A DNA stretch of 64,000 nucleotides, taken from Bifidobacterium pseudolongum subsp. globosum (GTDB lineage: Bacteria; Actinomycetota; Actinomycetes; Actinomycetales; Bifidobacteriaceae). The first letter of the stretch is position 1. Each line of letters starts with the position of its first letter. This document shows, piece by piece, positions 1 through 64,000 of the stretch. Position numbers and translations under genes: made by a program. The notes beneath the pieces were generated by a model. The model saw only the letters and a program-made list of their open reading frames with translations, was not told the origin of the DNA and ran no database searches. Location of the stretch: positions 186,001 through 250,000 of the forward strand of contig NZ_RYUH01000004.1 of assembly GCF_004155535.1 (NCBI RefSeq), read 5' to 3'.

Positions 1-1
1 C

Positions 2-2278
2 CCGTTCCGCGTGACCGACCCCGTGCCGGTGCGCGCGCTCGCCGAGGCGCGCTTCGGCGAGAAGATGGCGTGCGCGGTGGATGTGCGCGCGCTGCGCGTG
101 ACGCCGATGAACGCGCGCCGCGGCTACCGGCTCGAAGTGCTCGTCGACGACGCGCCGACCGCCGCCTCTCGCGCCGTGCAGCCGCGCACCGCCGCGCTCG
201 TCTTTTTCTCGCACCGCAAATCCTATGTGGACTGGATGGCCTCGCGCCTGCGCGCGGGCCTGCAACTCGTCATCTCGGGCGACCCGAGCACGTTCAACGA
301 CCGCCTGCAGTTCACACACCCCGACATCCTGACCGTGGCTCCGGCCGAGCCGCCGGCGGCCGAACCGCAGCTCGCGTTCGGCGAGCCGGCCGTGCAGCCC
401 GCGCCGCGCCTGCGCTACGACGTGGATTCCGTGGCGCAGGGCCTTGCACGCGCCACACGCCCGCGCCCCGTCTACCATGCGAACTCGCGCATCTCGAGCG
501 AGCACATCCACGAGACGATCGACCAGGTGCTGCGCCTGCTCGCCGACGAAGACCCCTTCGCCGCCGCCACTCCCGGCGGCGTCGACAGCGCGCAGTTCGA
601 CGAGCAGTTCGCGCTCGGCGAGGCCGCCCGCGCGCGGCTCGCCGAACAGATCCCCGACGTGCTGCCCGAATCGGTGCGCGCGGCGAAGCACCTCATGCAC
701 CGCGCGCAGGCGTTCTGCGCGATCCACGAACCACAGTCGGTGGCCGACTTCAAGCGCGCGATCGAGACGATGCGCTACGAGGAGGCGTTCGTCTGTCAGT
801 GCGCGTTGCTCATGGCGCGAGGCCGCGCCGCCGCGAGCAACGCCTACGCGTGCGCCAACGTGCACATGCGCGACGAGTACATTGCAGGGTTGCCCTTCGC
901 GCTGACGAACGGCCAGCGCGAGGTGATCGACGCGATCGGCGCCGACATGGGCCGCGCCCACCCGATGCAACGCCTGCTGCAAGGCGAAGTCGGCTCCGGC
1001 AAGACGGTCGTGGCGGTCGCGGCCATGCTGCAGGCCGTGGGGTCCGGGCACCAGGCCGTGCTCGTGGCGCCCACGCAGGTGCTCGCCGAACAGCACTTCC
1101 ACTTGATTAGCGCCTCGGTGGGCGAGCGCGTGCCCGTGCATCTGCTCACCGGCGGCATGAAACTCGCCGCGCGGCGCAAGGTGCTCGCGGCGGCGGCGAG
1201 CGGCGAGCCGTGCATTGTGGTGGCCACGCACGCCGCGTTCTCGAAGACGTTCCAGGCGCCGAACCTGGCGCTCGCGGTGATCGACGAACAGCACCGCTTC
1301 GGCGTGGAGCAGCGTGAAACACTGCGCGCCAAATCGGAGCGCGACCCGCACCTGCTCGTCATGACGGCCACGCCGATCCCGCGCACGGCGGCGATGACGT
1401 GGTTCGGTGACCTCGACATCTCGTGGCTCACCGAACTGCCCGGTGGCAGGAAGCCAATCCGCACGGTCGTGATCCCCGAAGACAACGCGCGCGTGATGGC
1501 CGACATGTTCTGGCACATCCGCCGCCGCATCGACGCCGGCGAGCGCGCGTACATCATCTGTCCGCGCATCGAGCCAAGCGACGCCGAAGACGAGGGCGCC
1601 GGCGAGCCGGACGCGCCCGAGCTGCTCAGTGGCGAGGCGCTCGGCGAATCCGCACAGCCGCGCGCGCCGCTGCACGCCGTGGTGGAGATCGCGCAGCGCC
1701 TGCAGTCGCTGCCGCAGTTCGCCGGCGTGCCGCTGTGCACGCTGACGGGGCGCGACGACGACGCCGAGAAGGCGCGGATCATGGCGGATTTCGAGTCGGG
1801 CGCCACGCCGGTGATGGTGGCCACGACGGTCGTCGAAGTGGGCGTAGATGTGCCGCAGGCGAGCTGCATCACGATCTTCGACGCCGACCGTTACGGCCTG
1901 TCGCAGCTGCACCAGCTGCGCGGGCGCGTGGGGCGCGGCGGCACCGACAGCTGGGCGTTCCTCGTCTCGCGTGCCGAACCGGGGACAATCGCGCAGGAGC
2001 GGCTCGAAGTGATCGCCGGCTCGCTCGACGGCGCCGAGATCGCGAGCCGCGACCTCGAGCTGCGCGGCGCCGGCGACGTGCTCGGCGACGCTCAGTCCGG
2101 CGGCGCGTCGAGCCTCAAGCTGCTGCGCGTGGTGCAGGACGCGCGCGTGATCGCCGATGCGCGCGCACGGGCGCAGGAATTGCTCGCGCACGACCCCGAT
2201 CTGGCGGGGCATGTGCAGCTCGCCGGCGCCGTGCTCGACTTCACGCGCGGCAACGAGCAGTACCTGACGAGCAACTGA
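2..2278 (+). CDS. recG: ATP-dependent DNA helicase RecG, 5'-truncated by the window edge
   Basis: RecG remodels stalled replication forks and Holliday junctions by unwinding branched DNA with ATP. The reading frame is open to the left edge (residues P-F-R precede the GTG at 11), and the visible protein opens in the OB-fold wedge domain, so the gene starts outside the window. Visible motifs are Walker A GEVGSGKT (near 990-1013), a DEQH box (near 1280), the TATPIPRT motif III, the motif V region VATTVVEVGVDVP and motif VI QLRGRVGRG near 1915. An acidic Ala/Glu-rich insertion sits near 1575-1670, between the two helicase lobes. About 759 residues are visible. It runs co-directionally towards rsmD after a 330-base gap. 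Family assignment is very secure; the true start is not visible. Confidence 0.96.
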   Translation, partial: PFRVTDPVPVRALAEARFGEKMACAVDVRALRVTPMNARRGYRLEVLVDDAPTAASRAVQPRTAALVFFSHRKSYVDWMASRLRAGLQLVISGDPSTFNDRLQFTHPDILTVAPAEPPAAEPQLAFGEPAVQPAPRLRYDVDSVAQGLARATRPRPVYHANSRISSEHIHETIDQVLRLLADEDPFAAATPGGVDSAQFDEQFALGEAARARLAEQIPDVLPESVRAAKHLMHRAQAFCAIHEPQSVADFKRAIETMRYEEAFVCQCALLMARGRAAASNAYACANVHMRDEYIAGLPFALTNGQREVIDAIGADMGRAHPMQRLLQGEVGSGKTVVAVAAMLQAVGSGHQAVLVAPTQVLAEQHFHLISASVGERVPVHLLTGGMKLAARRKVLAAAASGEPCIVVATHAAFSKTFQAPNLALAVIDEQHRFGVEQRETLRAKSERDPHLLVMTATPIPRTAAMTWFGDLDISWLTELPGGRKPIRTVVIPEDNARVMADMFWHIRRRIDAGERAYIICPRIEPSDAEDEGAGEPDAPELLSGEALGESAQPRAPLHAVVEIAQRLQSLPQFAGVPLCTLTGRDDDAEKARIMADFESGATPVMVATTVVEVGVDVPQASCITIFDADRYGLSQLHQLRGRVGRGGTDSWAFLVSRAEPGTIAQERLEVIAGSLDGAEIASRDLELRGAGDVLGDAQSGGASSLKLLRVVQDARVIADARARAQELLAHDPDLAGHVQLAGAVLDFTRGNEQYLTSN

Positions 2279-2608
2279 CGGCTGGCTGTTGCGACATGTG
2301 AGATGGAAATGGCTGTTTTATGGACGGCCTGTCCGGTATGTGGGGCAGGTTGTGAAACATTCGTACAATTTTGCCTTTCGGCGTGTTGGGATGGGGATTG
2401 GCCGCATCAAAATACCCTCGCGGGGGGCGTCCCGTCCATGGCGGCAACACCCCGGATCATCAACGACAGGGAACAAGAGCCATACCATGATCGGCGACCG
2501 GATTCCAACTTCGGAACCTACTTAACATGGCAATGGGGAAGCGACGACGGTCGCCTTATGCTACGGGTAGTGGGGTCGCCGATCGCCATGCGGTGCAGTT
2601 GGGCGGCT
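2279..2608. other. Intergenic stretch between recG and rsmD
   Basis: No coding frame here resembles a known protein, although an open frame in phase with rsmD extends back to 2303. The stretch holds one copy of the dispersed CTACGGGTAGTG repeat at 2561-2572, just upstream of the rsmD start. No convincing -35/-10 pair, terminator or RNA gene was seen. Confidence 0.5.
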
Positions 2609-2620
2609 ATGCTCGGGGAT

Positions 2621-3232
2621 ATGCATGTGATTACCGGACGATTCAAGCGGATGCCGCTCACCACGCCGCGCGCCGAAACACGGCCGACGACCGACCGTAC
2701 AAAAGAGGCGATGTTCTCGCGGTTGGAATCCATCGGCGTGATCGACGACACGCGCGTGCTCGACCTGTTCGGCGGCACCGGCGCGCTCGGCATCGAGGCG
2801 CTGAGCCGTGGTGCGCGCGAACTCGTCACGGTGGAATCATCCGCGCAGGCGGCACAGCTCATCGCGCAGACACTCACCGCGCTGCGCCGGCATGCCGGTT
2901 GGGAAGAGGGCATGAGCGCGCGCGTCGTGCACGCGAAAGCGGAACGGTACGCGGCGAAAGCGAAGCCGGGCGAACCATTCGATCTGGTGCTCATCGACCC
3001 GCCGTATGCGTTCTCCACAGCCGACTGCGAGCACCTGCTCAGCGACCTGACCGTGCGCGGGCTTGTGGCACGCTTCGGTGCGATCGTGCTTGAACGCTCC
3101 ACGCGCACCGCGCCGCCGGCGGCCCCGGCCGGTTGGATCATGACCGACCGCCGCGACTACGGCGAGACGGCCGTCTACACGTTCCGCTCGCAGGAATACG
3201 AGCAGACCGTGCAGGAACAGTCAGGGGAATGA
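2621..3232 (+). CDS. rsmD: 16S rRNA (guanine(966)-N(2))-methyltransferase RsmD
   Basis: SAM-dependent methyltransferase acting on G966 of 16S rRNA in the 30S subunit. The 203-residue product matches the usual family length when started at ATG 2621. The N-terminus reads MHVITGRFKRMPL, as in RsmD proteins, whereas the longer open frame (from 2303) has an unrelated N-terminus. An alternative ATG at 2609 adds only four residues. The SAM-binding motif VLDLFGGTGALGIEALSRGA and the catalytic DPPY motif (IDPPYAF, near 2995) are both intact. Its TGA ends at 3232, and the first base of the convergent trmD stop triplet is 3233, so the two genes abut with no spacer. Confidence 0.93.
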   Translation: MHVITGRFKRMPLTTPRAETRPTTDRTKEAMFSRLESIGVIDDTRVLDLFGGTGALGIEALSRGARELVTVESSAQAAQLIAQTLTALRRHAGWEEGMSARVVHAKAERYAAKAKPGEPFDLVLIDPPYAFSTADCEHLLSDLTVRGLVARFGAIVLERSTRTAPPAAPAGWIMTDRRDYGETAVYTFRSQEYEQTVQEQSGE

Positions 3233-4033
3233 TCAGCTGATGCGGCGCGGGTGGTCGCCGGAAACCTCCCAGCCGAGCTCAATCAGCGTTTTGCGGTCCG
3301 CCTTGCTCAGCGCATGGCAGTCGAGCTGTGCAATCAGGTCGGGGCGGATGCGGTCGGTCTTTTTCAGCGCCTCGTCGCGGCGGAACCGGTCGACCTTCGC
3401 ATGGTCCCCCGAGAGCAGCACGGCGGGCACATCGAGGCCGCGCCAGCTGGCGGGCTTCGTGTATTGGTTGTGTTCGAGCAGCGCGTTGCCGCCGGTGTAT
3501 GACTCTTCGACAATGGAGTCGGGATTGCCCATGAACCCCGGCAGTAAGCGTGTGATCGCCTCGAGCATCACCGACACGGCCACTTCGCCACCGTTGAGCA
3601 CATAATCGCCGATCGAGTATTCGCGCACGTCCACGCCGCGCTCGCGGTAGTAGGTGGGGATGCGCGCGTCATAACCCTCGTAGCGGCCGCAGCCAAACAC
3701 GAGGTGCTGCGCGTGCGAGAGCTCGGTCGCGTCCTGCTGCGTGAACAGTGGGGCGGAGGGATTGGGAAAGATGAGGATCGGGCGGTCTGTATTATCAGCC
3801 TCCGGCAGGCCAAGCAACTCGTCGAGGCACTCCGCCCAGACGGCAGGCTTCATCACCATGCCTGCGCCGCCACCGACAGGAGTGTCGTCTACGGACTGGT
3901 GCACGTCGTGCGTCCAATCGCGCAGATTGTGCGCGTGCACGCTGATGAGCCCCTTGCTTTTCGCCTTGCCGAGCAGGCTCAGGTCGAGCACGTCGAAGTA
4001 TTCGGGGAAGACCGAAACGATGTCGATGTCCAT
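3233..4033 (-). CDS. trmD: tRNA (guanine(37)-N(1))-methyltransferase TrmD
   Basis: Trefoil-knot (SPOUT) methyltransferase that makes m1G37 in tRNAs read with G36, preventing frameshifting. The 266-residue protein starts [13 protein letters not shown] at ATG 4033; the open frame continues 35 residues upstream but that part lacks homology character. The knot motifs [25 protein letters not shown] and the C-terminal [16 protein letters not shown] region are intact. It is the last gene of the rpsP-khpA-rimM-trmD operon. A 133-base spacer with a strong hairpin (4108-4145) separates it from rimM, so its expression may be set separately from the rest of the operon. Confidence 0.97.
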
Positions 4034-4107
4034 GGCAGTCCTTTGAGAAATTGCAGCGCGCACTTTTTTCAGGCTTGGAAAAAAGTGGAAGGAGTTTGAG
4101 GGGAAAA

Positions 4108-4145
4108 TGGTGATTTGTGCGCGCTGGAGCGCGCACAAATCACCA
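4108..4145. terminator. Perfect 18-bp inverted repeat between rimM and trmD
   Basis: The arms 4108-4125 and 4128-4145 are exact reverse complements around a two-base centre (key core TGTGCGCGC). This would form a very stable hairpin in the operon transcript. The flanks hold copies of an AAAAAAGTGGAAG motif and a GCGCGCACTTTTTTC motif that recurs near 40230. No U-run follows directly on the minus strand, so it may act as an attenuator or RNA-processing site and not as a simple terminator. Confidence 0.55.
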
Positions 4146-4166
4146 CGCCCCGAAAAAAGTGGAAGA

Positions 4167-4712
4167 TCACACCCCGGGGATCAGGCCACCAGGCGGGTCG
4201 ATCGTCAGATAGCCCTCCTCAAGGTCGATGTCCGGCACCAGGTCGATCACAAATGGCACGAGTGCGGTGGTCTCATCGCCCACAGGCTGCGCCAAGCGGA
4301 TCTTGAGCAGCCATTGCGCGCCCTCGATCATGTCCACGACCTTGCCGAGCACGCGGCCGTCGGCCTTCAGGCGTGCCTCGAGGCCCACGAGGTCCTTGGG
4401 GTAGAATTCGTCGTCTTCCAGCTCCCACGGTTCGCCGTACAGCACGGTGCCGTTGAGCTCCTCGGCGGCGTTGCGGTCGTCCACGCCTTCGAGTTTGAGG
4501 TACCAGCGGTTTTTGAACGTGCGTGCACGTTCCACGATGTAGGTCACGGAGCCGTCGCGGTTGAACAGCTCAGCGCCGGGGGCGAACCGCTCTTCGGGTT
4601 CGTCCGTGAAGATGCGCACGGTCACTTCGCCCTTGAGCCCCTGTGCACGGCCGATACGACAGACCCTCAACAACTCGGGCTGTTGAGGGTCTGCAGGAAG
4701 TTCACCACTCAC
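4167..4712 (-). CDS. rimM: Ribosome maturation factor RimM
   Basis: RimM binds ribosomal protein S19 and assists late 30S head assembly and 16S rRNA processing. The 181-residue product has the N-terminal RimM beta-barrel ([20 protein letters not shown]...TDEPEERF) and a C-terminal PRC-barrel ([18 protein letters not shown]...). The start is GTG 4712, overlapping the khpA stop codon by four bases (GTGA on the minus strand), which indicates translational coupling. Downstream lies the hairpin at 4108-4145 and then trmD. Identity follows from both domains and the classical gene order. Confidence 0.95.
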
Positions 4713-4942
4713 CTACGCACATCCATGATGTCGACGCGCACCTTGTGGTCGGCCATGGCCTGCACCACTGTGCGGATCGCGTTGGCGGTGCGGCCGTTGC
4801 GGCCAATCACACGGCCAATGTCTTCAGGATTCACGCGTACGCGAATGAGTTCCCCGCGCGCATTCTCATGGGACTTGACCGAAACGTCGTCGGGAAAATC
4901 GACGATGTTCTTAATCAGATGTTCCACGGCTTGAGCAAGCAT
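4709..4942 (-). CDS. khpA: KH-domain RNA-binding protein KhpA
   Basis: A 77-residue single-domain KH protein with the GxxG loop in IGRVIGRNGRTANAIR. KhpA-type proteins bind RNA, often with KhpB/Jag, and affect cell elongation and RNA stability in Gram-positives. The ATG at 4942 lies 7 bases below the rpsP stop, and the stop overlaps the rimM start, so the three genes are tightly coupled. The position between rpsP and rimM is the conserved one for this family. Confidence 0.93.
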   Translation of the reverse strand: MLAQAVEHLIKNIVDFPDDVSVKSHENARGELIRVRVNPEDIGRVIGRNGRTANAIRTVVQAMADHKVRVDIMDVRR

Positions 4943-4949
4943 GATCAGA

Positions 4950-5423
4950 TCACACTGCTTCCGGTGCGGACTCTTCGGCGTCTGCGAACTCGACCTTTTC
5001 GTCGGCCTTCTGCTCGTCGGCGGCGTCGGTCGCGTTCTCGTTCGCCTTGATCTCGGCTTCGGCCTTGGCGGCCTTGAGCTTCTGGGCCTTGGTGTCGGCC
5101 TCTTCGATCAGCGTGGCGGCGTCCTTCTTCGGGGCGACGGTCTTCAGGGTGCCTTCGGCGCCCTTGAGGCCCTTGAACTTCTGCCAATCGCCGGTGATCT
5201 TGAGCAGGTTGAGCACCTGTTCGGTCGGCTGGGCGCCAACGCCGAGCCAGTACTGGGCGCGATCGGAGTTGATTTCGATGGTCGAAGGCTGGGTGTTCGG
5301 GTTGTACAGGCCGATCTCCTCGATCGCCTTGCCGTCGCGCTTTGCGCGCGAATCCATGACGACCACGCGGTAGACCGCGTAGAACTTCTTGCCCATGCGC
5401 TTGAGACGAATCTTGGTTGCCAA
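4950..5423 (-). CDS. rpsP: 30S ribosomal protein S16
   Basis: Structural protein of the small ribosomal subunit and first gene of the operon. Residues 1-90 carry the canonical S16 fold ([20 protein letters not shown], then [14 protein letters not shown] and [12 protein letters not shown]). At 157 residues it is much longer than the ~80-residue S16 of E. coli. The extra ~65 residues form an Ala/Glu/Lys-rich tail ([18 protein letters not shown]), as found in other actinobacterial S16 proteins. The start ATG 5423 is preceded by AAGGAGAGCC on the minus strand. The promoter should lie between 5430 and 5570; a TATACT hexamer on the minus strand near 5551 is only a weak candidate. Confidence 0.97.
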
Positions 5424-9122
<3,699 letters not shown>

Positions 9123-9124
9123 GC

Positions 9125-10297
9125 CTAGCGCTGCGCCTGCTCGCGCTCCTTCTTTGTGGGCAGCGGGGGCAATGATTCGGGCCAGGTCTCGCGGGCGGCC
9201 GCATTCACTGGTTCGTGCTTGTCTTGCAGGGTGAGCGTGGCGGCGAGCGCCATGTGGTCGGAGCCGTCGATGTGCACGGCGCGCACGTCGCTCGCGTGCA
9301 GATGGTCGGTGAAGATCACATGGTCGATCACGATGCGCGGCCACGGCAGCCATGTGGGGAACGTGGGGTGCAGTCCCTTCGCCTCGTCGAGCGCGGCGTC
9401 GTGGAAGCCGCTCGCGAGCAGTTTGCGGAAGCTCGGGTGCGGGATGCTCGAATTGAGGTCGCCCAGGATCACCGTGACCGTCTCATGCGCAGGGGCATCT
9501 GGGGCGGCCAGGTTCTGCTGTGGGTGGGCGAGCGCGCCCAGGCCGATTATGCCTTCGGACCATTCGCGGCAGCCGCGCTGGGGCGATTTGGGGTGTGCGG
9601 AGGCGAACGTGATGTCGCGCATCGGCGAGACCTGCAGGGTGACGGCGGGCACGTCGGCGGCGGGGATCGCCACGCCGGTGGGCGTGCTTTGCGCCGGTTC
9701 GACGCGCAGCCACACGCCGTTGAAGCCGCCGTTGTCGCTCGCCTGCGGGTCGCCGAGTTGACGGTAGGGGAGGAGCTCAGCGAGGCCGGCTTCGTCGAGC
9801 TGGCGCACGAGGTCTTCGGTCATCTCCTGCAGCGCGAGCACGGCCACGTCTTCGTCACGCACCGTGCGCACGATCTCGGCGGCGTTGGCGTGGCCGAAGC
9901 GGCAGTTGAGCGTGAGCACGCGGAAGCGGCCGTCGTGGGCGTCGTCGAGGCGGGTTGCGTGTTGTGCGGACTGTGTGTGCGTCTGCGCTTCGCGGGCTTT
10001 GCGCTCGGCGATCTTGCGCGCGATGGCCTCGCCGGTGTTCGGCGACTTCAGGTCGTTGAGCCAGTACGCGGTCTTGCGCATGAGTGAGGCGATGAGTCCC
10101 GCGGCGCAGCATGCGGCGAATCCCCATTCGCGCATGCACAGGCCGGCGATGCCAAGCGCGGCGAACGCGATCCACAGCATGGGTGTGAGGGCGATCAGGT
10201 ACGGCAGTGGGCTGTGGCCGTCCCAGCCGGCTGGCAGTTCGGTGAGCGCGAGCCATAGCAGGCAGACGATCAGGATGATCCACAGTGCGATGAGCAT
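9125..10297 (-). CDS. Membrane-anchored endonuclease/exonuclease/phosphatase (EEP) family protein
   Basis: A 390-residue protein with two or three N-terminal membrane helices (residues 1-75: MLIALWIILIVCLLWLAL, PYLIALTPMLWIAFAALGIAGL, FAACCAAGLIASL) followed by an EEP catalytic domain. EEP motifs are visible: LTLNCRFGHANAAEIV, the metal-binding Glu in ALQEMTED, ILGDLNSS and the C-terminal DHMAL. EEP domains cleave phosphodiesters in DNA, RNA, lipids or inositol phosphates; with membrane helices in front, an extracytoplasmic nuclease or phosphodiesterase is possible but unproven. ATG 10297 has AAAGGA upstream. The 3' end is convergent with lacZ, two bases apart, with no terminator between. The upstream 300 bases contain repeat element A (10379-10494). 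Confidence 0.85.
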   Translation of the reverse strand: MLIALWIILIVCLLWLALTELPAGWDGHSPLPYLIALTPMLWIAFAALGIAGLCMREWGFAACCAAGLIASLMRKTAYWLNDLKSPNTGEAIARKIAERKAREAQTHTQSAQHATRLDDAHDGRFRVLTLNCRFGHANAAEIVRTVRDEDVAVLALQEMTEDLVRQLDEAGLAELLPYRQLGDPQASDNGGFNGVWLRVEPAQSTPTGVAIPAADVPAVTLQVSPMRDITFASAHPKSPQRGCREWSEGIIGLGALAHPQQNLAAPDAPAHETVTVILGDLNSSIPHPSFRKLLASGFHDAALDEAKGLHPTFPTWLPWPRIVIDHVIFTDHLHASDVRAVHIDGSDHMALAATLTLQDKHEPVNAAARETWPESLPPLPTKKEREQAQR

Positions 10298-10362
10298 GGA
10301 GGTCCTTTCGACTGATGGATGGGGATGGGCGGTTTTGCGCCTAAGCATATGCGGCCAACAAG

Positions 10363-10376
10363 CATGTGGCCACATG
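10363..10376. repeat. 14-bp perfect palindrome upstream of the EEP gene
   Basis: CATGTGGCCACATG is perfectly palindromic and lies 66 bases upstream of the EEP start codon, directly beside the 21-bp-unit repeat element. It could be a regulator-binding site, but no matching regulator is identifiable here. Confidence 0.35.
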
Positions 10377-10378
10377 GG

Positions 10379-10494
10379 TTTTCGCCGTTTATGTCACTGC
10401 ATTCGCTGCTTTGGTCACCATTTTCGCTGCTTTGGTCACTTTTCTGCTGTATTTGTGACGTAAACGGCGAAAACAGTGACCAAAACAGCGAAAA
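10379..10494. repeat. Repeat element A: three direct and two inverted 21-bp units
   Basis: Units at 10379-10399, 10400-10420 and 10421-10441 are direct repeats that begin TTTTCGC (or CATTCGC) and end GTCACTG or a close variant. After a degenerate linker, inverted units occupy 10453-10473 and 10474-10494. The same design, with the same total length of 116 bases, recurs at 21049-21164. Both sit between the 3' end of one minus-strand gene and the start of the next. The whole element can fold into a long hairpin, and the 21-base period equals two helical turns, so an RNA structure or a protein-binding array are both possible. Confidence 0.8.
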
Positions 10495-10560
10495 CCTAGA
10501 CAAATCACATGCAGAATGGGGCAGCGTCAGCGGTAGAGGCTGCTGGCCAGCAGCAAAGGC

Positions 10561-10598
10561 TGCGCGGCGCCACCCGACTTGGTTGGTGGCGCCGCGCA
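10561..10598 (-). terminator. Hairpin terminator after ffh
   Basis: Perfect 14-bp stem (10561-10574 with 10585-10598, core GCGCGGCGCCACC) and a 10-base loop, starting 7 bases beyond the ffh stop codon. The U-run on the minus strand is weak, so termination efficiency is uncertain. Confidence 0.6.
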
Positions 10599-10604
10599 GC
10601 GGAC

Positions 10605-12233
10605 TCAGCCAAGGAGACCGCTCAGGCCGCCGCCCAGGTTCGGCGGGATTTCGCCGCCGAAGGCGTCCTGCAGGCCTTCCGGCAGCTGCGGGGTGCCCTG
10701 CTTCTTCGCGAACGCCGAACCCCCCGAGCTCGGCTTGCCCGAAAGGCGTGCGCGCAATGCCTGCTCTTCGGCCTCGCGCTTCATCGGGTTGCCCGACTTG
10801 GAGCCGCCCTTCTTGCCTTTCTTGCCCTTTTTGCCCTTCTTGCCGCCGCCGGGGCCACCCATGCCCGGGAATCCACCCACGCCGGCCTTGTTGCTCATGC
10901 GCTTCATCATCTTCGCCGCCTGCTCGAAGCGCTGCAGCAGCGCATTGACCGCGGAGACGGTGACGCCCGAACCATACGCGATGCGCGCACGGCGCGAGCC
11001 GTCGATGATCTTCGGGTCACGGCGCTCCTCCGGCGTCATCGAGCGGATGATCGCCTCGGTGCGGTCGATCTCGCGTTCATCGAACTGCTCGAGTTCCTTG
11101 CGGTGCTGCGCCATGCCCGGGATCATGCCGAGCAGCGACTTCATCGATCCGAGCTTGCGCACCTGCTGCAGCTGGGCCAGGAAGTCGTCCAGGCCGAAGC
11201 TGCCTTCCGCCATCTTCGCGGCAGCCTCGCGCGTCTGCTCCTCATCGAATTCGCGCTGCGCCTGCTCGATGAGCGTGAGGATGTCGCCCATGTCGAGGAT
11301 GCGCGAGGCCATGCGGTCGGGGTGGAACACCTCGAAGTCCTTGAGGCCTTCGCCGTTCGACGCGAACAGGATCGGCTTGCCGGTCACAGACGCCACCGAA
11401 AGCGCCGCGCCACCGCGGGCGTCGCCGTCGAGCTTGGAGAGCACCACGCCCGTGAAGTCCACGCCTTCGTCGAACGCCTGGGCGGTGCGCACGGCGTCCT
11501 GGCCGATCATCGCGTCGATCACAAACAGGATCTCGTTCGGCTGCACGGCGTCGCGGATGTCGCGCGCCTGCTGCATCAGCGTCTCGTCCACGCCGAGTCG
11601 GCCGGCGGTATCGATGATCACCGTGTCGTACAGCTTCTGCCGCGCGTACTCGATCGAGTCGCGCGCCACCTTCACCGGGTCGCCGGTCGTCTCGCCCGGG
11701 GCGGAAACGGCGTCGCCACCCGCGGACTGCACGCCCTTCTCCGGCGCGTAGACCGGCACGCCGGCGCGCTCGCCGACCACCTCGAGCTGCGTCACCGCGT
11801 TCGGGCGCTGCAGATCGGCCGCCACGAGCAGCGGCGTGTGCCCGGAATCCTTGAGCCAGTAGCCGAGCTTGCCCGCGAGCGTCGTCTTGCCGGCGCCCTG
11901 CAGACCCGCGAGCATGATGATCGTGGGCGGGTTCTTCGCGAAGTTGAGCGGGCGATCGACGCCCTGGCCCAGGATGTCGGTGAGCTCGTCATTGACGATC
12001 TTCACCACTTGCTGCGCGGGATTGAGCGCTTCGGAGACCTCTGCGCCAAGCGCGCGGTCGCGTACGCGCGCGGTGAACGAGCGCACCACGTCGAGCGAGA
12101 CGTCGGCGTCGAGCAACGCGCGGCGGATTTCGCGGATCGTGCCGTCGATGTCCGCTTCGGAAAGCTTGCCTTTGCTCTTGAGATGCTTGAACGCATTCGA
12201 GAGCCTGTCTGTAAGAGAACTAAATGCTGCCAT
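10605..12233 (-). CDS. ffh: Signal recognition particle protein Ffh (SRP54)
   Basis: SRP GTPase that binds 4.5S RNA and signal sequences and docks with FtsY at the membrane. The 542-residue protein has an N-terminal helical bundle (MAAFSSLTDRLSNAFKHL), the G domain (G1 GLQGAGKTT, G3 DTAGRLG, G4-region SKLDGDARGG) and the Met-rich M domain (SMKSLLGMIPGM, MTPEERRDP, KMMKRM). The C-terminal tail has a Gly/Lys run GGGKKGKKGKKGKK, which may add RNA affinity. The ATG at 12233 is set by homology; open frame continues upstream with no domain. A hairpin follows the stop. It is divergent from the cation transporter at 12372. Confidence 0.97.
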   Translation of the reverse strand: MAAFSSLTDRLSNAFKHLKSKGKLSEADIDGTIREIRRALLDADVSLDVVRSFTARVRDRALGAEVSEALNPAQQVVKIVNDELTDILGQGVDRPLNFAKNPPTIIMLAGLQGAGKTTLAGKLGYWLKDSGHTPLLVAADLQRPNAVTQLEVVGERAGVPVYAPEKGVQSAGGDAVSAPGETTGDPVKVARDSIEYARQKLYDTVIIDTAGRLGVDETLMQQARDIRDAVQPNEILFVIDAMIGQDAVRTAQAFDEGVDFTGVVLSKLDGDARGGAALSVASVTGKPILFASNGEGLKDFEVFHPDRMASRILDMGDILTLIEQAQREFDEEQTREAAAKMAEGSFGLDDFLAQLQQVRKLGSMKSLLGMIPGMAQHRKELEQFDEREIDRTEAIIRSMTPEERRDPKIIDGSRRARIAYGSGVTVSAVNALLQRFEQAAKMMKRMSNKAGVGGFPGMGGPGGGKKGKKGKKGKKGGSKSGNPMKREAEEQALRARLSGKPSSGGSAFAKKQGTPQLPEGLQDAFGGEIPPNLGGGLSGLLG

Positions 12234-12371
12234 AATGTGACCAAGTCTAGCCTTTGCGTGGGAAAACGCCGGGCTGGTGCGGGCCGGCGGCAGCGGACTG
12301 TTTTGGCCTGCGCATAACCGCGCGCGGCGGCTAAGCTGAAGAAGTTGAGTGCCGAGTGAAGGAGTGCGCGC

Positions 12372-13277
12372 ATGCATCAGAAGAAAATCGAGCAGCAGGC
12401 GTTGAAGGTGGGCATCGTCGTCAATATCGTCATGGTGCTCGCCGGGTTCTTCGTGTTCTTCCTCACCGGCCTCAAGGCGATGTTCCTTGACGCCTCGTTC
12501 ACGGTGATCTCGGTGATCTCCGGCGGCGTCGCGGCGTATCTGTCCAAGAAAACAGTGCGCGTGAGCGACCGGTTCCCCAACGGCATGTTCGCGCTCGAGC
12601 CGATCTACGCGATCTGCAAATCGATCTTCACGATCTGCCTGCTGCTGTTTTCGTTCCTCGACGTGTTGCGCGTGGCGATCGACTATTTCGCGTACGGCGA
12701 GGGCGAGCGGCTCAGCTTTGGACCGGTGATCATCTACCAGATCGCGGCGGTGGCGGTGTGCCTCGTGCTCGTGGCGTATTACCGCGCGCGCAACCGCTCG
12801 ATCGGCAATGCGAGCCTCATGCTCAAGGCGGAGGCGAACGGCACGTGGATCGACGGCATGATCTCGCTCGGCATTGGCATTGTGGCGGTGCTGCTGTACT
12901 TCCTGCCCGATGGCACGCCCTTCGACTTTCTGCACTACACCGGCGATTTCTTCATCACCACGATCATTGTGCTGCTCACGATCAAGGAGCCGGTCACGGT
13001 GCTGCGCGACGCGTTTGTGGAACTCGTCGGCGGCACGCACGACGACGAGGAGATCTCCGGTTTCGTGACGCGCGAAGTCGAGACGCATCTGCCCGCGGGC
13101 ATCGAGATGGAGAAGATCCACGTGTTCAAGACCGGCATGAACTTCGACGTCGACATCTTCATCGGCAGCACCAAGGGCACCGTGCAGATGGAGGAGCTCG
13201 TGGGCGCGCGCCAGACGATCGAAGGGGCGCTCGAGCCAAAGCTGCACATCGTCAACGTCGATTTCGTGTTCGAGTAG
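12372..13277 (+). CDS. Cation diffusion facilitator family transporter
   Basis: A 301-residue membrane protein with about six helices and a C-terminal cytoplasmic domain. The first helices (VGIVVNIVMVLAGFFVFFLTGLKAMFLDASFTVISVISGG) carry the Asp characteristic of CDF helix II, and SLMLKAEANGTWIDGMISLGIGI corresponds to the helix V Asp region. The C-terminal part (residues ~205-301) resembles the metallochaperone-like CDF cytoplasmic domain. CDF proteins export divalent cations such as Zn2+, Mn2+ or Fe2+; specificity cannot be told. GAAGGAG (12358-12364) precedes the ATG with suitable spacing. It stands alone, divergent from ffh. Confidence 0.85.
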   Translation: MHQKKIEQQALKVGIVVNIVMVLAGFFVFFLTGLKAMFLDASFTVISVISGGVAAYLSKKTVRVSDRFPNGMFALEPIYAICKSIFTICLLLFSFLDVLRVAIDYFAYGEGERLSFGPVIIYQIAAVAVCLVLVAYYRARNRSIGNASLMLKAEANGTWIDGMISLGIGIVAVLLYFLPDGTPFDFLHYTGDFFITTIIVLLTIKEPVTVLRDAFVELVGGTHDDEEISGFVTREVETHLPAGIEMEKIHVFKTGMNFDVDIFIGSTKGTVQMEELVGARQTIEGALEPKLHIVNVDFVFE

Positions 13278-13566
13278 GCGGTGCGCCGCTGGATTTATGG
13301 CTGTGTGTTGCTAGCCGGTAGCCATCGACGGCTATGACAGTGCGCTGTAGTGCTTCTGCGTCTGATGCTGACCACACACGCCATGCCAGCCATGCCATCC
13401 ACAGCCGGCACGTTCTCTGCTACGGGTAGTGCTTCGCCTGCTACGGGTAGTGGAAAATGGGCCAAAACTTGTTGTACGTCGATGAATATGCACTACCCGT
13501 AGCTCAGAAGGCACTGCCCGTAGCGGGAGGGGTTCTGCAGTCCCATCTGGGTGCTTTCTTGAAGCG
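13278..13566. repeat. Intergenic region with five CTACGGGTAGTG-family repeats
   Basis: CTACGGGTAGTG occurs at 13420-13431 and 13441-13452. Its reverse complement occurs at 13491-13502, and a variant CACTGCCCGTAG at 13512-13523. A related GGTAGCC-type sequence lies near 13317. Direct and inverted copies could pair into a cruciform or hairpin. No gene was recognised. The right end borders the ArsR operator. Confidence 0.65.
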
Positions 13567-13596
13567 CAAAATATTTGTACAAATATTTTGTATAAT
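13567..13596 (+). promoter_or_regulatory. 24-bp perfect palindrome abutting a TATAAT -10 box: probable ArsR operator/promoter
   Basis: Bases 13567-13590 are a perfect palindrome with core AATATTTGTACAAATATT. The consensus -10 hexamer TATAAT (13591-13596) begins at the very next base, so the palindrome covers the -35 region. A repressor bound there would block RNA polymerase directly. The adjacent ArsR-family gene is the obvious candidate, which would make the ArsR-MFS pair autoregulated. Confidence 0.75.
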
Positions 13597-13619
13597 GGGG
13601 GTGGATGAAAGGAGATGCG

Positions 13620-14273
13620 ATGATGGAGCGGCAATCAAAGATGGATGAAGTAAGGGTTGATGATGATTCGGTACACAACGGCCAGGGAACGGCGGTCGCG
13701 GAGTCGGAGGAGGCGCTCAGGTGCATGGCGCATCCGGCCCGCATGCGGCTGCTCGGCGCACTGCGGGTCGGTGGCGTGCAGACGGTCGGTGAGCTCAGCG
13801 CCGCCACCGGTGAGGCGCCAGGCGCGGTGAGTTACCACCTTGCGCAGCTCGCGAAAGTCGGGCTTGTCGAAAAAGCGGTGTCGCCAGATGGGGACAAACG
13901 CAAAAGCTACTGGAAATCGTGCCATCATGCGACAAATGTACAGACGGACAGTGCGGACGCAGACGTCATCGACGCGTTCAGCCGCACGGCGGCGCTCACC
14001 TACCAAATGGCGTATGAGCGGTTCCTCGACGTGCTGCCCACGCTGCCGCAGGAGTGGGCGCAGACGTGCGGTGCAAACGACCGCGTACTGCGGCTCACCG
14101 CGGAGGAGACGCGCGCGATGGTGGAAGACCTCAACGCGGTGATGCATAAATGGGAGCAGTTGAGCGACGCCCGCAGAGTGGCTATCGAACGTGACGCTGG
14201 CGCCGGCGCAGACGACGATACCGCCGTCGAACCGGTCGCCGTGGTGCAGCAGGTGTTCCGATGGGTGCCGTGA
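13620..14273 (+). CDS. ArsR-family winged-helix transcriptional regulator
   Basis: A 217-residue regulator with an ArsR-type winged helix at residues ~30-105: EALRCMAHPARMRLLGALRVGG, GELSAATGEAPGAVSYHLAQLAKVGLVEKA. The metal-binding ELCVC signature of ArsR/SmtB sensors is absent, so it probably senses something other than a heavy metal. The start is taken as ATG 13620 because AAAGGAG (13608-13614) is spaced correctly; an in-frame ATG at 13605 would lie at about the expected transcript start. The C-terminal ~110 residues are helical and unassigned. The gene overlaps the MFS transporter by 13 bases and is preceded by a palindromic operator, typical of a repressor controlling its own efflux pump. 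Confidence 0.88.
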   Translation: MMERQSKMDEVRVDDDSVHNGQGTAVAESEEALRCMAHPARMRLLGALRVGGVQTVGELSAATGEAPGAVSYHLAQLAKVGLVEKAVSPDGDKRKSYWKSCHHATNVQTDSADADVIDAFSRTAALTYQMAYERFLDVLPTLPQEWAQTCGANDRVLRLTAEETRAMVEDLNAVMHKWEQLSDARRVAIERDAGAGADDDTAVEPVAVVQQVFRWVP

Positions 14274-15538
14274 CCGAGGCGCCCGCCATGCGCCGCTCGT
14301 TCTGGCGCGCGCCGAATTACGCCGCTTGGTTCACCGCGGACACGGCATCCGCCGCGGGTGGGTCGCTGCGTGCGCTCGCCGTGAGCCTCGCCGGATACGC
14401 GGTCTCCGGGTCGACGGCCGCCGCAGGCTGGCTCGGCACTGCCGCGCTCGTCGCGCAGCAGGTGGCGAGCGTGTTCGGCGGCACGTTCGTCGACCGCCAT
14501 GAGCGTCGCACGCTGATCGTCGTCAACGCGGCGGTCGGTGTGTGCGCATGGGGGAGTGTGGCGGCGCTGCTCGCGGCGCGCATGCTCACCTACCCGCTGC
14601 TGCTCGTGATTGCCACGCTTGGTTCTGCGGTCAGCGGCTTTCTTGGTAGCGCGACCGACGCGATGCTCCGCTCGATCATCGGCGTGCGCGACTACCCGAA
14701 AGCGCTCAGTCTCAACCGCGGGCGTGACGCGACAATCAACATCGCCGGCAATCCCGTCGGCGGATTCCTCTACGGCGTCGCGCCTTGGCTGCCGTTCCTT
14801 GCAACGGCGTGCCTGTACGCGCTTTCCGGTGCGGCCGCGCGGCACATTCGCATGCCGCGTGCGGCGCACGCGCCCGCCGCACGATCGTCGTTCTTCGGCG
14901 ACTTTGTGAGTGGATGGTCGTGGTCGCTGCGCAAACCGCTGCTCGTGACGGTCATGATTGCGGCGGCGGTGCTCAATTATGGTGTCAACGGCGTCGAATA
15001 TGCGATTCAGTTGCATCTGATGCAGCTCAACACGAACGCGACGCTCATCGGCGCAATCGGCAGCGGCCTCGCCGCGATGATGCTCGTCGGCGCGTTCGCC
15101 GCCGCGCGGTTGAGCGACCGCGTGCCGGTCGGCGGTTGCATCTGCGTCAGTTTCGTGTTCCTGTGCGTGTGCGTGGCGCCCATGCTGCTCGTGTATGGGC
15201 CTGGCGTATCGCGTGGCGCGTCGTATGCGCTTGTGTTCGTTGCGAATTCGGTGATGGGTCTGCCGTTCCCGATCATCGACGCGCTACTGCTCGGCTTCGT
15301 GTATGCCAAGGCGCCCACGTCGATGCAGGGCAGAATCGCCGTTTCGCTCACCGTGCCTGCACAGGCGCTCTCCGCGTTCTCCAGCGCGAGCGCCGGCACG
15401 TTGCTGCCCGCGCTCGGATTCCGCGGCACCATCGCGGTGTTCCTTGCGGCGCTTGCGCTGTCCGCCCTGATTGTGCTGTGCAGTGCGCGCATCCGCCGCA
15501 TCCCGCGCGCCGGCGGCTGGGACACGGCGGAACTGTAG
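14261..15538 (+). CDS. MFS transporter, probable drug or metabolite exporter
   Basis: A 425-residue polytopic membrane protein of the MFS_3-like type with about 12 helices. The loop between helices 2 and 3 reads GGTFVDRHERR, a variant of the MFS signature GxxxDRxxRR. It begins inside the end of the ArsR-family gene, indicating translational coupling and control by that repressor. Substrate cannot be inferred from sequence; multidrug or peptide export is the usual role for this arrangement. Its 3' end converges on the RelE toxin gene, 9 bases away. Confidence 0.85.
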   Translation: MGAVTEAPAMRRSFWRAPNYAAWFTADTASAAGGSLRALAVSLAGYAVSGSTAAAGWLGTAALVAQQVASVFGGTFVDRHERRTLIVVNAAVGVCAWGSVAALLAARMLTYPLLLVIATLGSAVSGFLGSATDAMLRSIIGVRDYPKALSLNRGRDATINIAGNPVGGFLYGVAPWLPFLATACLYALSGAAARHIRMPRAAHAPAARSSFFGDFVSGWSWSLRKPLLVTVMIAAAVLNYGVNGVEYAIQLHLMQLNTNATLIGAIGSGLAAMMLVGAFAAARLSDRVPVGGCICVSFVFLCVCVAPMLLVYGPGVSRGASYALVFVANSVMGLPFPIIDALLLGFVYAKAPTSMQGRIAVSLTVPAQALSAFSSASAGTLLPALGFRGTIAVFLAALALSALIVLCSARIRRIPRAGGWDTAEL

Positions 15539-15547
15539 GTGGATGGC

Positions 15548-15871
15548 TTAATCGTCATGCATGCGCTTGGCGGCCTCTTGATATACATATCCATCGTCAC
15601 GGATGCCGATCACGATGACAATCATCTGCGTGGCGGTGCGCTCCAATCGATATACCACGCGCACTCCGTCGTTGCGTAGCTTGATTTTCAATAAGCCGCT
15701 GAGGTCGCTGCCATTGTGGTGTCCAAGGGGCTTGCCATAGCCGCCTTCCTGTTGGGGGAGAGGATTGGTGGCGACTTTACGAAGTGCTTTTTGGATGTGG
15801 CTTTTAGTCGGTTCTTTGATTTTGCGTAGATCGCGAACGGCTTTATCGGTGAAGGTTATGGTCCAAGTCAT
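15548..15871 (-). CDS. RelE/ParE-family toxin of a type II toxin-antitoxin pair
   Basis: A 107-residue protein with RelE-fold features: MTWTITFTDKAVRDLRKI, then GLLKIKLRNDGVRVVYRLER, then IVIGIRDDGYVYQEA. RelE toxins cleave mRNA in the ribosomal A site; ParE relatives hit gyrase, and the exact activity is not decidable by eye. It overlaps the antitoxin gene by four bases (15868-15871), with the antitoxin first, the normal order for Phd/RelE modules. Full length, no disruption. Confidence 0.88.
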   Translation of the reverse strand: MTWTITFTDKAVRDLRKIKEPTKSHIQKALRKVATNPLPQQEGGYGKPLGHHNGSDLSGLLKIKLRNDGVRVVYRLERTATQMIVIVIGIRDDGYVYQEAAKRMHDD

Positions 15872-16194
15872 TCGAATTCCGGTTCGTATCCATCGTCAAC
15901 GGGTCGATAATCCTCTCCGAAGGCTTCGTCCATGGTGTACCGCTTGCCGTTGTCGTGCTCCACGCGATCTTTTGCGAGTATGTACAGCTCGTAGTCTTCT
16001 GCGATCTCGAGCAGACGCGTATAGTCCTCTGGTGTGATGATGACCGCCGCGGGTTTGTTGTTACGCATGATAATGGCCGGTTGGTCGTTCTTCACTGCAT
16101 TGATGGTTCGGCTTGCGCCTCCATGGTTCAGTGTGGAAATCGGAACAATACTGTCGAGCAGATGGGACGTTTTCAAGATGCTCACCCCTTCCAT
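15868..16194 (-). CDS. Phd/YefM-family antitoxin
   Basis: A 108-residue antitoxin. The N-terminal Phd/YefM DNA-binding fold shows VPISTLNHGGASRTINAVKNDQPAIIMRNNKPAAVIITPEDYTRLLE; the acidic C-terminus (DEAFGEDYRPVDDGYEPEFE) is the expected disordered toxin-binding tail. The ATG at 16194 is used; GTG 16185 and TTG 16179 are possible alternatives, since AAGGGG lies between them. A 7-bp inverted repeat overlaps its -10 region (16200-16218), consistent with autoregulation. Confidence 0.87.
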   Translation of the reverse strand: MEGVSILKTSHLLDSIVPISTLNHGGASRTINAVKNDQPAIIMRNNKPAAVIITPEDYTRLLEIAEDYELYILAKDRVEHDNGKRYTMDEAFGEDYRPVDDGYEPEFE

Positions 16195-16199
16195 ATACC

Positions 16200-16218
16200 T
16201 AGTATACAGATTATACTA
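16200..16218 (-). promoter_or_regulatory. Promoter/operator of the Phd-RelE module
   Basis: TAGTATA (16200-16206) and TATACTA (16212-16218) form a perfect inverted repeat around CAGAT. On the minus strand the repeat contains a consensus TATAAT (complement of 16210-16215). The antitoxin ATG lies at 16194, so the leader is very short. Overlap of -10 box and palindrome fits autorepression by the toxin-antitoxin complex. Confidence 0.65.
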
Positions 16219-16277
16219 CTAATTCGTATTCCATAAAAGAGATGAGCGCAATAGCGGCGCTGCGGGAATGAAGCGAA

Positions 16278-16310
16278 CGGCGGCGCCCTCAGGCAGAGAG
16301 GGAGCCGCCG
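16278..16310 (-). terminator. Hairpin after cysS
   Basis: A 13-bp stem with one mismatch (16278-16290 with 16298-16310, core CGGCGG...CCCTC) and a 7-base loop, 29 bases past the cysS stop. No marked U-run follows on the minus strand. Confidence 0.5.
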
Positions 16311-16338
16311 CTGTATGGTGCAGGAATGATGTGTTCGG

Positions 16339-17988
16339 TCAGTTGAGGGCCCAGGTTGAGCCGTTGGGGCCGTCTTCAATCGTGATGCCCAAGGCCGCAA
16401 GGTCGTCGCGGATCTTGTCTGCGGTCGCGAAATCCTTCGCCTTGCGGGCCGCGGCGCGCGCCTCGAGCTGCGCGTCGATGAGGCGCTCGAGCGCGTCCTG
16501 CGCCGCGGATTCGCCGCCGACCTCGTCGCCGCCGCTGATCCACGGTTCGGCGAGCGGGTCGAGGCCGAGCGTGTCGAGCATCGCGCGCACGTTGACGAGT
16601 GTGCGGCGTAGTGCTCCGCGAGCGGCAGCGTCGGCGTCATCCACGAGCTCGGTCAGTTGCGTGTTGCCGGCGCGCACTTGCGTGAAGATTGCGGCTGTTG
16701 CACGTGAAACATTGATATCGTCGTTCATCGCGGCAACGAAGTCGACCGGCAGATCATCGGCGAGCACAGCGGTGATCTCTTCGCGCGACGGCTGCCCGCC
16801 GAGCGCTTCGCCGGCGTGTTCGATGAAATTCATGATGCGGTCGTACGCGGCCTGCGCCTCGGCGAGCGTCTGGTCGGACCACTCGAGCATCGACCGGTAC
16901 TGCACCGAACCGAGCGCGTAACGTACGACCCACGCCGAATGCTCCTTGAGCACGACGGGCACCGAGAGCCCGTTGCCCAGGGACTTGCTCATCTTTTCGC
17001 CTTTGGCGGTGACCCACGCCGAATGCATCCAGCGGTTCGCCGTGCGGTAGCCGGCAGCGCGCGTCTGCGCCATCTCGTTTTCGTGGTGCGGGAAGCGCAG
17101 GTCGAGGCCGCCGCCGTGGATGTCGAACATGCCGTCGAGGTAGCGGTAGCTCATCGCCGAGCATTCGATGTGCCAGCCGGGGCGCCCGGTGCCGAACGGC
17201 GTCTTCCAGCGTGCGTCGGCCGGGTCGGTGGCCTTCGGGCGCTTCCACAGCGCGAAGTCACGCGGGTCGCGCTTGTCTTCGGAGAGGTCGGCCGAATCGA
17301 CCGGATTGTACTTGTCTTCGCCGGTGGCGTCCACCGAGGGGCCCATGCGGTCGGCCACGGCCGCCGCCTCATCGACCTTGGCGGTCTGCTTCTGGTGCGT
17401 GAGCTCGCCGTAGTGCGGCCACGACGCCACATCGAAGTACACGTCGCCCGTGAGTTCGCCGTTCCCGTCACGCACCACGTACGCGTGGCCGTTGTCGATG
17501 ATGCGCTCGATCAGGTGGATCATGTCCATGATGTGCCCGGTCGCGCGCGGCTCATACGTGGGCGGCAGCACGCCCAGCTGCTCGTAGGCGCTCGTGAACT
17601 CCTGCTCGTAGTGGTAGGCGCGCGCCCACCAGCGCTGCCCGGCCGCCGCGGCTTTGTCGAGGATCTTGTCGTCGATGTCGGTCACATTGCGGATGAACGT
17701 GACGCGGTAGCCGAGCCTGAGGAACCAACGGCGGATGATGTCGAACGCCACACCGGCGCGGATGTGCCCGATGTGCGGTGAGCTCTGCACGGTGGCGCCG
17801 CACACATACATGCCCACCTTGCCAGGCTGGATCGGCTCGAACCGCGAGACCTCATGCGACGCCGTGTCGTAGAGTTTCAGGTCGACGGCCGCGTTGGCGA
17901 CGCCGCCATTGCCGGCCTGAAGTGTCTCGGCGAACTGCGGATCCGTGAAAGTGCTGGAATTGCTTGCTTCGTGGGTATGCTCGGTCAT
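16339..17988 (-). CDS. cysS: Cysteinyl-tRNA synthetase
   Basis: Class I synthetase that charges tRNA-Cys. The 549-residue protein has the HIGH motif at residues 72-75 ([11 protein letters not shown]), KMSKS at 332-336 ([10 protein letters not shown]), and the zinc-site Cys in MYVCGATVQ. About 38 extra N-terminal residues precede the catalytic domain ([11 protein letters not shown]...). An insertion between the catalytic halves ([37 protein letters not shown]) is acidic. The start is placed at ATG 17988; an upstream TTG at 18009 is less likely. No good Shine-Dalgarno is visible, so a leaderless or coupled start is possible. It lies 38 bases below the ABC-F gene in the same direction. Confidence 0.96.
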
Positions 17989-18026
17989 GGTTCGAGCGTA
18001 CGTAGACAACTAGACGAGTGCAGCCG

Positions 18027-20204
18027 CTACTGGCCCATTTGCTCGGAAAGGTCGAGCCATTCGGCCTCGAGGTCGTCCGATTCCGCCTCGAGTGCCTGCA
18101 ACTGCCCGTTGAGCTCGTTCAGGCCGGCGTAGTCGCTCGGGTCGTGGGCCGCCATCTGCGCTTCAAGCTGCTCCTTCTGCGCTTCGATCTTCTCGAGCTT
18201 GCGTTCGATCGCCGACACGCGCCGCGAGGCGTCGGCGTAGGCCTTGCCGCTGAGCTTCGGCGCTTCCGGCCCGGCGGGCGATGCCGCGGTTGCAGTGGCA
18301 GCATCCCCGCCATCGGAGGCCCCACCGGGTCCAGCACCCTCCAGCCCCAGCGGATCCTCGCCCCGCTTGAGCTGTTCCACCATGTCGAGGTAGTCCTGCA
18401 CGCCGCCCGGCAGGTGGCGCACCTTGCCGCCGATCAGCGCGAACTGCTCGTCGGTCACGCGTTCGAGCAGGTAGCGGTCGTGGCTCACCACGATCAGCGT
18501 GCCCGGCCACGTGTCGAGCAGGTCCTCCATCACGGCCAGCATGTCGGTGTCCAGGTCGTTGCCCGGCTCGTCCATGATCAGCACGTTCGGCTCGTCGAGC
18601 AGGATCAGCAGCAGCTGCATGCGGCGCTTCTGGCCGCCCGAAAGGTCGCGGATCGGCGTCATGAGCTGCGCCGCCTCGAACCCGAGCCGCTCCATGAGCT
18701 GGCCCGGCGTCACCTCTTTGCCGTCCACGATGTAGCTCGGCTTGTAACGGCTCAGCACTTCCTTGACCTTGTATTTGCCGAGCTTCTCCAGCTCGTCGAG
18801 CCGCTGTGAGAGCACGGCGAAGCGCACGGTCTTGCCGATGTTCACGCGCCCGGCCGTGGGGGTGAGCGTGCCGTCGAGGATCTTGAGCAGTGTCGATTTG
18901 CCCGCGCCGTTCGCGCCGACGATGCCGAAGCGGTCGCCCGGCCCGATGAGCCACGTCACGTCGTCAAGGATCTTGCGCCCGCTCACCGTGATCTCCACGG
19001 CCGCGCTTGTCTCGTCGGCCTGCGCCGCCGGCTCCGCGGCCCCGGCCTCGCGCGTGCCGCGCAGCGCGTTGATCTCGCCCGCCGGCTCGTGGTGCGTCAG
19101 CCTGTGCTCGGCGGCGACCTCGCCTGCGCGCGCGCCGAACGCCGAGGCGAGCCGCGGGTCGTCGGCGTCGTCGACGGCGATCGTGACGCTGCCGAACACC
19201 TGCGGTTCCTGCACCATCGGCTCCACCACGTCCACGGTGCTCGCCGACCGCGCGCTCGCCGCGAGCGCCGCCGCATCGGGGTCGATGTCGGCATACGCGC
19301 CCTGCTCGCGGTCGTAGACCTGCGTCACGTCGACCAGGTCCACGACCTGCTTGCCCAGGCGCGCGGTGGCCATCTGCTTGAGTTCCAACGTGTTGCGCAT
19401 CGGCGGCACGTCGGCGATGAGTTCGGTGGCCGCCTTGACGTGGAATTTCTGCTTCGTGGACCGTGCGCGCGCCCCGCGCGAGAGCCACGCGAGCTCCTTG
19501 CGCGCCAGGTTGCGGCGCTTGGTCTCGCGCACGTCGGCCTGCCGGTCGCGCTCCACGCGCTGCAGCATGTAGGCGCTGTAGCCGCCTTCGAACGGTTCGA
19601 TCTGCCCGTCGTGCACTTCCCACATCGATTCGCACACTTCGTCGAGGAACCAGCGGTCGTGCGTCACGAGCAGCAGTGCACCGGTGCCGCGGCTCCACCG
19701 GTTCTTGAGGTGTTCGGCGAGCCAGTGGATGGTGATCACATCCAGATGATTCGTGGGTTCGTCGAGCGCGAGGATGTCCCAGTCCTTGAGCAGCAGGCGC
19801 GCCAGGTCGGCGCGGCGCCGCTGGCCGCCGGAGAGCGAGCCGACTTTCGCGTCGAGGTTCATACCGCCCAGCAGCGCCTCCACGATCTCGCGCGACTGCT
19901 GCTGCGACGCCCACTCGTAGTCTTCGCGCCCCTCGAGCGCGGCCTCGCGCAGCGTCGCGTCGTCGTCGAGCGTATCGCGCTGCGTGAGCATGCCGAACGT
20001 GAGCCCGTTGCGGCGCGTCACACGCCCGGAGTCGGGCTCCTGTGTGCCGTCGAGCAGCTTGAGCAGTGTGGATTTGCCGTCGCCGTTGCGGCCGACGATG
20101 CCAATGCGGTCGCCTTCGAACACGCCTTGCGTGACGTCGGTGAACACGGTTTTTGTGGCGAATGCGAGCGATACATGCTCAAGTCCCAGGTCATAAGTCG
20201 GCAT
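18027..20204 (-). CDS. ABC-F family ATPase (Uup-like)
   Basis: A 725-residue soluble protein with two ABC domains and no membrane segments, the ABC-F layout of ribosome-associated ATPases. Domain 1 has Walker A GRNGDGKST, signature LSGGQRRRAD and Walker B LALDEPTNHLD. Domain 2 has GANGAGKST, LSGGQKRRMQ and LIMDEPGNDLD, where the usual Thr of DEPT is Gly. The linker is long, with an acidic Ala/Glu-rich insertion (residues ~300-400). The C-terminal ~65 residues form a coiled coil (RRVSAIERKLEKIEAQKEQLEAQ), as in Uup. ABC-F proteins rescue or regulate ribosomes, and some give antibiotic protection; which applies is unclear. Confidence 0.9.
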   Translation of the reverse strand: MPTYDLGLEHVSLAFATKTVFTDVTQGVFEGDRIGIVGRNGDGKSTLLKLLDGTQEPDSGRVTRRNGLTFGMLTQRDTLDDDATLREAALEGREDYEWASQQQSREIVEALLGGMNLDAKVGSLSGGQRRRADLARLLLKDWDILALDEPTNHLDVITIHWLAEHLKNRWSRGTGALLLVTHDRWFLDEVCESMWEVHDGQIEPFEGGYSAYMLQRVERDRQADVRETKRRNLARKELAWLSRGARARSTKQKFHVKAATELIADVPPMRNTLELKQMATARLGKQVVDLVDVTQVYDREQGAYADIDPDAAALAASARSASTVDVVEPMVQEPQVFGSVTIAVDDADDPRLASAFGARAGEVAAEHRLTHHEPAGEINALRGTREAGAAEPAAQADETSAAVEITVSGRKILDDVTWLIGPGDRFGIVGANGAGKSTLLKILDGTLTPTAGRVNIGKTVRFAVLSQRLDELEKLGKYKVKEVLSRYKPSYIVDGKEVTPGQLMERLGFEAAQLMTPIRDLSGGQKRRMQLLLILLDEPNVLIMDEPGNDLDTDMLAVMEDLLDTWPGTLIVVSHDRYLLERVTDEQFALIGGKVRHLPGGVQDYLDMVEQLKRGEDPLGLEGAGPGGASDGGDAATATAASPAGPEAPKLSGKAYADASRRVSAIERKLEKIEAQKEQLEAQMAAHDPSDYAGLNELNGQLQALEAESDDLEAEWLDLSEQMGQ

Positions 20205-20261
20205 AGTGGTCCACTGTAATGAGACCGCGGTAAATCACCGTGCCGGGGCCGTGCGCGCCGG

Positions 20262-20990
20262 CTAGTTCATCAGCGAGCGCGCGTAGGTGTTGCAGCGCGC
20301 GGCGAACCCGGAGAACACCTGTTCGGCGAGCGGCTGCAGCTGGCCGTAGATCGCGGCGTAGGCGTCGCGCAGTCGGGATTTGGATCCGCCCGACGCTTTG
20401 AGCTGCTTGACCATGGCGGGTTCGTCGAGCCACTCCTCGAGCAGCTGTGGCGTGACTTCGAGGTGGAACTGCATGCCCAGGGCCGAGCCGAAGCGGAATG
20501 CCTGCACTTTGGTTTCGGCGGACCGGGCGAGCAGTTGCGCGCCTTCGGGCAGGGTGACGGCGTCGGCGTGCCAGTGCAGTACGTCGAGTTGTTTGCTCCA
20601 CATGGAGAAGTAGTCGTGGCGTTCCATGCGTTTGATCGGCATCACACCGATTTCGGGCGTGCCGTTGCGCTTGAGTTTGGCGCCCAATGCCGTGCCGATG
20701 ATCTGGTGGCCCAGGCACACGCCGAGTACGGGTTTGCCCACGCTCACGGCGGCGCGCACGAGTTTGGCTTCGGCTTTGAGGCCGGGGTAGTCGTCGAAGT
20801 CGGTGGCGCCCATCGGACCGCCCATCAGCACCACGCCGGCCACTTCGTCGAAGTCCGGCATGTCCGGTTTTTTGTGTGTGGTGATGTTCAGCGTCTGCGT
20901 GGGCAGGTCGATCTCTTCGAGGTCGGTGAGGATGCGCCCGGGTTTTTCCCATGCGGCATGCTGAAGAATCAGGACTTCCGGTTTGCTCAT
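20262..20990 (-). CDS. Class I glutamine amidotransferase-like protein
   Basis: A 242-residue stand-alone GATase1 domain similar to the glutaminase half of GMP synthase. The nucleophile elbow is GVCLGHQ (Cys92 from ATG 20990) and the His-Glu pair is in MQFHLEVT, so the catalytic triad is complete. The oxyanion loop MGGPMGATD is present. With no adjacent synthetase, the acceptor substrate is unknown; such proteins may release gamma-glutamyl groups or act with a separate subunit. A GTG two codons upstream (20996) is an alternative start. Repeat element B lies just upstream (21049-21164). Confidence 0.85.
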   Translation of the reverse strand: MSKPEVLILQHAAWEKPGRILTDLEEIDLPTQTLNITTHKKPDMPDFDEVAGVVLMGGPMGATDFDDYPGLKAEAKLVRAAVSVGKPVLGVCLGHQIIGTALGAKLKRNGTPEIGVMPIKRMERHDYFSMWSKQLDVLHWHADAVTLPEGAQLLARSAETKVQAFRFGSALGMQFHLEVTPQLLEEWLDEPAMVKQLKASGGSKSRLRDAYAAIYGQLQPLAEQVFSGFAARCNTYARSLMN

Positions 20991-21048
20991 AGCCACTATT
21001 GTGCCATCTGCCCGGACGAGGCGGCGCAGTCCGTCTACTCCCAGCCGC

Positions 21049-21164
21049 TTTTCGCCGTTTGCGTCACTGTTTTCGCGGTTACGGTCACTGTTTTCGCTGT
21101 TATCGTCATTAATTCAGCCAAAAAGTGACCATAACGGCGAAAACAGTGACCGTAACCGCGAAAA
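21049..21164. repeat. Repeat element B: three direct and two inverted 21-bp units
   Basis: Direct units 21049-21069, 21070-21090 and 21091-21111 each begin TTTTCGC and end GTCACTG (third copy GTCATTA). After a 12-13-base linker, inverted units lie at about 21123-21143 and 21144-21164. The reverse complement of 21144-21164 is identical to unit 2, and the other inverted copy is close to unit 1. Length and layout match element A (10379-10494) exactly. It occupies the gap between ilvN (ends 21278) and the amidotransferase start. Confidence 0.8.
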
Positions 21165-21277
21165 CACACAAGATGGGGCGGTGCGTAGGCCGCTGCGAAC
21201 CGGGGCGCCCGATACAGGAACGCCGCGCACCGCGCATGGGGCGGATGCCCCGCGCACGGTGCACGGCGTTCGCGCTT

Positions 21278-21832
21278 TCAGCGGCCGGTGATTTCGGACC
21301 CGACCACCTTTTCGCTCAGCGCACGCGGGCCGCGGGTCATCGCGACCGCGCCCGAGCGCACGAGCTCGATGATGCCGTAATGCTCGAGCAGGCCGAGCAG
21401 CGCGTCGATCTTGCCGCCCGCGCCGGTAGCCTCGATCGTGAGCGATTCGGGATTCACATCCACCACGCGCACGCGGAACAGGCGCACGATCTCGAGCACA
21501 TCGGAGCGGTTCGACTCGTCGGCGGCCACCTTGATCAGCACAAGTTCGCGCTCCACGGTCGTCGTGGGGTCAAGATCGACGATCTTGAGCACATGGAGCA
21601 GCTTGTTGAGCTGCTTGATGATCTGCTCGAGCGGCACATCCTCCACGTCGGCGGTCACGGTGACACGCGAGATGTCGGGGCGCTCGGTGGGGGAGACCGA
21701 AAGCGAGTTGATGTTGAACGCGCGGCGCGCGAACAGGCCAGAGATGCGCGCGAGCACGCCCGGTCGGTTCTCCACGAGCACCGACAGCGTGTGACGCTGG
21801 GAACCCGGCTTGGATGCAGGATACGATGCCAT
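21278..21832 (-). CDS. ilvN: Acetolactate synthase small (regulatory) subunit
   Basis: Regulatory subunit of acetohydroxyacid synthase, which responds to valine in branched-chain amino-acid synthesis. The 184-residue protein has an N-terminal ACT domain (RHTLSVLVENRPGVLARISGLFARRAFNI) and a C-terminal ALS_ss_C domain (ERELVLIKVAA...). The ATG at 21832 follows GAAAGGAG and is 16 bases below the ilvB stop, so the two subunits are co-translated from one operon. Confidence 0.97.
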   Translation of the reverse strand: MASYPASKPGSQRHTLSVLVENRPGVLARISGLFARRAFNINSLSVSPTERPDISRVTVTADVEDVPLEQIIKQLNKLLHVLKIVDLDPTTTVERELVLIKVAADESNRSDVLEIVRLFRVRVVDVNPESLTIEATGAGGKIDALLGLLEHYGIIELVRSGAVAMTRGPRALSEKVVGSEITGR

Positions 21833-21848
21833 CTGTCTTGCGCTCCTT

Positions 21849-23798
21849 TCAGTTGTTTTCCTCGGTGGCCACGGCTTCGGCGAGCGATTCCGCCACGTCT
21901 TGCGCGCTCGGCTGCCTGTCCTGCAGGCTCACGTTGCCCTGCGGGTTGAGCAGCGGCTTGATGCCCGGCATGTACGTGACGTTGTCGTTGGAATCGCCGG
22001 CGGCGACCATCGGCCACACCATCGCGTCCTTCCACACATGGAAGTCGATGAGCACCGGGCGGTCGTTGATCTGGTTCGCCTTGCGGATGCACTCGATGGC
22101 CTCTTCCTTGGTGCGCGCGCGCATGGCCACACATCCGTAGGCTTCGGCGAGTTTGACAAAGTCCGGCACGCCCACGAGCCCGGTCTTCTCCTCTTCGTGC
22201 AGGATCGTGGCCGAATAGTGCTTCTCGTAGAACAACGTCTGCCACTGGCGCACCATGCCGTACACGGAGTTGTTGAGCAGCGCGATCTTGATTGGTGTGC
22301 CCTCCATGAACGCGGTGGCGAGCTCTTCGCTCGTCATCTGGAACGAACCGTCGCCGTCGATGAGCCACACCGGCTTCTTGCCGTCGAAGTACTGCTGCGA
22401 GCCGATTTCGGCGCCGATCGCGGCGGGCAGGCCGAAGCCCATCGTGCCCAGGCCCCCGGAAGAGATCCACTGGTGCGGGTGATGGAACTCGATGAGCTGC
22501 GTGGCCCACATCTGGTGCTGGCCCACGCCCGAGACCCAGATCGTGTTCGGGTCGGCCTCGGCCGAAAGCTGCTGCACGACCCACTGCGGGGCGAGTGTGC
22601 CGTCGGTCGGCTCCTCGTAGCGAACCGGGTACTGCTCCACCCACTTGTTGAGCAGCGTCCACCACGTGGTCAGATCCGGCTTGCCGTGCTCCTTGTGCAG
22701 CTGTTCGATCTGCGGGATCAACGCCTGCAGCACGGTCTTCACGTCGCCGACGATCGGCACGTCCGCCACGCGGTTCTTGCCGATCTCCGCCGGGTCGATG
22801 TCGATGTGGATCACGCGCGCGCCCGGAGCGAACGCCTCGAGCTTGCCGGTCACGCGGTCGTCGAAGCGCGCGCCGATCGCCACAAGCAGGTCGGAGCGCT
22901 GCACGGCGCCGGTCGCGGCGATCGTGCCGTGCATGCCGAGCATGCCGAGCACGGCCGGGTCGCTATCGGGCACAATGCCGCGCGCGGGCAGCGTCGTCAC
23001 AATCGGCGCGCCGGTCAGGTCGCTCAGCGCCTTGATCTCGTCGCCGGCGTCGGAACGCACGGCACCGCCGCCCACGTACAGCACGGGGCGGAACGAGCGT
23101 TGGAACATGCGCGCGGCGTCGGTGAGCACGCGGCCGTGTGCCTCGGTCACGGGGTTGTAGCCGGGCAGGATCATGCGCTGCGGCCACGAATAATACATCT
23201 CGCCGTTCTGCGCGGTCTTCGTCAGGTCGACGACGACGGGGCCGGGGCGGCCGGAGCGCGCGATGTAATGCGCTTCGGCGAGCACGCGCGGCACGTCCTG
23301 CGCATTGGTGACGAGGTACGAATGCTTGGCCACCGGGTAGGTGGCACCCACGATGTCGGCCTCCTGGAACGCGTCGGTGCCGATCGAGTCGACGCCCACC
23401 TGGCCGGTGATCACCACCATCGGGATCGAATCCATGTTCGCGTCGGCGATCGCCGTGATGATGTTCGTGGCGCCGGGGCCGGACGTGACGATGCACACGC
23501 CCACTTCGCCCGTGGCCACCGCGTAGCCTTCGGCGGCATGGCCGGCGGCCTGCTCGTGGCGCGTGAGGATGAACCGGAACCCGGTCTCCTCGTTGATCGC
23601 ATGGTAGACGGGCAGGATCGCGCCTCCTGGAACGCCGAACACGTCTTTGACTCCCAGGTCCTCCAGCGAGCGTACCAGCGCTTGCGCGCCGGTCATCTTC
23701 TCTCCGTCGGCGATGGTGCGCTTGTGCTGATCCCCGGCGGATTTATTGACGCCGCGGAACGCCTGCAGGGGTGTAGGTGACACTGCTTTCCCTCTCAT
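21849..23798 (-). CDS. ilvB: Acetolactate synthase large (catalytic) subunit
   Basis: ThDP- and FAD-dependent enzyme condensing pyruvate with pyruvate or 2-oxobutyrate, the first common step to valine, leucine and isoleucine. Motifs are the catalytic Glu in TRHEQAAGHAAEGYA, the PGATN segment, the FAD-binding middle domain (LVAIGARFDDRVTGK) and the ThDP/Mg motif GDGSFQM...NNSVYGMV. From ATG 23798 it is 649 residues. GTG 23783 (644 residues) is better placed behind AGAGGGAAAG and may be the real start. ilvN follows at 16 bases. No obvious leader-peptide attenuator was recognised upstream. Confidence 0.96.
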   Translation of the reverse strand: MRGKAVSPTPLQAFRGVNKSAGDQHKRTIADGEKMTGAQALVRSLEDLGVKDVFGVPGGAILPVYHAINEETGFRFILTRHEQAAGHAAEGYAVATGEVGVCIVTSGPGATNIITAIADANMDSIPMVVITGQVGVDSIGTDAFQEADIVGATYPVAKHSYLVTNAQDVPRVLAEAHYIARSGRPGPVVVDLTKTAQNGEMYYSWPQRMILPGYNPVTEAHGRVLTDAARMFQRSFRPVLYVGGGAVRSDAGDEIKALSDLTGAPIVTTLPARGIVPDSDPAVLGMLGMHGTIAATGAVQRSDLLVAIGARFDDRVTGKLEAFAPGARVIHIDIDPAEIGKNRVADVPIVGDVKTVLQALIPQIEQLHKEHGKPDLTTWWTLLNKWVEQYPVRYEEPTDGTLAPQWVVQQLSAEADPNTIWVSGVGQHQMWATQLIEFHHPHQWISSGGLGTMGFGLPAAIGAEIGSQQYFDGKKPVWLIDGDGSFQMTSEELATAFMEGTPIKIALLNNSVYGMVRQWQTLFYEKHYSATILHEEEKTGLVGVPDFVKLAEAYGCVAMRARTKEEAIECIRKANQINDRPVLIDFHVWKDAMVWPMVAAGDSNDNVTYMPGIKPLLNPQGNVSLQDRQPSAQDVAESLAEAVATEENN

Positions 23799-23944
23799 TG
23801 ATAGTACGGCTGGGGCGGGCCCCACGATTGCAGCCATACTACTGGACGCATGCGGTGCGTGGGGAGTGGTGACCGAATGCTGAATCGAGATATGGACGCG
23901 CGTGCCACACCCGTCGGCGCGCGCGTCGCAGATGGCTTACGCCG

Positions 23945-24685
23945 CTACTTGCCGCGTGCGTCGAGCTTCTTCCACCCCTCTTCGGCGGCGGCGAGCTGCG
24001 CCTTGCGCTTGCTCGTGCCGGTGCCGGTGCCGATGATCTCAATCGAATCGCCGAGCATGGCGCGCGCCGTGAACACCGGCGCATATTCGGGGCCGGCCAC
24101 CGACATCTGGTACCGCGGCTCGCCGAGGCCCATCTGATGCGCCTTCACGGTGAGCGACGTCTTCCAGTCGAGCGCCGGGCCCTCGCTCGCGACTTCGGCG
24201 AGCGTGTCGTCGATCAGGTGATGCACGACCTTGCGCGCCTCGTCGATGCCGTGCTCCACGAACGTGGCGCCGATGAGCGACTCGACGATGTCGCACAGGA
24301 TCGAGCTTTTCTCGGCACCGCCCTGTTCGCGCTCGCCGTGGCCGAGCAGGATGTAGGGGCTCACGTGCAGTTTGTCGCGCGCGATGGCGCTCAGTTCCTC
24401 TTCGGAGACGGCCTTGGCACGGATCTTGGCGAGCTGGCCCTCGGTCATGTCGGGGTGCTGCGAGAACAGCGTCTCGGTGGTGACGAGCTCGAGCACGGCG
24501 TCACCAAGGAACTCGAGCCGCTCGTAGTTCTTGACGCCGGGGTGCTCGTGCGAGAACGAGCGGTGCGTGAGCGCCTCCACGAGCAGGTCCGGCTGCAACG
24601 TGGTGCCGAGCGCGGCGAGCAGCTCGCTGGAAGGTGATGTGGTGTCTGTGCTTACCCGAACGGAATGTGAACTCATAGTTGGCAT
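23945..24685 (-). CDS. rnc: Ribonuclease III
   Basis: Double-strand-specific endonuclease processing rRNA precursors and structured mRNAs. The 246-residue protein has the catalytic signature NYERLEFLGDAVLELV and the second acidic cluster CDIVESLIGATFVEHG, then a C-terminal dsRNA-binding domain (DWKTSLTVKAHQMG...KRKAQLAAAEEGWKKL). ATG 24685 is used; ATG 24676 is three codons on. It lies downstream of the rpmF terminator, the conserved actinobacterial neighbourhood (rpmF-rnc). It may rely on readthrough or its own promoter in the 47-base spacer. Confidence 0.95.
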   Translation of the reverse strand: MPTMSSHSVRVSTDTTSPSSELLAALGTTLQPDLLVEALTHRSFSHEHPGVKNYERLEFLGDAVLELVTTETLFSQHPDMTEGQLAKIRAKAVSEEELSAIARDKLHVSPYILLGHGEREQGGAEKSSILCDIVESLIGATFVEHGIDEARKVVHHLIDDTLAEVASEGPALDWKTSLTVKAHQMGLGEPRYQMSVAGPEYAPVFTARAMLGDSIEIIGTGTGTSKRKAQLAAAEEGWKKLDARGK

Positions 24686-24732
24686 ACTACTCGGTGCCGT
24701 AACGGGGCGCCGGGCCCGCCAAGGCATAGAAA

Positions 24733-24764
24733 AACGCCCTGCCACCCGTCGATGGCAGGGCGTT
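24733..24764 (-). terminator. Intrinsic terminator after rpmF
   Basis: Perfect 12-bp stem AACGCCCTGCCA / TGGCAGGGCGTT (24733-24744 with 24753-24764) with an 8-base loop. On the minus strand it is followed by a run of T, giving a textbook factor-independent terminator between rpmF and rnc. Confidence 0.85.
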
Positions 24765-24787
24765 GAGCGTCAGTGAACCGCCTGGAT

Positions 24788-24982
24788 TCAGCGCGAATGC
24801 GTGGCGCGGATGGCCTCGCGGTAGACGCGGCCGCGGTAGGAACCGCAAGTCGGGCAGGCCATGTGGGCCAGGGTCGGAGCGCCGCAGTTCGGGCAGCTGA
24901 TCGTCTGGGCGGCCTTGGCCTTCCAGGTGGAGCGACGCGTGCGCGTGTTGGCGCGCGACATCTTGTACTTTGGCAGTGCCAT
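24788..24982 (-). CDS. rpmF: 50S ribosomal protein L32
   Basis: A 64-residue large-subunit protein: [21 protein letters not shown], then two CxxC pairs (CPNCG and CPTCG) that bind zinc. This is the zinc-containing C+ form. AGAGGA precedes the ATG. It sits 72 bases below yceD and ends in a strong terminator. Confidence 0.97.
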
Positions 24983-25054
24983 AGTCGTATCCTCTGTTTC
25001 GTTCGAACAATATGAGCTTAAGCGTTCAGCATGTTAACACAGCTGCGGTACAAC

Positions 25055-25660
25055 TCAGGCGTCGCCCTGCTCTTCCGCCTCGAGCTGCTCCTTGAGCGCG
25101 GCCAGACCGGCGAACCGCATGTCGGCCACCTTGTGCTCGTGCTCGGGGTGCTCGTTGAGGTCGACGCCGCACTGCGGGCACAGGCCCTTGCAATCCGGGC
25201 GGCATAACGGCTGCAGCGGCAGCGCGTCGACGAAGGTGTCGCGGATCAGCGCTTCGATGTCGGCGAACGCGCCGCGGTCGACCAGCGGGTACACGTCCTC
25301 CGCCTCGTCCTCACCGGCGAAGATCTCCACTTCCTCGTCCTTGTCTTTGCCGTCGTCCGGCTGCTCCTCGAAAGGGAAGAACGCGGTCGCCTGCGCCGTC
25401 CAGTCGCGGTCGAGCGGCGTGTCGCAGCGCGTGCACACGGCGTGCACCGGCGCGGTGAAGCTGCCGGTGAAGATCAGCCCGTCCACAATCGAGTCGAACC
25501 GCCCGCGCACCTGCACGTCGCTGCCCTCGGTGATGCCGACGATCGTGTCGCCGATGCCGCTCGGCGCGGGGAACGCCTTGTCGACCTCCATCGACTGCCC
25601 CGCGCGCGAACCGATCTGCGCCACGGGAATCGTCCAATCCGTGTATGTGACTCGTGCCAT
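25055..25660 (-). CDS. DUF177 / YceD family protein
   Basis: A 201-residue protein of the YceD (DUF177) family, regularly encoded next to rpmF and suspected to act in 23S rRNA or L32-related ribosome assembly. Features include four Cys in two pairs: CTRCD in the middle and CPQCG near the C-terminus, preceded by CRPDCKG, suggesting metal binding. An acidic stretch (EEQPDDGKDKDEEVEIFAGEDEAED) separates them. GGAGAGAG precedes ATG 25660. Function is inferred from context only. Confidence 0.87.
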   Translation of the reverse strand: MARVTYTDWTIPVAQIGSRAGQSMEVDKAFPAPSGIGDTIVGITEGSDVQVRGRFDSIVDGLIFTGSFTAPVHAVCTRCDTPLDRDWTAQATAFFPFEEQPDDGKDKDEEVEIFAGEDEAEDVYPLVDRGAFADIEALIRDTFVDALPLQPLCRPDCKGLCPQCGVDLNEHPEHEHKVADMRFAGLAALKEQLEAEEQGDA

Positions 25661-25765
25661 GTGACTGCTCTCTCCATTTCCTCGTGCCGGGCCATGCGTG
25701 CGGCCCGGTCTGCTGTTTGGTTCAATCGCCTGCGCGCGCGTGGTATTCCACGCCGCCGCGCCGGC

Positions 25766-26470
25766 CTAGTCGTCCGGATAGTCGTCCTCGTCGAGCCGCG
25801 GCAGCTGCTCGGCGGCCTTCTGCTGTCGGTCCTCGAGCACCTTGAGCCCCGCCTGCACGTCGCGCTCCAGCTTGTGCAGCTGTTCTTCGAGGTCGTTCAT
25901 CACGCCGATGCAGTAGCGGTCGGCGCCCTGTGTCAGGTGGTCGGATTTGCTCTGCGCCTTGTCGAGCATCGAGCGTGCCTTTTCGCGCGCCAGCTGTGTC
26001 ACGTTTTCCTGGCTCGCCATGAAGCGCACCTGGTCGTTCGCGTCGCGCACCATGTCGGCGGCGCGGCTCTGCGCGGACGTGATGATCACGTTCGCCTGGC
26101 TTTGCGCGTCGGCGAGCCGGCGCTCGGCCTCGCGCATCAACGCGCTCGCGCGCTCGAGCTGCACGGGGAGCATCGATTTGAGCGACTGCAGCTGTTCGAG
26201 GAAGTCGTCGCGGTCGATCTTGACGGCCGTGGGTGAGAAGATCGAGCCTTTCGCCTCGTTGAGCATGCGTTCCATCGCGTCGATCGCGTCGTACACGGTG
26301 GTGAACTCGGCCTGTTCGTGCGCCGGCGTGGCGCCGCCGTCATCGGCGTGGCTCTCGCGCAGGTCGGGCAGGTCGTCCATCGAGAATCGCCGGCGTTGCG
26401 CGGGGGCCGCGGATTCGGTGCCGGCGGTCTCGGCGTCCGGCTCGGGGTGTGGATCGGTCATGTCCGTCAT
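25766..26470 (-). CDS. SepIVA/DivIVA-like coiled-coil protein
   Basis: A 234-residue soluble protein, mostly heptad-patterned helix from residue ~60: LNEAKGSIFSPTAVKIDRDDFLEQL, then Ala/Gln-rich coiled coil and an acidic C-terminus (RLDEDDYPDD). The pattern resembles actinobacterial DivIVA-domain proteins such as mycobacterial SepIVA, which act in septation or polar growth, and the place beside yceD, rpmF and rnc agrees. It is sometimes misannotated as an ATP synthase B-like subunit. The ATG 26470 follows AAGGAG, and coaD ends 35 bases upstream. A cell-division role is inference. Confidence 0.75.
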   Translation of the reverse strand: MTDMTDPHPEPDAETAGTESAAPAQRRRFSMDDLPDLRESHADDGGATPAHEQAEFTTVYDAIDAMERMLNEAKGSIFSPTAVKIDRDDFLEQLQSLKSMLPVQLERASALMREAERRLADAQSQANVIITSAQSRAADMVRDANDQVRFMASQENVTQLAREKARSMLDKAQSKSDHLTQGADRYCIGVMNDLEEQLHKLERDVQAGLKVLEDRQQKAAEQLPRLDEDDYPDD

Positions 26471-26505
26471 GGGTGTGCTCCTTCTTGCCTCTCTGTGGCC
26501 TCGGT

Positions 26506-27015
26506 TTACCGCTGTGCAGCCGTGGCCGGCCGTTCGGCGTGCAGCGCGGTGTACAGCATGGGGATCACGTAGTCGGGCACCATGCCGGTCACGTCGCCGC
26601 CGTGGCGCGCCACGTCTTTGACGACCGAGCTCGAGATGTGCTCGAGGGCCGGTGCGGCGGGCAGGAACATCGTCTCGATGCCGGCGAGTTTGCGGTTCAC
26701 GAGCGCCATGCCCAGTTCGGCCTCGTAATCGCCGTTCTGGCGCAAGCCCTTGACGATCACCGGCGCGCCGACCTTGGTGCAGTAGTCGGTGATCAGGCCG
26801 TCGGTGGAGCTGACGGCCACATTGTGGCATTGCATGTCGGCGAGCGCATGGCGGATGATGTCCACGCGTTCGTCTTCGGTGAACAGCGGCGTCTTCGCCG
26901 CATTGACCGCCACCACCACATGCACTTCGGTGAACAGGCGCGCGCATCGTTGGATCACATCGAGATGTCCGATTGTCACGGGGTCATAGGAACCGGGGCA
27001 TACTGCAATAGTCAT
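26506..27015 (-). CDS. coaD: Phosphopantetheine adenylyltransferase
   Basis: Transfers AMP to 4'-phosphopantetheine in coenzyme A synthesis. The 169-residue protein has the nucleotidyltransferase motif [14 protein letters not shown] (T/HxGH), the substrate-binding [19 protein letters not shown] and [23 protein letters not shown] 27015 is chosen by homology ([12 protein letters not shown]); the open frame runs further upstream without homology. First gene of the run coaD, SepIVA-like, yceD, rpmF. Confidence 0.96.
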
Positions 27016-27196
27016 ACGCACTAGAGTACTGTGCGGCGCGCCTGAACCGGGGCGTTTCGCCCGTTTTTTCGCTCTTGGTGCCCTACGCGCGCGCAGATGC
27101 CGGCCATGCGTGCCACAATGGAGGGCACATGGCAGGCTTGTGCGCGGGTGGCGCGGTTGGCGCGCACCGTGCGCACATACAGAAACGGAGAGATCG

Positions 27197-27499
27197 ATGA
27201 GTGCATGGATGGATGGCCTTGATGACGATCCGCTGTTCGCGCCCGATTCGGGCGGCGGCACCGCGGTGCTCGAACGGCCGGTCGAAGAGGAGCAGGAGCA
27301 GCGCAGCAACGATGGTGAAGGCGACCGCTTCGCGCATTACGTCTCGCGCGAGCGCATCGCCGAATCGCGCCTGACGGGGCGCCCTGTGGTGGCGCTGTGC
27401 GGCAAGGTGTGGGTGCCGAAGCACGATCCGAAGAACTACCCGGTGTGCCCGGAGTGCAAGCGCATCTTCGAGGAGTATGGCGCCGGCGGCGGGTTCTAA
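27197..27499 (+). CDS. DUF3039 domain protein
   Basis: A 100-residue protein typical of Actinobacteria. The N-terminal half is acidic ([25 protein letters not shown]). The C-terminal half is the DUF3039 core [48 protein letters not shown], with three Cys likely to bind zinc. ATG 27197 follows GGAGAG. It diverges from coaD and converges on the aldo/keto reductase. Function unknown. Confidence 0.88.
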
Positions 27500-27540
27500 C
27501 CCCGCCGTGCCCACAGCACACTGCGCACGCATTGCATACA

Positions 27541-27578
27541 GCACTGCCCGTAGCGGTCCTTCCCGCTACGGGCAGTGC
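27541..27578. terminator. Bidirectional hairpin made of CTACGGGCAGTG repeats
   Basis: Perfect 16-bp stem (27541-27556 with 27563-27578) with a 6-base loop, lying between two convergent genes. Each arm carries the CACTGCCCGTAG variant of the dispersed 12-bp repeat. A shared terminator for both genes is likely. Confidence 0.65.
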
Positions 27579-27583
27579 TGTGT

Positions 27584-28597
27584 TCATGCGCCGGTGATCT
27601 CGTTGATGCGCTGCAGTTCCTCTTGCGTGAAGTCGGTGTTGTCGATCGCGGTCAGGTCGTCGAGAACCTGCTCCGGTTTCGAGGCGCCCACGAGCACGGT
27701 CGTCACCGCGTCGTCGTGCAGCAGCCAGGCGAGCGCCATCTGCGCGAGCGACTGGCTGCGCGCCTGGGCCAGGCCGTTGAGCGCGCGGATCTGCCCGATC
27801 TTCTCGTCGAGCTGGGACTGGTGCAGGAACCGGCCGTCGTGCGCGATGCGGCTGTCGGCGGGGATGCCGTGCAGGTAGCGGTCCGACAGCAGGCCCTGGT
27901 CGAGCGGCGAGAACGTGACGAGCCCCTTGCCGAGCTTGCGCGTGGCTTCTTTGAGTCCGTTGTGCTCGATGGTGCGGTCGAACATGTTGTAGCGGTTCTG
28001 GTTCACGATGAACGGCACGTGCATCGCGTCGAGCAGCTGCGTGGCGCGTTCGAGCGTCGGGCCGTCGTAGTTCGACAGTCCCGCGTAGAGCGCGCGGCCC
28101 GACTTGACGGCCGTGGCGAGCGCGCCCATCGACTCCTCGAGCGGCGTCTCCGGGTCCATGCAGTGGTGGTAGAACACGTCCACATAGTCGAGCCCGAGCC
28201 GCGCGAGCGACTGGTCGAGGCTCGCCAGCAGGTATTTGCGGCTGCCGCCGGCGCCGTACGGGCCCTCCCACATCTCGAACCCGGCCTTGGTGGCGATCAC
28301 GAGCTCGTCGCGGTGCGCGCGCAGGTGCCGGTGCAGGATCTGCCCGAAGTTGCGTTCCGCCGCTCCCGGTTCGGGGCCGTAGTTGTTGGCCAGATCGAAA
28401 TAGGTGATGCCGTTGTCGAACGCGGTGAACACCACTTGCTGCATCTGGCCCATCGGCGTCAGGTCGCCGAAATTGTGCCACAGGCCGAGCGCCACCTGCG
28501 GCAGGCGCAGGCCGCTCGTGCCGCATCGCGCATAGTCCATCGATGCGTAGCGCGTGGGGTCGGGCGTATAGACATGGGTCGGTTCGAGCATCGTCAC
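27584..28597 (-). CDS. Aldo/keto reductase (YghZ-like)
   Basis: A 337-residue NADPH-dependent oxidoreductase with a TIM-barrel. The catalytic tetrad elements are visible: Asp in YFDLANNYGPEPG (with Tyr), Lys in IATKAGFEMW, and His in YVDVFYHHCMDPETPLEE. The N-terminus (MDYARCGTSGLRLPQVALGLW) and GASKPEQVLDDL match the E. coli YghZ / L-glyceraldehyde 3-phosphate reductase group, related to Kv-beta subunits. Substrates may be methylglyoxal or other aldehydes. Start GTG 28597 or ATG 28591. Confidence 0.9.
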   Translation of the reverse strand: MTMLEPTHVYTPDPTRYASMDYARCGTSGLRLPQVALGLWHNFGDLTPMGQMQQVVFTAFDNGITYFDLANNYGPEPGAAERNFGQILHRHLRAHRDELVIATKAGFEMWEGPYGAGGSRKYLLASLDQSLARLGLDYVDVFYHHCMDPETPLEESMGALATAVKSGRALYAGLSNYDGPTLERATQLLDAMHVPFIVNQNRYNMFDRTIEHNGLKEATRKLGKGLVTFSPLDQGLLSDRYLHGIPADSRIAHDGRFLHQSQLDEKIGQIRALNGLAQARSQSLAQMALAWLLHDDAVTTVLVGASKPEQVLDDLTAIDNTDFTQEELQRINEITGA

Positions 28598-28639
28598 TCC
28601 ATCCTCAATGGGTTGTGTCCGGGTTGTGCAGGTCTCGCA

Positions 28640-30013
28640 TCACTGCGGCAGCACGGTCGTTTCGGTGGGGATCACCGGGTCGCCGCGCATGAGCGACTGC
28701 GCGGTGATCGGCAGTTCGTCCAGCGACTGCGCGTGGTAGTCGCGCGCGTTCATGATCGCGTCATGCCCGCGCCACTGGTCGTCGATCTGCCCGTGGTCCA
28801 CATAGTCTACGAGCAGGTTCTTCCACCCTTCTCCCGGCGCGAAATCGGCGAGCGCCTGCGCATTGCCCGCGATCACATGCTCGCAGCTCGCGAGCGAGTA
28901 TTCGTACGAGCGGAACGCGAGCTTGCGCCCCGGCACCGTGGCCTTGTCTTTCGACTTCTTCGCCACCGGCTCCATCACGCCGTGCGCGCCCATGCGCTCG
29001 GTCAGCTTGTAGACCATCGCGCACGTGGGGGCGCCGGAGCCCGTGACGAGCTGCGTACCGACGCCATACGAATCGACCGGCGCGGTCTGCAGCGCGGCGA
29101 TCGCGTATTCGTCGAGGTCGTTCGTCACCGTGATCTTCGTGTTGACCGCGCCGAGCGCGTCGAGCTGGTTGCGCACGCGCTGGGCGAGCGCGGCCAGGTC
29201 GCCCGAGTCGATGCGCACGCCGCCGAGCTCCGGACCGGCCACTTCCACCGCCGTGCGCACGGCCTCCTCGATGTTGTATGTGTCGACGAGCAGCGTGGTG
29301 TTCTTGCCGAGCGCGGCGATCTGCGATTCGAATGCGGCGCGCTCGCTGTCGTGCACGAGGGTGAAGCAGTGCGCGGCGGTGCCGATTGCGGTCAGACCGT
29401 ACAGTTGCGCGGCGAGCAGATTCGCCGTGCCCTTGAAGCCGCCGACGATCGACGCGCGCGCCGCCGCCACGGCCGCCCACTCGTTGGTGCGCCGGCCGCC
29501 CATGTCCATGCATGGGCGGTTCTTCGCGGCCGACGTCATGCGCGAGGCCGCCGCGGCCACCGCGGAATCGTAGTTGAGGATCGACAGAATCAGTGTTTCG
29601 AGCAGTGTGCACTCGCCGAACGTGCCTTCGACCTGCAGGATCGGCGAGTTCGGGAAGTACGCCTCGCCTTCACGGTAGCCGCGGATCGTGCCGTTGAAGT
29701 GGTAGTTCTCAAGCCAGGCGATCGTCTCTTTGTTCACGATGTGGCGGTCGGCCAGGAACCGCAGGTCGGCTTCGCTCGGGTGGAACGCCTCGAGTTCGTC
29801 GAGCAGGCGGCCGATGCCGGCCACCACGCCGTAGCGGCGGCCTTCGGGCAGATGGCGCGTGAACACCTCGAACACGCAGTCGCGGTTGGCGGTGCCGTCG
29901 CGCAGTGTGGCGTCGAGCATCGTGTACTCGTACATGTCGGTCATCATCGAGGGATTGACCGGTCCGCTGCTCGAACGGCTCAGATTGGCGGGCTGGTTGG
30001 CTGGTGTGGGCAT
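28640..30013 (-). CDS. pncB: Nicotinate phosphoribosyltransferase
   Basis: NAD salvage enzyme making nicotinate mononucleotide from nicotinate and PRPP. The 457-residue protein has MMTDMYEYTMLDATLRDGTA at the start of the domain, the ILNYDSAVAAAASRM segment, DMGGRRTN and the phosphoribosyl-binding GVRIDSGDLAALA / YGVGTQLVTG. CAAAGGAGCC precedes ATG 30013; the long open frame upstream of that is a shadow. It lies 42 bases upstream of the aldo/keto reductase gene, same strand, so co-transcription is possible. Confidence 0.95.
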   Translation of the reverse strand: MPTPANQPANLSRSSSGPVNPSMMTDMYEYTMLDATLRDGTANRDCVFEVFTRHLPEGRRYGVVAGIGRLLDELEAFHPSEADLRFLADRHIVNKETIAWLENYHFNGTIRGYREGEAYFPNSPILQVEGTFGECTLLETLILSILNYDSAVAAAASRMTSAAKNRPCMDMGGRRTNEWAAVAAARASIVGGFKGTANLLAAQLYGLTAIGTAAHCFTLVHDSERAAFESQIAALGKNTTLLVDTYNIEEAVRTAVEVAGPELGGVRIDSGDLAALAQRVRNQLDALGAVNTKITVTNDLDEYAIAALQTAPVDSYGVGTQLVTGSGAPTCAMVYKLTERMGAHGVMEPVAKKSKDKATVPGRKLAFRSYEYSLASCEHVIAGNAQALADFAPGEGWKNLLVDYVDHGQIDDQWRGHDAIMNARDYHAQSLDELPITAQSLMRGDPVIPTETTVLPQ

Positions 30014-30142
30014 GGGTGGCTCCTTTGCTGGGCTGTGTGCAGCGTTGCTCTTAGCGTAGTCGCCGCGAGCGGCAATACGCTGCGGGCGTCTCGCAAGCGG
30101 GCGGCGCGCGGGTGGTGCAGGGCCGCACGCTAGACTGGGGCC

Positions 30143-30769
30143 ATGCGTTTTGTTGCGGGAATCTGGCGCCTGGCGATTGTGGCGTTGTGCGTGATGGGCA
30201 CGTCGGAAGCGTGGACCCAGCCGAACCGTTGGGTGTATTTCACGTTCCAGACCGGCGCGCTCGTCGGCTTCGTCATGCTGTGGGCGGCCGCGGCGAGCCT
30301 TGTGCACGGTGTGCAGCCGCCGGCGTGGCTCAAAGGCGCGGCCACCACCTACGCGATCGTGGTGGCGCTTGTGGCGTTCACGATGTTGCCGCCCGACGAC
30401 CCGCGCACTGTGCCGCAGATCATGGGCATCATGACCAACACGATGCTGCACCGCATTGTGCCCGCCATGGTGGTGCTCGATTTTCTGCTGTTCGACGAAC
30501 ACCGGCGCCTCAAGGCGTCGTACCCGCTGCTGTGGCTCATCTACCCGCCGCTCTACCTGACCTTCGTGCTCGTGCGCGCCTGGTGGTGGCCGCACGCCGG
30601 CCCCGGCGCCGGCGGCAGCCCCTACCCGTACGACTTCCTGAACCTGCCGGCCGTGGGCTGGGCGCAGTTCGGCATCGCGTGCCTTAAAGTGCTCGCCGCG
30701 TTCCTGGCGAGCGGCGCGGTGGTGTGCCTCGTCGACCGCGCGCTTCCCGAACACGCGCTCGCGAAGTAG
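30143..30769 (+). CDS. Pr6Pr / FAR-17a-AIG1-like membrane protein
   Basis: A 208-residue protein with six predicted membrane helices (FVAGIWRLAIVALCVMG, FTFQTGALVGFVMLWAAAAS, ATTYAIVVALVAFTML, HRIVPAMVVLDFLLF, YPLLWLIYPPLYLTFVLV, CLKVLAAFLASGAVVCLV). The His in MLHRIVPAMVVLD and the YPPLYL motif fit the Pr6Pr family, related to eukaryotic AIG1/ADTRP threonine hydrolases of fatty-acid esters. Catalysis in bacteria is unproven. A TAGACT hexamer lies six bases before the ATG, so a leaderless transcript is likely. Confidence 0.72.
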   Translation: MRFVAGIWRLAIVALCVMGTSEAWTQPNRWVYFTFQTGALVGFVMLWAAAASLVHGVQPPAWLKGAATTYAIVVALVAFTMLPPDDPRTVPQIMGIMTNTMLHRIVPAMVVLDFLLFDEHRRLKASYPLLWLIYPPLYLTFVLVRAWWWPHAGPGAGGSPYPYDFLNLPAVGWAQFGIACLKVLAAFLASGAVVCLVDRALPEHALAK

Positions 30770-30862
30770 CCACGCGCTGAACCGGCGCGCACGTACTATC
30801 CTGCAAAGAGCAACACAACCGGTGCGCCGCCGTGCGCGCACCATGAGAGGACACCCAACACC

Positions 30863-31633
30863 GTGGAAATCAAAGACATGCTCGACGCCCAGACGATCAT
30901 TCGCCCTGACGGCCGCGCCGTCGACGAACTGCGCCCCGTGAAGATCACCCGCAGCTTCACCGACGTGCCCGAAGGCTCCGTGCTCATCGAATGCGGCAAC
31001 ACGCGCGTCATGTGCACCGCCACGTTCACCTCCGGCGTGCCGCGCTGGCGCAAGGACAGCGGCCTGGGCTGGGTGACCGCGGAGTATTCGATGCTGCCGC
31101 GCGCCACAGCCGAACGCACCGACCGTGAATCCGTGCGCGGCAAGGTCGGCGGCCGCACGCACGAGATCAGCCGCCTCATCGGCCGCTGCCTGCGCGGCGT
31201 AGTCGACATGAAGGCCCTGGGTGAAAATCAGATCCAGCTCGACTGCGACGTGCTGCAGGCCGACGGCGGCACGCGCACCGCGTCGATCACCGGCGCGTAC
31301 GTGGCGCTTGTCGACGCGCTGCACTGGGCGAAAAGCCAGCGCAAGATCCGCAGTGTGGAGCGCGTGCTCAAAGACAGCGTCTCCGCCGTCTCGGTCGGCG
31401 TGATCAACGGCACGCCCATGCTCGACCTGCCGTACATCGAAGACAGCCAGGCCATGACCGACATGAACGTGGCGATGACCGGATCGGGCGACTTCATCGA
31501 AATCCAGGGCACCGCAGAGCACCGCCCGTTCTCGCGCGCCGAACTCAACGAACTGCTCGACCTGGCCACCAAAGGCAACCGCGAACTGCAGCGCGCGCAG
31601 GCCGACGCGCTCGCCGAACTCGCCGAGCACTGA
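30863..31633 (+). CDS. rph: Ribonuclease PH
   Basis: Phosphorolytic 3'-5' exonuclease trimming tRNA 3' ends. The 256-residue protein has the core [57 protein letters not shown] and [19 protein letters not shown]. Start GTG 30863, preceded by GAGAGGACA at somewhat long spacing; ATG 30878 is an alternative. rdgB follows 35 bases downstream, the usual pairing. Confidence 0.96.
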
Positions 31634-31668
31634 TCATCCAGTCACATCAACGCAGCAAGGAGCACACC

Positions 31669-32334
31669 GTGAAGATCGTCGTCGCCACGCACAACGAAGG
31701 CAAACTCGTCGAGATCCGCAACATCCTCACCGAGCAACTCAGCGCCGCCGCGCAGGGCATCGAACTCGTCTCGGCCGGCAGCCTGGACCTCGCCGACCCC
31801 GCGGAGACCGGCGTGACGTTCGAAGAGAACGCGCTGCTCAAGGCGCGGTTCGTGGCCGGCGCCACCGGACTGCCTGCGATCGCCGACGACTCCGGCTTGA
31901 TCGTGGACGTGATGGGCAACGCGCCCGGCATCCTTTCGGCGCGCTGGTCCGGCACGCACGGCGACGACGCCGCGAACAACCGCCTGCTGCTTGCGCAGAT
32001 CGAAGACATCCCCGACGACGACCGCACGGCGCGCTTCCGCTGCGCCGCCGCGCTCGTGGTGCCGGTGGAGAGCGATGGCGACGGCCTCGGCGAGTTCCAC
32101 GAGACCGTGGCGCTCGGCGAGATGCCCGGTACGATTGTGCGCCACCCGCACGGCATGAACGGCTTCGGCTATGACCCGATCTTCATGCCCGACGAGCAGC
32201 CGCAGAGCGCGCAGGACAGCGGTGAACTGCTCACGAGCGCGCAGATGACGCCCGAGCAGAAGAACGCGATCTCGCACCGCGGCAAGGCGCTGCGCGCGCT
32301 TGTGCCCGCCGTCAAGGCGCTGCTCGCCGACTAG
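31669..32334 (+). CDS. rdgB: Non-canonical purine NTP pyrophosphatase (RdgB/HAM1)
   Basis: House-cleaning enzyme hydrolysing dITP, ITP and XTP. The 221-residue protein has VVATHNEGKLVEIRNIL, TFEENALLKA, IADDSGLIVD, APGILSARWSG, GFGYDPIF and the C-terminal SHRGKALRAL, all family hallmarks. The GTG start 31669 follows AAGGAG. It is co-directional with rph, and the first FemAB gene follows 15 bases later, so the four genes may be one transcript. Confidence 0.96.
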   Translation: MKIVVATHNEGKLVEIRNILTEQLSAAAQGIELVSAGSLDLADPAETGVTFEENALLKARFVAGATGLPAIADDSGLIVDVMGNAPGILSARWSGTHGDDAANNRLLLAQIEDIPDDDRTARFRCAAALVVPVESDGDGLGEFHETVALGEMPGTIVRHPHGMNGFGYDPIFMPDEQPQSAQDSGELLTSAQMTPEQKNAISHRGKALRALVPAVKALLAD

Positions 32335-32349
32335 GCTGGGGAGGTATTC

Positions 32350-33621
32350 ATGCGTGCTTTGACGTTCACTGAACTTTCCCAAGACGATTTCGAGGCGTTC
32401 TCCGCGCGCGCCGCGCACGGCAACTTCCAGCAGACCGTGATGGCGGCCGCGTTGCGCAACCGCAACGGCGTGGCCACGCGATTCGTGGGCGTGCGCGAAG
32501 GCGGCGAGGTCGTGGCGGCCGCGCTGTTGGAGACGCACGGGTCGGGCCCCACCACGTTCTGCGCGGTGCACGACGGGCCGCTGTGCGACTACGACGACCG
32601 CGAGCTGACCGTGTTCTTCCTGGAGCATCTGGCGGCCTGCGCCAAGCGTCTGCATGCCGTGCACCTCGACATCACCCCCGAACAGCCGTACCGTGTGCTC
32701 GACGCGCAGGGCGAACCGATCGCCGGCGACGCGGCAAGCGACCCGGACAACGCGATGATTGCGAACATCACCGCCGCGCACATGGCCCACGGCGGGTTCA
32801 CGCGCGGCTACACGGCCGTGCCGCGCTGGCGGTTCGTCAAGGACCTCACCGGCATCGCCAGCGCGGAGCAGCTGCTCGCGTCGTTCTCGAAGCGCACGCA
32901 GTGGAGCGTCAAACGCGCGTGCAGCATGGGCGTGCGCATCCGGCAGATCGGTATGGACGAGCTGCACATCTTCTCGTCGATCGAGCAGGACACCGCCGAA
33001 CGCCGGCATTTCGCCTACCGCGGCGAGGAGTATTTCCGCGAGTTCGCGCAGGCGTACGGCGAGCACGCGCATTTTCTGATCGCCGAGATCGACACACACG
33101 CCTACGCGAGCGCGATGCAGCAGAAGGCCGATGATCTGCAGCGGCTCGTGGACGACCTGGACGCGAAGATCGCCGTACATGAGACGACCAAACTGCGCCG
33201 GCGCCACAACGAGGAGTCGAGCAATCTCGCCGCCGCGCGCAAGCGGCTCGACGAGGCGCGCGTGCTTGTGGAGCGCGGGGAGCGCCTCCCGGTCGCGGCG
33301 TCGCTGTTTGTGGACATGCCGCAGGAAGTTGTCTATCTGTTCTCCGGTTCGCTCGAGGAATACAAGCCGTTCTATGCGTCGGCGCTCATCCAGTACGAGG
33401 CGATGCTGCGGCTGTGCGTCGAGCAGGGCATCGCGCGCTACAACTTCTACGGCATCGACGGCGTGTTCGATGACCCGCACAGCGAGGGGCGCGGCGTGCT
33501 CGAGTTCAAGCAGGGGTTCAACGGGTACGTCGAGGAACTGCCCGGCGAGTTCATGCGTGTGCTGCGCCCCGCGATCTACCGGCTTGAACAGTTCGTGCAC
33601 ACCGTTCGCTCAAGGCGATAA
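32350..33621 (+). CDS. FemAB-family peptidoglycan bridge aminoacyltransferase, paralogue 1
   Basis: A 423-residue protein of the FemAB/FemX family, which uses aminoacyl-tRNA to add residues to the lipid II interpeptide bridge at the membrane. Two GNAT-like subdomains are visible (YTAVPRWRFVKDLTGI, SKRTQWSVKRA). A helical hairpin at residues ~245-310 (AMQQKADDLQRLVDDLDAKIA ... NLAAARKRLDEARVLVERGE) corresponds to the FemA coiled-coil arm. The C-terminal signature is VYLFSGSLEEYKPFYASALIQYEAM ... GIDGVFDDPHSEG. GGGGAGG precedes the ATG. The added amino acid cannot be read from sequence. A paralogue follows at 33727. Confidence 0.88.
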   Translation: MRALTFTELSQDDFEAFSARAAHGNFQQTVMAAALRNRNGVATRFVGVREGGEVVAAALLETHGSGPTTFCAVHDGPLCDYDDRELTVFFLEHLAACAKRLHAVHLDITPEQPYRVLDAQGEPIAGDAASDPDNAMIANITAAHMAHGGFTRGYTAVPRWRFVKDLTGIASAEQLLASFSKRTQWSVKRACSMGVRIRQIGMDELHIFSSIEQDTAERRHFAYRGEEYFREFAQAYGEHAHFLIAEIDTHAYASAMQQKADDLQRLVDDLDAKIAVHETTKLRRRHNEESSNLAAARKRLDEARVLVERGERLPVAASLFVDMPQEVVYLFSGSLEEYKPFYASALIQYEAMLRLCVEQGIARYNFYGIDGVFDDPHSEGRGVLEFKQGFNGYVEELPGEFMRVLRPAIYRLEQFVHTVRSRR

Positions 33622-33726
33622 TCATTGCTTCTTTTTCTGTGTGATAAATCTCTGCTTTGAGCGCAATATCGTTACGGTATATTTTCATGGTATCCGTAAG
33701 GTCGACCGCTCACGGAAGGCAGGACG

Positions 33727-35001
33727 ATGGCACAGGCAACCGCACGCCACTGGAACGTGCGCCCGTTGCGCGACGGCGAATTCGAGCAGCTCTCGCAGCG
33801 CATGGCCGAAGGCAGCTTCCAACAGTCGCTGGGCATGCGCGACATGGCGCAGTCGCACGGCGCGCGCACGTCGCTCGTCGGTGTCGTCGATGAGCATGAC
33901 GAGCCGGTCGCTGGCGCGATGATCGCGTACACGCCCTCGCGCTTCGGCCCGGTCGGGTCAGTGTGGGCGGGGCCGCTGTGCGACCCGGACGACCCGGACA
34001 TGGTGAGCGCGGTGAGCGAGGCGATCCTCGCGGACGGCCGGCGCCACCACGCGCTGAGCATCTCGTGCTGGCCCAACGACGTCTACCGCAGGCACCATTC
34101 CGACGGCAGCGCGGACGGCGCGGCGGACGGCGCGCTTATGCGCGACTACACGAGTGCGCACTGGCGGCACCAAGGGTTCGGCACCGGCTACGACTCGGTG
34201 ATGAACCGCTGGGTCTACGTCAAGGACCTCACAGGGATCTCCAGCGAGCGCGCGTTGCTCGGGTCATACTCCAAGCGCACGCAGTGGAGCGTCAAACGCG
34301 CGCGCAGCATGGGTGTGGTGGTGCGCGAAGTGGGCGAAGACCAGTTCGGCGTGTTCGCGCGGATTGAACAGCAGACCGCAGAGCGGCGCCGGTTCGCGTT
34401 CCGCGGCGAGCAGTACTTCCATGATTTCGCGCGGGCGTTCGGTGAGCGCGCGCATTTCATGGTCGCGTATATCGACACCGCACGCTACCTCGAATCCATG
34501 CAGCGCAAAGCCAATGATCTGCAGGCGCTCGTCGATTCGATCAGCGCGAAGATGCAGGCGCGCGAGACGACCAAACTGCGCCGGCGGTACAACGAGGAGT
34601 CGAGCAATCTGGCTGCCGCGAACAAGCGGTTGCAGGCGGCGCGCGAACTCGCGGCGCGCGGCGACATGCTGCCGGCCGCGTGCTCGCTGTTCGTCGAGCA
34701 TCCGAACGAAGTCGTCTACCTATTCTCCGGCTCGCTCGAGGAATTCAAGCCGTTCTATGCCTCCGCGCTGATCCAGCACGAGGCGATGCTGCGGCTGTGC
34801 GTGGAGCACAGCATCGACCGGTACAATTTCTACGGCATCGACGGCGTGTTCGACGACCCGCACAGCGAAGGGCACGGCGTGCTCGAGTTCAAGCAGGGAT
34901 TCAACGGGTACGTGGAGGAACTGCCCGGCGAGTTCACGCTGCCGGTGAGCCGCGTGCGATGCGCGGTCAAGCGGATCGCACAGAAAGTGATCGGCGGCTG
35001 A
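33727..35001 (+). CDS. FemAB-family peptidoglycan bridge aminoacyltransferase, paralogue 2
   Basis: A 424-residue paralogue of the preceding gene with the same domain order: KDLTGISSERALLGSYSKRTQWSVKRARSMG, the coiled-coil arm (MQRKANDLQALVDSISAKMQ, AANKRLQAARELAARGD), and VYLFSGSLEEFKPFYASALIQHEAM ... GIDGVFDDPHSEGHG. The N-terminal third has diverged most, suggesting different substrates, for example successive residues of the bridge. A 105-base spacer with a TTGAGC/TATATT pair (33657-33683, 15-base spacer) may hold a weak separate promoter. The 3' end converges on the AEC transporter, 7 bases apart. Confidence 0.87.
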   Translation: MAQATARHWNVRPLRDGEFEQLSQRMAEGSFQQSLGMRDMAQSHGARTSLVGVVDEHDEPVAGAMIAYTPSRFGPVGSVWAGPLCDPDDPDMVSAVSEAILADGRRHHALSISCWPNDVYRRHHSDGSADGAADGALMRDYTSAHWRHQGFGTGYDSVMNRWVYVKDLTGISSERALLGSYSKRTQWSVKRARSMGVVVREVGEDQFGVFARIEQQTAERRRFAFRGEQYFHDFARAFGERAHFMVAYIDTARYLESMQRKANDLQALVDSISAKMQARETTKLRRRYNEESSNLAAANKRLQAARELAARGDMLPAACSLFVEHPNEVVYLFSGSLEEFKPFYASALIQHEAMLRLCVEHSIDRYNFYGIDGVFDDPHSEGHGVLEFKQGFNGYVEELPGEFTLPVSRVRCAVKRIAQKVIGG

Positions 35002-35008
35002 GCGGCCT

Positions 35009-36019
35009 CTACAGGATTCCCGCGGCGATCAGCGCGTGCGCGCCGGTCATCGTGAGCAGGCTGATCACGGCGGTCACGGTGAGCGAGAAGCCGGCGAGTT
35101 TCGCATTGCCCAGCACTTCGTCGGTGAACAGCGTGGAGAAGACGGCGATCGGCGCCAGGCAGCACATCAGCGTGGCCTCGCGGATCATCGGGCTGAACGG
35201 CAGCAGGTACCATGCGGCGAGGCCGAACGCGATGCCGAACGGCAGCCGCCAGGCGATCACCTGCAGCACGGACAGCATGTCGTGTTTGTTCGCGGGCAGG
35301 TCCATGAGCATGCCGACCATGAGCATCGCCACGCACGCGTTCGCGTTGGCGAACGGTGCGAACATGTCGGCGAGCCACGTGGGCACCGACCAGCCCGCCA
35401 CCGTCAGCACGATCATGAGCATGTAGACGTCGAACGGCACCGAACCGACGAAGCCGCGCGCGATCGTCTTCGCGAGCGCGCGGCGGGCGAGGCGCTTGGC
35501 GTCGCGGTCGGTGGGCGGCGAGTAGGGGAGCGTCGGGGCGTCGCCGGCGTGCTGCTCGGTGAGCGTGCGGCCGGGTTGGATGTGCAGCAGCGTCTGCGTC
35601 ATCACGTTCGTGCCGGCGGCCACCATCACGCAGTTGCCGATGTCGAACATCGCGGCGGGCACTACGGCCGCGTTGCCGAGGAACGCCTGCACCACGGGAA
35701 AGCAGAAGCAGCCGATGTTCAGGCCCGTGCCGTTGAACATGAGGAACGCGCGTTGGGCGATCGGGCGGTGTGATGTGGCGAGGTAGATGATGATCACCGG
35801 TACGAGCGCCACAATGAAGCCGTATGCGGAAAGCCACAGCAGCGAGATGTCGTGCGAGTTCTTGGCAAAGGAATAGACGATCGCGCCCGGCAACACCAGG
35901 TCGAAGAGCGCCACCTGCACAATGCGGTAGTCGCGCGGGCCGAACAGTCTGTTGCGCTTGAACAGATAGCCCGCCACAATGATGAGCAGGAGCGAGATGG
36001 GTTGGAGCATAGCGAGCAT
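35009..36019 (-). CDS. AEC (auxin efflux carrier) family transporter
   Basis: A 336-residue membrane protein with ten predicted helices in two five-helix repeats. N-terminal MLQPISLLLIIVAGYLFKRNRLF, the conserved GLNIGCFCFPVVQAFLG segment and the second-half ALMCCLAPIAVFSTLF-type region fit the family, which in bacteria exports or imports organic acids such as malate or malonate. A hydrophilic loop (PGRTLTEQHAGDAPTLPYSPPTDRD) links the halves. ATG 36019 or 36010. A second family member lies at 45803-46747. Confidence 0.87.
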   Translation of the reverse strand: MLAMLQPISLLLIIVAGYLFKRNRLFGPRDYRIVQVALFDLVLPGAIVYSFAKNSHDISLLWLSAYGFIVALVPVIIIYLATSHRPIAQRAFLMFNGTGLNIGCFCFPVVQAFLGNAAVVPAAMFDIGNCVMVAAGTNVMTQTLLHIQPGRTLTEQHAGDAPTLPYSPPTDRDAKRLARRALAKTIARGFVGSVPFDVYMLMIVLTVAGWSVPTWLADMFAPFANANACVAMLMVGMLMDLPANKHDMLSVLQVIAWRLPFGIAFGLAAWYLLPFSPMIREATLMCCLAPIAVFSTLFTDEVLGNAKLAGFSLTVTAVISLLTMTGAHALIAAGIL

Positions 36020-36371
36020 GGTGTCGGTTCTTCTGTGTGGGGTTGTGCGCGGTGGGTCGTATGCGGATGATGGGGTTGTGCCGCTTGTTGTGTTGCTTCT
36101 ATTCTGTTGTGTTGCTTCTACTTCTATCCTGGTACTGCATATATTTTGCTACTTCTTATCCTGCTACGGGTAGTGGTTCTTCTGCTACTGGTAGTGGTTG
36201 GATTGTGTGATTGTGTTCCGATATGCGCGATTATGGTATATCGGCCGGATGAATGCCGCGTGTCGTGTCTTGCGACACGCCGTGTGGGGCATGCTGCGCC
36301 GTCAGGATTGGACAAATCCGCGATGTTGGGTAAGATATTCTTTCTGTGCACAGATGCAAATCATGTGGCAC
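36020..36371. repeat. Intergenic region with CTACGGGTAGTG-family copies before the tRNAs
   Basis: AT-richer than its neighbours, with pyrimidine-rich direct repeats (TTGTTGTGTTGCTTCTA, repeated near 36080-36120). CTACGGGTAGTG is at 36164-36175 and a variant CTACTGGTAGTG at 36185-36196, 21 bases apart. The region should include the tRNA promoter; no unambiguous -35/-10 was seen. Confidence 0.55.
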
Positions 36372-36447
36372 GCCACTTTAGCTCAGTCGGTAGAGCGGCT
36401 CACTCGTAATGAGCAGGTCGACAGTTCGATTCTGTCAAGTGGCTCCA
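36372..36447 (+). tRNA. tRNA-Thr (anticodon CGT)
   Basis: Seven-base acceptor stem GCCACTT (36372-36378) pairs with AAGTGGC (36437-36443). D-loop GCTCAGTCGGTAGAGC, anticodon stem-loop GCTCA-CTCGTAA-TGAGC with anticodon CGT, T-loop GTTCGATTC. Discriminator T and an encoded CCA at 36445-36447. Full cloverleaf of 76 bases. Confidence 0.95.
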
Positions 36448-36452
36448 TAAGG

Positions 36453-36482
36453 CCCTAGGTGGTGTTCGCCGCCTAGGGTTTT
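36453..36482 (+). terminator. Intrinsic terminator after tRNA-Thr
   Basis: Stem CCCTAGGTGG / CCGCCTAGGG (36453-36462 with 36469-36478, one G-T pair), loop TGTTCG, followed by TTTT. It separates the two tRNA genes. Confidence 0.8.
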
Positions 36483-36491
36483 GTACTATGC

Positions 36492-36573
36492 GCGCGAGTG
36501 GCGTAATTGGTAGCCGCGCAGGATTTAGGTTCCTGTGACTTCGGTCGTGTGGGTTCGAGTCCCATCTCGCGCA
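36492..36573 (+). tRNA. tRNA-Leu (anticodon TAG)
   Basis: Acceptor GCGCGAG (36492-36498) pairs with CTCGCGC (36566-36572). Anticodon stem CAGGA/TCCTG encloses the loop TTTAGGT, giving anticodon TAG. A long variable arm (TGACTTCGGTCG) marks a class II tRNA. T-loop GGTTCGAGTCC. CCA is not fully encoded (CCT follows the discriminator A). It lies only 10 bases after the tRNA-Thr terminator, so it probably has its own promoter or is read through. Confidence 0.93.
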
Positions 36574-36580
36574 CCTTTCG

Positions 36581-36695
36581 CTACGGGTAGTACCTTCTTC
36601 GCTACGGGTAGTGCTTTTTCGCGCCCATCTTCTATATGATCCGCTATATTCCAACGATTCCGTCTAGCCCTCAGGCGTGGAAGCACTACCCGTAG
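36581..36695. repeat. CTACGGGTAGTG-family cluster after the tRNAs
   Basis: CTACGGGTAGTA at 36581-36592, CTACGGGTAGTG at 36602-36613 (21 bases later) and the inverted copy CACTACCCGTAG at 36684-36695. Together with the copies at 36164-36196, the repeats bracket the tRNA pair. Confidence 0.7.
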
Positions 36696-36735
36696 CAACA
36701 GGAAGGATGCAGCCGCAGAAAGGCAGGCACGAAAA

Positions 36736-36867
36736 GTGGTTGTTGGTGGCGGTGCTTAGTCATGGGTGGTCGCTGCGGAGGTGTCGGGTGGTTGTTGGTG
36801 GCGATGCTTAGTCATGGGTGGTCGCTGCGGGGGCATCGGGTGGCTGTTGGTGGTGACACTCAGTCAC
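36736..36867. repeat. 52-bp tandem repeat, about 2.5 copies
   Basis: Units start at 36736, 36788 and 36840, each opening GTGG(T/C)TGTTGGTGG and containing CTTAGTCATGGGTGG. The first two differ at only a few positions; the third is partial and more diverged. An open frame runs through it but looks like repeat-encoded low-complexity sequence with no credible start. Confidence 0.8.
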
Positions 36868-36890
36868 ACACGGACATGGCGGCAGAGCTT

Positions 36891-37065
36891 GCGCTCGAAT
36901 TGTACGCAGTTTTCAAAAGCGTGCGTACAATTCTTGCGCGGGGGAGGCCGGTTGCGCTCGAATTGTACGCAGGCGAGAGCGGGCTGCGTACAAATCGTAC
37001 GCAAAGGGGAGCTATTGCGCGCGAATTGTACGCAGAGACGGCAAAAGCGCGTACAATTCGTACGC
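36891..37065. repeat. 63-bp hairpin module repeated three times upstream of manC
   Basis: Each module starts with GCGC(T/G)CGAATTGTACGCA, at 36891, 36954 and 37017, exactly 63 bases apart. Each is followed by an inverted GCGTACAATTC-type arm (36922-36933, from 36985, from 37049), giving stems of about 11-12 bp. The array ends 29 bases before the manC ATG. It could be a regulator-binding array, a set of RNA hairpins, or a remnant of repeat expansion. Confidence 0.8.
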
Positions 37066-37093
37066 TGCCACCGCCGCCGCTAAGATAATCCCC

Positions 37094-38305
37094 ATGACCA
37101 ACGGATTCGACGATTTCTACGCCATCATCCCCGCCGGCGGCACCGGCACGCGCCTGTGGCCGCTCAGCCGTGAGCGCCGGCCCAAGTTCTTCTACGATCT
37201 GCTGGGCCAGGGCCGCACGCTCATCCAATCCACCTACGACCGCCTCGCGCAGATCTGCGGCATGGACCATGTGTGCGTGAGCACCGGCGACTGCCACGTG
37301 GCCACCGTGCGCGAACAGCTGCCCGAAATCGGCGCGGACCAGATCTTCGCCGAGCCGGCGCCGCGCGACTCGACCGCGGCGATCGCGCTCGCCACCGCCG
37401 TGCTGGCGCGGCGCAACGGCGGTGACATCGTTGTCGGTTCGTTCGCCGCCGACCATGTGATCCGCGGCAAGATCGCGTTCATCGAAGCGGTGCGGCAGGC
37501 GGTGGAGACCGCGCGCGCCGGCTACGTCACCACGATCGGCATCGCCGCCTCGCGCCCGTCGACCGCGTTCGGCTACATTCACGAGGGCGCGTCGCTCGCC
37601 GAGCGGATTCCGAACGCGCCGAGCGCATGCATTGTGGAGCGGTTCGTCGAAAAGCCGAACGCCGCGACCGCGCAGGCGTATCTCTCCACGGGCGAATACC
37701 GCTGGAATGCGGGCATGTTCGTCATGCGCGCAGACGTGCTGCTCGACCACCTGCACGCGCACAAACCGCAGCTCGCGCGCGCGATCGACACAATCGCCGA
37801 CGCGATCATCGAGGATGACCGCGCGTTCGAGCGCGCCTGCACCGAGGCGCACGAACGCGGCGAGAACCAGCTGGAGACGGTCGCGCGCGCGGATTTCCAC
37901 GAGCACCGCGACGAGGCGATGCACGCGCACTGGCCGTCGATTGAGAAGATCGCGTTCGATTATGCGGTGGCCGAACCGCTGTCCGTGGAGGGTGGTGTGG
38001 CGATGATCCCGGGCGACTTCGGTTGGGACGACGTGGGTGATTTCAACTCGGTCGCCGCGCTGCTGCCGAGCGTGAACGAGCGCAACATCAAGGTGCTCGG
38101 CAGTGTGGACGACGTGGCGTACCTCGATTCGGCGGGTGACGTGGTGGTGCCGAATTCCGGGCGCACCATCGCATTGCTCGGCGTGAACGACATGGTCGTC
38201 GTCGATACGCCCGACGCGCTGCTCATCGCACCACGCGCGCGCAGTCAGGAAGTCAAGGCGATGGTCAAGCATCTCGCCGACTCCGGGCGCGAGGATCTGC
38301 TGTAG
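37094..38305 (+). CDS. manC: Mannose-1-phosphate guanylyltransferase
   Basis: Makes GDP-mannose from mannose-1-phosphate and GTP, for glycans or glycolipid mannosylation. The 403-residue protein has the nucleotidyltransferase signature IIPAGGTGTRLWPLSRERRPKFF, then VGSFAADHVI, ASRPSTAFGYIHEG, VERFVEKPNAATA and PGDFGWDDVGDF. It lacks the C-terminal isomerase domain of bifunctional enzymes. TAAGAT (37081-37086) lies seven bases before the ATG and no Shine-Dalgarno is seen, so the mRNA is probably leaderless. A three-fold 63-bp repeat lies immediately upstream and may regulate it. Confidence 0.92.
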   Translation: MTNGFDDFYAIIPAGGTGTRLWPLSRERRPKFFYDLLGQGRTLIQSTYDRLAQICGMDHVCVSTGDCHVATVREQLPEIGADQIFAEPAPRDSTAAIALATAVLARRNGGDIVVGSFAADHVIRGKIAFIEAVRQAVETARAGYVTTIGIAASRPSTAFGYIHEGASLAERIPNAPSACIVERFVEKPNAATAQAYLSTGEYRWNAGMFVMRADVLLDHLHAHKPQLARAIDTIADAIIEDDRAFERACTEAHERGENQLETVARADFHEHRDEAMHAHWPSIEKIAFDYAVAEPLSVEGGVAMIPGDFGWDDVGDFNSVAALLPSVNERNIKVLGSVDDVAYLDSAGDVVVPNSGRTIALLGVNDMVVVDTPDALLIAPRARSQEVKAMVKHLADSGREDLL

Positions 38306-38518
38306 CCGCCGCAGCGCGCGCCGCGGTTTTCCGCCGCGCACGGCGCGCGCTGCACGGGTGTGCGGCGTGCGCGGGCACTGTCGCATTTCATGAGTAGTGT
38401 GGACTTTCGGTGAAGCGTTGCGAACGTGTGCGGAACATGCGTTGAGACAGCGGCCGCCGGGCGGATTCGCCGCGGGCGCGGCCACGCTTTCCACCTGATG
38501 ATGATGAAAGGACCAAAT

Positions 38519-40216
38519 ATGGCTATCAATCCGCCAGTTGACGCCACTCAGACCGAGGCATGGGCCAAGCTGCAGCGTCACTACGACGAGATGCAGTCCG
38601 AGGGCATCGACCTCAAGAAGTGGTTCGCGGACGACGAGAACCGCGTGGACGACCTCACGTTCGAAGCGGGCACGCTGCACTTCGATCTTTCCAAGAACCT
38701 GATCAAGCCGGAGACGCTGGAGCTCTTCGCCGAACTCGCCAACGAGGTCAACCTCGCCGAGCGCACCAAGCAGATGTACACGGGCGTGCACATCAACAAC
38801 ACCGAGGACCGCGCCGTGCTGCACACCGCGCTGCGCCGCCCGGCCGAAGACGAAGGCAAGTACATCGTGGACGGCCAGGACACCGTCAAGGATGTGCGCG
38901 AGACCCTCGAGCGCATGTACGCGTTCGCTGAGAAGGTGCGTTCTGGCGAATGGAAGGGCGTGACCGGCAAGGAGATCGAAACCGTCGTCAACATCGGCAT
39001 CGGTGGCTCCGACCTGGGTCCCGTCATGGCGTACGAGGCGCTCAAGCCGTTCGCCGACGCCGGCATCAAGGCCCGCTACGTTTCCAACATCGACCCCAAC
39101 GACATCGCCGAGAAGACGAAGGACCTCGATCCGGAGACCACGCTGTTCGTGGTCGTCTCCAAGACCTTCGGCACCCTCGAAACCCTGACCAACGCCCGTG
39201 AGGCGCGCGCATGGCTCCTCGAGGAGCTCGCCGCCAGCAACGCGATCGACGGCACCGCCGAGAAGAACGCGGAAGCCATCGAGAAGCACTTCGTGGCCGT
39301 CTCCACCAACCTGGAACGCGTCAAGGAGTTCGGCATCGACCCGACCAACGCGTTCGGCTTCTGGGATTGGGTCGGCGGCCGTTACTCCGTCGATTCCGCC
39401 GTCGGCCTCACGCTCGCCATCGTCTTCGGCCCGGCCCGCTTCGAGGAGTTCCTCAACGGCTTCCACCAGATCGACGAGTATTTCGCCAACACCCCGTTCG
39501 AAAAGAACGTCGTCGTGCTCATGGGCATGCTCAACGTCTGGTACCGCAACTTCTTCAAGGTCGCCTCGCACGCTGTGCTCCCGTACGACCAGTACCTGCA
39601 CCGCTTCCCGGCGTACCTGCAGCAGCTCACCATGGAATCGAACGGCAAGTCCGTGCGTTGGGACGGCACGCCCGTCACCACCGAGACCGGCGAGATTTTC
39701 TGGGGCGAGCCCGGCACCAACGGCCAGCACGCGTTCTACCAGCTGATCCACCAGGGCACGCAGCTGATCCCGGCCGACTTCATCGCGTTCGCCAACACGC
39801 CGAACCCGCTCAAGGACGGCGACCAGGACATGCACGAACTGCTGCTGGGCAACTACTTCGCGCAGACCAAGGCGCTCGCGTTCGGCAAGACCGCCGAAGA
39901 AGTGCGCGCCGAGGGCACGCCGGAAGAGATCGTCCCGGCCCGCGTGTTCACCGGCAACCGTCCGACCACGTCGATCTTCGGCGTGCGCCTCGACCCGTTC
40001 GCGCTCGGCGAGCTGATCGCGCTCTATGAGCACATCACGTTCGTTGAGGGCACCGTGTGGGGCCTCGATTCCTACGACCAGTGGGGCGTTGAGCTGGGCA
40101 AGCAGCTGGCCAAGGAGATCACCCCGGCGATCTCCGAAAGCGACGAGGCGCTCGCCGCGCAGGATGCCTCCACGCGCAGCCTGATCAACTTCTACCGCAA
40201 GGTGCGTGAGTTCTGA
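38519..40216 (+). CDS. pgi: Glucose-6-phosphate isomerase
   Basis: Interconverts glucose-6-phosphate and fructose-6-phosphate; in bifidobacteria it feeds the fructose-6-phosphate phosphoketolase shunt. The 565-residue protein shows [18 protein letters not shown], the signature FSNID-like [44 protein letters not shown], the catalytic Glu in [12 protein letters not shown] and [22 protein letters not shown] precedes ATG 38519; the open frame to 38426 is not homologous. Codon use is strongly biased, as expected for high expression. Confidence 0.97.
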
Positions 40217-40222
40217 CAGGTC

Positions 40223-40334
40223 GACCGCGCACTTTTTTCGGGGTTACGGAAAAAGTGCGCGGTCAAACCCCTCTAAATACGGCATATGCCTCAATACAAC
40301 GCGCACTTTTTCTGAGACTTCAAAAAAAGTGCGC
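40223..40334. repeat. Two GCGCACTTTTT hairpins between pgi and rplS
   Basis: First hairpin: 40223-40239 with 40248-40264, near-perfect 16-17 bp (GACCGCGCACTTTTTTC pairing with its complement). Second: 40301-40311 with 40324-40334, 11 bp with the same GCGCACTTTTT core. The motif also occurs upstream of trmD (4056-4070). Unlike ordinary intrinsic terminators, the T-run is within the 5' arm, so both strands look alike and a bidirectional signal is possible. A palindrome GGCATATGCC lies between them (40281-40290). Confidence 0.6.
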
Positions 40335-40534
40335 GGTCTGTATGGCCATATATACTGATGCCTCGTTGTGCCGATGGGTTGGTCGCCGCATAGATCCGCC
40401 CATCTCAAGGTCCAGCCGAACCCTGACTTTCGGCGGATTGGCAGCCCGCGGGCCGAAGTGGTCCGCGACGATTCAGGCGCCTGCCCAAGGCGCCCCAACC
40501 ACTGCGCTGATATGCGGCAGCGAGCGAGGGAACA
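40335..40534. other. rplS upstream region
   Basis: A TATACT hexamer (40351-40356) is a candidate -10 without a convincing -35. About 180 bases remain before the rplS ATG, long enough for a structured leader, but no autoregulatory structure was recognised. Confidence 0.35.
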
Positions 40535-40900
40535 ATGGTTAACGCTATTGAAGCATTTGATGCGAAGCATCTGAAGGCCTCCGAGGAAATCCCGGACTTC
40601 CGCCCCGGCGACACCGTGGACGTGAACGTGAAGATCCAGGAAGGCAACAACTCCCGTATCCAGACGTTCACCGGCGTGGTCATCGCCCGTCAGGGTGCTG
40701 GTGTGCGTGAGACCTTCATCGTGCGCAAGATTAGCTTCGGCACCGGTGTCGAGCGCCGCTTCCCGCTGCATGCCCCCACGATCGACTCCATCAAGGTCGT
40801 CCGTCGTGGCAAGGTGCGCCGCGCCAAGCTCTACTACCTGCGCAACCTGCGCGGTAAGGCCGCCCGCATCGCCGAGCGCCGCGACAATTCCGCCAAGTGA
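40535..40900 (+). CDS. rplS: 50S ribosomal protein L19
   Basis: Large-subunit protein at the 30S interface. The 121-residue product [30 protein letters not shown] ... [16 protein letters not shown] ... [20 protein letters not shown] is canonical. GAGGGAAC precedes the ATG. The gene is followed by a terminator and then lepB-rnhB, the actinobacterial order rplS-lepB-rnhB. Confidence 0.97.
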
Positions 40901-40922
40901 TATTCACGCGGTAATTTGTAAG

Positions 40923-40949
40923 AAAGACCCCGGTTCGCCCGGGGTCTTT
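40923..40949 (+). terminator. Intrinsic terminator after rplS
   Basis: Stem AAAGACCCCGG / CCGGGGTCTTT (40923-40933 with 40939-40949) with a 5-base loop, 23 bases past the stop codon. Confidence 0.8.
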
Positions 40950-41068
40950 GCGTTTCTGCCGCCTGTGTGTGCTGGCCTGCGCGCAAGCCAAGTCCACTTA
41001 GCCTGCTTAGCCCACTTAATCTACTGGTCTGGTTGCATGTACCCGCATGACTTTCCTCGTCCCCCTTT

Positions 41069-41191
41069 CGACAAAAGTCATGTTTTGGGTTGCTTGGCAT
41101 GACTTTTGTCGGGGAGTGCTTGACGGAGGTCGTGTCTGGGGTTGCTGAGCATGACTTTCGTCGGGGAATGATTAACGGAGGTCGTGGTTAG
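41069..41191. repeat. 52-bp tandem repeat with CATGACTTTTGTCG hairpin upstream of lepB
   Basis: Units 41088-41139 and 41140-41191 each run GGTTGCT..GCATGACTTT.GTCGGGGA and end near GACGGAGGTCGTG or AACGGAGGTCGTG. A reverse-complement copy CGACAAAAGTCATG (41069-41082) can pair with 41098-41111 in a 14-bp stem. The rest of the 40950-41261 gap holds TACAAT (41221-41226) as a possible lepB -10 and the palindrome GGCATATGCC at 41201-41210. Confidence 0.7.
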
Positions 41192-41261
41192 GCCTGATCT
41201 GGCATATGCCGGCTGTGGCTTACAATGGCCTACGACTGCAGCCCATATATAAGGAGTCGGC

Positions 41262-42392
41262 ATGAGCAATCACCACGCAGGGAACCCGCACCGGGCCCCG
41301 CATGCCGAAACCGGGCCCGCGCCGCGCCGCGTCAGTTCGCACTCCACGAATCCCCACGTTCCACCAGCCGCAAGCGCACTTTTCGCCTCCGCCCGCACTG
41401 CCGCAGACCGTGCCGTTGATGCCGCACGCACCCCCGCCAATGCCGCGCCCACCCCCTCTATGCCGCACCGCACCGGCCCGCGCCACGGGGAGACGCGCCG
41501 CGCCCCGTTCCATCTGCCCGACGCGCGCCGAGCCAACCCGCGTCTCATCCAGCTGCGCATCGACGCGCGGCTCAACCCTCACACCCCGCGACATGCCGCG
41601 CCGCCGCGCACGGTTCCCGGCGTCGCGCCCGCACCATCTCGCCGCGCGCCCAATCCGCATATGCCGGCCGCCGCGGCCGCTCCGGCGCCGTCGCCTCGAT
41701 CCGCCCCGGCCGAGCACCCCACACCGACGGCGCACTTCCCCCTCCGTGCCCACACAGCCCGCGCCGCGCACGCGCGCACACCGTTCACATTGCGCGACAT
41801 ATTGCTGTGGTGCGTGCTGCCGGTCGTGCTGGTGCTCGGCCTGCGTCTGGCCGTGTTCGGCATGTACGCGATTCCGTCCGGCTCGATGGAAAACACGATC
41901 ATGCCCGGTGACCGCGTGATCACCACACGCCTCTCGCCGCGCCCGATCGCCCTGCGCCGCGGCGACATCGTCGTGTTCAAGGACCCCGCCAACTGGCTTG
42001 CGAACGAGGGCGCCGCGCACAACAGCGACCGTTTGATCAAACGGCTGATCGGCCTGCCCGGCGACACGGTGGAGTGCGCGGGCGGCGGCGCACCGATTGT
42101 GATCAACGGCGTGCCGATCGATGAATCGGCGTATCTCAAACCGGGCGTGGAGCCCAGCCACAGCGCGTTCTCGGTGACCGTGCCGGCCGGCCGCCTGTTT
42201 GTGTTGGGAGACAACCGCGCCAATTCCGCCGATTCGCGCGCGCACACGAACGACGGCGCGCAGGGCCTGGTGCCGGTCGGCGACGTGGAGGGCGTGGCGT
42301 TCATGCGCTACTGGCCGTTCAACCGCATGGGCTGGCTCAGCGCGCACCACAACGTCTTCCGCGACGTGCCCACGCGCGCCCCCACTGGCTGA
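41262..42392 (+). CDS. lepB: Signal peptidase I with a long Pro/Ala-rich N-terminal extension
   Basis: Membrane-bound type I signal peptidase that cleaves exported preproteins. In the 376-residue protein, residues 1-170 are a low-complexity Ala/Pro/His/Arg-rich cytoplasmic region. One membrane helix follows (RDILLWCVLPVVLVLGLRLAVF, ~178-200), then the catalytic domain with Ser208 in PSGSMENTI and Lys260 in IKRLIGLPGD, and VLGDNRANSADSR. ATG 41262 has AAGGAG five bases before it, so the long extension is genuinely part of the gene. Most signal peptidases have far shorter N-termini. rnhB follows at 99 bases. Confidence 0.94.
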   Translation: MSNHHAGNPHRAPHAETGPAPRRVSSHSTNPHVPPAASALFASARTAADRAVDAARTPANAAPTPSMPHRTGPRHGETRRAPFHLPDARRANPRLIQLRIDARLNPHTPRHAAPPRTVPGVAPAPSRRAPNPHMPAAAAAPAPSPRSAPAEHPTPTAHFPLRAHTARAAHARTPFTLRDILLWCVLPVVLVLGLRLAVFGMYAIPSGSMENTIMPGDRVITTRLSPRPIALRRGDIVVFKDPANWLANEGAAHNSDRLIKRLIGLPGDTVECAGGGAPIVINGVPIDESAYLKPGVEPSHSAFSVTVPAGRLFVLGDNRANSADSRAHTNDGAQGLVPVGDVEGVAFMRYWPFNRMGWLSAHHNVFRDVPTRAPTG

Positions 42393-42491
42393 CCGCCCAG
42401 CCGCACTCGCGGAACCGTATGAGTGTCCGCATGAACCACCCGCATGCCGCCGGGAAAGCATACGCCGCAACCCCGCCCGAAAAGAGAACTG

Positions 42492-43331
42492 ATGAGCATT
42501 TCCACAATCCCCACATTCGATCTTGAGGAGTCGCTCGCGCGCGAAGGCCACAGCGTGATCGTCGGGTTCGACGAAGTCGGCCGTGGCAGCCTCGCCGGCC
42601 CGGTCATGGTGGGCGCGGCGGCGTTTCTCGCACGGCGCCTGCCGCAGGCCGCGCGCGAGATGCCGCAGTATCTGGCCGATTCGAAGATACTCACCGAACG
42701 CCGCCGCGAAGCGCTCTACGAACCACTGCAGCAGTGGGCCGACGCGTGGGCGGTCGGCGCGGCCTCGAGCGCGGAGATCGACGAATGGGGCATCTCGCAC
42801 GCGCTCGGCATCGCCGCCCTGCGCGCGCTCGACGCGGTGGAGCGCACACTGTTCGGCGCGTTCGCCGACGCCGCCGGCGACACCACCGATGCCATGCCTG
42901 CCGCGCAATCCGGGGGTGGATTCCGCGCGCAGGGAAGCATACCGACGTCTGGCTCCCAGCAGGCCACGCTCGCCGCGGACTGGGACGCGCTCGATCCCAC
43001 CGCCCGCATGCCGCGCGTCGGTGCGATCCTGGACGGCCCGAACGACTACATCACCAAGGCGCTCGGCACATTCGAGGCGCCCGCGGTGCCCGTGCCCGCG
43101 CACGTCGTCACGCAGGTCAAGGGCGACCAGCACTGCGGTTCCGTGGCGTGCGCGGCCGTGCTCGCGAAGGTCACGCGCGACCGCCTGATGACCCGCCTCG
43201 CCGAATCCGATCCCGATTACGCGCGCTACGGATGGGCGCACAACAAGGGCTACGGTTCGCAGGCGCACCGGGCCGCGATCGCGCAATACGGCCCCTGCGA
43301 CGAACACCGCACCAGCTGGAAGCTGCTTTAG
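42492..43331 (+). CDS. rnhB: Ribonuclease HII
   Basis: Removes ribonucleotides from DNA. The 279-residue protein has the active-site motif VGFDEVGRGSLAGPV, then LADSKILTERRRE, VKGDQHCGSVACAAVLAKVTRDR and GYGSQAHRAAI. A low-complexity insertion (residues ~130-175, SGGGFRAQGSIPTSGSQQAT) lengthens it relative to the ~200-residue norm. ATG 42492 is chosen by homology; the Shine-Dalgarno is weak. Same strand as lepB. Confidence 0.95.
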   Translation: MSISTIPTFDLEESLAREGHSVIVGFDEVGRGSLAGPVMVGAAAFLARRLPQAAREMPQYLADSKILTERRREALYEPLQQWADAWAVGAASSAEIDEWGISHALGIAALRALDAVERTLFGAFADAAGDTTDAMPAAQSGGGFRAQGSIPTSGSQQATLAADWDALDPTARMPRVGAILDGPNDYITKALGTFEAPAVPVPAHVVTQVKGDQHCGSVACAAVLAKVTRDRLMTRLAESDPDYARYGWAHNKGYGSQAHRAAIAQYGPCDEHRTSWKLL

Positions 43332-43487
43332 CGGCGCGCGCCTCCACCCCATGCGCACACCGTCCGCGTTTGCGGCAACCGGCATCATGCCGCCTCATTC
43401 CCAAGGATGAGACCGCGCGCGCTCCGCGCCCCGATTCATTCCCGCGCACGATACCTGTGCCGTTCCCGCCGCCATACAGTCGGAGGC

Positions 43488-44312
43488 ATGAACAACACAG
43501 CACAACCGATCCTCACCGCCACCGGCCTCACGATGGACTACGCCGCGCAGGCCGCCAAACCGCGCACCGCGCAACAACCCGCCCCGGGAGCTCCGGGAGC
43601 CCCGGGAGCCCCGGGCGTTCCCGGAGCGTTCGCCCCGCACCCGCTCGCGCTCAACCGCGTCAACTTCACACTCCAACCCGGCGAGACCGTGGCCGTGATG
43701 GGCCCCTCCGGCTCCGGCAAATCCACGCTGCTGCACGCGCTCGCCGGCATCATCACACCCACCGCCGGCACCGTGCAATTCCGTGGCGCCGACCTTGCCG
43801 CCATGCCCGACGCCGAGCGCACCGCACTGCGCCGCAACGCGTTCGGCTTCGTGTTCCAGTCCGGCCAACTGCTGCCCGAACTGCCGGCGGTGGAAAACAT
43901 CGCACTGCCGCTCATGCTCGGTGGCATGCCTTACGCACAGGCCACATCGCAGGCCGTGCTATGGCTCGAACGCTTCGGCCTGCGCGCGCTGATGGCCCAA
44001 CGCCCCGGCGAGATGAGCGGCGGCCAGATGCAGCGCGTCGCCATCGCACGCGCGCTGAGCGTGGGCCCGGCCGTCATCTTCGCCGACGAACCGACCGGCG
44101 CGCTCGACCAGACGACCGGCCACGAGGTGATGCGCCTGCTCATGGACGCCGCGCGCGCCAACAACGCCTCCGTGGTGCTCGTGACGCACGACCCGAACGT
44201 GGCCGCCTACTGCTCGCACACCGTGCACATGCGCGACGGCATGATCACCGCGGCCCCGCGCGCTGTCGCCGTACAGCCCCAGTCCGTGCCGGTGCAGGGA
44301 GGCGCACGATGA
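43488..44312 (+). CDS. ABC transporter ATP-binding protein (MacB/LolD-like)
   Basis: A 274-residue ATPase with Walker A GPSGSGKST, Q-loop FVFQSGQLLP, signature EMSGGQMQRVAIARAL, Walker B VIFADEPTGALD and the switch His in VLVTHDP. The sequence style is that of FtsX-partner ATPases for peptide or drug export or mechanotransmission. Residues ~23-45 hold a collagen-like PGAPGAPGAPGVPG insertion coded by 9-base repeats, inside an otherwise conserved strand. GGAGG sits only one base before ATG 43488 and TACAGT lies 8 bases upstream, so the start could be leaderless. The stop overlaps the permease start by four bases. Confidence 0.88.
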   Translation: MNNTAQPILTATGLTMDYAAQAAKPRTAQQPAPGAPGAPGAPGVPGAFAPHPLALNRVNFTLQPGETVAVMGPSGSGKSTLLHALAGIITPTAGTVQFRGADLAAMPDAERTALRRNAFGFVFQSGQLLPELPAVENIALPLMLGGMPYAQATSQAVLWLERFGLRALMAQRPGEMSGGQMQRVAIARALSVGPAVIFADEPTGALDQTTGHEVMRLLMDAARANNASVVLVTHDPNVAAYCSHTVHMRDGMITAAPRAVAVQPQSVPVQGGAR

Positions 44313-45778
44313 GCACATTCGCACTCTGGCGCCTGTTCCACCGCCCCGCTCCAGCCGCGCACCGCACCGGCACGCGCGCCGCCGACTCCACCACACTGCT
44401 CGCCGTGGTGGCGTTCGCCGCAGCCACCGCGATTTTCCTGACCGTGCTCGGCGGCCTGCATGGCTTCATCTGGCGCGCCTCGCCCGACCACACCATCCCA
44501 TGCCTGCTGAGCGAAAGTCGCTGCGACGCCGCCGCGCTCGCCGCGCACAAGCACGCGGTCGCTGCAAGCAAGGTGGCCGCCGAGCAAGCCAGCCTTTCAT
44601 CCACCTACATCGTGCTCGCGGTATTCGCCTGCCTGCTGCTGCTCGTGCCGTTCGCCGCGCTCGCCGGCTCGGCCGCGCGCCTGGCCGCGTCACGCCGCGA
44701 CGCGCGCCTCGCCGCCCTGCGCCTCGCCGGCGCCACAACAGGCCAAGTGGTGCGCCTGACCGCATTCGACTCCGCATTGCAGGCGCTCGCCGGCGCCGTC
44801 ATCGGCATCGCCGGCTACTTCGCGCTCATGCCACTGATCATGCTGCTCACATTCCAAAACCAGCATTTCACGTTCGCGCAACTGTGGGTGGGGCCCGTCG
44901 CGCTTGTGGCCACCGTGCTCGGCGTCACACTGCTTGCACTCGTCTCCGCGCTGCTCACGCTGCGCCGCGTGGCCATCACCCCGCTCGGCGTGAGCGCCCG
45001 CCAAGGCCAGCCGCTGCCCAGCTCGGCACGGTTCGTCATCTTCCTGGTGGCGCTCGTCGGCGCGCTCGCCGTGCTATCGAACATGCAGCTGATCAACGCC
45101 GGCACAGGCGTCATGCTCGCCATCGTCTTCGTCCTGATCGTCGGCTGCTTCACGCTGATCAACCTCGTCGGTTCGTTCGCCGTCACACTGCGCGCCCGTG
45201 CGCGCGCCCGCCGCCCCAAGAACGCGGCCACGATGATCGCCATGCGGCGCATCCTCGACAACCCGAAGCGCGCGTGGCGCAACGTCTCGGGCATCGGGCT
45301 GGCCGTATTCATCGCCGGCATCACCTCGGTGTGCGCGCTGTTCGGTTCGAGCGCCGGCGGTGACGTCGACTCCGCCGCGACGATCATGATGCACGACATC
45401 GGCACCGGCGGCCTGCTCACGCTCGCGTTCGCCGGCGTGCTCGCGGCGGTCAGCTCGGGCGTCATGCAGTCGGCCAGCGTGATCGACCAAGCCAACGAAT
45501 ACCGCATGCTCATGCTCGAAGGCACGAGCGAGGCCACGCTGCGCCGTGCGCGGTTCACTGAGGTGCTCACGCCGCTCAACACCGTGGTCGCGCTCGCGGC
45601 CGTCTGCTCGGCGCTGCTGCTCGCGCCGCTCGTGGGCAACGCGTTCACGCAGCCCGCGCCGCTCATCAGCTTCGTCGGGGGAGTGGCGCTGTGCTACGCG
45701 CTCGTGCTCGTTGGCGCGCTCGCCGCGAACCGCACGGCCGCGCGCGTGGCCCGCACCACAACGCGCGCCGACGACTAG
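44309..45778 (+). CDS. FtsX-family ABC transporter permease
   Basis: A 489-residue membrane protein with about eight helices in the FtsX/MacB arrangement: an N-terminal helix (LLAVVAFAAATAIFLTVLGG), an external segment with two Cys (CLLSESRC), and two blocks of helices with the LRLAGATTGQVVRL and MLEGTSEATLRRARFTE coupling loops. The ATG overlaps the ATPase stop (ATGA, 44309-44312), showing the two form one transporter. Substrate unknown; bacitracin-type peptide resistance or lipoprotein handling are possible. It converges on an AEC transporter 24 bases on. Confidence 0.87.
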   Translation: MSTFALWRLFHRPAPAAHRTGTRAADSTTLLAVVAFAAATAIFLTVLGGLHGFIWRASPDHTIPCLLSESRCDAAALAAHKHAVAASKVAAEQASLSSTYIVLAVFACLLLLVPFAALAGSAARLAASRRDARLAALRLAGATTGQVVRLTAFDSALQALAGAVIGIAGYFALMPLIMLLTFQNQHFTFAQLWVGPVALVATVLGVTLLALVSALLTLRRVAITPLGVSARQGQPLPSSARFVIFLVALVGALAVLSNMQLINAGTGVMLAIVFVLIVGCFTLINLVGSFAVTLRARARARRPKNAATMIAMRRILDNPKRAWRNVSGIGLAVFIAGITSVCALFGSSAGGDVDSAATIMMHDIGTGGLLTLAFAGVLAAVSSGVMQSASVIDQANEYRMLMLEGTSEATLRRARFTEVLTPLNTVVALAAVCSALLLAPLVGNAFTQPAPLISFVGGVALCYALVLVGALAANRTAARVARTTTRADD

Positions 45779-45802
45779 CCGCGCGGCCCGCGCCCGCCCC
45801 GC

Positions 45803-46747
45803 TTACCCGAGGGCGAGCGCGATCGCGGCGATGACGAACGGACTGACGATGGTGCTGACGAGGATGCAGTCGCGCGAAAACGCGACGCCGGCGTTGTAAC
45901 TGGCGGCGTAATTGTAGACGTTCTGCCCGGTCGGCAGCGCGGCGAGCACAACGCACGCGTACAGCACGGGCCCGCGGAATCCCATGACCCAGTAGGCCAT
46001 GGCGAAGGCCACGGCCGGCATCACCAGGTTCTTGAGCGCCACCACGGTGAGTGCGGCCACGCGACTTTCCCTGCTGCCGAGCGGGCGCGCGCCGCGCAGC
46101 GACATGCCGAACGCCATCAGGATCATCGGCACGGCCGCGTCGCCGATCATGCCGATCGGGCTGCGCACGAATGCCGGCACCACGTCGAACCCCACGCGCG
46201 CGTTGATCGCCGAAATGACCACGCCGAGCACACTGCCGATCAGAATCGGCTGCCTGAGCGGCTGCAGCACGAGCGTGCGCACCGAGACCGTGCCGTGCGT
46301 GGTGGCGTCGAGCGCCGCCAGCCCGGCGGGCATGAAGATGAGCCACTGCATCATCACGATCGGCACCACGAGCGTGGGATTGCCTAGGATGTACGTGGCG
46401 ACCGGCAGCCCGATGTTGTTCGAGTTGAGGTACAGCGCGCCGAGCGCGCCGATCGCCGCGTCGGGCGCGCGTAGGTGGAACCACAGCCGGTTGCATAGCA
46501 GGAACAGCGCGCCCACGCTGAGCGCGGCCACAAACGCCACCACGATCGAGGGGTGCAGGAGCGTGGTGAGCCGCTCGCGCGAAAGGATGCTGAAGATCAG
46601 GCATGGCGTGGCCACGAAGAAGCTCATGCGGTTGAGCACCATCTGCGCCTGCGAACCGCCCACACGCATGCGCGCGGCCACGTAGCCGGCCGCGATCACG
46701 ATGCCGATGATGGCGAATCCCTGCATCGCGTTCAACAATCCAGCCAT
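45803..46747 (-). CDS. AEC (auxin efflux carrier) family transporter, second copy
   Basis: A 314-residue membrane protein with ten predicted helices: MAGLLNAMQGFAIIGIVIAAGYVAARM, then LGALYLNSNNIGLPVATYILG (the family's helix-breaking Asn/Gly/Pro segment), and in the second half ALPTGQNVYNYAASYNAG. The start is set at ATG 46747, with GGGAG upstream; the longer frame from 46810 adds a hydrophilic leader that is unlikely. Distantly related to the copy at 35009. Probable organic-acid transporter. It is divergent from dapE, and the shared upstream region has CTGTGAC direct repeats. Confidence 0.87.
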   Translation of the reverse strand: MAGLLNAMQGFAIIGIVIAAGYVAARMRVGGSQAQMVLNRMSFFVATPCLIFSILSRERLTTLLHPSIVVAFVAALSVGALFLLCNRLWFHLRAPDAAIGALGALYLNSNNIGLPVATYILGNPTLVVPIVMMQWLIFMPAGLAALDATTHGTVSVRTLVLQPLRQPILIGSVLGVVISAINARVGFDVVPAFVRSPIGMIGDAAVPMILMAFGMSLRGARPLGSRESRVAALTVVALKNLVMPAVAFAMAYWVMGFRGPVLYACVVLAALPTGQNVYNYAASYNAGVAFSRDCILVSTIVSPFVIAAIALALG

Positions 46748-46780
46748 ACCACTCCCATATCCGTTTGTTGCTCCTATGTG

Positions 46781-46817
46781 CTGTGACAACCTGTAGTGTT
46801 CTGTGACCACCTGTGAC
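46781..46817. promoter_or_regulatory. Direct repeats CTGTGAC(A/C)ACCTGT between divergent genes
   Basis: CTGTGACAACCTGT (46781-46794) and CTGTGACCACCTGT (46801-46814) are exactly 20 bases apart, and CTGTGAC begins again at 46811. Spacing near two helical turns between divergent promoters suggests a regulator-binding array serving the AEC transporter, dapE, or both. Confidence 0.5.
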
Positions 46818-46859
46818 TACCATATTGCGCAGATTCGATTACAGACGGGGAGATGCCAT

Positions 46860-48125
46860 ATGGCCACGCGAATGAACCAAACCGATCCCAAGAAATACCT
46901 GCCTTCCGCACAGTCCACATCGCTCGACGTGGAGCCACGTGAAATCGTGCTCGACCCGGCCGCCTCCATGCAGGACGGCCTTGACTCACTGCTCGGCCAG
47001 ATCATGGCCGTCTATTCGGTGAGCGACGCCGAGGGCCCGCTCACCGACCGCGTGGAGCGCTTCCTCAAGCGCTACCCGCACCTGCAGGTGCACCGCGACG
47101 GCGACACGGTGGTGGCGTCCACCAATCTGGGGCGCGACCGCCGCGTGATTCTGGCCGGGCATCTCGACACGGTGCCGGTGCTTGACAACTTCCCGCCGAA
47201 GTGGCTTGCCCCCGGCGACCCGCTCATCGACAAGGACGTTGCCGAACTGTACCCGGGCACGCCGGTGATGTGGGGGCGCGGCGCCACCGACATGAAGGCC
47301 TCCGACGCGGTGCTGCTGTACCTTGCGGCCACGCTGACCGAGCCGAAGGTGGACCTGACGTTCGTCTTCTACGACCACGAAGAGGTGGCCGCCGAATACA
47401 ACGGTCTGGGCCGCGTCGTGGAAGACCACCCGGATTGGGTCCAGGGCGATTTCGCGATCATCGGCGAACCCACGTCGTGCGGCATCGAGGCCGGCTGCAA
47501 CGGCACGATGCGCTTCGACGTGATCGCCAACGGCGTGGCCGCCCACTCGGCGCGCGCATGGATGGGTGATAACGCGATCCACAAGGCCGCTGAAATCCTC
47601 AACCGCCTCGTCGCCCACAAAGACGAGGCGGTGGACGTGGACGGCCTCATCTACCAGGAGGGCCTCAACGCCACACTGATCTCGGGCGGCAACGGCACCA
47701 ACGTCATCCCGTCCGAATGCCGTGTGCACGTGAACTACCGGTTTGCGCCAGACAAGACGCTCGCCGAAGCGAAGGCACTGATGATCGGCGAAGGCGCCGA
47801 ATCCGAGCTCGGCAACGGCGAACACCCCGCCACCGGCGGCTTCTTCCATGGCTTCGACATCGAGATGCGCGACGAATCGCCGTCGGCGCGCCCGGGCATG
47901 AGCGATCCGCTTGTGCAGTCGCTCGTCAAGCTCGTCGAGGAGCGCACCGGCCGCCAGCCGCTCGCCAAGCTCGGCTGGACCGACGTGGCGCGCTTCTCGC
48001 AGCTCGGCGTGCCGGCGGTGAATCTGGGCGCCGGCAGCCCTCTGCTCGCCCACAAAAGCAACGAGCAGGTGCCGAACTCCGATCTGGCGCTCATGGCCGG
48101 AATCCTCATCGACTGGCTGAACTGA
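46860..48125 (+). CDS. dapE: Succinyl-diaminopimelate desuccinylase (M20 family)
   Basis: Zinc-dependent M20 peptidase-family enzyme releasing LL-diaminopimelate for lysine and, in many bacteria, peptidoglycan. The 421-residue protein has the metal-site motifs ILAGHLDTVPV, WGRGATDMKASDAVLL and FYDHEEVAAEYNGLGR, and the EPTS/GCNGTMRFDV dimerisation segment typical of actinobacterial DapE. ATG 46860 follows GGGGAG; the frame from 46803 is discounted. Other M20 deacylases are similar, but the segment order favours DapE. Confidence 0.9.
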   Translation: MATRMNQTDPKKYLPSAQSTSLDVEPREIVLDPAASMQDGLDSLLGQIMAVYSVSDAEGPLTDRVERFLKRYPHLQVHRDGDTVVASTNLGRDRRVILAGHLDTVPVLDNFPPKWLAPGDPLIDKDVAELYPGTPVMWGRGATDMKASDAVLLYLAATLTEPKVDLTFVFYDHEEVAAEYNGLGRVVEDHPDWVQGDFAIIGEPTSCGIEAGCNGTMRFDVIANGVAAHSARAWMGDNAIHKAAEILNRLVAHKDEAVDVDGLIYQEGLNATLISGGNGTNVIPSECRVHVNYRFAPDKTLAEAKALMIGEGAESELGNGEHPATGGFFHGFDIEMRDESPSARPGMSDPLVQSLVKLVEERTGRQPLAKLGWTDVARFSQLGVPAVNLGAGSPLLAHKSNEQVPNSDLALMAGILIDWLN

Positions 48126-48437
48126 CCTCCTGTGCGCGCCCGCGCCGCTACGCCCCGTGATGATTTTCCGTGGTGGCGTGGCCCCGACCATGAGTTGTGC
48201 AATACTAGAGAGGGCGATACCTGCAACATCGCCCTCCATCCGACAGCGTTGATCCCCTCGCGACGAACTGCGTGATCAGTTTCGCGAGCGCCAGTGTCCG
48301 TTGCCGCATGATTTGACTTTTGGATTGCTTCCAGCGGGCGCCTGTATGGCGCGGCCATGGTGAGAGTATGGTGTGAGGCCGCATGGGGCCAGGACGAGTG
48401 CGCCGGGATTGCAGCATGGCGCACCAGTAGGAGCATT
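48126..48437. other. Leader region of the RNase E/G gene
   Basis: Contains one clear hairpin, AGGGCGAT / ATCGCCCT (48211-48218 with 48228-48235), 86 bases after dapE, without a U-run. TTGACT at 48313-48318 is a possible -35 but no -10 is at the right distance. A long leader before rne would fit known 5'-UTR autoregulation in other bacteria, but that is speculation here. Confidence 0.4.
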
Positions 48438-51400
48438 GTGCCCGAACAGACAGAACAGGGTTTCGAGCCACTCGAAACCGCATCGAATATCGATTCCCCA
48501 TCAACCAACGAGCAGCCGGCCGCGCCGCGCCGCCGCCGTACTGGCCGCCGCGTGGTACGCGGGGCCGGTGCCGCCGGCGCTACGGTGGAGCTCAAGGTGG
48601 AGGAGCACGGCCCGCTGTTCAAGGAACCCCCCACCGCGCTGCCCGCGTCGAAGCCGGTGCACGCGCTGACCGCGGCGCCCGCTGCCGAGTCTTCGGCTGA
48701 GGGCGAGTCGTCGCCGGACGAAGCCGCCGCCGAGCAGGCCGAGCCCACGCGCAAGACGACGCGTTCGCGCCGCCGTTCCACTGCCAGCGAAACCGACGAG
48801 ACCCCGCGCCGCACGCGCCGCCGCAGCACCAAGGCCGCGGCTGCCGATGAGGGCGCCGAGGCCGCTGAAAACGCGAGCGAGCCGGCCGAGGAACCCACGC
48901 GCACCACGCGACGCCGTCGCCGCGCGGCCACTGCGCCGGAACCGAGCGAGGCGAACCGCGCAACCGAGGCGCTCGATGCGCTTGACGGTGACGCGCAGGC
49001 CGAGTCCGAGGAACATGAGGAGCATCAATCACGCCGCCACCATGCGGCGTCGCGCCCCATGACGTCGCTGCTGTTCCAGGAGCCCGTCATCCCGCAGCGC
49101 CCCAAGCACGCCGATGACGAGACGGACGAAACCGACGAATCCAACGAATCATCCGACGAGCACACCACGCGCCGTCGCCGGCGCACTCGCGGCCGCAAGG
49201 GCGACGAGTCGGCCGAGGCCACCAAGCCGGCAGCCGGCGAATCGCGCCGTGGCCGCCGCCGTACGCCGGTCGATTATGACGCCGATTTCGACGACGTGGA
49301 AGACATCAACGAGTCCACGTCGCGCCGACGCTCCAACCGCCGCATGAACGCGCAGGAGCGCCGCGCCGCCGCCGAAGTGGAGCAGATCGAAGAGGATCTG
49401 GTGCTCGACGACATCACGTATGCGCCGATCGACGAGGCGATCGCCCGCAACGCCAAGCGCAAACGCAAGCATGAGAACGACGAAGAGGCCGAGGCCATCG
49501 TGGAAGCGGACCTCAACAGCGGCAGCGAGGAGGGCGAGGACGGCGAGCCGACCGTGCGCCGTCGCCGCCGTCGGCGCCGCGCCGACCACGAGGCCGCCGA
49601 GGAGCAGCAGAACGAGGAGACCACCGAGTCCAGCTCCGAAGACGACGAGGAGACCACGGTCACGCGCCGCCGTCGCCGCCGCCGCAACGGCAAGAACGCG
49701 GAGGAGGAGACCACAACCCGCCGCTCGCGCAAGCAGCAGTACATCGACGAAATCGCCGATGTGGAGGGCTCCACGCGCCTCGAGGCGAAGAAGCAGCGCC
49801 GCCGCGACAACCGCCGCGAGCGCAGCCGTCAGAACCAGCTGCTCGAGCAGGACTTCCTGGCGCGCCGCGAAAACGTGGACCGCCTGATGGTGGTGCGCCA
49901 GCGCGACCGCCATACGCAGATCTCCGTGCTTGAAGACAACGTGCTTGTGGAGCATTACGTCTCCGACATCCAGGAAGTCGCCACGGTGGGCAACATCTAC
50001 CTGGGCCGCGTGCAGAACGTGCTGCCGAGCATGGAGGCCGCATTCGTGGACATCGGCCAGGCGCGCAACGGCGTGCTGTATGCGGGCGAGGTGAACTGGG
50101 ATTCCACGCGCCTTGACGGCCAGCCGCGCCGCATCGAGCTCGCGTTCCGCTCCGGCGACCCGGTGCTGGTGCAGGTCACCAAAGACCCGATCGGGCACAA
50201 GGGCGCACGCCTGACGAGCCAGGTGACGCTTGCGGGCCGCTTCCTGGTGCTTGTGCCATCCGGCGGCATGACGGGTGTGAGCCGCAAGCTCAGCAGCCGT
50301 GAGCGCAGCCGTCTTAAGTCCATTGTCTCCAAGATCGCGCCGAAGGACATGGGTGTGATCATCCGCACAGCGGCCGAGGGCGCCACGGAGGAGGCGATCA
50401 CCAAGGACCTGGAGATGCTGCTGCACCAGTGGGAGCACATCCAGGCCAAGCGCGAGGAGTTCAAGCACGGCAAGCGCCCCAAGCTCCTGCAGGGCGAGCC
50501 GGACATGGCGATCCGCGTGGTGCGCGACATCTTCAACGACGACTTCCGCAAGATGATCGTGGAAGGCGATGGCGTGTACACGCGCATCGAGGAATACCTG
50601 GAGACCATGGCGCCCGACCTGCGCGAGAAGCTGGAGAAGTGGGACCCGGCCGAGCACGAGGGCAAAGACGTGTTCGACAAGTGGCAGATCGACTCGCAGC
50701 TGCGCAAGGGCATGGAACGCCAGGTGTACCTGCCGAGCGGCGGCTCCATTGTGATCGACCGCACCGAGGCCATGACCACAATCGACGTGAACACCGGCCG
50801 CTTCATCGGCAAGGGCAAGTCGCTTGAAGAAACCGTGACCCGCTGCAACCTCGAGGCGAGCGAAGAGATCGCACGCCAGCTGCGCCTGCGCGACATCGGC
50901 GGCATGATCATGATCGATTACGTGGATATGGTCATGCCCTCCAACCGCGATCTGGTGCTGCGCCGCCTGCTGGAATGCCTGGCGCGCGACCGCACCAAGC
51001 ACCAGGTGGCCGAAGTCACGTCGCTGGGCTTGGTGCAGATGACGCGCAAGCGCATTGGCCAGGGCCTTGTGGAGGCGTTCTCCGAAGAATGCCCGGCGTG
51101 CAAGGGCCGTGGGTTCATTGTGCACGACGAACCCACAATCTCCAAGGAATACGACGACCCGTACGCGCTCAAGGGCGGCGATCCGTTTGTGAAGACCAAC
51201 AAGCATGGCCACGGTACCGAAACGCATGCGGTGCATGCGCCGAAGGGGTCGTCCGCCGCGGTGCGTGCCAAGCTCGCGCAGATCGCTGCCGCTGCTGTGG
51301 CGGCGAACAATGCCGAGGAGGAGGCGGAGGCCGCCGCCAAGCAGGCTGAGGAACTCGAGGTGCAGATCGAACACATCGAGGAAACCACCGAAGCCGAGCA

Positions 51401-51647
51401 GATCAAGGCCACTGAGGCCGCTGTGGATGCCGAAGGCGATGCCAGGGTTGCCAAGGCTGCCGAGGAGTCAGCGGAGTCCGAGGCCGTCGAGGCCACGGTG
51501 GAGCCGGAAGCCGCAACCGAAACGGCTGTGGACGCTTCTGACGCCGGCACCGAGGGTGCGGAAACCGCTGAACCGGCCGCTGACGTTGTCGCCGAAGAAG
51601 CGGAACCGCAACCCGATGCGGAGTCCGAGGCCGACCAAGCCGAGTAA
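48438..51647 (+). CDS. rne: Ribonuclease E/G with a very long disordered N-terminal region
   Basis: Endoribonuclease for rRNA maturation and mRNA decay. The 1069-residue protein keeps the catalytic core at residues ~490-905: an S1 domain (EVATVGNIYLGRVQNVLPSMEAAFVDIG), the 5'-sensor/RNase H-like region, the two metal-binding Asp (D783 in TTIDVNTGRF, D827 in MIMIDYVDM) and the Zn-link CPAC (C885, C888). It has ~480 extra N-terminal residues of alternating acidic and Arg-rich blocks (RRRRRR, EEHEEH) and an Ala/Glu-rich C-tail. GTG 48438 follows AGGAG. The disordered tails probably bind RNA or partner proteins, as the C-terminal half does in E. coli. Confidence 0.95.
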   Translation: MPEQTEQGFEPLETASNIDSPSTNEQPAAPRRRRTGRRVVRGAGAAGATVELKVEEHGPLFKEPPTALPASKPVHALTAAPAAESSAEGESSPDEAAAEQAEPTRKTTRSRRRSTASETDETPRRTRRRSTKAAAADEGAEAAENASEPAEEPTRTTRRRRRAATAPEPSEANRATEALDALDGDAQAESEEHEEHQSRRHHAASRPMTSLLFQEPVIPQRPKHADDETDETDESNESSDEHTTRRRRRTRGRKGDESAEATKPAAGESRRGRRRTPVDYDADFDDVEDINESTSRRRSNRRMNAQERRAAAEVEQIEEDLVLDDITYAPIDEAIARNAKRKRKHENDEEAEAIVEADLNSGSEEGEDGEPTVRRRRRRRRADHEAAEEQQNEETTESSSEDDEETTVTRRRRRRRNGKNAEEETTTRRSRKQQYIDEIADVEGSTRLEAKKQRRRDNRRERSRQNQLLEQDFLARRENVDRLMVVRQRDRHTQISVLEDNVLVEHYVSDIQEVATVGNIYLGRVQNVLPSMEAAFVDIGQARNGVLYAGEVNWDSTRLDGQPRRIELAFRSGDPVLVQVTKDPIGHKGARLTSQVTLAGRFLVLVPSGGMTGVSRKLSSRERSRLKSIVSKIAPKDMGVIIRTAAEGATEEAITKDLEMLLHQWEHIQAKREEFKHGKRPKLLQGEPDMAIRVVRDIFNDDFRKMIVEGDGVYTRIEEYLETMAPDLREKLEKWDPAEHEGKDVFDKWQIDSQLRKGMERQVYLPSGGSIVIDRTEAMTTIDVNTGRFIGKGKSLEETVTRCNLEASEEIARQLRLRDIGGMIMIDYVDMVMPSNRDLVLRRLLECLARDRTKHQVAEVTSLGLVQMTRKRIGQGLVEAFSEECPACKGRGFIVHDEPTISKEYDDPYALKGGDPFVKTNKHGHGTETHAVHAPKGSSAAVRAKLAQIAAAAVAANNAEEEAEAAAKQAEELEVQIEHIEETTEAEQIKATEAAVDAEGDARVAKAAEESAESEAVEATVEPEAATETAVDASDAGTEGAETAEPAADVVAEEAEPQPDAESEADQAE

Positions 51648-51666
51648 CCGGCTTAGCCACCTCATC

Positions 51667-51708
51667 AAGGGGCTCTGAACGCTGTAACCGCCGCGTTCGG
51701 AGCCCCTT
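51667..51708 (+). terminator. Terminator hairpin after rne
   Basis: A 16-bp stem with one mismatch, AAGGGGCTC.GAACGC pairing with GCGTTC.GAGCCCCTT (51667-51682 with 51693-51708), 10-base loop, 19 bases past the stop. Confidence 0.75.
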
Positions 51709-51716
51709 GTGTTGCG

Positions 51717-51846
51717 TATCTCGCTTACGAGAGTGCCCTAATCGGGCTACCCTCGAGTACGACCTCTGTGAAATGCCATAATTACACCAATTCGAGGGGC
51801 CCATACTTGGGGGTGGGCAGATTAAGGCACTCTCGTAAGCGAGATA
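51717..51846. mobile_element. 130-bp element with 26-bp terminal inverted repeats
   Basis: 51717-51742 and 51821-51846 are inverted repeats matching at 25 of 26 positions (outer part TATCTCGCTTACGAGAGTGCC). The 78-base interior holds nested short pairings (CCCTCGA with TCGAGGG; GCCCA with TGGGC) and no reading frame. Size and symmetry resemble a MITE, but no target-site duplication is visible at the edges. A structured RNA is an alternative. It lies between the rne terminator and the 3' end of the DUF559 gene. Confidence 0.6.
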
Positions 51847-51863
51847 GGTTCTGGGAAGGGGCC

Positions 51864-52847
51864 TTAGGCCGCCGTTTTCCATATCGTGCGGCGCCGATCG
51901 GCCAGTTGTTCAAGGGTGAAAGGCGTTGGCAGCAGATAGTTGACGCCGGTTCGATCCTCGATATGCCGCGCCACCACTTCCGCCACCATGCGTTGCCCCT
52001 CTTCGGAGCGCATGCTGCAGTTCACCACCTGTACGTAATCCCATCCGGCCGATTCGATGCGTAACCGCCGCTGCGCATCTGCCTCCCATTGCTGTTCATG
52101 GTGTTTTCCGTCATACTCCACATCCACTTGGGCCTTCACGAAGGCGATGTCCATGAAGACCACGCCACCATCCGGCAGCCGCACCATGTGGTTCACTGTG
52201 GGGCGTGGCAGGCCGTGGCGCTCAAGCATCAACCTCAATCGTGTTTCGGTGGAAGAGTCCGTGTACTCCTGCATCAGTACCAATGCTTTGCGGCATGCCG
52301 TCATGCCTCGTGGCGCTCGTGCCCGGCCGTTGCGGGGATTGTGGGCATAGTGTTCAATGCGCACCAGCATGTCTTCGAAATCTTGCAGCGTGTAGCGTTC
52401 ATGAAGCACATTGCGTCGCAGCAGGCTGTCGCCCAACACCACCAATTCCTCCAAACTGAGCCGTGTGGCGAAGAGGAACCACGTGAATAGGGGTGTGGTG
52501 CAGGTGACGCCCGGTGCCACCTCCACTGTATCCAATGGCGCACCACTCGCAAAGAACGCGTAGGGGAGACCCTTTGGCTTGGCGCGCTTGCGCCGGTTGC
52601 CCCGTACGTGATTCCTCGGCTTGTATTCGTCTGGAGCCACAACCACCTGCAGCACATCTTCCCGCAGGCGTGGATGCTTGCGCACATCGATGAACGGCAC
52701 CTCGATGCCTTGCAACAACAATGCTGTGGTGAGGGTGAACACGCACGCGCATTGCCGCTGGCAGAGGCCCTCGGCTTCTTGGCAACACTGTATGCGGGCG
52801 CTTGCACGGTTGCTCAGCTCATCCAGCGATATGGATTCGTTCTTCAT
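51864..52847 (-). CDS. DUF559 / Vsr-like nuclease-fold protein
   Basis: A 327-residue protein. The C-terminal ~110 residues match the DUF559 domain, a Vsr-like PD-(D/E)XK fold: ETRLRLMLERHGLPRPTVNH, FMDIAFVKAQVDVEYDGKHHEQQ, DAQRRLRIESAGWDYVQVV. The N-terminal ~200 residues are basic and Cys-containing (IQCCQEAEGLCQRQCAC) and unassigned; in similar actinobacterial proteins this region resembles the AbiEi-type helical part. The start overlaps the higA end by 29 bases, so it appears to be the third gene of the higBA operon. Nuclease activity is inference; the metal-site Glu and Asp are present. Confidence 0.75.
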   Translation of the reverse strand: MKNESISLDELSNRASARIQCCQEAEGLCQRQCACVFTLTTALLLQGIEVPFIDVRKHPRLREDVLQVVVAPDEYKPRNHVRGNRRKRAKPKGLPYAFFASGAPLDTVEVAPGVTCTTPLFTWFLFATRLSLEELVVLGDSLLRRNVLHERYTLQDFEDMLVRIEHYAHNPRNGRARAPRGMTACRKALVLMQEYTDSSTETRLRLMLERHGLPRPTVNHMVRLPDGGVVFMDIAFVKAQVDVEYDGKHHEQQWEADAQRRLRIESAGWDYVQVVNCSMRSEEGQRMVAEVVARHIEDRTGVNYLLPTPFTLEQLADRRRTIWKTAA

Positions 52848-53166
52848 GGTTCATGGGCGGCCGGGCCCCAACAAGGTTGGGGACATGTTGAACGCTGTGT
52901 GCATCGAATCGCAACACATCGTAATCACGTTGCAGATTCAGCCAAAACTCCGGCGACGTGCCGAAGGCCCGAGACAGCAGAAACGCCGTACGCACGGTGA
53001 TGGCGCGTTTGCCGTTCACGATCTGTCCCACAGCGGTTTCGCTGATGCCCAAAGCCTTGGCGAGGCGATAGTTGCTGATGCCATAAGGTTCCATGAACTC
53101 CTCTTTGAGTATTTCCCCTGGTGTACTGAGATACTGATCAGTGGTGGTAATCGTCGAAGTGGACAT
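52819..53166 (-). CDS. higA: HigA-family antitoxin (XRE helix-turn-helix)
   Basis: A 115-residue antitoxin with the HigA signature: STPGEILKEEFMEPYGISNYRLAKALGISETAVGQIVNGKRAITVRTAFLLSRAFGTSPEFWLNLQRDYD. ATG 53166 follows AGGAGG. It overlaps the toxin by 29 bases upstream and the DUF559 gene by 29 bases downstream, so three genes are translationally linked. It should bind the inverted repeat at 53443-53465 and repress the operon. Confidence 0.92.
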   Translation of the reverse strand: MSTSTITTTDQYLSTPGEILKEEFMEPYGISNYRLAKALGISETAVGQIVNGKRAITVRTAFLLSRAFGTSPEFWLNLQRDYDVLRFDAHSVQHVPNLVGARPPMNHEERIHIAG

Positions 53167-53425
53167 CGTAGGCCTCCTGTTGTTGCTGGCTCCAATGGAA
53201 TATAAGTCGGTATTGTGCATTGACGCGAATGCTGTAGTATCCCGCGAGTTTGCCTTTCAATAACTCGAGGTGGTTGGACGGCGGAATACGCAGATCGTTG
53301 ATTGTAGCGGCTGCTTTCAGCATTTGAAGTTTGCGTTTCAAAGCTTTTTCCAAGCCGGCAGGGTAGCCGGTTGGATATCTTCCGCCATATAAGTAGTCAT
53401 TGAGTTCCTTGTCTCTAACACGCAT
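53138..53425 (-). CDS. higB: HigB-type toxin (RelE superfamily)
   Basis: A 95-residue toxin: RDKELNDYLYGGRYPTGYPAGLEKALKRKLQMLKAAATINDLRIPPSNHLELLKG, then YSIRVNAQYRLIFHW and the C-terminal YDVHFDDYHH, the pattern of HigB mRNA interferases. Toxin-first gene order is normal for higBA. ATG 53425 follows AAAGG. The His-rich C-terminus carries the catalytic His. Intact in length. Confidence 0.9.
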   Translation of the reverse strand: MRVRDKELNDYLYGGRYPTGYPAGLEKALKRKLQMLKAAATINDLRIPPSNHLELLKGKLAGYYSIRVNAQYRLIFHWSQQQQEAYDVHFDDYHH

Positions 53426-53442
53426 AATACTAACCTTTCTCG

Positions 53443-53465
53443 TTACTAACGTCAAGCGTTAGTAA
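53443..53465 (-). promoter_or_regulatory. higBA operator: 9-bp perfect inverted repeat
   Basis: TTACTAACG and CGTTAGTAA (53443-53451, 53457-53465) around TCAAG, 17 bases upstream of the higB ATG. The minus strand reads TTGACG inside the repeat, with TAGTAT 17 bases on. That -10 would abut the ATG, so the true promoter elements are uncertain. Position and symmetry fit autorepression by HigA. Confidence 0.65.
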
Positions 53466-53821
53466 TAGATGGATATGGAGATATCCGGCGATGATCGCGG
53501 TTCCGTATGAGGATTGGCGGTGTTGATGCTGTATTCATGCCCGTGACTATAGAGGACTAAGGCAGTGGCCTCCACGGGCATAGTGAAAAATGTGGATAAG
53601 TGGACGACACACCGCGTATCCACAACCCCGCTCAAGCCGCTCCCAGACGAAAGCCATGATGCAGATCGCCAAGAATGACGACTCTCAGAGATTCCCGGGC
53701 CAAAGGTAATGTTCTGGGCTACTGTGTATGACAATCCTCTGTCCGATCTCGATGAAAGTCATGCTGGCGACTACTGAGGATGACAAATCTCAGAGCCCTC
53801 AAGCAATCGGTAGAGCGATAA
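53466..53821. other. Non-coding, repeat-bearing stretch
   Basis: Less GC-rich than the core genome. It holds direct repeat copy 1 and similar short motifs (TGTATGACAATCCTCTG and GAGGATGACAAATCTCAGAG). No credible gene was recognised. Confidence 0.5.
53675..53722. repeat. Direct repeat copy 1 flanking the DUF3800 remnant
   Basis: Starts ATGACGACTCTC and ends AATGTTCTGGGCTAC. A 45-base relative lies at 54630-54674. Between them is the decayed gene. A further partial version (GATGACAAATCTCAGAG) follows near 53780. Confidence 0.6.
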
Positions 53822-54297
53822 GTCTGCGATGCTCGGCTACTGGGTGAGGAGGCTGAATACTATGTGAATGGAATCAACATTCCATTCTTGGAGCGTCTAT
53901 ATCAGGATCCCTATCCTCCGCGTGATCTAGCTTTGGCGCATCTTCTCGGCGCCGTGCAGAAAGAGGAGGAGGGAAACCTCATAGCATTAGCGGACGATCA
54001 TTATACGAAAAAAATAGCCGATTGCAGATTGAGTCCCTTCGGCACTACTCCTCTAAAGCCTATTGTCGTGATCCCTTAGATCATTATCTTGACACTGTAT
54101 TTTTTGGCGATTCGATGAGTAGCAGACTTATTCAGGCTTCTGATATGGTTACCTATCTCTATTCACGTCGGTGGAATCCCGTCACCAACAGGTTTGACCG
54201 GGAGGAGACAAAGGAATGGTATGAGAAGATGATGAGGAAGTTGCTTGAAGCAGCCTCGCAGATTACGGCTGGTAAGAGTGTATATCCGTATTACTGA
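53822..54297 (+). pseudogene. Decayed DUF3800-like gene with a frameshift at an A7 tract
   Basis: Two overlapping frames together resemble a DUF3800 protein (RNase H-like fold, common in defence and accessory islands). Frame 1 (to 54079) reads NIPFLERLYQDPYPPRDLALAHLLGAVQKEEEG...ADDHYTKK. Frame 2 (to 54297) reads SRLQIESLRHYSSKAY, then SSRLIQASDMVTYLYSRRW and KEWYEKMMRKLL, the family's C-terminal QxADxxxY region. The frames meet at seven A residues (54008-54014), where a -1 shift joins them. The N-terminal DES motif is missing and a stop precedes 53822, so the gene is also truncated. A sequencing error in the A-run is possible for the frameshift but not for the truncation. Confidence 0.6.
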
Positions 54298-54314
54298 AAA
54301 AGGGTGCAAACGGG

Positions 54315-54347
54315 CTTCGCCCCCGACCTTGAACGGCGGGGGCGAAG
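54315..54347 (+). terminator. Hairpin after the DUF3800 remnant
   Basis: Perfect 11-bp stem CTTCGCCCCCG / CGGGGGCGAAG (54315-54325 with 54337-54347), 11-base loop, 18 bases past the last stop. Probably the original terminator of the decayed gene. Confidence 0.6.
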
Positions 54348-55626
54348 TCTAGGACAAAAGTTCGGATTATTACACCGAAGTCTTGTTAACCACGATGATA
54401 GCGCGTTGTAACGATCCACGCAATGGGTTATTTGCGGAAAGAACGAGCCTCGCAGTTATAGATGAAACTGTGGGGTGGCGCAGCGGGCACTATTCTGCGT
54501 TAGTAGCGTCCTTGTATTTAGGCAGCTGCGCTTGCCAATAAATACCAAGTGTTTATGTTCAATGTGGGGGGTGAAGAAAAGTTGGACTCTTTTCCCCTCA
54601 AAGAGTCCGATTTTCCTGCACCGCCTCAGATGACGACTCTCGGATATTCCCAGATAAAGAATGTTCTGGGCTACCGCCCCACCTTCCCGCGTCGAACAAT
54701 TACCATAAAACCGTTGTTGCGCATATGAAACCGCGTGACTGGCTCGCAAGTTACATTATGAATATATGTACCAGTGCGATTGAAAAAACATATCTTCAGA
54801 TTTGGGTCCTTTGGCGGCTCCTACGATCTTTTTGCGCCGGTAATCAATGTGGTTCGGCGACAATGGCACTGGTACATCGCGCAGGTGTTTCCGGCAAAAT
54901 GCTGTGACTTTCTGACAATCTACCAAGACGATACTCTCTATCTCATAGAGGCAAAGGATTATGCGCCGCCCGCACAAATCCGAATGGCTCGGAACGACGC
55001 TTGGGGCAAATGGTGTGCCGGGTGTTGGTTCATAGATGAGCTCGGCTCCGCGCGTGTTCATAGTAACAGGCAATACGTTTTCCGCGGGAAAGTTGTATGA
55101 ATACGTATTCATCTATAGCTTGCCAGTTATGACTGCTCGAAGAAGAGCCAATGCGGAGCTGAACCGTTGTTTCTGATAATTGCGACAAAACACTTGTGAA
55201 TGTTTGGTATATGGATACAAGCGTCTAAGATGGGAGAGGTGTCAGTCTGGAGATGATTGTGAAATCTTCGTGAGGAAGCAGGGGGATGGTTGATGCCCCG
55301 TGGAACGATATGCTGTAATTGGTTGTTGCGCTTCGGAATGTTTTGGCGGCATTCTGAAGTCTCCTACGAAACGCCGATGCAAACGTTTGAGCAGTGCGTC
55401 TTAAGCGATTCAGCGCCTGCGTGATGTGTGCATTTCATTCAGCCTAGGGTAGAATGCAGTACATATGCAAAAACGACGGTGTTGCTAATCGGGTAGAGGA
55501 GGGATGCGACTGCGAAGGATTGCAGCCACAGTCACCGCGGCATCCAGACGAATGCAACGCCATGAGAACTTGAGAAGCCTCTCGGTCCACCACGATCGGG
55601 AGAACGAGCAAAAAGGGGAAGAACCT
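54348..55626. other. AT-richer region without a confident gene, upstream of the pilus locus
   Basis: Open frames exist on both strands near 54725-55112, including a plus-strand frame with IYQDDTLYLIEAKDYAPP, but none was recognised, starts lack good ribosome sites and the strands contradict each other. TAGAAT at 55450-55455 is a possible -10 for the adhesin. The base composition differs from the core genome and suggests decayed accessory DNA. Confidence 0.45.
54630..54674. repeat. Direct repeat copy 2 flanking the DUF3800 remnant
   Basis: Starts ATGACGACTCTCGG and ends GAATGTTCTGGGCTAC, about three-quarters identical to 53675-53722 with a three-base length difference. Confidence 0.6.
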
Positions 55627-58600
55627 ATGAGGATGAAACACGGGAGCGACCGCGGGCCGACCATATCGGTGAAGCCCCGTCTGCTCGCTGCGTTCACGGC
55701 GGTGGCGATGATGTTCGCCACCGCCGTTCCCGCGATGCTGCCGAAGGTGGCGCAGGCGGATGATCCTACGGATCTGGGGCCGACTGATTCGGGATTCTAT
55801 AAGCCGGGCGATATCCATCTTGGTGATGATATGGACGATCTGAAAGTGGATACCGGTGTTGCGACGTGGGTTGGCCGTGACATGTATGTAGGCGGGCGTC
55901 CTGATGGTAGCAATCTCATCCTGAATGGCAATAAAACCGGCGGTCCTGATGGTCGAGGCTTCTACACCTATACGAATGCGCCCACGGCCTCCTTTGCGGC
56001 CGAGGCCGAGGGCCTGACGATTGTCAAGGGCAAGCTTGCCATCAACCAGATCAAGGATAGTTGGTCGACAAGCCTTTGGAACCAGCAAGGGAATCGTACG
56101 CTGTTCTCGGGTGGCCAGGGTTTCCGATTCGGCATCGCCGGTTTCGGTGCTCAGTTCCGACCGGCTTCCGGCAGCACCGCGCTTGTCGTCGCCGGCGAGG
56201 GATCCAATATCTCCTCCATGACGACCGGAGGCCAGGTCGGCAATGTCGGTGCGTGGAACCACAACGGCTGGATTGGTGTGACTGCAAAGTGGGATGGTAA
56301 AGATACATGGACTCCGGTCACCGGTGAGGCCAGTTACAAGGCTCAGCTCAGTGGCAATAAGACATTCTCGCAGGGGTACGTCGACGGATATCAGCCTTAT
56401 ATCGGAACATTCAAGGGAACATATAAGCAAGGCAATCGTGACTCGATTGGCGGCAATCAGGGTGCATGGGCTGGCGACGGTCTTGTCACTTGGAACGCAC
56501 AGAGCCCATTGACGAGCGTGAACGGCACCGATCGTTCCAAGTATACGGAGAAGATTCAGTCCGATTCGAACACGTTCAAGAATCTTGATCCTACTGGCAC
56601 AGTGACTGTGGGCACTGCAGATGCGGGATCGGCCACGTACTACCGATACAGCTACGACAACAATGGCATCAGCTACTCATTCAATTGGGAGAATAACGGG
56701 CTAAAAAGCGAGAAGCTGATTACGTTTACGGGCGATGGCACCTCCAATCTGCAGGTGTTCAACATCAATAAAACCGTTCTGACCAATGGTTCTCAGGGCG
56801 GTATCGATTTCAAATTCACCAATATCCCCAAGGACGCCTCCATCGTCATCAACGTGACCGGTGGTAATGTGCAGTTCAACACCGGCTGGCGTTTCTGGTG
56901 GGACTATATCGATGAGAACGGTAACAAAGAAACGTTGCAGATCGGCAATGGATATTATCTGAAGGGCGAGGAGAAAATCCAGAAAGCCTATGTTCAGGCT
57001 GCCCGTTCGATTATGTGGAACTTCGCGGACGCCAATCTGGTGACCATCAACGGTGGTCAGTACTATGCAGGTACAGGTGGCGGCGCCGGCAAGGATGATG
57101 GCAAAAAGCCACAGGACTGGGGATACCTTGCGTGTGGTACAGGTCAGGAATCCAACTTCAACACGGGTTGCGCGGGCGATGACCCAGCGGCGGCCATGCT
57201 TGGTAGCATCATGGTGCCCAACGGCAGCTTCGACAGCCATGTCACGACGAACGGCCGTGTATGGGTCGGCAAAGACTTCATGATGAACAACCCGCGTCCA
57301 GCCGCTTATTTCAACAAGATTGAAGGCGTGTCTTCTTCTGTTCTCGATATGGACCAGGAACGGCATAACCTGCCTTGGACCGGTTCCGTTTCGGCAGAAG
57401 CATCCATGATTCAATGGAGCAAGTCCGATGGCACAAACGCACTTGGCGGCAGTAGCTGGAAGCTGTACCGTACCTTGAACGACGCCAAGGCGCAGAAGGA
57501 CCCGATCACCACGGTGACCGATAACGGTACCGGCGATTGGAACACGACCGAGGGCATCATCTCGGTGACGGGTCTGGTGCCGAACAAAAACTATTACCTT
57601 CGCGAGAATGGCCATGTCCAAGGGCATGAAGGCAATACCAACATCTACCTCATCCAGACCGTCAATACCGGTGATACGTTGAATCAGACAATCTCCAAAG
57701 TCTGGAATGAGAATGGTCAGGAAATCAAGGGTACCAACGAGGATAAGGGCCTGACCTCTTCGGGTGCGATCATCAATCCTCCTGAGAACCTTGGAACCGG
57801 CATCGCATGGGGCAAGTATGCGGATGGAGATACCACGCATACACCGCTTCCGGGGTCGAAGTGGTCGATTTCCTCGGATGGCGGCACCACATGGTCGACT
57901 ATCGAAGATACCACTGCCGCGGTTACGGGAATCGTGATCAAGGACGCGAACGGCGCCACAGTGAACGGTACGTATATCGGAGACGTGAAACCGGGAGTGG
58001 CGTTGAAGTTCACTGCATCCGTTACTCCTGAAGGCGCGCCGAACGGTATCACCTGGACATCCAGCAATCCGGCGATGGCCGTCGTTGAGTCTGACGGTAC
58101 GGTCGATGTGCGCGATGGTGACGGGCAAACCGTTGTCACACTGACTGCGGCTTCGACTTCAGACCCGAGTATTACGGCCACTGTGAGCTTTACGCCGCTT
58201 GCGCCGGACGTCAGCAGCATAGAGATCTACAAAGACGGCGAAACCCAACCGGTCTCGAACATCACTCTGAACAGCGGCGATAGTGTGAAGCTCGAGGCGG
58301 TTGTTCATCCGCAGGTCACTCCAACATGGTTTGCGGACAACTCTCATGTCGCACTCACTACCGGCAGCGACGGCAAGGTGACGGTCAAAGGCGTGAGCGC
58401 AGGCACTGCGGTCGTGACGGCAACAGCGGGCAACAAGACGGCGCAGGTCACGGTGACGGTCACTACTGCGGTCGTATCTACCAGTACCGACATCTACGTG
58501 AAGTGGACTGACAAGAATAGTGCCAATTTGTACTATTACAAGGACAGCACTAATAATGGATGGCCGGGCGAGCCGATGACTCAGATTACCTGCAACGGAG

Positions 58601-60816
58601 ACCGTTGGTATAAATTTAACGTTCCGATGACCGGTGATTTCACAGTCATTATCACTGGTAATGGGAATGATAAAGATAGGTACACTGCTAAGATTAACGG
58701 ACAGAATGTCACTGACATTCCGATTGCGGGAACGCAGCCTAGCTACTACATCGGTGGATGGTATGAGCCGGTTGAGGCAGGTGTACCCTCGGGATGCGCC
58801 ACCAGGCGCCCCAATGTTCGGCCCAAGCTCGCGGGTAACGAGGAGGCTGCCGATGATGGAATCGCTTCACCGCTTTCCATGGACGAGGCTGCTGCACAGG
58901 ACGCGGCATCGTCTTCCCTGCGGGATGCGGATCCGGCCGCGGGCCGCTTCAAGCTCGAGAACTTGCCTGATGGCACGTATAAGCTCAAGGAGCATACTGC
59001 TCCAGAAGGCTTTACGTTGAATTCACAGGTGTACACGATTACCATCTCAAACGGGTCGGTCAATTGGGATCCTAATGTTGTCTCCGGTGGTATCGCTTGG
59101 ATTTCCGATAAGCCCACGCAGGTTGCTTGGGACAAGGTCGACAGTGATAACAATACGCTGTTGGCTGGCACCGGCTGGACTATCTACCAGGGAGACAGCA
59201 ATGGGTCATTCAGCAATGAACCATTCGCCGTCGTTCAGGACTGCACTTCGGCTCCTTGCACTGCTGGGAAGTATAACGGTGCGCCTGCGGGTATGGTGTT
59301 CTCGAAGCAGTTGATTGGTATTGAGTGGCCGGAGGATCGTAGTTTCGAGTTCACGCTTGAGGGCAAGGATGATGCTCCGATGCCGAAGAACGCGAAGATC
59401 TCCGTCAATAAGCCTGCTACGGGTAATACCGCTGCTTTTGATTTTGGTGCGATTCACTACGACAAGCCGGGCACGTATAAGTACACAGTCAGGGAGACAA
59501 AGGGTGATATGCCTGGTGTTTCTTATGACGAGCATGCTGTGGAGGTGACGGTGACTGTTACCGATAACGGTAAGGGTCAGCTCGACGCGGCGGCGACCGT
59601 AACCGGTGGCGCGTTTGTGAACGTCTACGACACCACGCCGTCTGGTGGTGTGCCTGCGGGTATGACGTTCATTAAGCAGTTGATTGGTATCACGTGGCCG
59701 GAAGATCGTGGTTTCGAGTTCACGCTTGAGGGCAAGGATAATGCTCCGATGCCGGCTGAGGCGAGGGTTTCGGTTGGTAAGCCTGTTGAGGGTAATGTCG
59801 CGGTGTTTGATTTCGGTGCGATTCAGTACACGACCGAGGGCGAGTACAAGTACACGGTGACTGAGGTTGCTGGTGACATGCCGGGTGTTGCCTATGCGAA
59901 GAACAGGGCGACAGTGACCGTTACTGTGACAGATGACAAGCAGGGTAACCTGATTGCGAAGGCTGAAGTGACCGGTGGCGTGTTTGCTAACGTATATGCT
60001 GCTGTGGAGAATGCTGGGGCGTATAAGTATAAGGATGAGGATCCAGAACCGGGCAAGTTCCTTGTCAAGAAGCTGCCGGTTGGTACGTATCGTCTCAAGG
60101 AGACCACCATTCCGAACGGCTATACACCCACGCAAGAGTATTACGAGTTCACGGTCACCGATAGTGAAGAAACTGTGCGTGTTTTCCCTAAGCCCATTGG
60201 CAATAACCGAAAGAAAGGTAATGTGTATTGGGGCAAGGTGAGCTCGGAACTAGAGAATGGAAAGCATGTGTATCTTGCAGGTTCAGCTTGGTCTATCAAG
60301 TTCAAGCCGCATGGTGCAAATGACTTCCAGGACCCTGTAGAGATCACTGACTGCGTGAAGTCTGGGTCGACGGAAACAGGCACTTGCACGGCGGTATCGG
60401 GTAGTCCTGACTGGGCAAAGGACAGCAATAAGGCTGCTGGACACGTCAGCCTTACTGATTTGCCGTGGGGCACGTACGAGATGGTCGAGACCAAGGCGCC
60501 AGACGGCTACTATGCCGATCCGGATGTGACCTACATCTTTACCGTTGGGCCGAAGACACCTGAATTCCAGAATGTTCAGATCTATGTGAAGAACGCAGAT
60601 GGAAAACCGGGCGATCCTATTACGACACCGTCGAATCCCACGGGTGGAGACGGCAAGCCTCTGCCCGGCTATCCGAACCAGGTAATCGTCAATGAACCTG
60701 GTGTGGTTCTGCCATCCACGGGTGGTGAAGGCAACACGCTGGTCGCACTCTTCGGGGTTGCGCTCATAGCGATATCAATGCTAGGCTGTGGCGTAGCGAT
60801 GCGAAAGCGCATCTAA
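55627..60816 (+). CDS. Large LPXTG pilus adhesin with Big_2, CBM26-like, SpaA-like and Spy0128-like domains
   Basis: A 1729-residue secreted, cell-wall-linked protein. The signal peptide is basic then hydrophobic (LLAAFTAVAMMFATAVPAML), ending near AQADD. Residues ~50-700 form an unassigned adhesive head. Two Ig-like Big_2 domains lie at ~764-945. A CBM26-like starch-binding module (STDIYVKWTDKNS...NNGWPGEPMT...DRWYKFNVP) lies at ~950-1045. SpaA-like E-box motifs follow (GTYKLKEHTAPEGF, GTYRLKETTIPNGY, GTYEMVETKAPDGYY). Two tandem Spy0128/FctA-like repeats span ~1220-1455. The sorting signal is LPSTG at 1695-1699 plus a hydrophobic helix and RKR. ATG 55627 is preferred over the frame start at 55504, which would put a hydrophilic stretch before the signal peptide. 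It probably forms the pilus tip or a minor pilin. Confidence 0.88.
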   Translation: MRMKHGSDRGPTISVKPRLLAAFTAVAMMFATAVPAMLPKVAQADDPTDLGPTDSGFYKPGDIHLGDDMDDLKVDTGVATWVGRDMYVGGRPDGSNLILNGNKTGGPDGRGFYTYTNAPTASFAAEAEGLTIVKGKLAINQIKDSWSTSLWNQQGNRTLFSGGQGFRFGIAGFGAQFRPASGSTALVVAGEGSNISSMTTGGQVGNVGAWNHNGWIGVTAKWDGKDTWTPVTGEASYKAQLSGNKTFSQGYVDGYQPYIGTFKGTYKQGNRDSIGGNQGAWAGDGLVTWNAQSPLTSVNGTDRSKYTEKIQSDSNTFKNLDPTGTVTVGTADAGSATYYRYSYDNNGISYSFNWENNGLKSEKLITFTGDGTSNLQVFNINKTVLTNGSQGGIDFKFTNIPKDASIVINVTGGNVQFNTGWRFWWDYIDENGNKETLQIGNGYYLKGEEKIQKAYVQAARSIMWNFADANLVTINGGQYYAGTGGGAGKDDGKKPQDWGYLACGTGQESNFNTGCAGDDPAAAMLGSIMVPNGSFDSHVTTNGRVWVGKDFMMNNPRPAAYFNKIEGVSSSVLDMDQERHNLPWTGSVSAEASMIQWSKSDGTNALGGSSWKLYRTLNDAKAQKDPITTVTDNGTGDWNTTEGIISVTGLVPNKNYYLRENGHVQGHEGNTNIYLIQTVNTGDTLNQTISKVWNENGQEIKGTNEDKGLTSSGAIINPPENLGTGIAWGKYADGDTTHTPLPGSKWSISSDGGTTWSTIEDTTAAVTGIVIKDANGATVNGTYIGDVKPGVALKFTASVTPEGAPNGITWTSSNPAMAVVESDGTVDVRDGDGQTVVTLTAASTSDPSITATVSFTPLAPDVSSIEIYKDGETQPVSNITLNSGDSVKLEAVVHPQVTPTWFADNSHVALTTGSDGKVTVKGVSAGTAVVTATAGNKTAQVTVTVTTAVVSTSTDIYVKWTDKNSANLYYYKDSTNNGWPGEPMTQITCNGDRWYKFNVPMTGDFTVIITGNGNDKDRYTAKINGQNVTDIPIAGTQPSYYIGGWYEPVEAGVPSGCATRRPNVRPKLAGNEEAADDGIASPLSMDEAAAQDAASSSLRDADPAAGRFKLENLPDGTYKLKEHTAPEGFTLNSQVYTITISNGSVNWDPNVVSGGIAWISDKPTQVAWDKVDSDNNTLLAGTGWTIYQGDSNGSFSNEPFAVVQDCTSAPCTAGKYNGAPAGMVFSKQLIGIEWPEDRSFEFTLEGKDDAPMPKNAKISVNKPATGNTAAFDFGAIHYDKPGTYKYTVRETKGDMPGVSYDEHAVEVTVTVTDNGKGQLDAAATVTGGAFVNVYDTTPSGGVPAGMTFIKQLIGITWPEDRGFEFTLEGKDNAPMPAEARVSVGKPVEGNVAVFDFGAIQYTTEGEYKYTVTEVAGDMPGVAYAKNRATVTVTVTDDKQGNLIAKAEVTGGVFANVYAAVENAGAYKYKDEDPEPGKFLVKKLPVGTYRLKETTIPNGYTPTQEYYEFTVTDSEETVRVFPKPIGNNRKKGNVYWGKVSSELENGKHVYLAGSAWSIKFKPHGANDFQDPVEITDCVKSGSTETGTCTAVSGSPDWAKDSNKAAGHVSLTDLPWGTYEMVETKAPDGYYADPDVTYIFTVGPKTPEFQNVQIYVKNADGKPGDPITTPSNPTGGDGKPLPGYPNQVIVNEPGVVLPSTGGEGNTLVALFGVALIAISMLGCGVAMRKRI

Positions 60817-60849
60817 ACAAAACAGTCAATGATGAACAAATAAAGATTT

Positions 60850-60885
60850 GGGGCCGTCGACATCGGCTATCGCCAGCGGCGGCCC
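60850..60885 (+). terminator. Weak hairpin between adhesin and pilin genes
   Basis: GGGCCG (from 60851) can pair with CGGCCC (60880-60885) across 23 bases, between the adhesin stop and the pilin start. It may attenuate readthrough or process the transcript so that pilin is made in excess. Confidence 0.3.
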
Positions 60886-60985
60886 TTCCCTTGCGCGAAT
60901 CACACGATTCATTGCTGGGGGGAAGTAAAAGGGTTTTATGAATCGCAAGGTTTATAAAATTTGCAAAACAATCGAAGGAGATAAC

Positions 60986-62791
60986 ATGAAGAAGGTTTGG
61001 AAGGGCTTCGCCGCTGCGGTTTCCGCCGCTGCGATCGCCGCCACCGGTTTCATTGGCGCCACCTCTGCTAATGCGCTTAGCGCTACTCAGGGTGACATCA
61101 AGATCACGAATTCTGTAAATGGCGATCAGTTCGATCTATATAAGGTTCTTGATCTGACCACGAGCAAGAAGGACAACAAAACCCAGTACTCCTATAAGCT
61201 TATTGGTCAGGATGTGACCCCGTATGTCGCGACTTCTGAGACCGCTGCTATCGTGGCTGCATATAACGCCACGGTTGCCGGCCTCAAAAAAAATGACAAG
61301 CCAATTGAACAGCTTACCGCTCCTGCTGATGGAGCCAGTGCTGACGCGCTGAGCGCATTCCAGCAGAAGTTGGCTGATGCTCTTGCCGGTCTGGACGGAG
61401 ACGTGGATGGTGATGATGTCACGACGCTGACTGCGCCGACCGCCAAGACTTTTGCGAACAACCTTATGGAGCAGCTTGACGGTAAGGTCAATCCGACTAC
61501 GTCCGTTACGGCGACTAGCGCCAACTACACCATTGAAAACGTGGATCCTGGCTATTACTTGATGGTTCAGACCGCGCAGAGCACCACTAAGCCGCAGACA
61601 ATCACCAAGTCGGCTTATCTGCTCGACACTGTTGTGGCCAACGAAACGACCGAAGTAACCCTGAAGAAGGGTACCGTCACCGTTGACAAGCAGGTCATGG
61701 ATTGGAACGACACCGACAATAAGACTGCTCCGGTTGTTGATCCCACTAAGATTACCGCGAATGATAATAAGTGGGGTTCCTCCGCTGATCACGACATCAA
61801 CGATGAGATTCCGTTCCAGCTTACCGGTACCCTGCCGGAAAGCTACGATCGTTATGACACCTTCAAGTACATCTTCAACGATACGCTTTCCAAGGGTCTG
61901 ACCTACAACAGCAACGCTCACGTGTACATGCTGCCAACCGGTGAAGGCGCAGTGGAGGTTGACGTCACTAACGCATTCGACATCTCCAATAAGACTGTTA
62001 CGATTGGCGAAGGTGAAGACGCATCGACGGCCACGGAAATTACCATTGCTGCCAAGAATGATGACCTTAAGACCGCACTCGCGGCTCTGAATCCGGCTCA
62101 GACCGCTGCTTACGGCTACAAGTTCTATGTCCGTTATACCGCTACGCTGAATGAAGGCGCTGTGATTGGTAACCCGGGCAACCCGAACGAGGTCAACCTT
62201 GAGTTCTCCAACAATCCGAATAACGGTTCCGAGGGCACCAACACGACGCCGACCGTCACCGTTGTCGTGTTCACCTATCAGTATGATGTCAACAAGACCT
62301 TCGAAGGTGGCACCCCGGCCAAAGGCGACGAACCGGAGTTCACGCTGTACAAGAAGATTGAAGGCGACTGGTCTACGATCTCTACGCAGAAGATGACCGC
62401 TGGCAATAAGTTCAACTTCGTTGGCATCGACGATGGCGACTACTACATCGAAGAAACGCGTGTTCCTCAGGGCTTCACCAAGGCTCAGAACATCTACTTC
62501 CGTGTGAGCGCCACGCACAACAACGGTACAACCGGTGAGACGGCTACTAAGCCTTCGAGCACGCTCACTGTCACCTACTATACAGATAACACCTTCAAGA
62601 CCGAGACTACGATTAGCGGCACGCTTGACAGCAGCGCTGGTCTCATCACCGCAAACGTCGTGAACAAGTCGGGCAACGAGCTCCCGTCGACCGGTGGCAT
62701 GGGCACCACGATCCTGTACGCCGCTGGCGCTGCGATCGTCCTGATCGCGGGCATCGGCCTCGCTGTCACGCTCCGCCGCCGTCAGGCCTGA
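60986..62791 (+). CDS. LPXTG major pilin subunit
   Basis: A 601-residue precursor of the repeating pilus subunit. The signal peptide MKKVWKGFAAAVSAAAIAATGFIGATSANA ends in an AxA site. The body has an N-terminal pilin domain, a candidate pilin-motif lysine (K235 in TVTVDKQVMDWND), an isopeptide-type middle domain, and a Cna-B/SpaA domain with E-box Glu490 (YYIEETRVPQGF). The sorting signal LPSTG lies at 566-570, followed by a hydrophobic helix and RRRQA. GAAGGAG precedes ATG 60986. An A8 tract (61286-61293) lies early in the coding sequence. The sortase follows 24 bases downstream, so adhesin, pilin and sortase form a classical three-gene pilus operon. Confidence 0.93.
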   Translation: MKKVWKGFAAAVSAAAIAATGFIGATSANALSATQGDIKITNSVNGDQFDLYKVLDLTTSKKDNKTQYSYKLIGQDVTPYVATSETAAIVAAYNATVAGLKKNDKPIEQLTAPADGASADALSAFQQKLADALAGLDGDVDGDDVTTLTAPTAKTFANNLMEQLDGKVNPTTSVTATSANYTIENVDPGYYLMVQTAQSTTKPQTITKSAYLLDTVVANETTEVTLKKGTVTVDKQVMDWNDTDNKTAPVVDPTKITANDNKWGSSADHDINDEIPFQLTGTLPESYDRYDTFKYIFNDTLSKGLTYNSNAHVYMLPTGEGAVEVDVTNAFDISNKTVTIGEGEDASTATEITIAAKNDDLKTALAALNPAQTAAYGYKFYVRYTATLNEGAVIGNPGNPNEVNLEFSNNPNNGSEGTNTTPTVTVVVFTYQYDVNKTFEGGTPAKGDEPEFTLYKKIEGDWSTISTQKMTAGNKFNFVGIDDGDYYIEETRVPQGFTKAQNIYFRVSATHNNGTTGETATKPSSTLTVTYYTDNTFKTETTISGTLDSSAGLITANVVNKSGNELPSTGGMGTTILYAAGAAIVLIAGIGLAVTLRRRQA

Positions 62792-62815
62792 GCCTAACCC
62801 CTAAGGAAAGGTGAT

Positions 62816-63841
62816 ATGAGGAATCGCAACTCAGCCAATCTGACTCCTCAGACTGACCGCAGTGCCGATTCCTTATCCCTTACGCCGCCCGCCGGCTCCG
62901 CTACGGAATCGACGGGCGGCAGCCTTATGGAGGAACAGGCAGCAGCAACCACAACAAAACAGAAGAAAAAGGGTGGCGCGGGGCTCAACATCATGATTGT
63001 GCTCTTCGCGATTGTGCTCCTTGGAGGCATCGGCCTGATCGCCTACCCGACGTTCGCCAACTGGTGGAACAGCATGCACGCCTCGCGCGCAGTCGCCGGG
63101 TATGTGGAGCAGGTGAAAGACATGAGCGGGGAACAGAAGAAGGAACTTCTGGACCAGGCGCATGCCTACAACCAACAACTCAACACGTTGCCAGACCGTT
63201 GGCATTTGACCGACGAGCAGATGGACGAATACAACAAGACGCTCGACATCACCGGCACCGGAATCATGGGTTACATCACGATTCCCAAGATGGAAGTGCG
63301 CTTGCCCGTCTACCATGGCACCGAAGACACCGTGCTGCAGATAGCCGGCGGTCACCTGGCCGGGTCATCACTGCCGGTCGGTGGCGCAGGCACGCACACC
63401 GCGGTCTCCGGGCATACCGGACTGCCGTCGGCGAAACTGTTCACCGGCCTCGACAGCCTCAAAGAAGGCGACACGTTTGCGTTCCATGTACTTGACGACA
63501 CGTACACGTACCAAGTGGATCAGATACGCACCGTGCTGCCCACCGAAATGCGCGACCTGGACTTCGACCCGGGCCAGGACTACGCGACACTGATCACGTG
63601 CACGCCCTACGGCGTCAACTCGCATCGACTGCTCGTGCGCGGGCATCGCATCCCGACCCCAGTCGAGGCGGACGAGACGCAGTACGACAAGGCGGACACG
63701 AACCGAACGCTCGTCATCGCGGGCATAGCCCTCGCGATCGTGCTGTTCATCCTGTGGATCATCTGGCTCATCGTGCGCCGCAGCCGCAAACGCGGGCGAG
63801 AGTCCATGGGCGGGACACGGGTCAAACATGCGGGGCGCTGA
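62816..63841 (+). CDS. srtC: Class C (pilus-assembling) sortase
   Basis: A 341-residue transpeptidase that cleaves LPXTG and joins pilin subunits through lysine isopeptide bonds. There are two membrane helices (residues ~58-80 and ~299-320), typical of class C. The catalytic residues are His200 in VSGHTGLP, Cys262 in LITCTPYGVNSHR and Arg275 in LLVRGHR. The N-terminal 55 residues are a hydrophilic cytoplasmic region ending in KQKKKGG. AGGAAAGG precedes the ATG. Its substrates are presumably the two LPSTG proteins just upstream. Confidence 0.94.
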   Translation: MRNRNSANLTPQTDRSADSLSLTPPAGSATESTGGSLMEEQAAATTTKQKKKGGAGLNIMIVLFAIVLLGGIGLIAYPTFANWWNSMHASRAVAGYVEQVKDMSGEQKKELLDQAHAYNQQLNTLPDRWHLTDEQMDEYNKTLDITGTGIMGYITIPKMEVRLPVYHGTEDTVLQIAGGHLAGSSLPVGGAGTHTAVSGHTGLPSAKLFTGLDSLKEGDTFAFHVLDDTYTYQVDQIRTVLPTEMRDLDFDPGQDYATLITCTPYGVNSHRLLVRGHRIPTPVEADETQYDKADTNRTLVIAGIALAIVLFILWIIWLIVRRSRKRGRESMGGTRVKHAGR

Positions 63842-63870
63842 TAGTCACCCGCACCGAAAACGCTTATAAT
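63842..63870 (+). promoter_or_regulatory. Promoter between the sortase and the last gene
   Basis: Consensus -10 TATAAT (63865-63870), with TAGTCA (63842-63847, 4 of 6 matches to TTGACA) exactly 17 bases before it. The next ATG is 46 bases downstream, so this gene can be expressed apart from the pilus operon. Confidence 0.65.
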
Positions 63871-63915
63871 AACAACCGAGAAGAAGAACACCTCACCAAA
63901 CCAAGGGGGGACAAC

Positions 63916-64000
63916 ATGGGACGGCTTACAGTCGCGAAGCGGATTGCGCCGGCGATACTGTGCGCGGGGGCAATGCTTGCGAGCCTTGCCGTAGGAGTGC
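63916..64000 (+). CDS. Start of a secreted protein gene, cut by the window edge
   Basis: Only 28 codons are visible: MGRLTVAKRIAPAILCAGAM, then LASLAVGV. This looks like a signal peptide (Arg/Lys-rich start and hydrophobic core). A GGGGGG tract just before the ATG supplies the ribosome site. Given its place, another surface or secreted protein is likely, but nothing more can be said. Confidence 0.6.
   Translation, partial: MGRLTVAKRIAPAILCAGAMLASLAVGV

Follow-up and report, generated by a model that had tools for sequence, protein, structure and literature searches.

The window, a 64 kb stretch that forms part of contig C18 of the genome under study (G000), contains two arrays of 21 bp units, copies A and B, both of the 3+2 form given in Table 1; when the sequence was re-read, the coordinates and this plan proved to be correct as first annotated. 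Each copy lies just upstream of the start of a minus-strand gene (an Exo_endo_phos gene and a GATase gene), and further inverted repeats, distinct from the elements, separate these from the ends of ffh and ilvN. Matches to TTTTCGCNGTTNNNGTCACTG with up to three mismatches number nine in the window as against 0.10 expected, and none of 100 shuffles reaches nine. In the predicted folds of both copies, direct units 2 and 3 pair with the inverted pair and unit 1 is left out, so that the earlier proposal that an inverted unit tracks unit 1 stands for copy A as no more than a likeness of sequence.

Table 1. Array features in the 64 kb window, with positions counted from its first letter
Feature	Position	Strand	Remarks
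Copy A hairpin array, 3 direct + 2 inverted 21 bp units	10379..10494	+ (set by T-first loop)	DNA fold z -5.4 / -6.1
Copy A unit 1	10379..10399	+	Outside predicted stem
Copy A unit 2	10400..10420	+	Degenerate
Copy A unit 3	10421..10441	+	Inner, left arm
Copy A central spacer TTCTGCTGTAT, 11 nt	10442..10452	+	Similar, same orientation at locus A in G007, G078
Copy A inverted unit	10453..10473	-	Inner, right arm
Copy A inverted unit	10474..10494	-	Outer, right arm
Copy B hairpin array, architecture as copy A	21049..21164	-	Loop opposite to that of copy A; DNA fold z -11.7 / -9.7
Copy B unit 1	21049..21069	+	Outside predicted stem
Copy B unit 2	21070..21090	+	Identical to copy B outer inverted unit
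Copy B unit 3	21091..21111	+	Inner
Copy B central spacer, 11 nt	21112..21122	-	Inverted vs flanks in G078 (B. pseudolongum subsp. globosum)
Copy B inverted unit	21123..21143	-	Inner
Copy B inverted unit	21144..21164	-	Outer
Second array family (TGCGTACAATTC, both orientations, 63 bp period)	36897..37059		Repeat also present, in G007 and G078, to one side of a different gene of P0001 type

A genome-wide pattern scan found 33 units in G000 at up to two mismatches and none for a reversed control pattern. The units group into 13 elements, of which copies A and B are two, and one lone unit. An element consists of inverted arms of one to three tandem 21 bp units with a TTCGCYGTTTNNGTCA core, flanking an 11 nt spacer. 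The 3+2 plan is not a fixed rule: in a census that included units with up to 7/17 mismatches and assumed an 11 nt spacer, seven of the 13 elements have five units (3+2 or 2+3), five are 2+2 and one is 1+3. Constant across the elements are the 21 bp period and the spacer, which is 11 nt in every element when 7–15 nt are allowed, rows with a 12 nt spacer being shifted pairings of the same units. Most elements have an orientation, given by the asymmetry of their spacer, which is usually T-first as in TTTNGCTGGAT. The placement upstream of a minus-strand gene start also does not extend beyond copies A and B as a rule, as five elements lie between convergent genes (among the chosen ORFs) and others 3' of a tRNA cluster.

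The copies found genome-wide and in related genomes, the constrained core and the absence of an Rfam match support a new repeat family or a binding array, as had been suggested. Rfam at the gathering score gave tRNAs only (five sources searched) and no match at copy A or B, and there are no terminator-like sites (a GC stem with a T run after it) around either copy. The first-pass annotation had recognized no terminator, riboswitch or insertion sequence here. The two-unit pattern has no matches in viral contigs; when the loose unit was scanned in named genomes, the matches listed included many single matches in unrelated taxa. We found no description of these arrays, or of array-flanked AbiEi-nuclease genes in Bifidobacterium, in the titles and opening parts of abstracts searched, a scope that excluded most subscription papers.

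Change of the arrays between genomes

The unit pattern is present in two of 59 genomes, G000 included, and a covariance model built on 23 elements has matches in 12 of 112 genomes of the genus, with 26–29 matches each (both strands counted) in G000, G007, G078 and G006 and one or two in each of the other eight. The search of this genome and of related Bifidobacterium genomes that had been advised at the outset thus yielded further copies in both. G007 is B. pseudolongum subsp. pseudolongum DSM 20099 and G078 is B. pseudolongum subsp. globosum LMG 11569. These two and G000 have 13 elements each (the genomes being drafts), with 11 loci common to all three, two exclusive to G000 and two to G007 and G078. 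In alignments, locus A has no element in G072 and G027 and locus B none in G072; by eye, locus B is also without an element in G006, G063, G027 and G068. The one element-free site compared in G007, which was checked for the clean empty site and target duplication of a MITE, resembles a deletion that leaves a unit remnant.

At orthologous loci whole units are gained or lost, and the two arms change together. The central loop, its orientation judged by eye, is inverted with respect to its flanks at five of 13 loci (C9, C17a, B, C17b and C17c). Core positions differ in 3% of comparisons for inner units and 8% for outer units, whereas the free positions (8 and 12–14) differ in 17% and 41% respectively and the aligned flanks in 16%. 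Divergence is thus much lower in the core than around it, most simply because the core would be a protein site, bearing in mind that it also helped to find the elements. Covariation, for which a test had been recommended, is real, with 69 double-changed cells as against 33 ± 4 in shuffles; mismatches of the G-U type are equal across strands (31 vs 32).

The gene P0001 and its relatives

Two elements on contig C17 bracket a single gene, P0001 (345 aa; L016:3161-4198, minus strand), one of them 98 bp from its start, and the gene is bracketed by arrays in four genomes, namely G000, G007, G078 and G006. Its synonymous divergence is 0.21–0.38, and it is under purifying selection (three genomes). 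In comparisons of fold and profile, the N-terminus of the predicted model aligns with the AbiEi antitoxin 6y8q, while the C-terminus resembles the catalytic domain of a Vsr-like / I-Bth0305I nuclease; the prediction for P0001 is a fusion of two domains, a DNA-binding winged helix and one of Vsr/homing-endonuclease-like type. Pfam and NCBIfam named nothing convincing in P0001, Foldseek alone found no match to the model below E 0.001, and a PDB sequence search returned one weak, unrelated entry. Every database hit that names an organism is from Bifidobacterium; many carry the label 'CTP synthase', a name to which the predicted fold of P0001 lends no support.

Both presumptive halves have known counterparts from which P0001 departs. 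AbiEi binds inverted repeats in its own promoter (PMC3985639). P0001 shares with the AbiE type IV toxin–antitoxin system the alignment of its modelled N-terminal part, but it carries a fused nuclease-like domain, and arrays flank the gene at either end and also occur at other places. The Vsr-like homing endonuclease group has conserved histidines; in the nuclease-like domain of P0001 the only invariant residues observed are acidic ones and one lysine, the conserved residues including K278. P0001 differs from I-Bth0305I and Vsr also in its candidate cognate sequence, an array present in multiple copies, next to the gene and at other places; no intron or intein came to notice here.

The presence of many arrays follows that of the gene. 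Among 112 genomes, the many-array genomes are exactly those with a close P0001 homologue: all four genomes that have one show more than two model matches, as against none of the other 108 (E <= 0.01, stricter filters). Similarity to G000 at locus A is 76% for G006, 82% for G072 and 83% for G027. No close homologue was found in G027 or G072, which have no array and one array respectively. In G006, by comparison, hairpins of a related 21 bp unit, often tandem, occur in 14 of 15 stretches read, and its P0001 homologue (57% identical, L125:1830-2860) is frameshifted in this assembly, with arrays persisting on both sides. By their flanks, five of the 15 G006 stretches match a G000-clade stretch: one of them, L125, is the gene; in L121 and L131 the element occupies, by eye, another gap between genes; and L118 and L126 are the remaining two. 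The other ten match no stretch that was fetched. The single element in G072 (G072:C33:17669-17763, L045) is much like C17a of G000 and has similar flanks; in this genome without a close homologue it appears by eye to be a recombined stretch.

Relatives of P0001 (E 1e-5) are present in all 16 Bifidobacterium genomes searched, and at 31 of 53 loci the left and right flanks share a gene-specific repeat, compared with four of 120 control positions in the window; these counts are not independent, because orthologues were kept, and gene ends are approximate for some loci. Of the four control positives, three come from coding sequence that is duplicated (a tandem ORF pair near 33–35 kb, and two parts of a single ORF at 18.0–20.2 kb), and the fourth matches weakly. 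The first round comprised 43 loci. From the 30 at L261–L290 we excluded L265, which has no usable stretch of gene, and L289, which occupies the contig place of L276; five of 20 further stretches were excluded because they repeated included loci. With longer flanks, 23 of 29 loci score above 37 bits, as do 17 of 784 cross-genome pairs, the largest of which are likely to be orthologous loci. Array words are common to 11 of 34 protein pairs above 300 bits and to five of 494 below, and are thus shared mainly between similar proteins. The dominant array periods include 21, 52–53, 63, 105 and 125 bp, which are near whole helical turns, and 26, 29, 30 and 145 bp, which are not; a genus-wide helical phasing of arrays is only suggestive.

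Origin and upkeep of the arrays

We propose that copies A and B are members of a dispersed hairpin-array family, the 21 bp units of which are likely bound by P0001, which would cut the arrays, with repair reshaping and occasionally copying them; we put the probability of this reading at about 0.6. P0001 would bind the units, likely as a dimer where these are inverted, and units two helical turns apart would lie on one face of the DNA. Cutting would take place close to where the loop is edged by GTCA/TGAC, and since these edges are symmetric, the released fragment could rejoin either way round and so flip the loop. The arms would stay matched through repair of one from the other, and break repair might also explain the turnover of units. 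Copies A and B, like other dispersed copies, would have arisen by this route of cutting and repair and been kept as binding sites. It is for P0001, then, that we infer binding, cutting and spreading.

A binding array without mobility seems to us unlikely, although it accounts for part of the evidence. The elements would be operators or chromosome-organizing sites of P0001 or of another protein, the nuclease domain would be irrelevant and the arms would be matched by template switching in replication. The low change of the core with free positions between, the 21 bp spacing and the element close to the P0001 start all fit, as does a lean of elements to the origin half of the chromosome as mapped on G063, seen at 11 of 13 loci of the G000 clade (p 0.01) and at nine of the 11 G006 loci mapped, out of 15 (p 0.03). 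In this mapping g1, having no reliable place, was excluded, C17b and C17c were counted as one and the G062 mapping was left out; the bias is suggestive and too weak to build on, since merging neighbours reduces it to 6/8 (p 0.14). By itself, however, such an array explains neither the same repeat on both sides of P0001 nor the inversion of loops. Matched arms and inverted spacers, as seen in the arrays, are described as the signature of template-switch (quasipalindrome) mutation (PMC8604942; PMC8794818), but this is a mutational process and not a system, and it leaves the low core change and the tie to the gene unexplained.

That the elements are dead repeats, old copies of a non-autonomous element that have no present function and stay palindromic through template switching, is very improbable: unit turnover, deletion and matched arms speak for it, but from species to species the core is nearly unchanged where the flanks and the outer free positions do change, and P0001 is under purifying selection in three genomes. 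An RNA hairpin, with elements acting in transcripts as stabilizers, attenuators or bidirectional terminators and with pairing under selection, is the least probable reading; it drew at first on the strong covariation, together with strong predicted hairpins (folded as DNA) and the frequent position of elements at gene 3' ends, and lost weight to the strand symmetry of G-U mismatches and to loops flipped between species, while the absence of terminator-like sites and of Rfam matches at both copies, and the separate inverted repeats that part the elements from the ffh and ilvN ends, also speak against it. We do not uphold the earlier view that pairing is selected, nor claim selection for RNA pairing, because the wobble mismatches are symmetric, loop flips are tolerated, and template switching or break-and-repair in DNA can produce both matched arms and inverted loops.

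Under the proposed cutting and repair by P0001, the closest parallel is the REP/BIME-RAYT system (REPINs). RAYT genes are flanked by cognate palindromic repeats that diverge with the gene and are more numerous where the gene is present (PMC2817692). The arrays are likewise palindromic and intergenic, P0001 is flanked by its putative cognate repeats, and these diverge with the gene and follow it in abundance. The arrays differ in being multi-unit, with a 21 bp period, an 11 nt spacer and 13 copies in G000; REPs usually exceed 100 per genome. The Y1/HUH transposase profile (RAYT; PF01797) has no match in G000 and matches in five of 14 control genomes. By analogy, the arrays and P0001 would work like REP-RAYT without being a member of it, because no RAYT was found and the protein, an AbiEi-nuclease fusion, is of another predicted fold.

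More tentatively, and with the odds somewhat against it, we suggest a class spanning the genus Bifidobacterium, in which fusions of an AbiEi module to a homing-endonuclease-like domain each have their own phased palindromic array, which they spread and rewrite by loop cutting, loop flips included, as an equivalent of REP-RAYT made from unrelated parts. If so, Actinobacteria would have a pairing of repeat and enzyme on a par with REP-RAYT, its protein combining a DNA-binding domain of antitoxin type with a nuclease that resembles homing endonucleases; a Bifidobacterium gene family publicly labelled 'CTP synthase' or hypothetical would be accounted for; and there would be a natural model of palindrome rewriting in bacteria, with loop flips, arm repair and unit turnover.

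Other repeats in the window

For the gene that the TGCGTACAATTC array accompanies in other genomes, no close homologue was found among the four P0001-family loci of G000 (34% identity over the length, 40% over 126 residues). A further family, F2 (CTACGGGYAGTG), is phased at 21 bp with direct and inverted units and occurs in the window at 13419-13524, where the arrangement is 2+2 inverted, and at 27542-27577, 36163-36196, 36580-36696 and 2560; it is also present at L018 3875-3907 and 5540-5572 and in L205, and no partner gene for it was found in the loci fetched. At 40226-40335, four CGCGCACTTTTTC units of alternating orientation form nested inverted repeats, and at 51717-51846 there is a long inverted repeat with 43 nt arms, 86% complementary and 44 nt apart. 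Two neighbouring plus-strand ORFs of 423 and 424 aa at 32350-35001, with about 84% DNA identity, are likely to be a tandem gene duplication.
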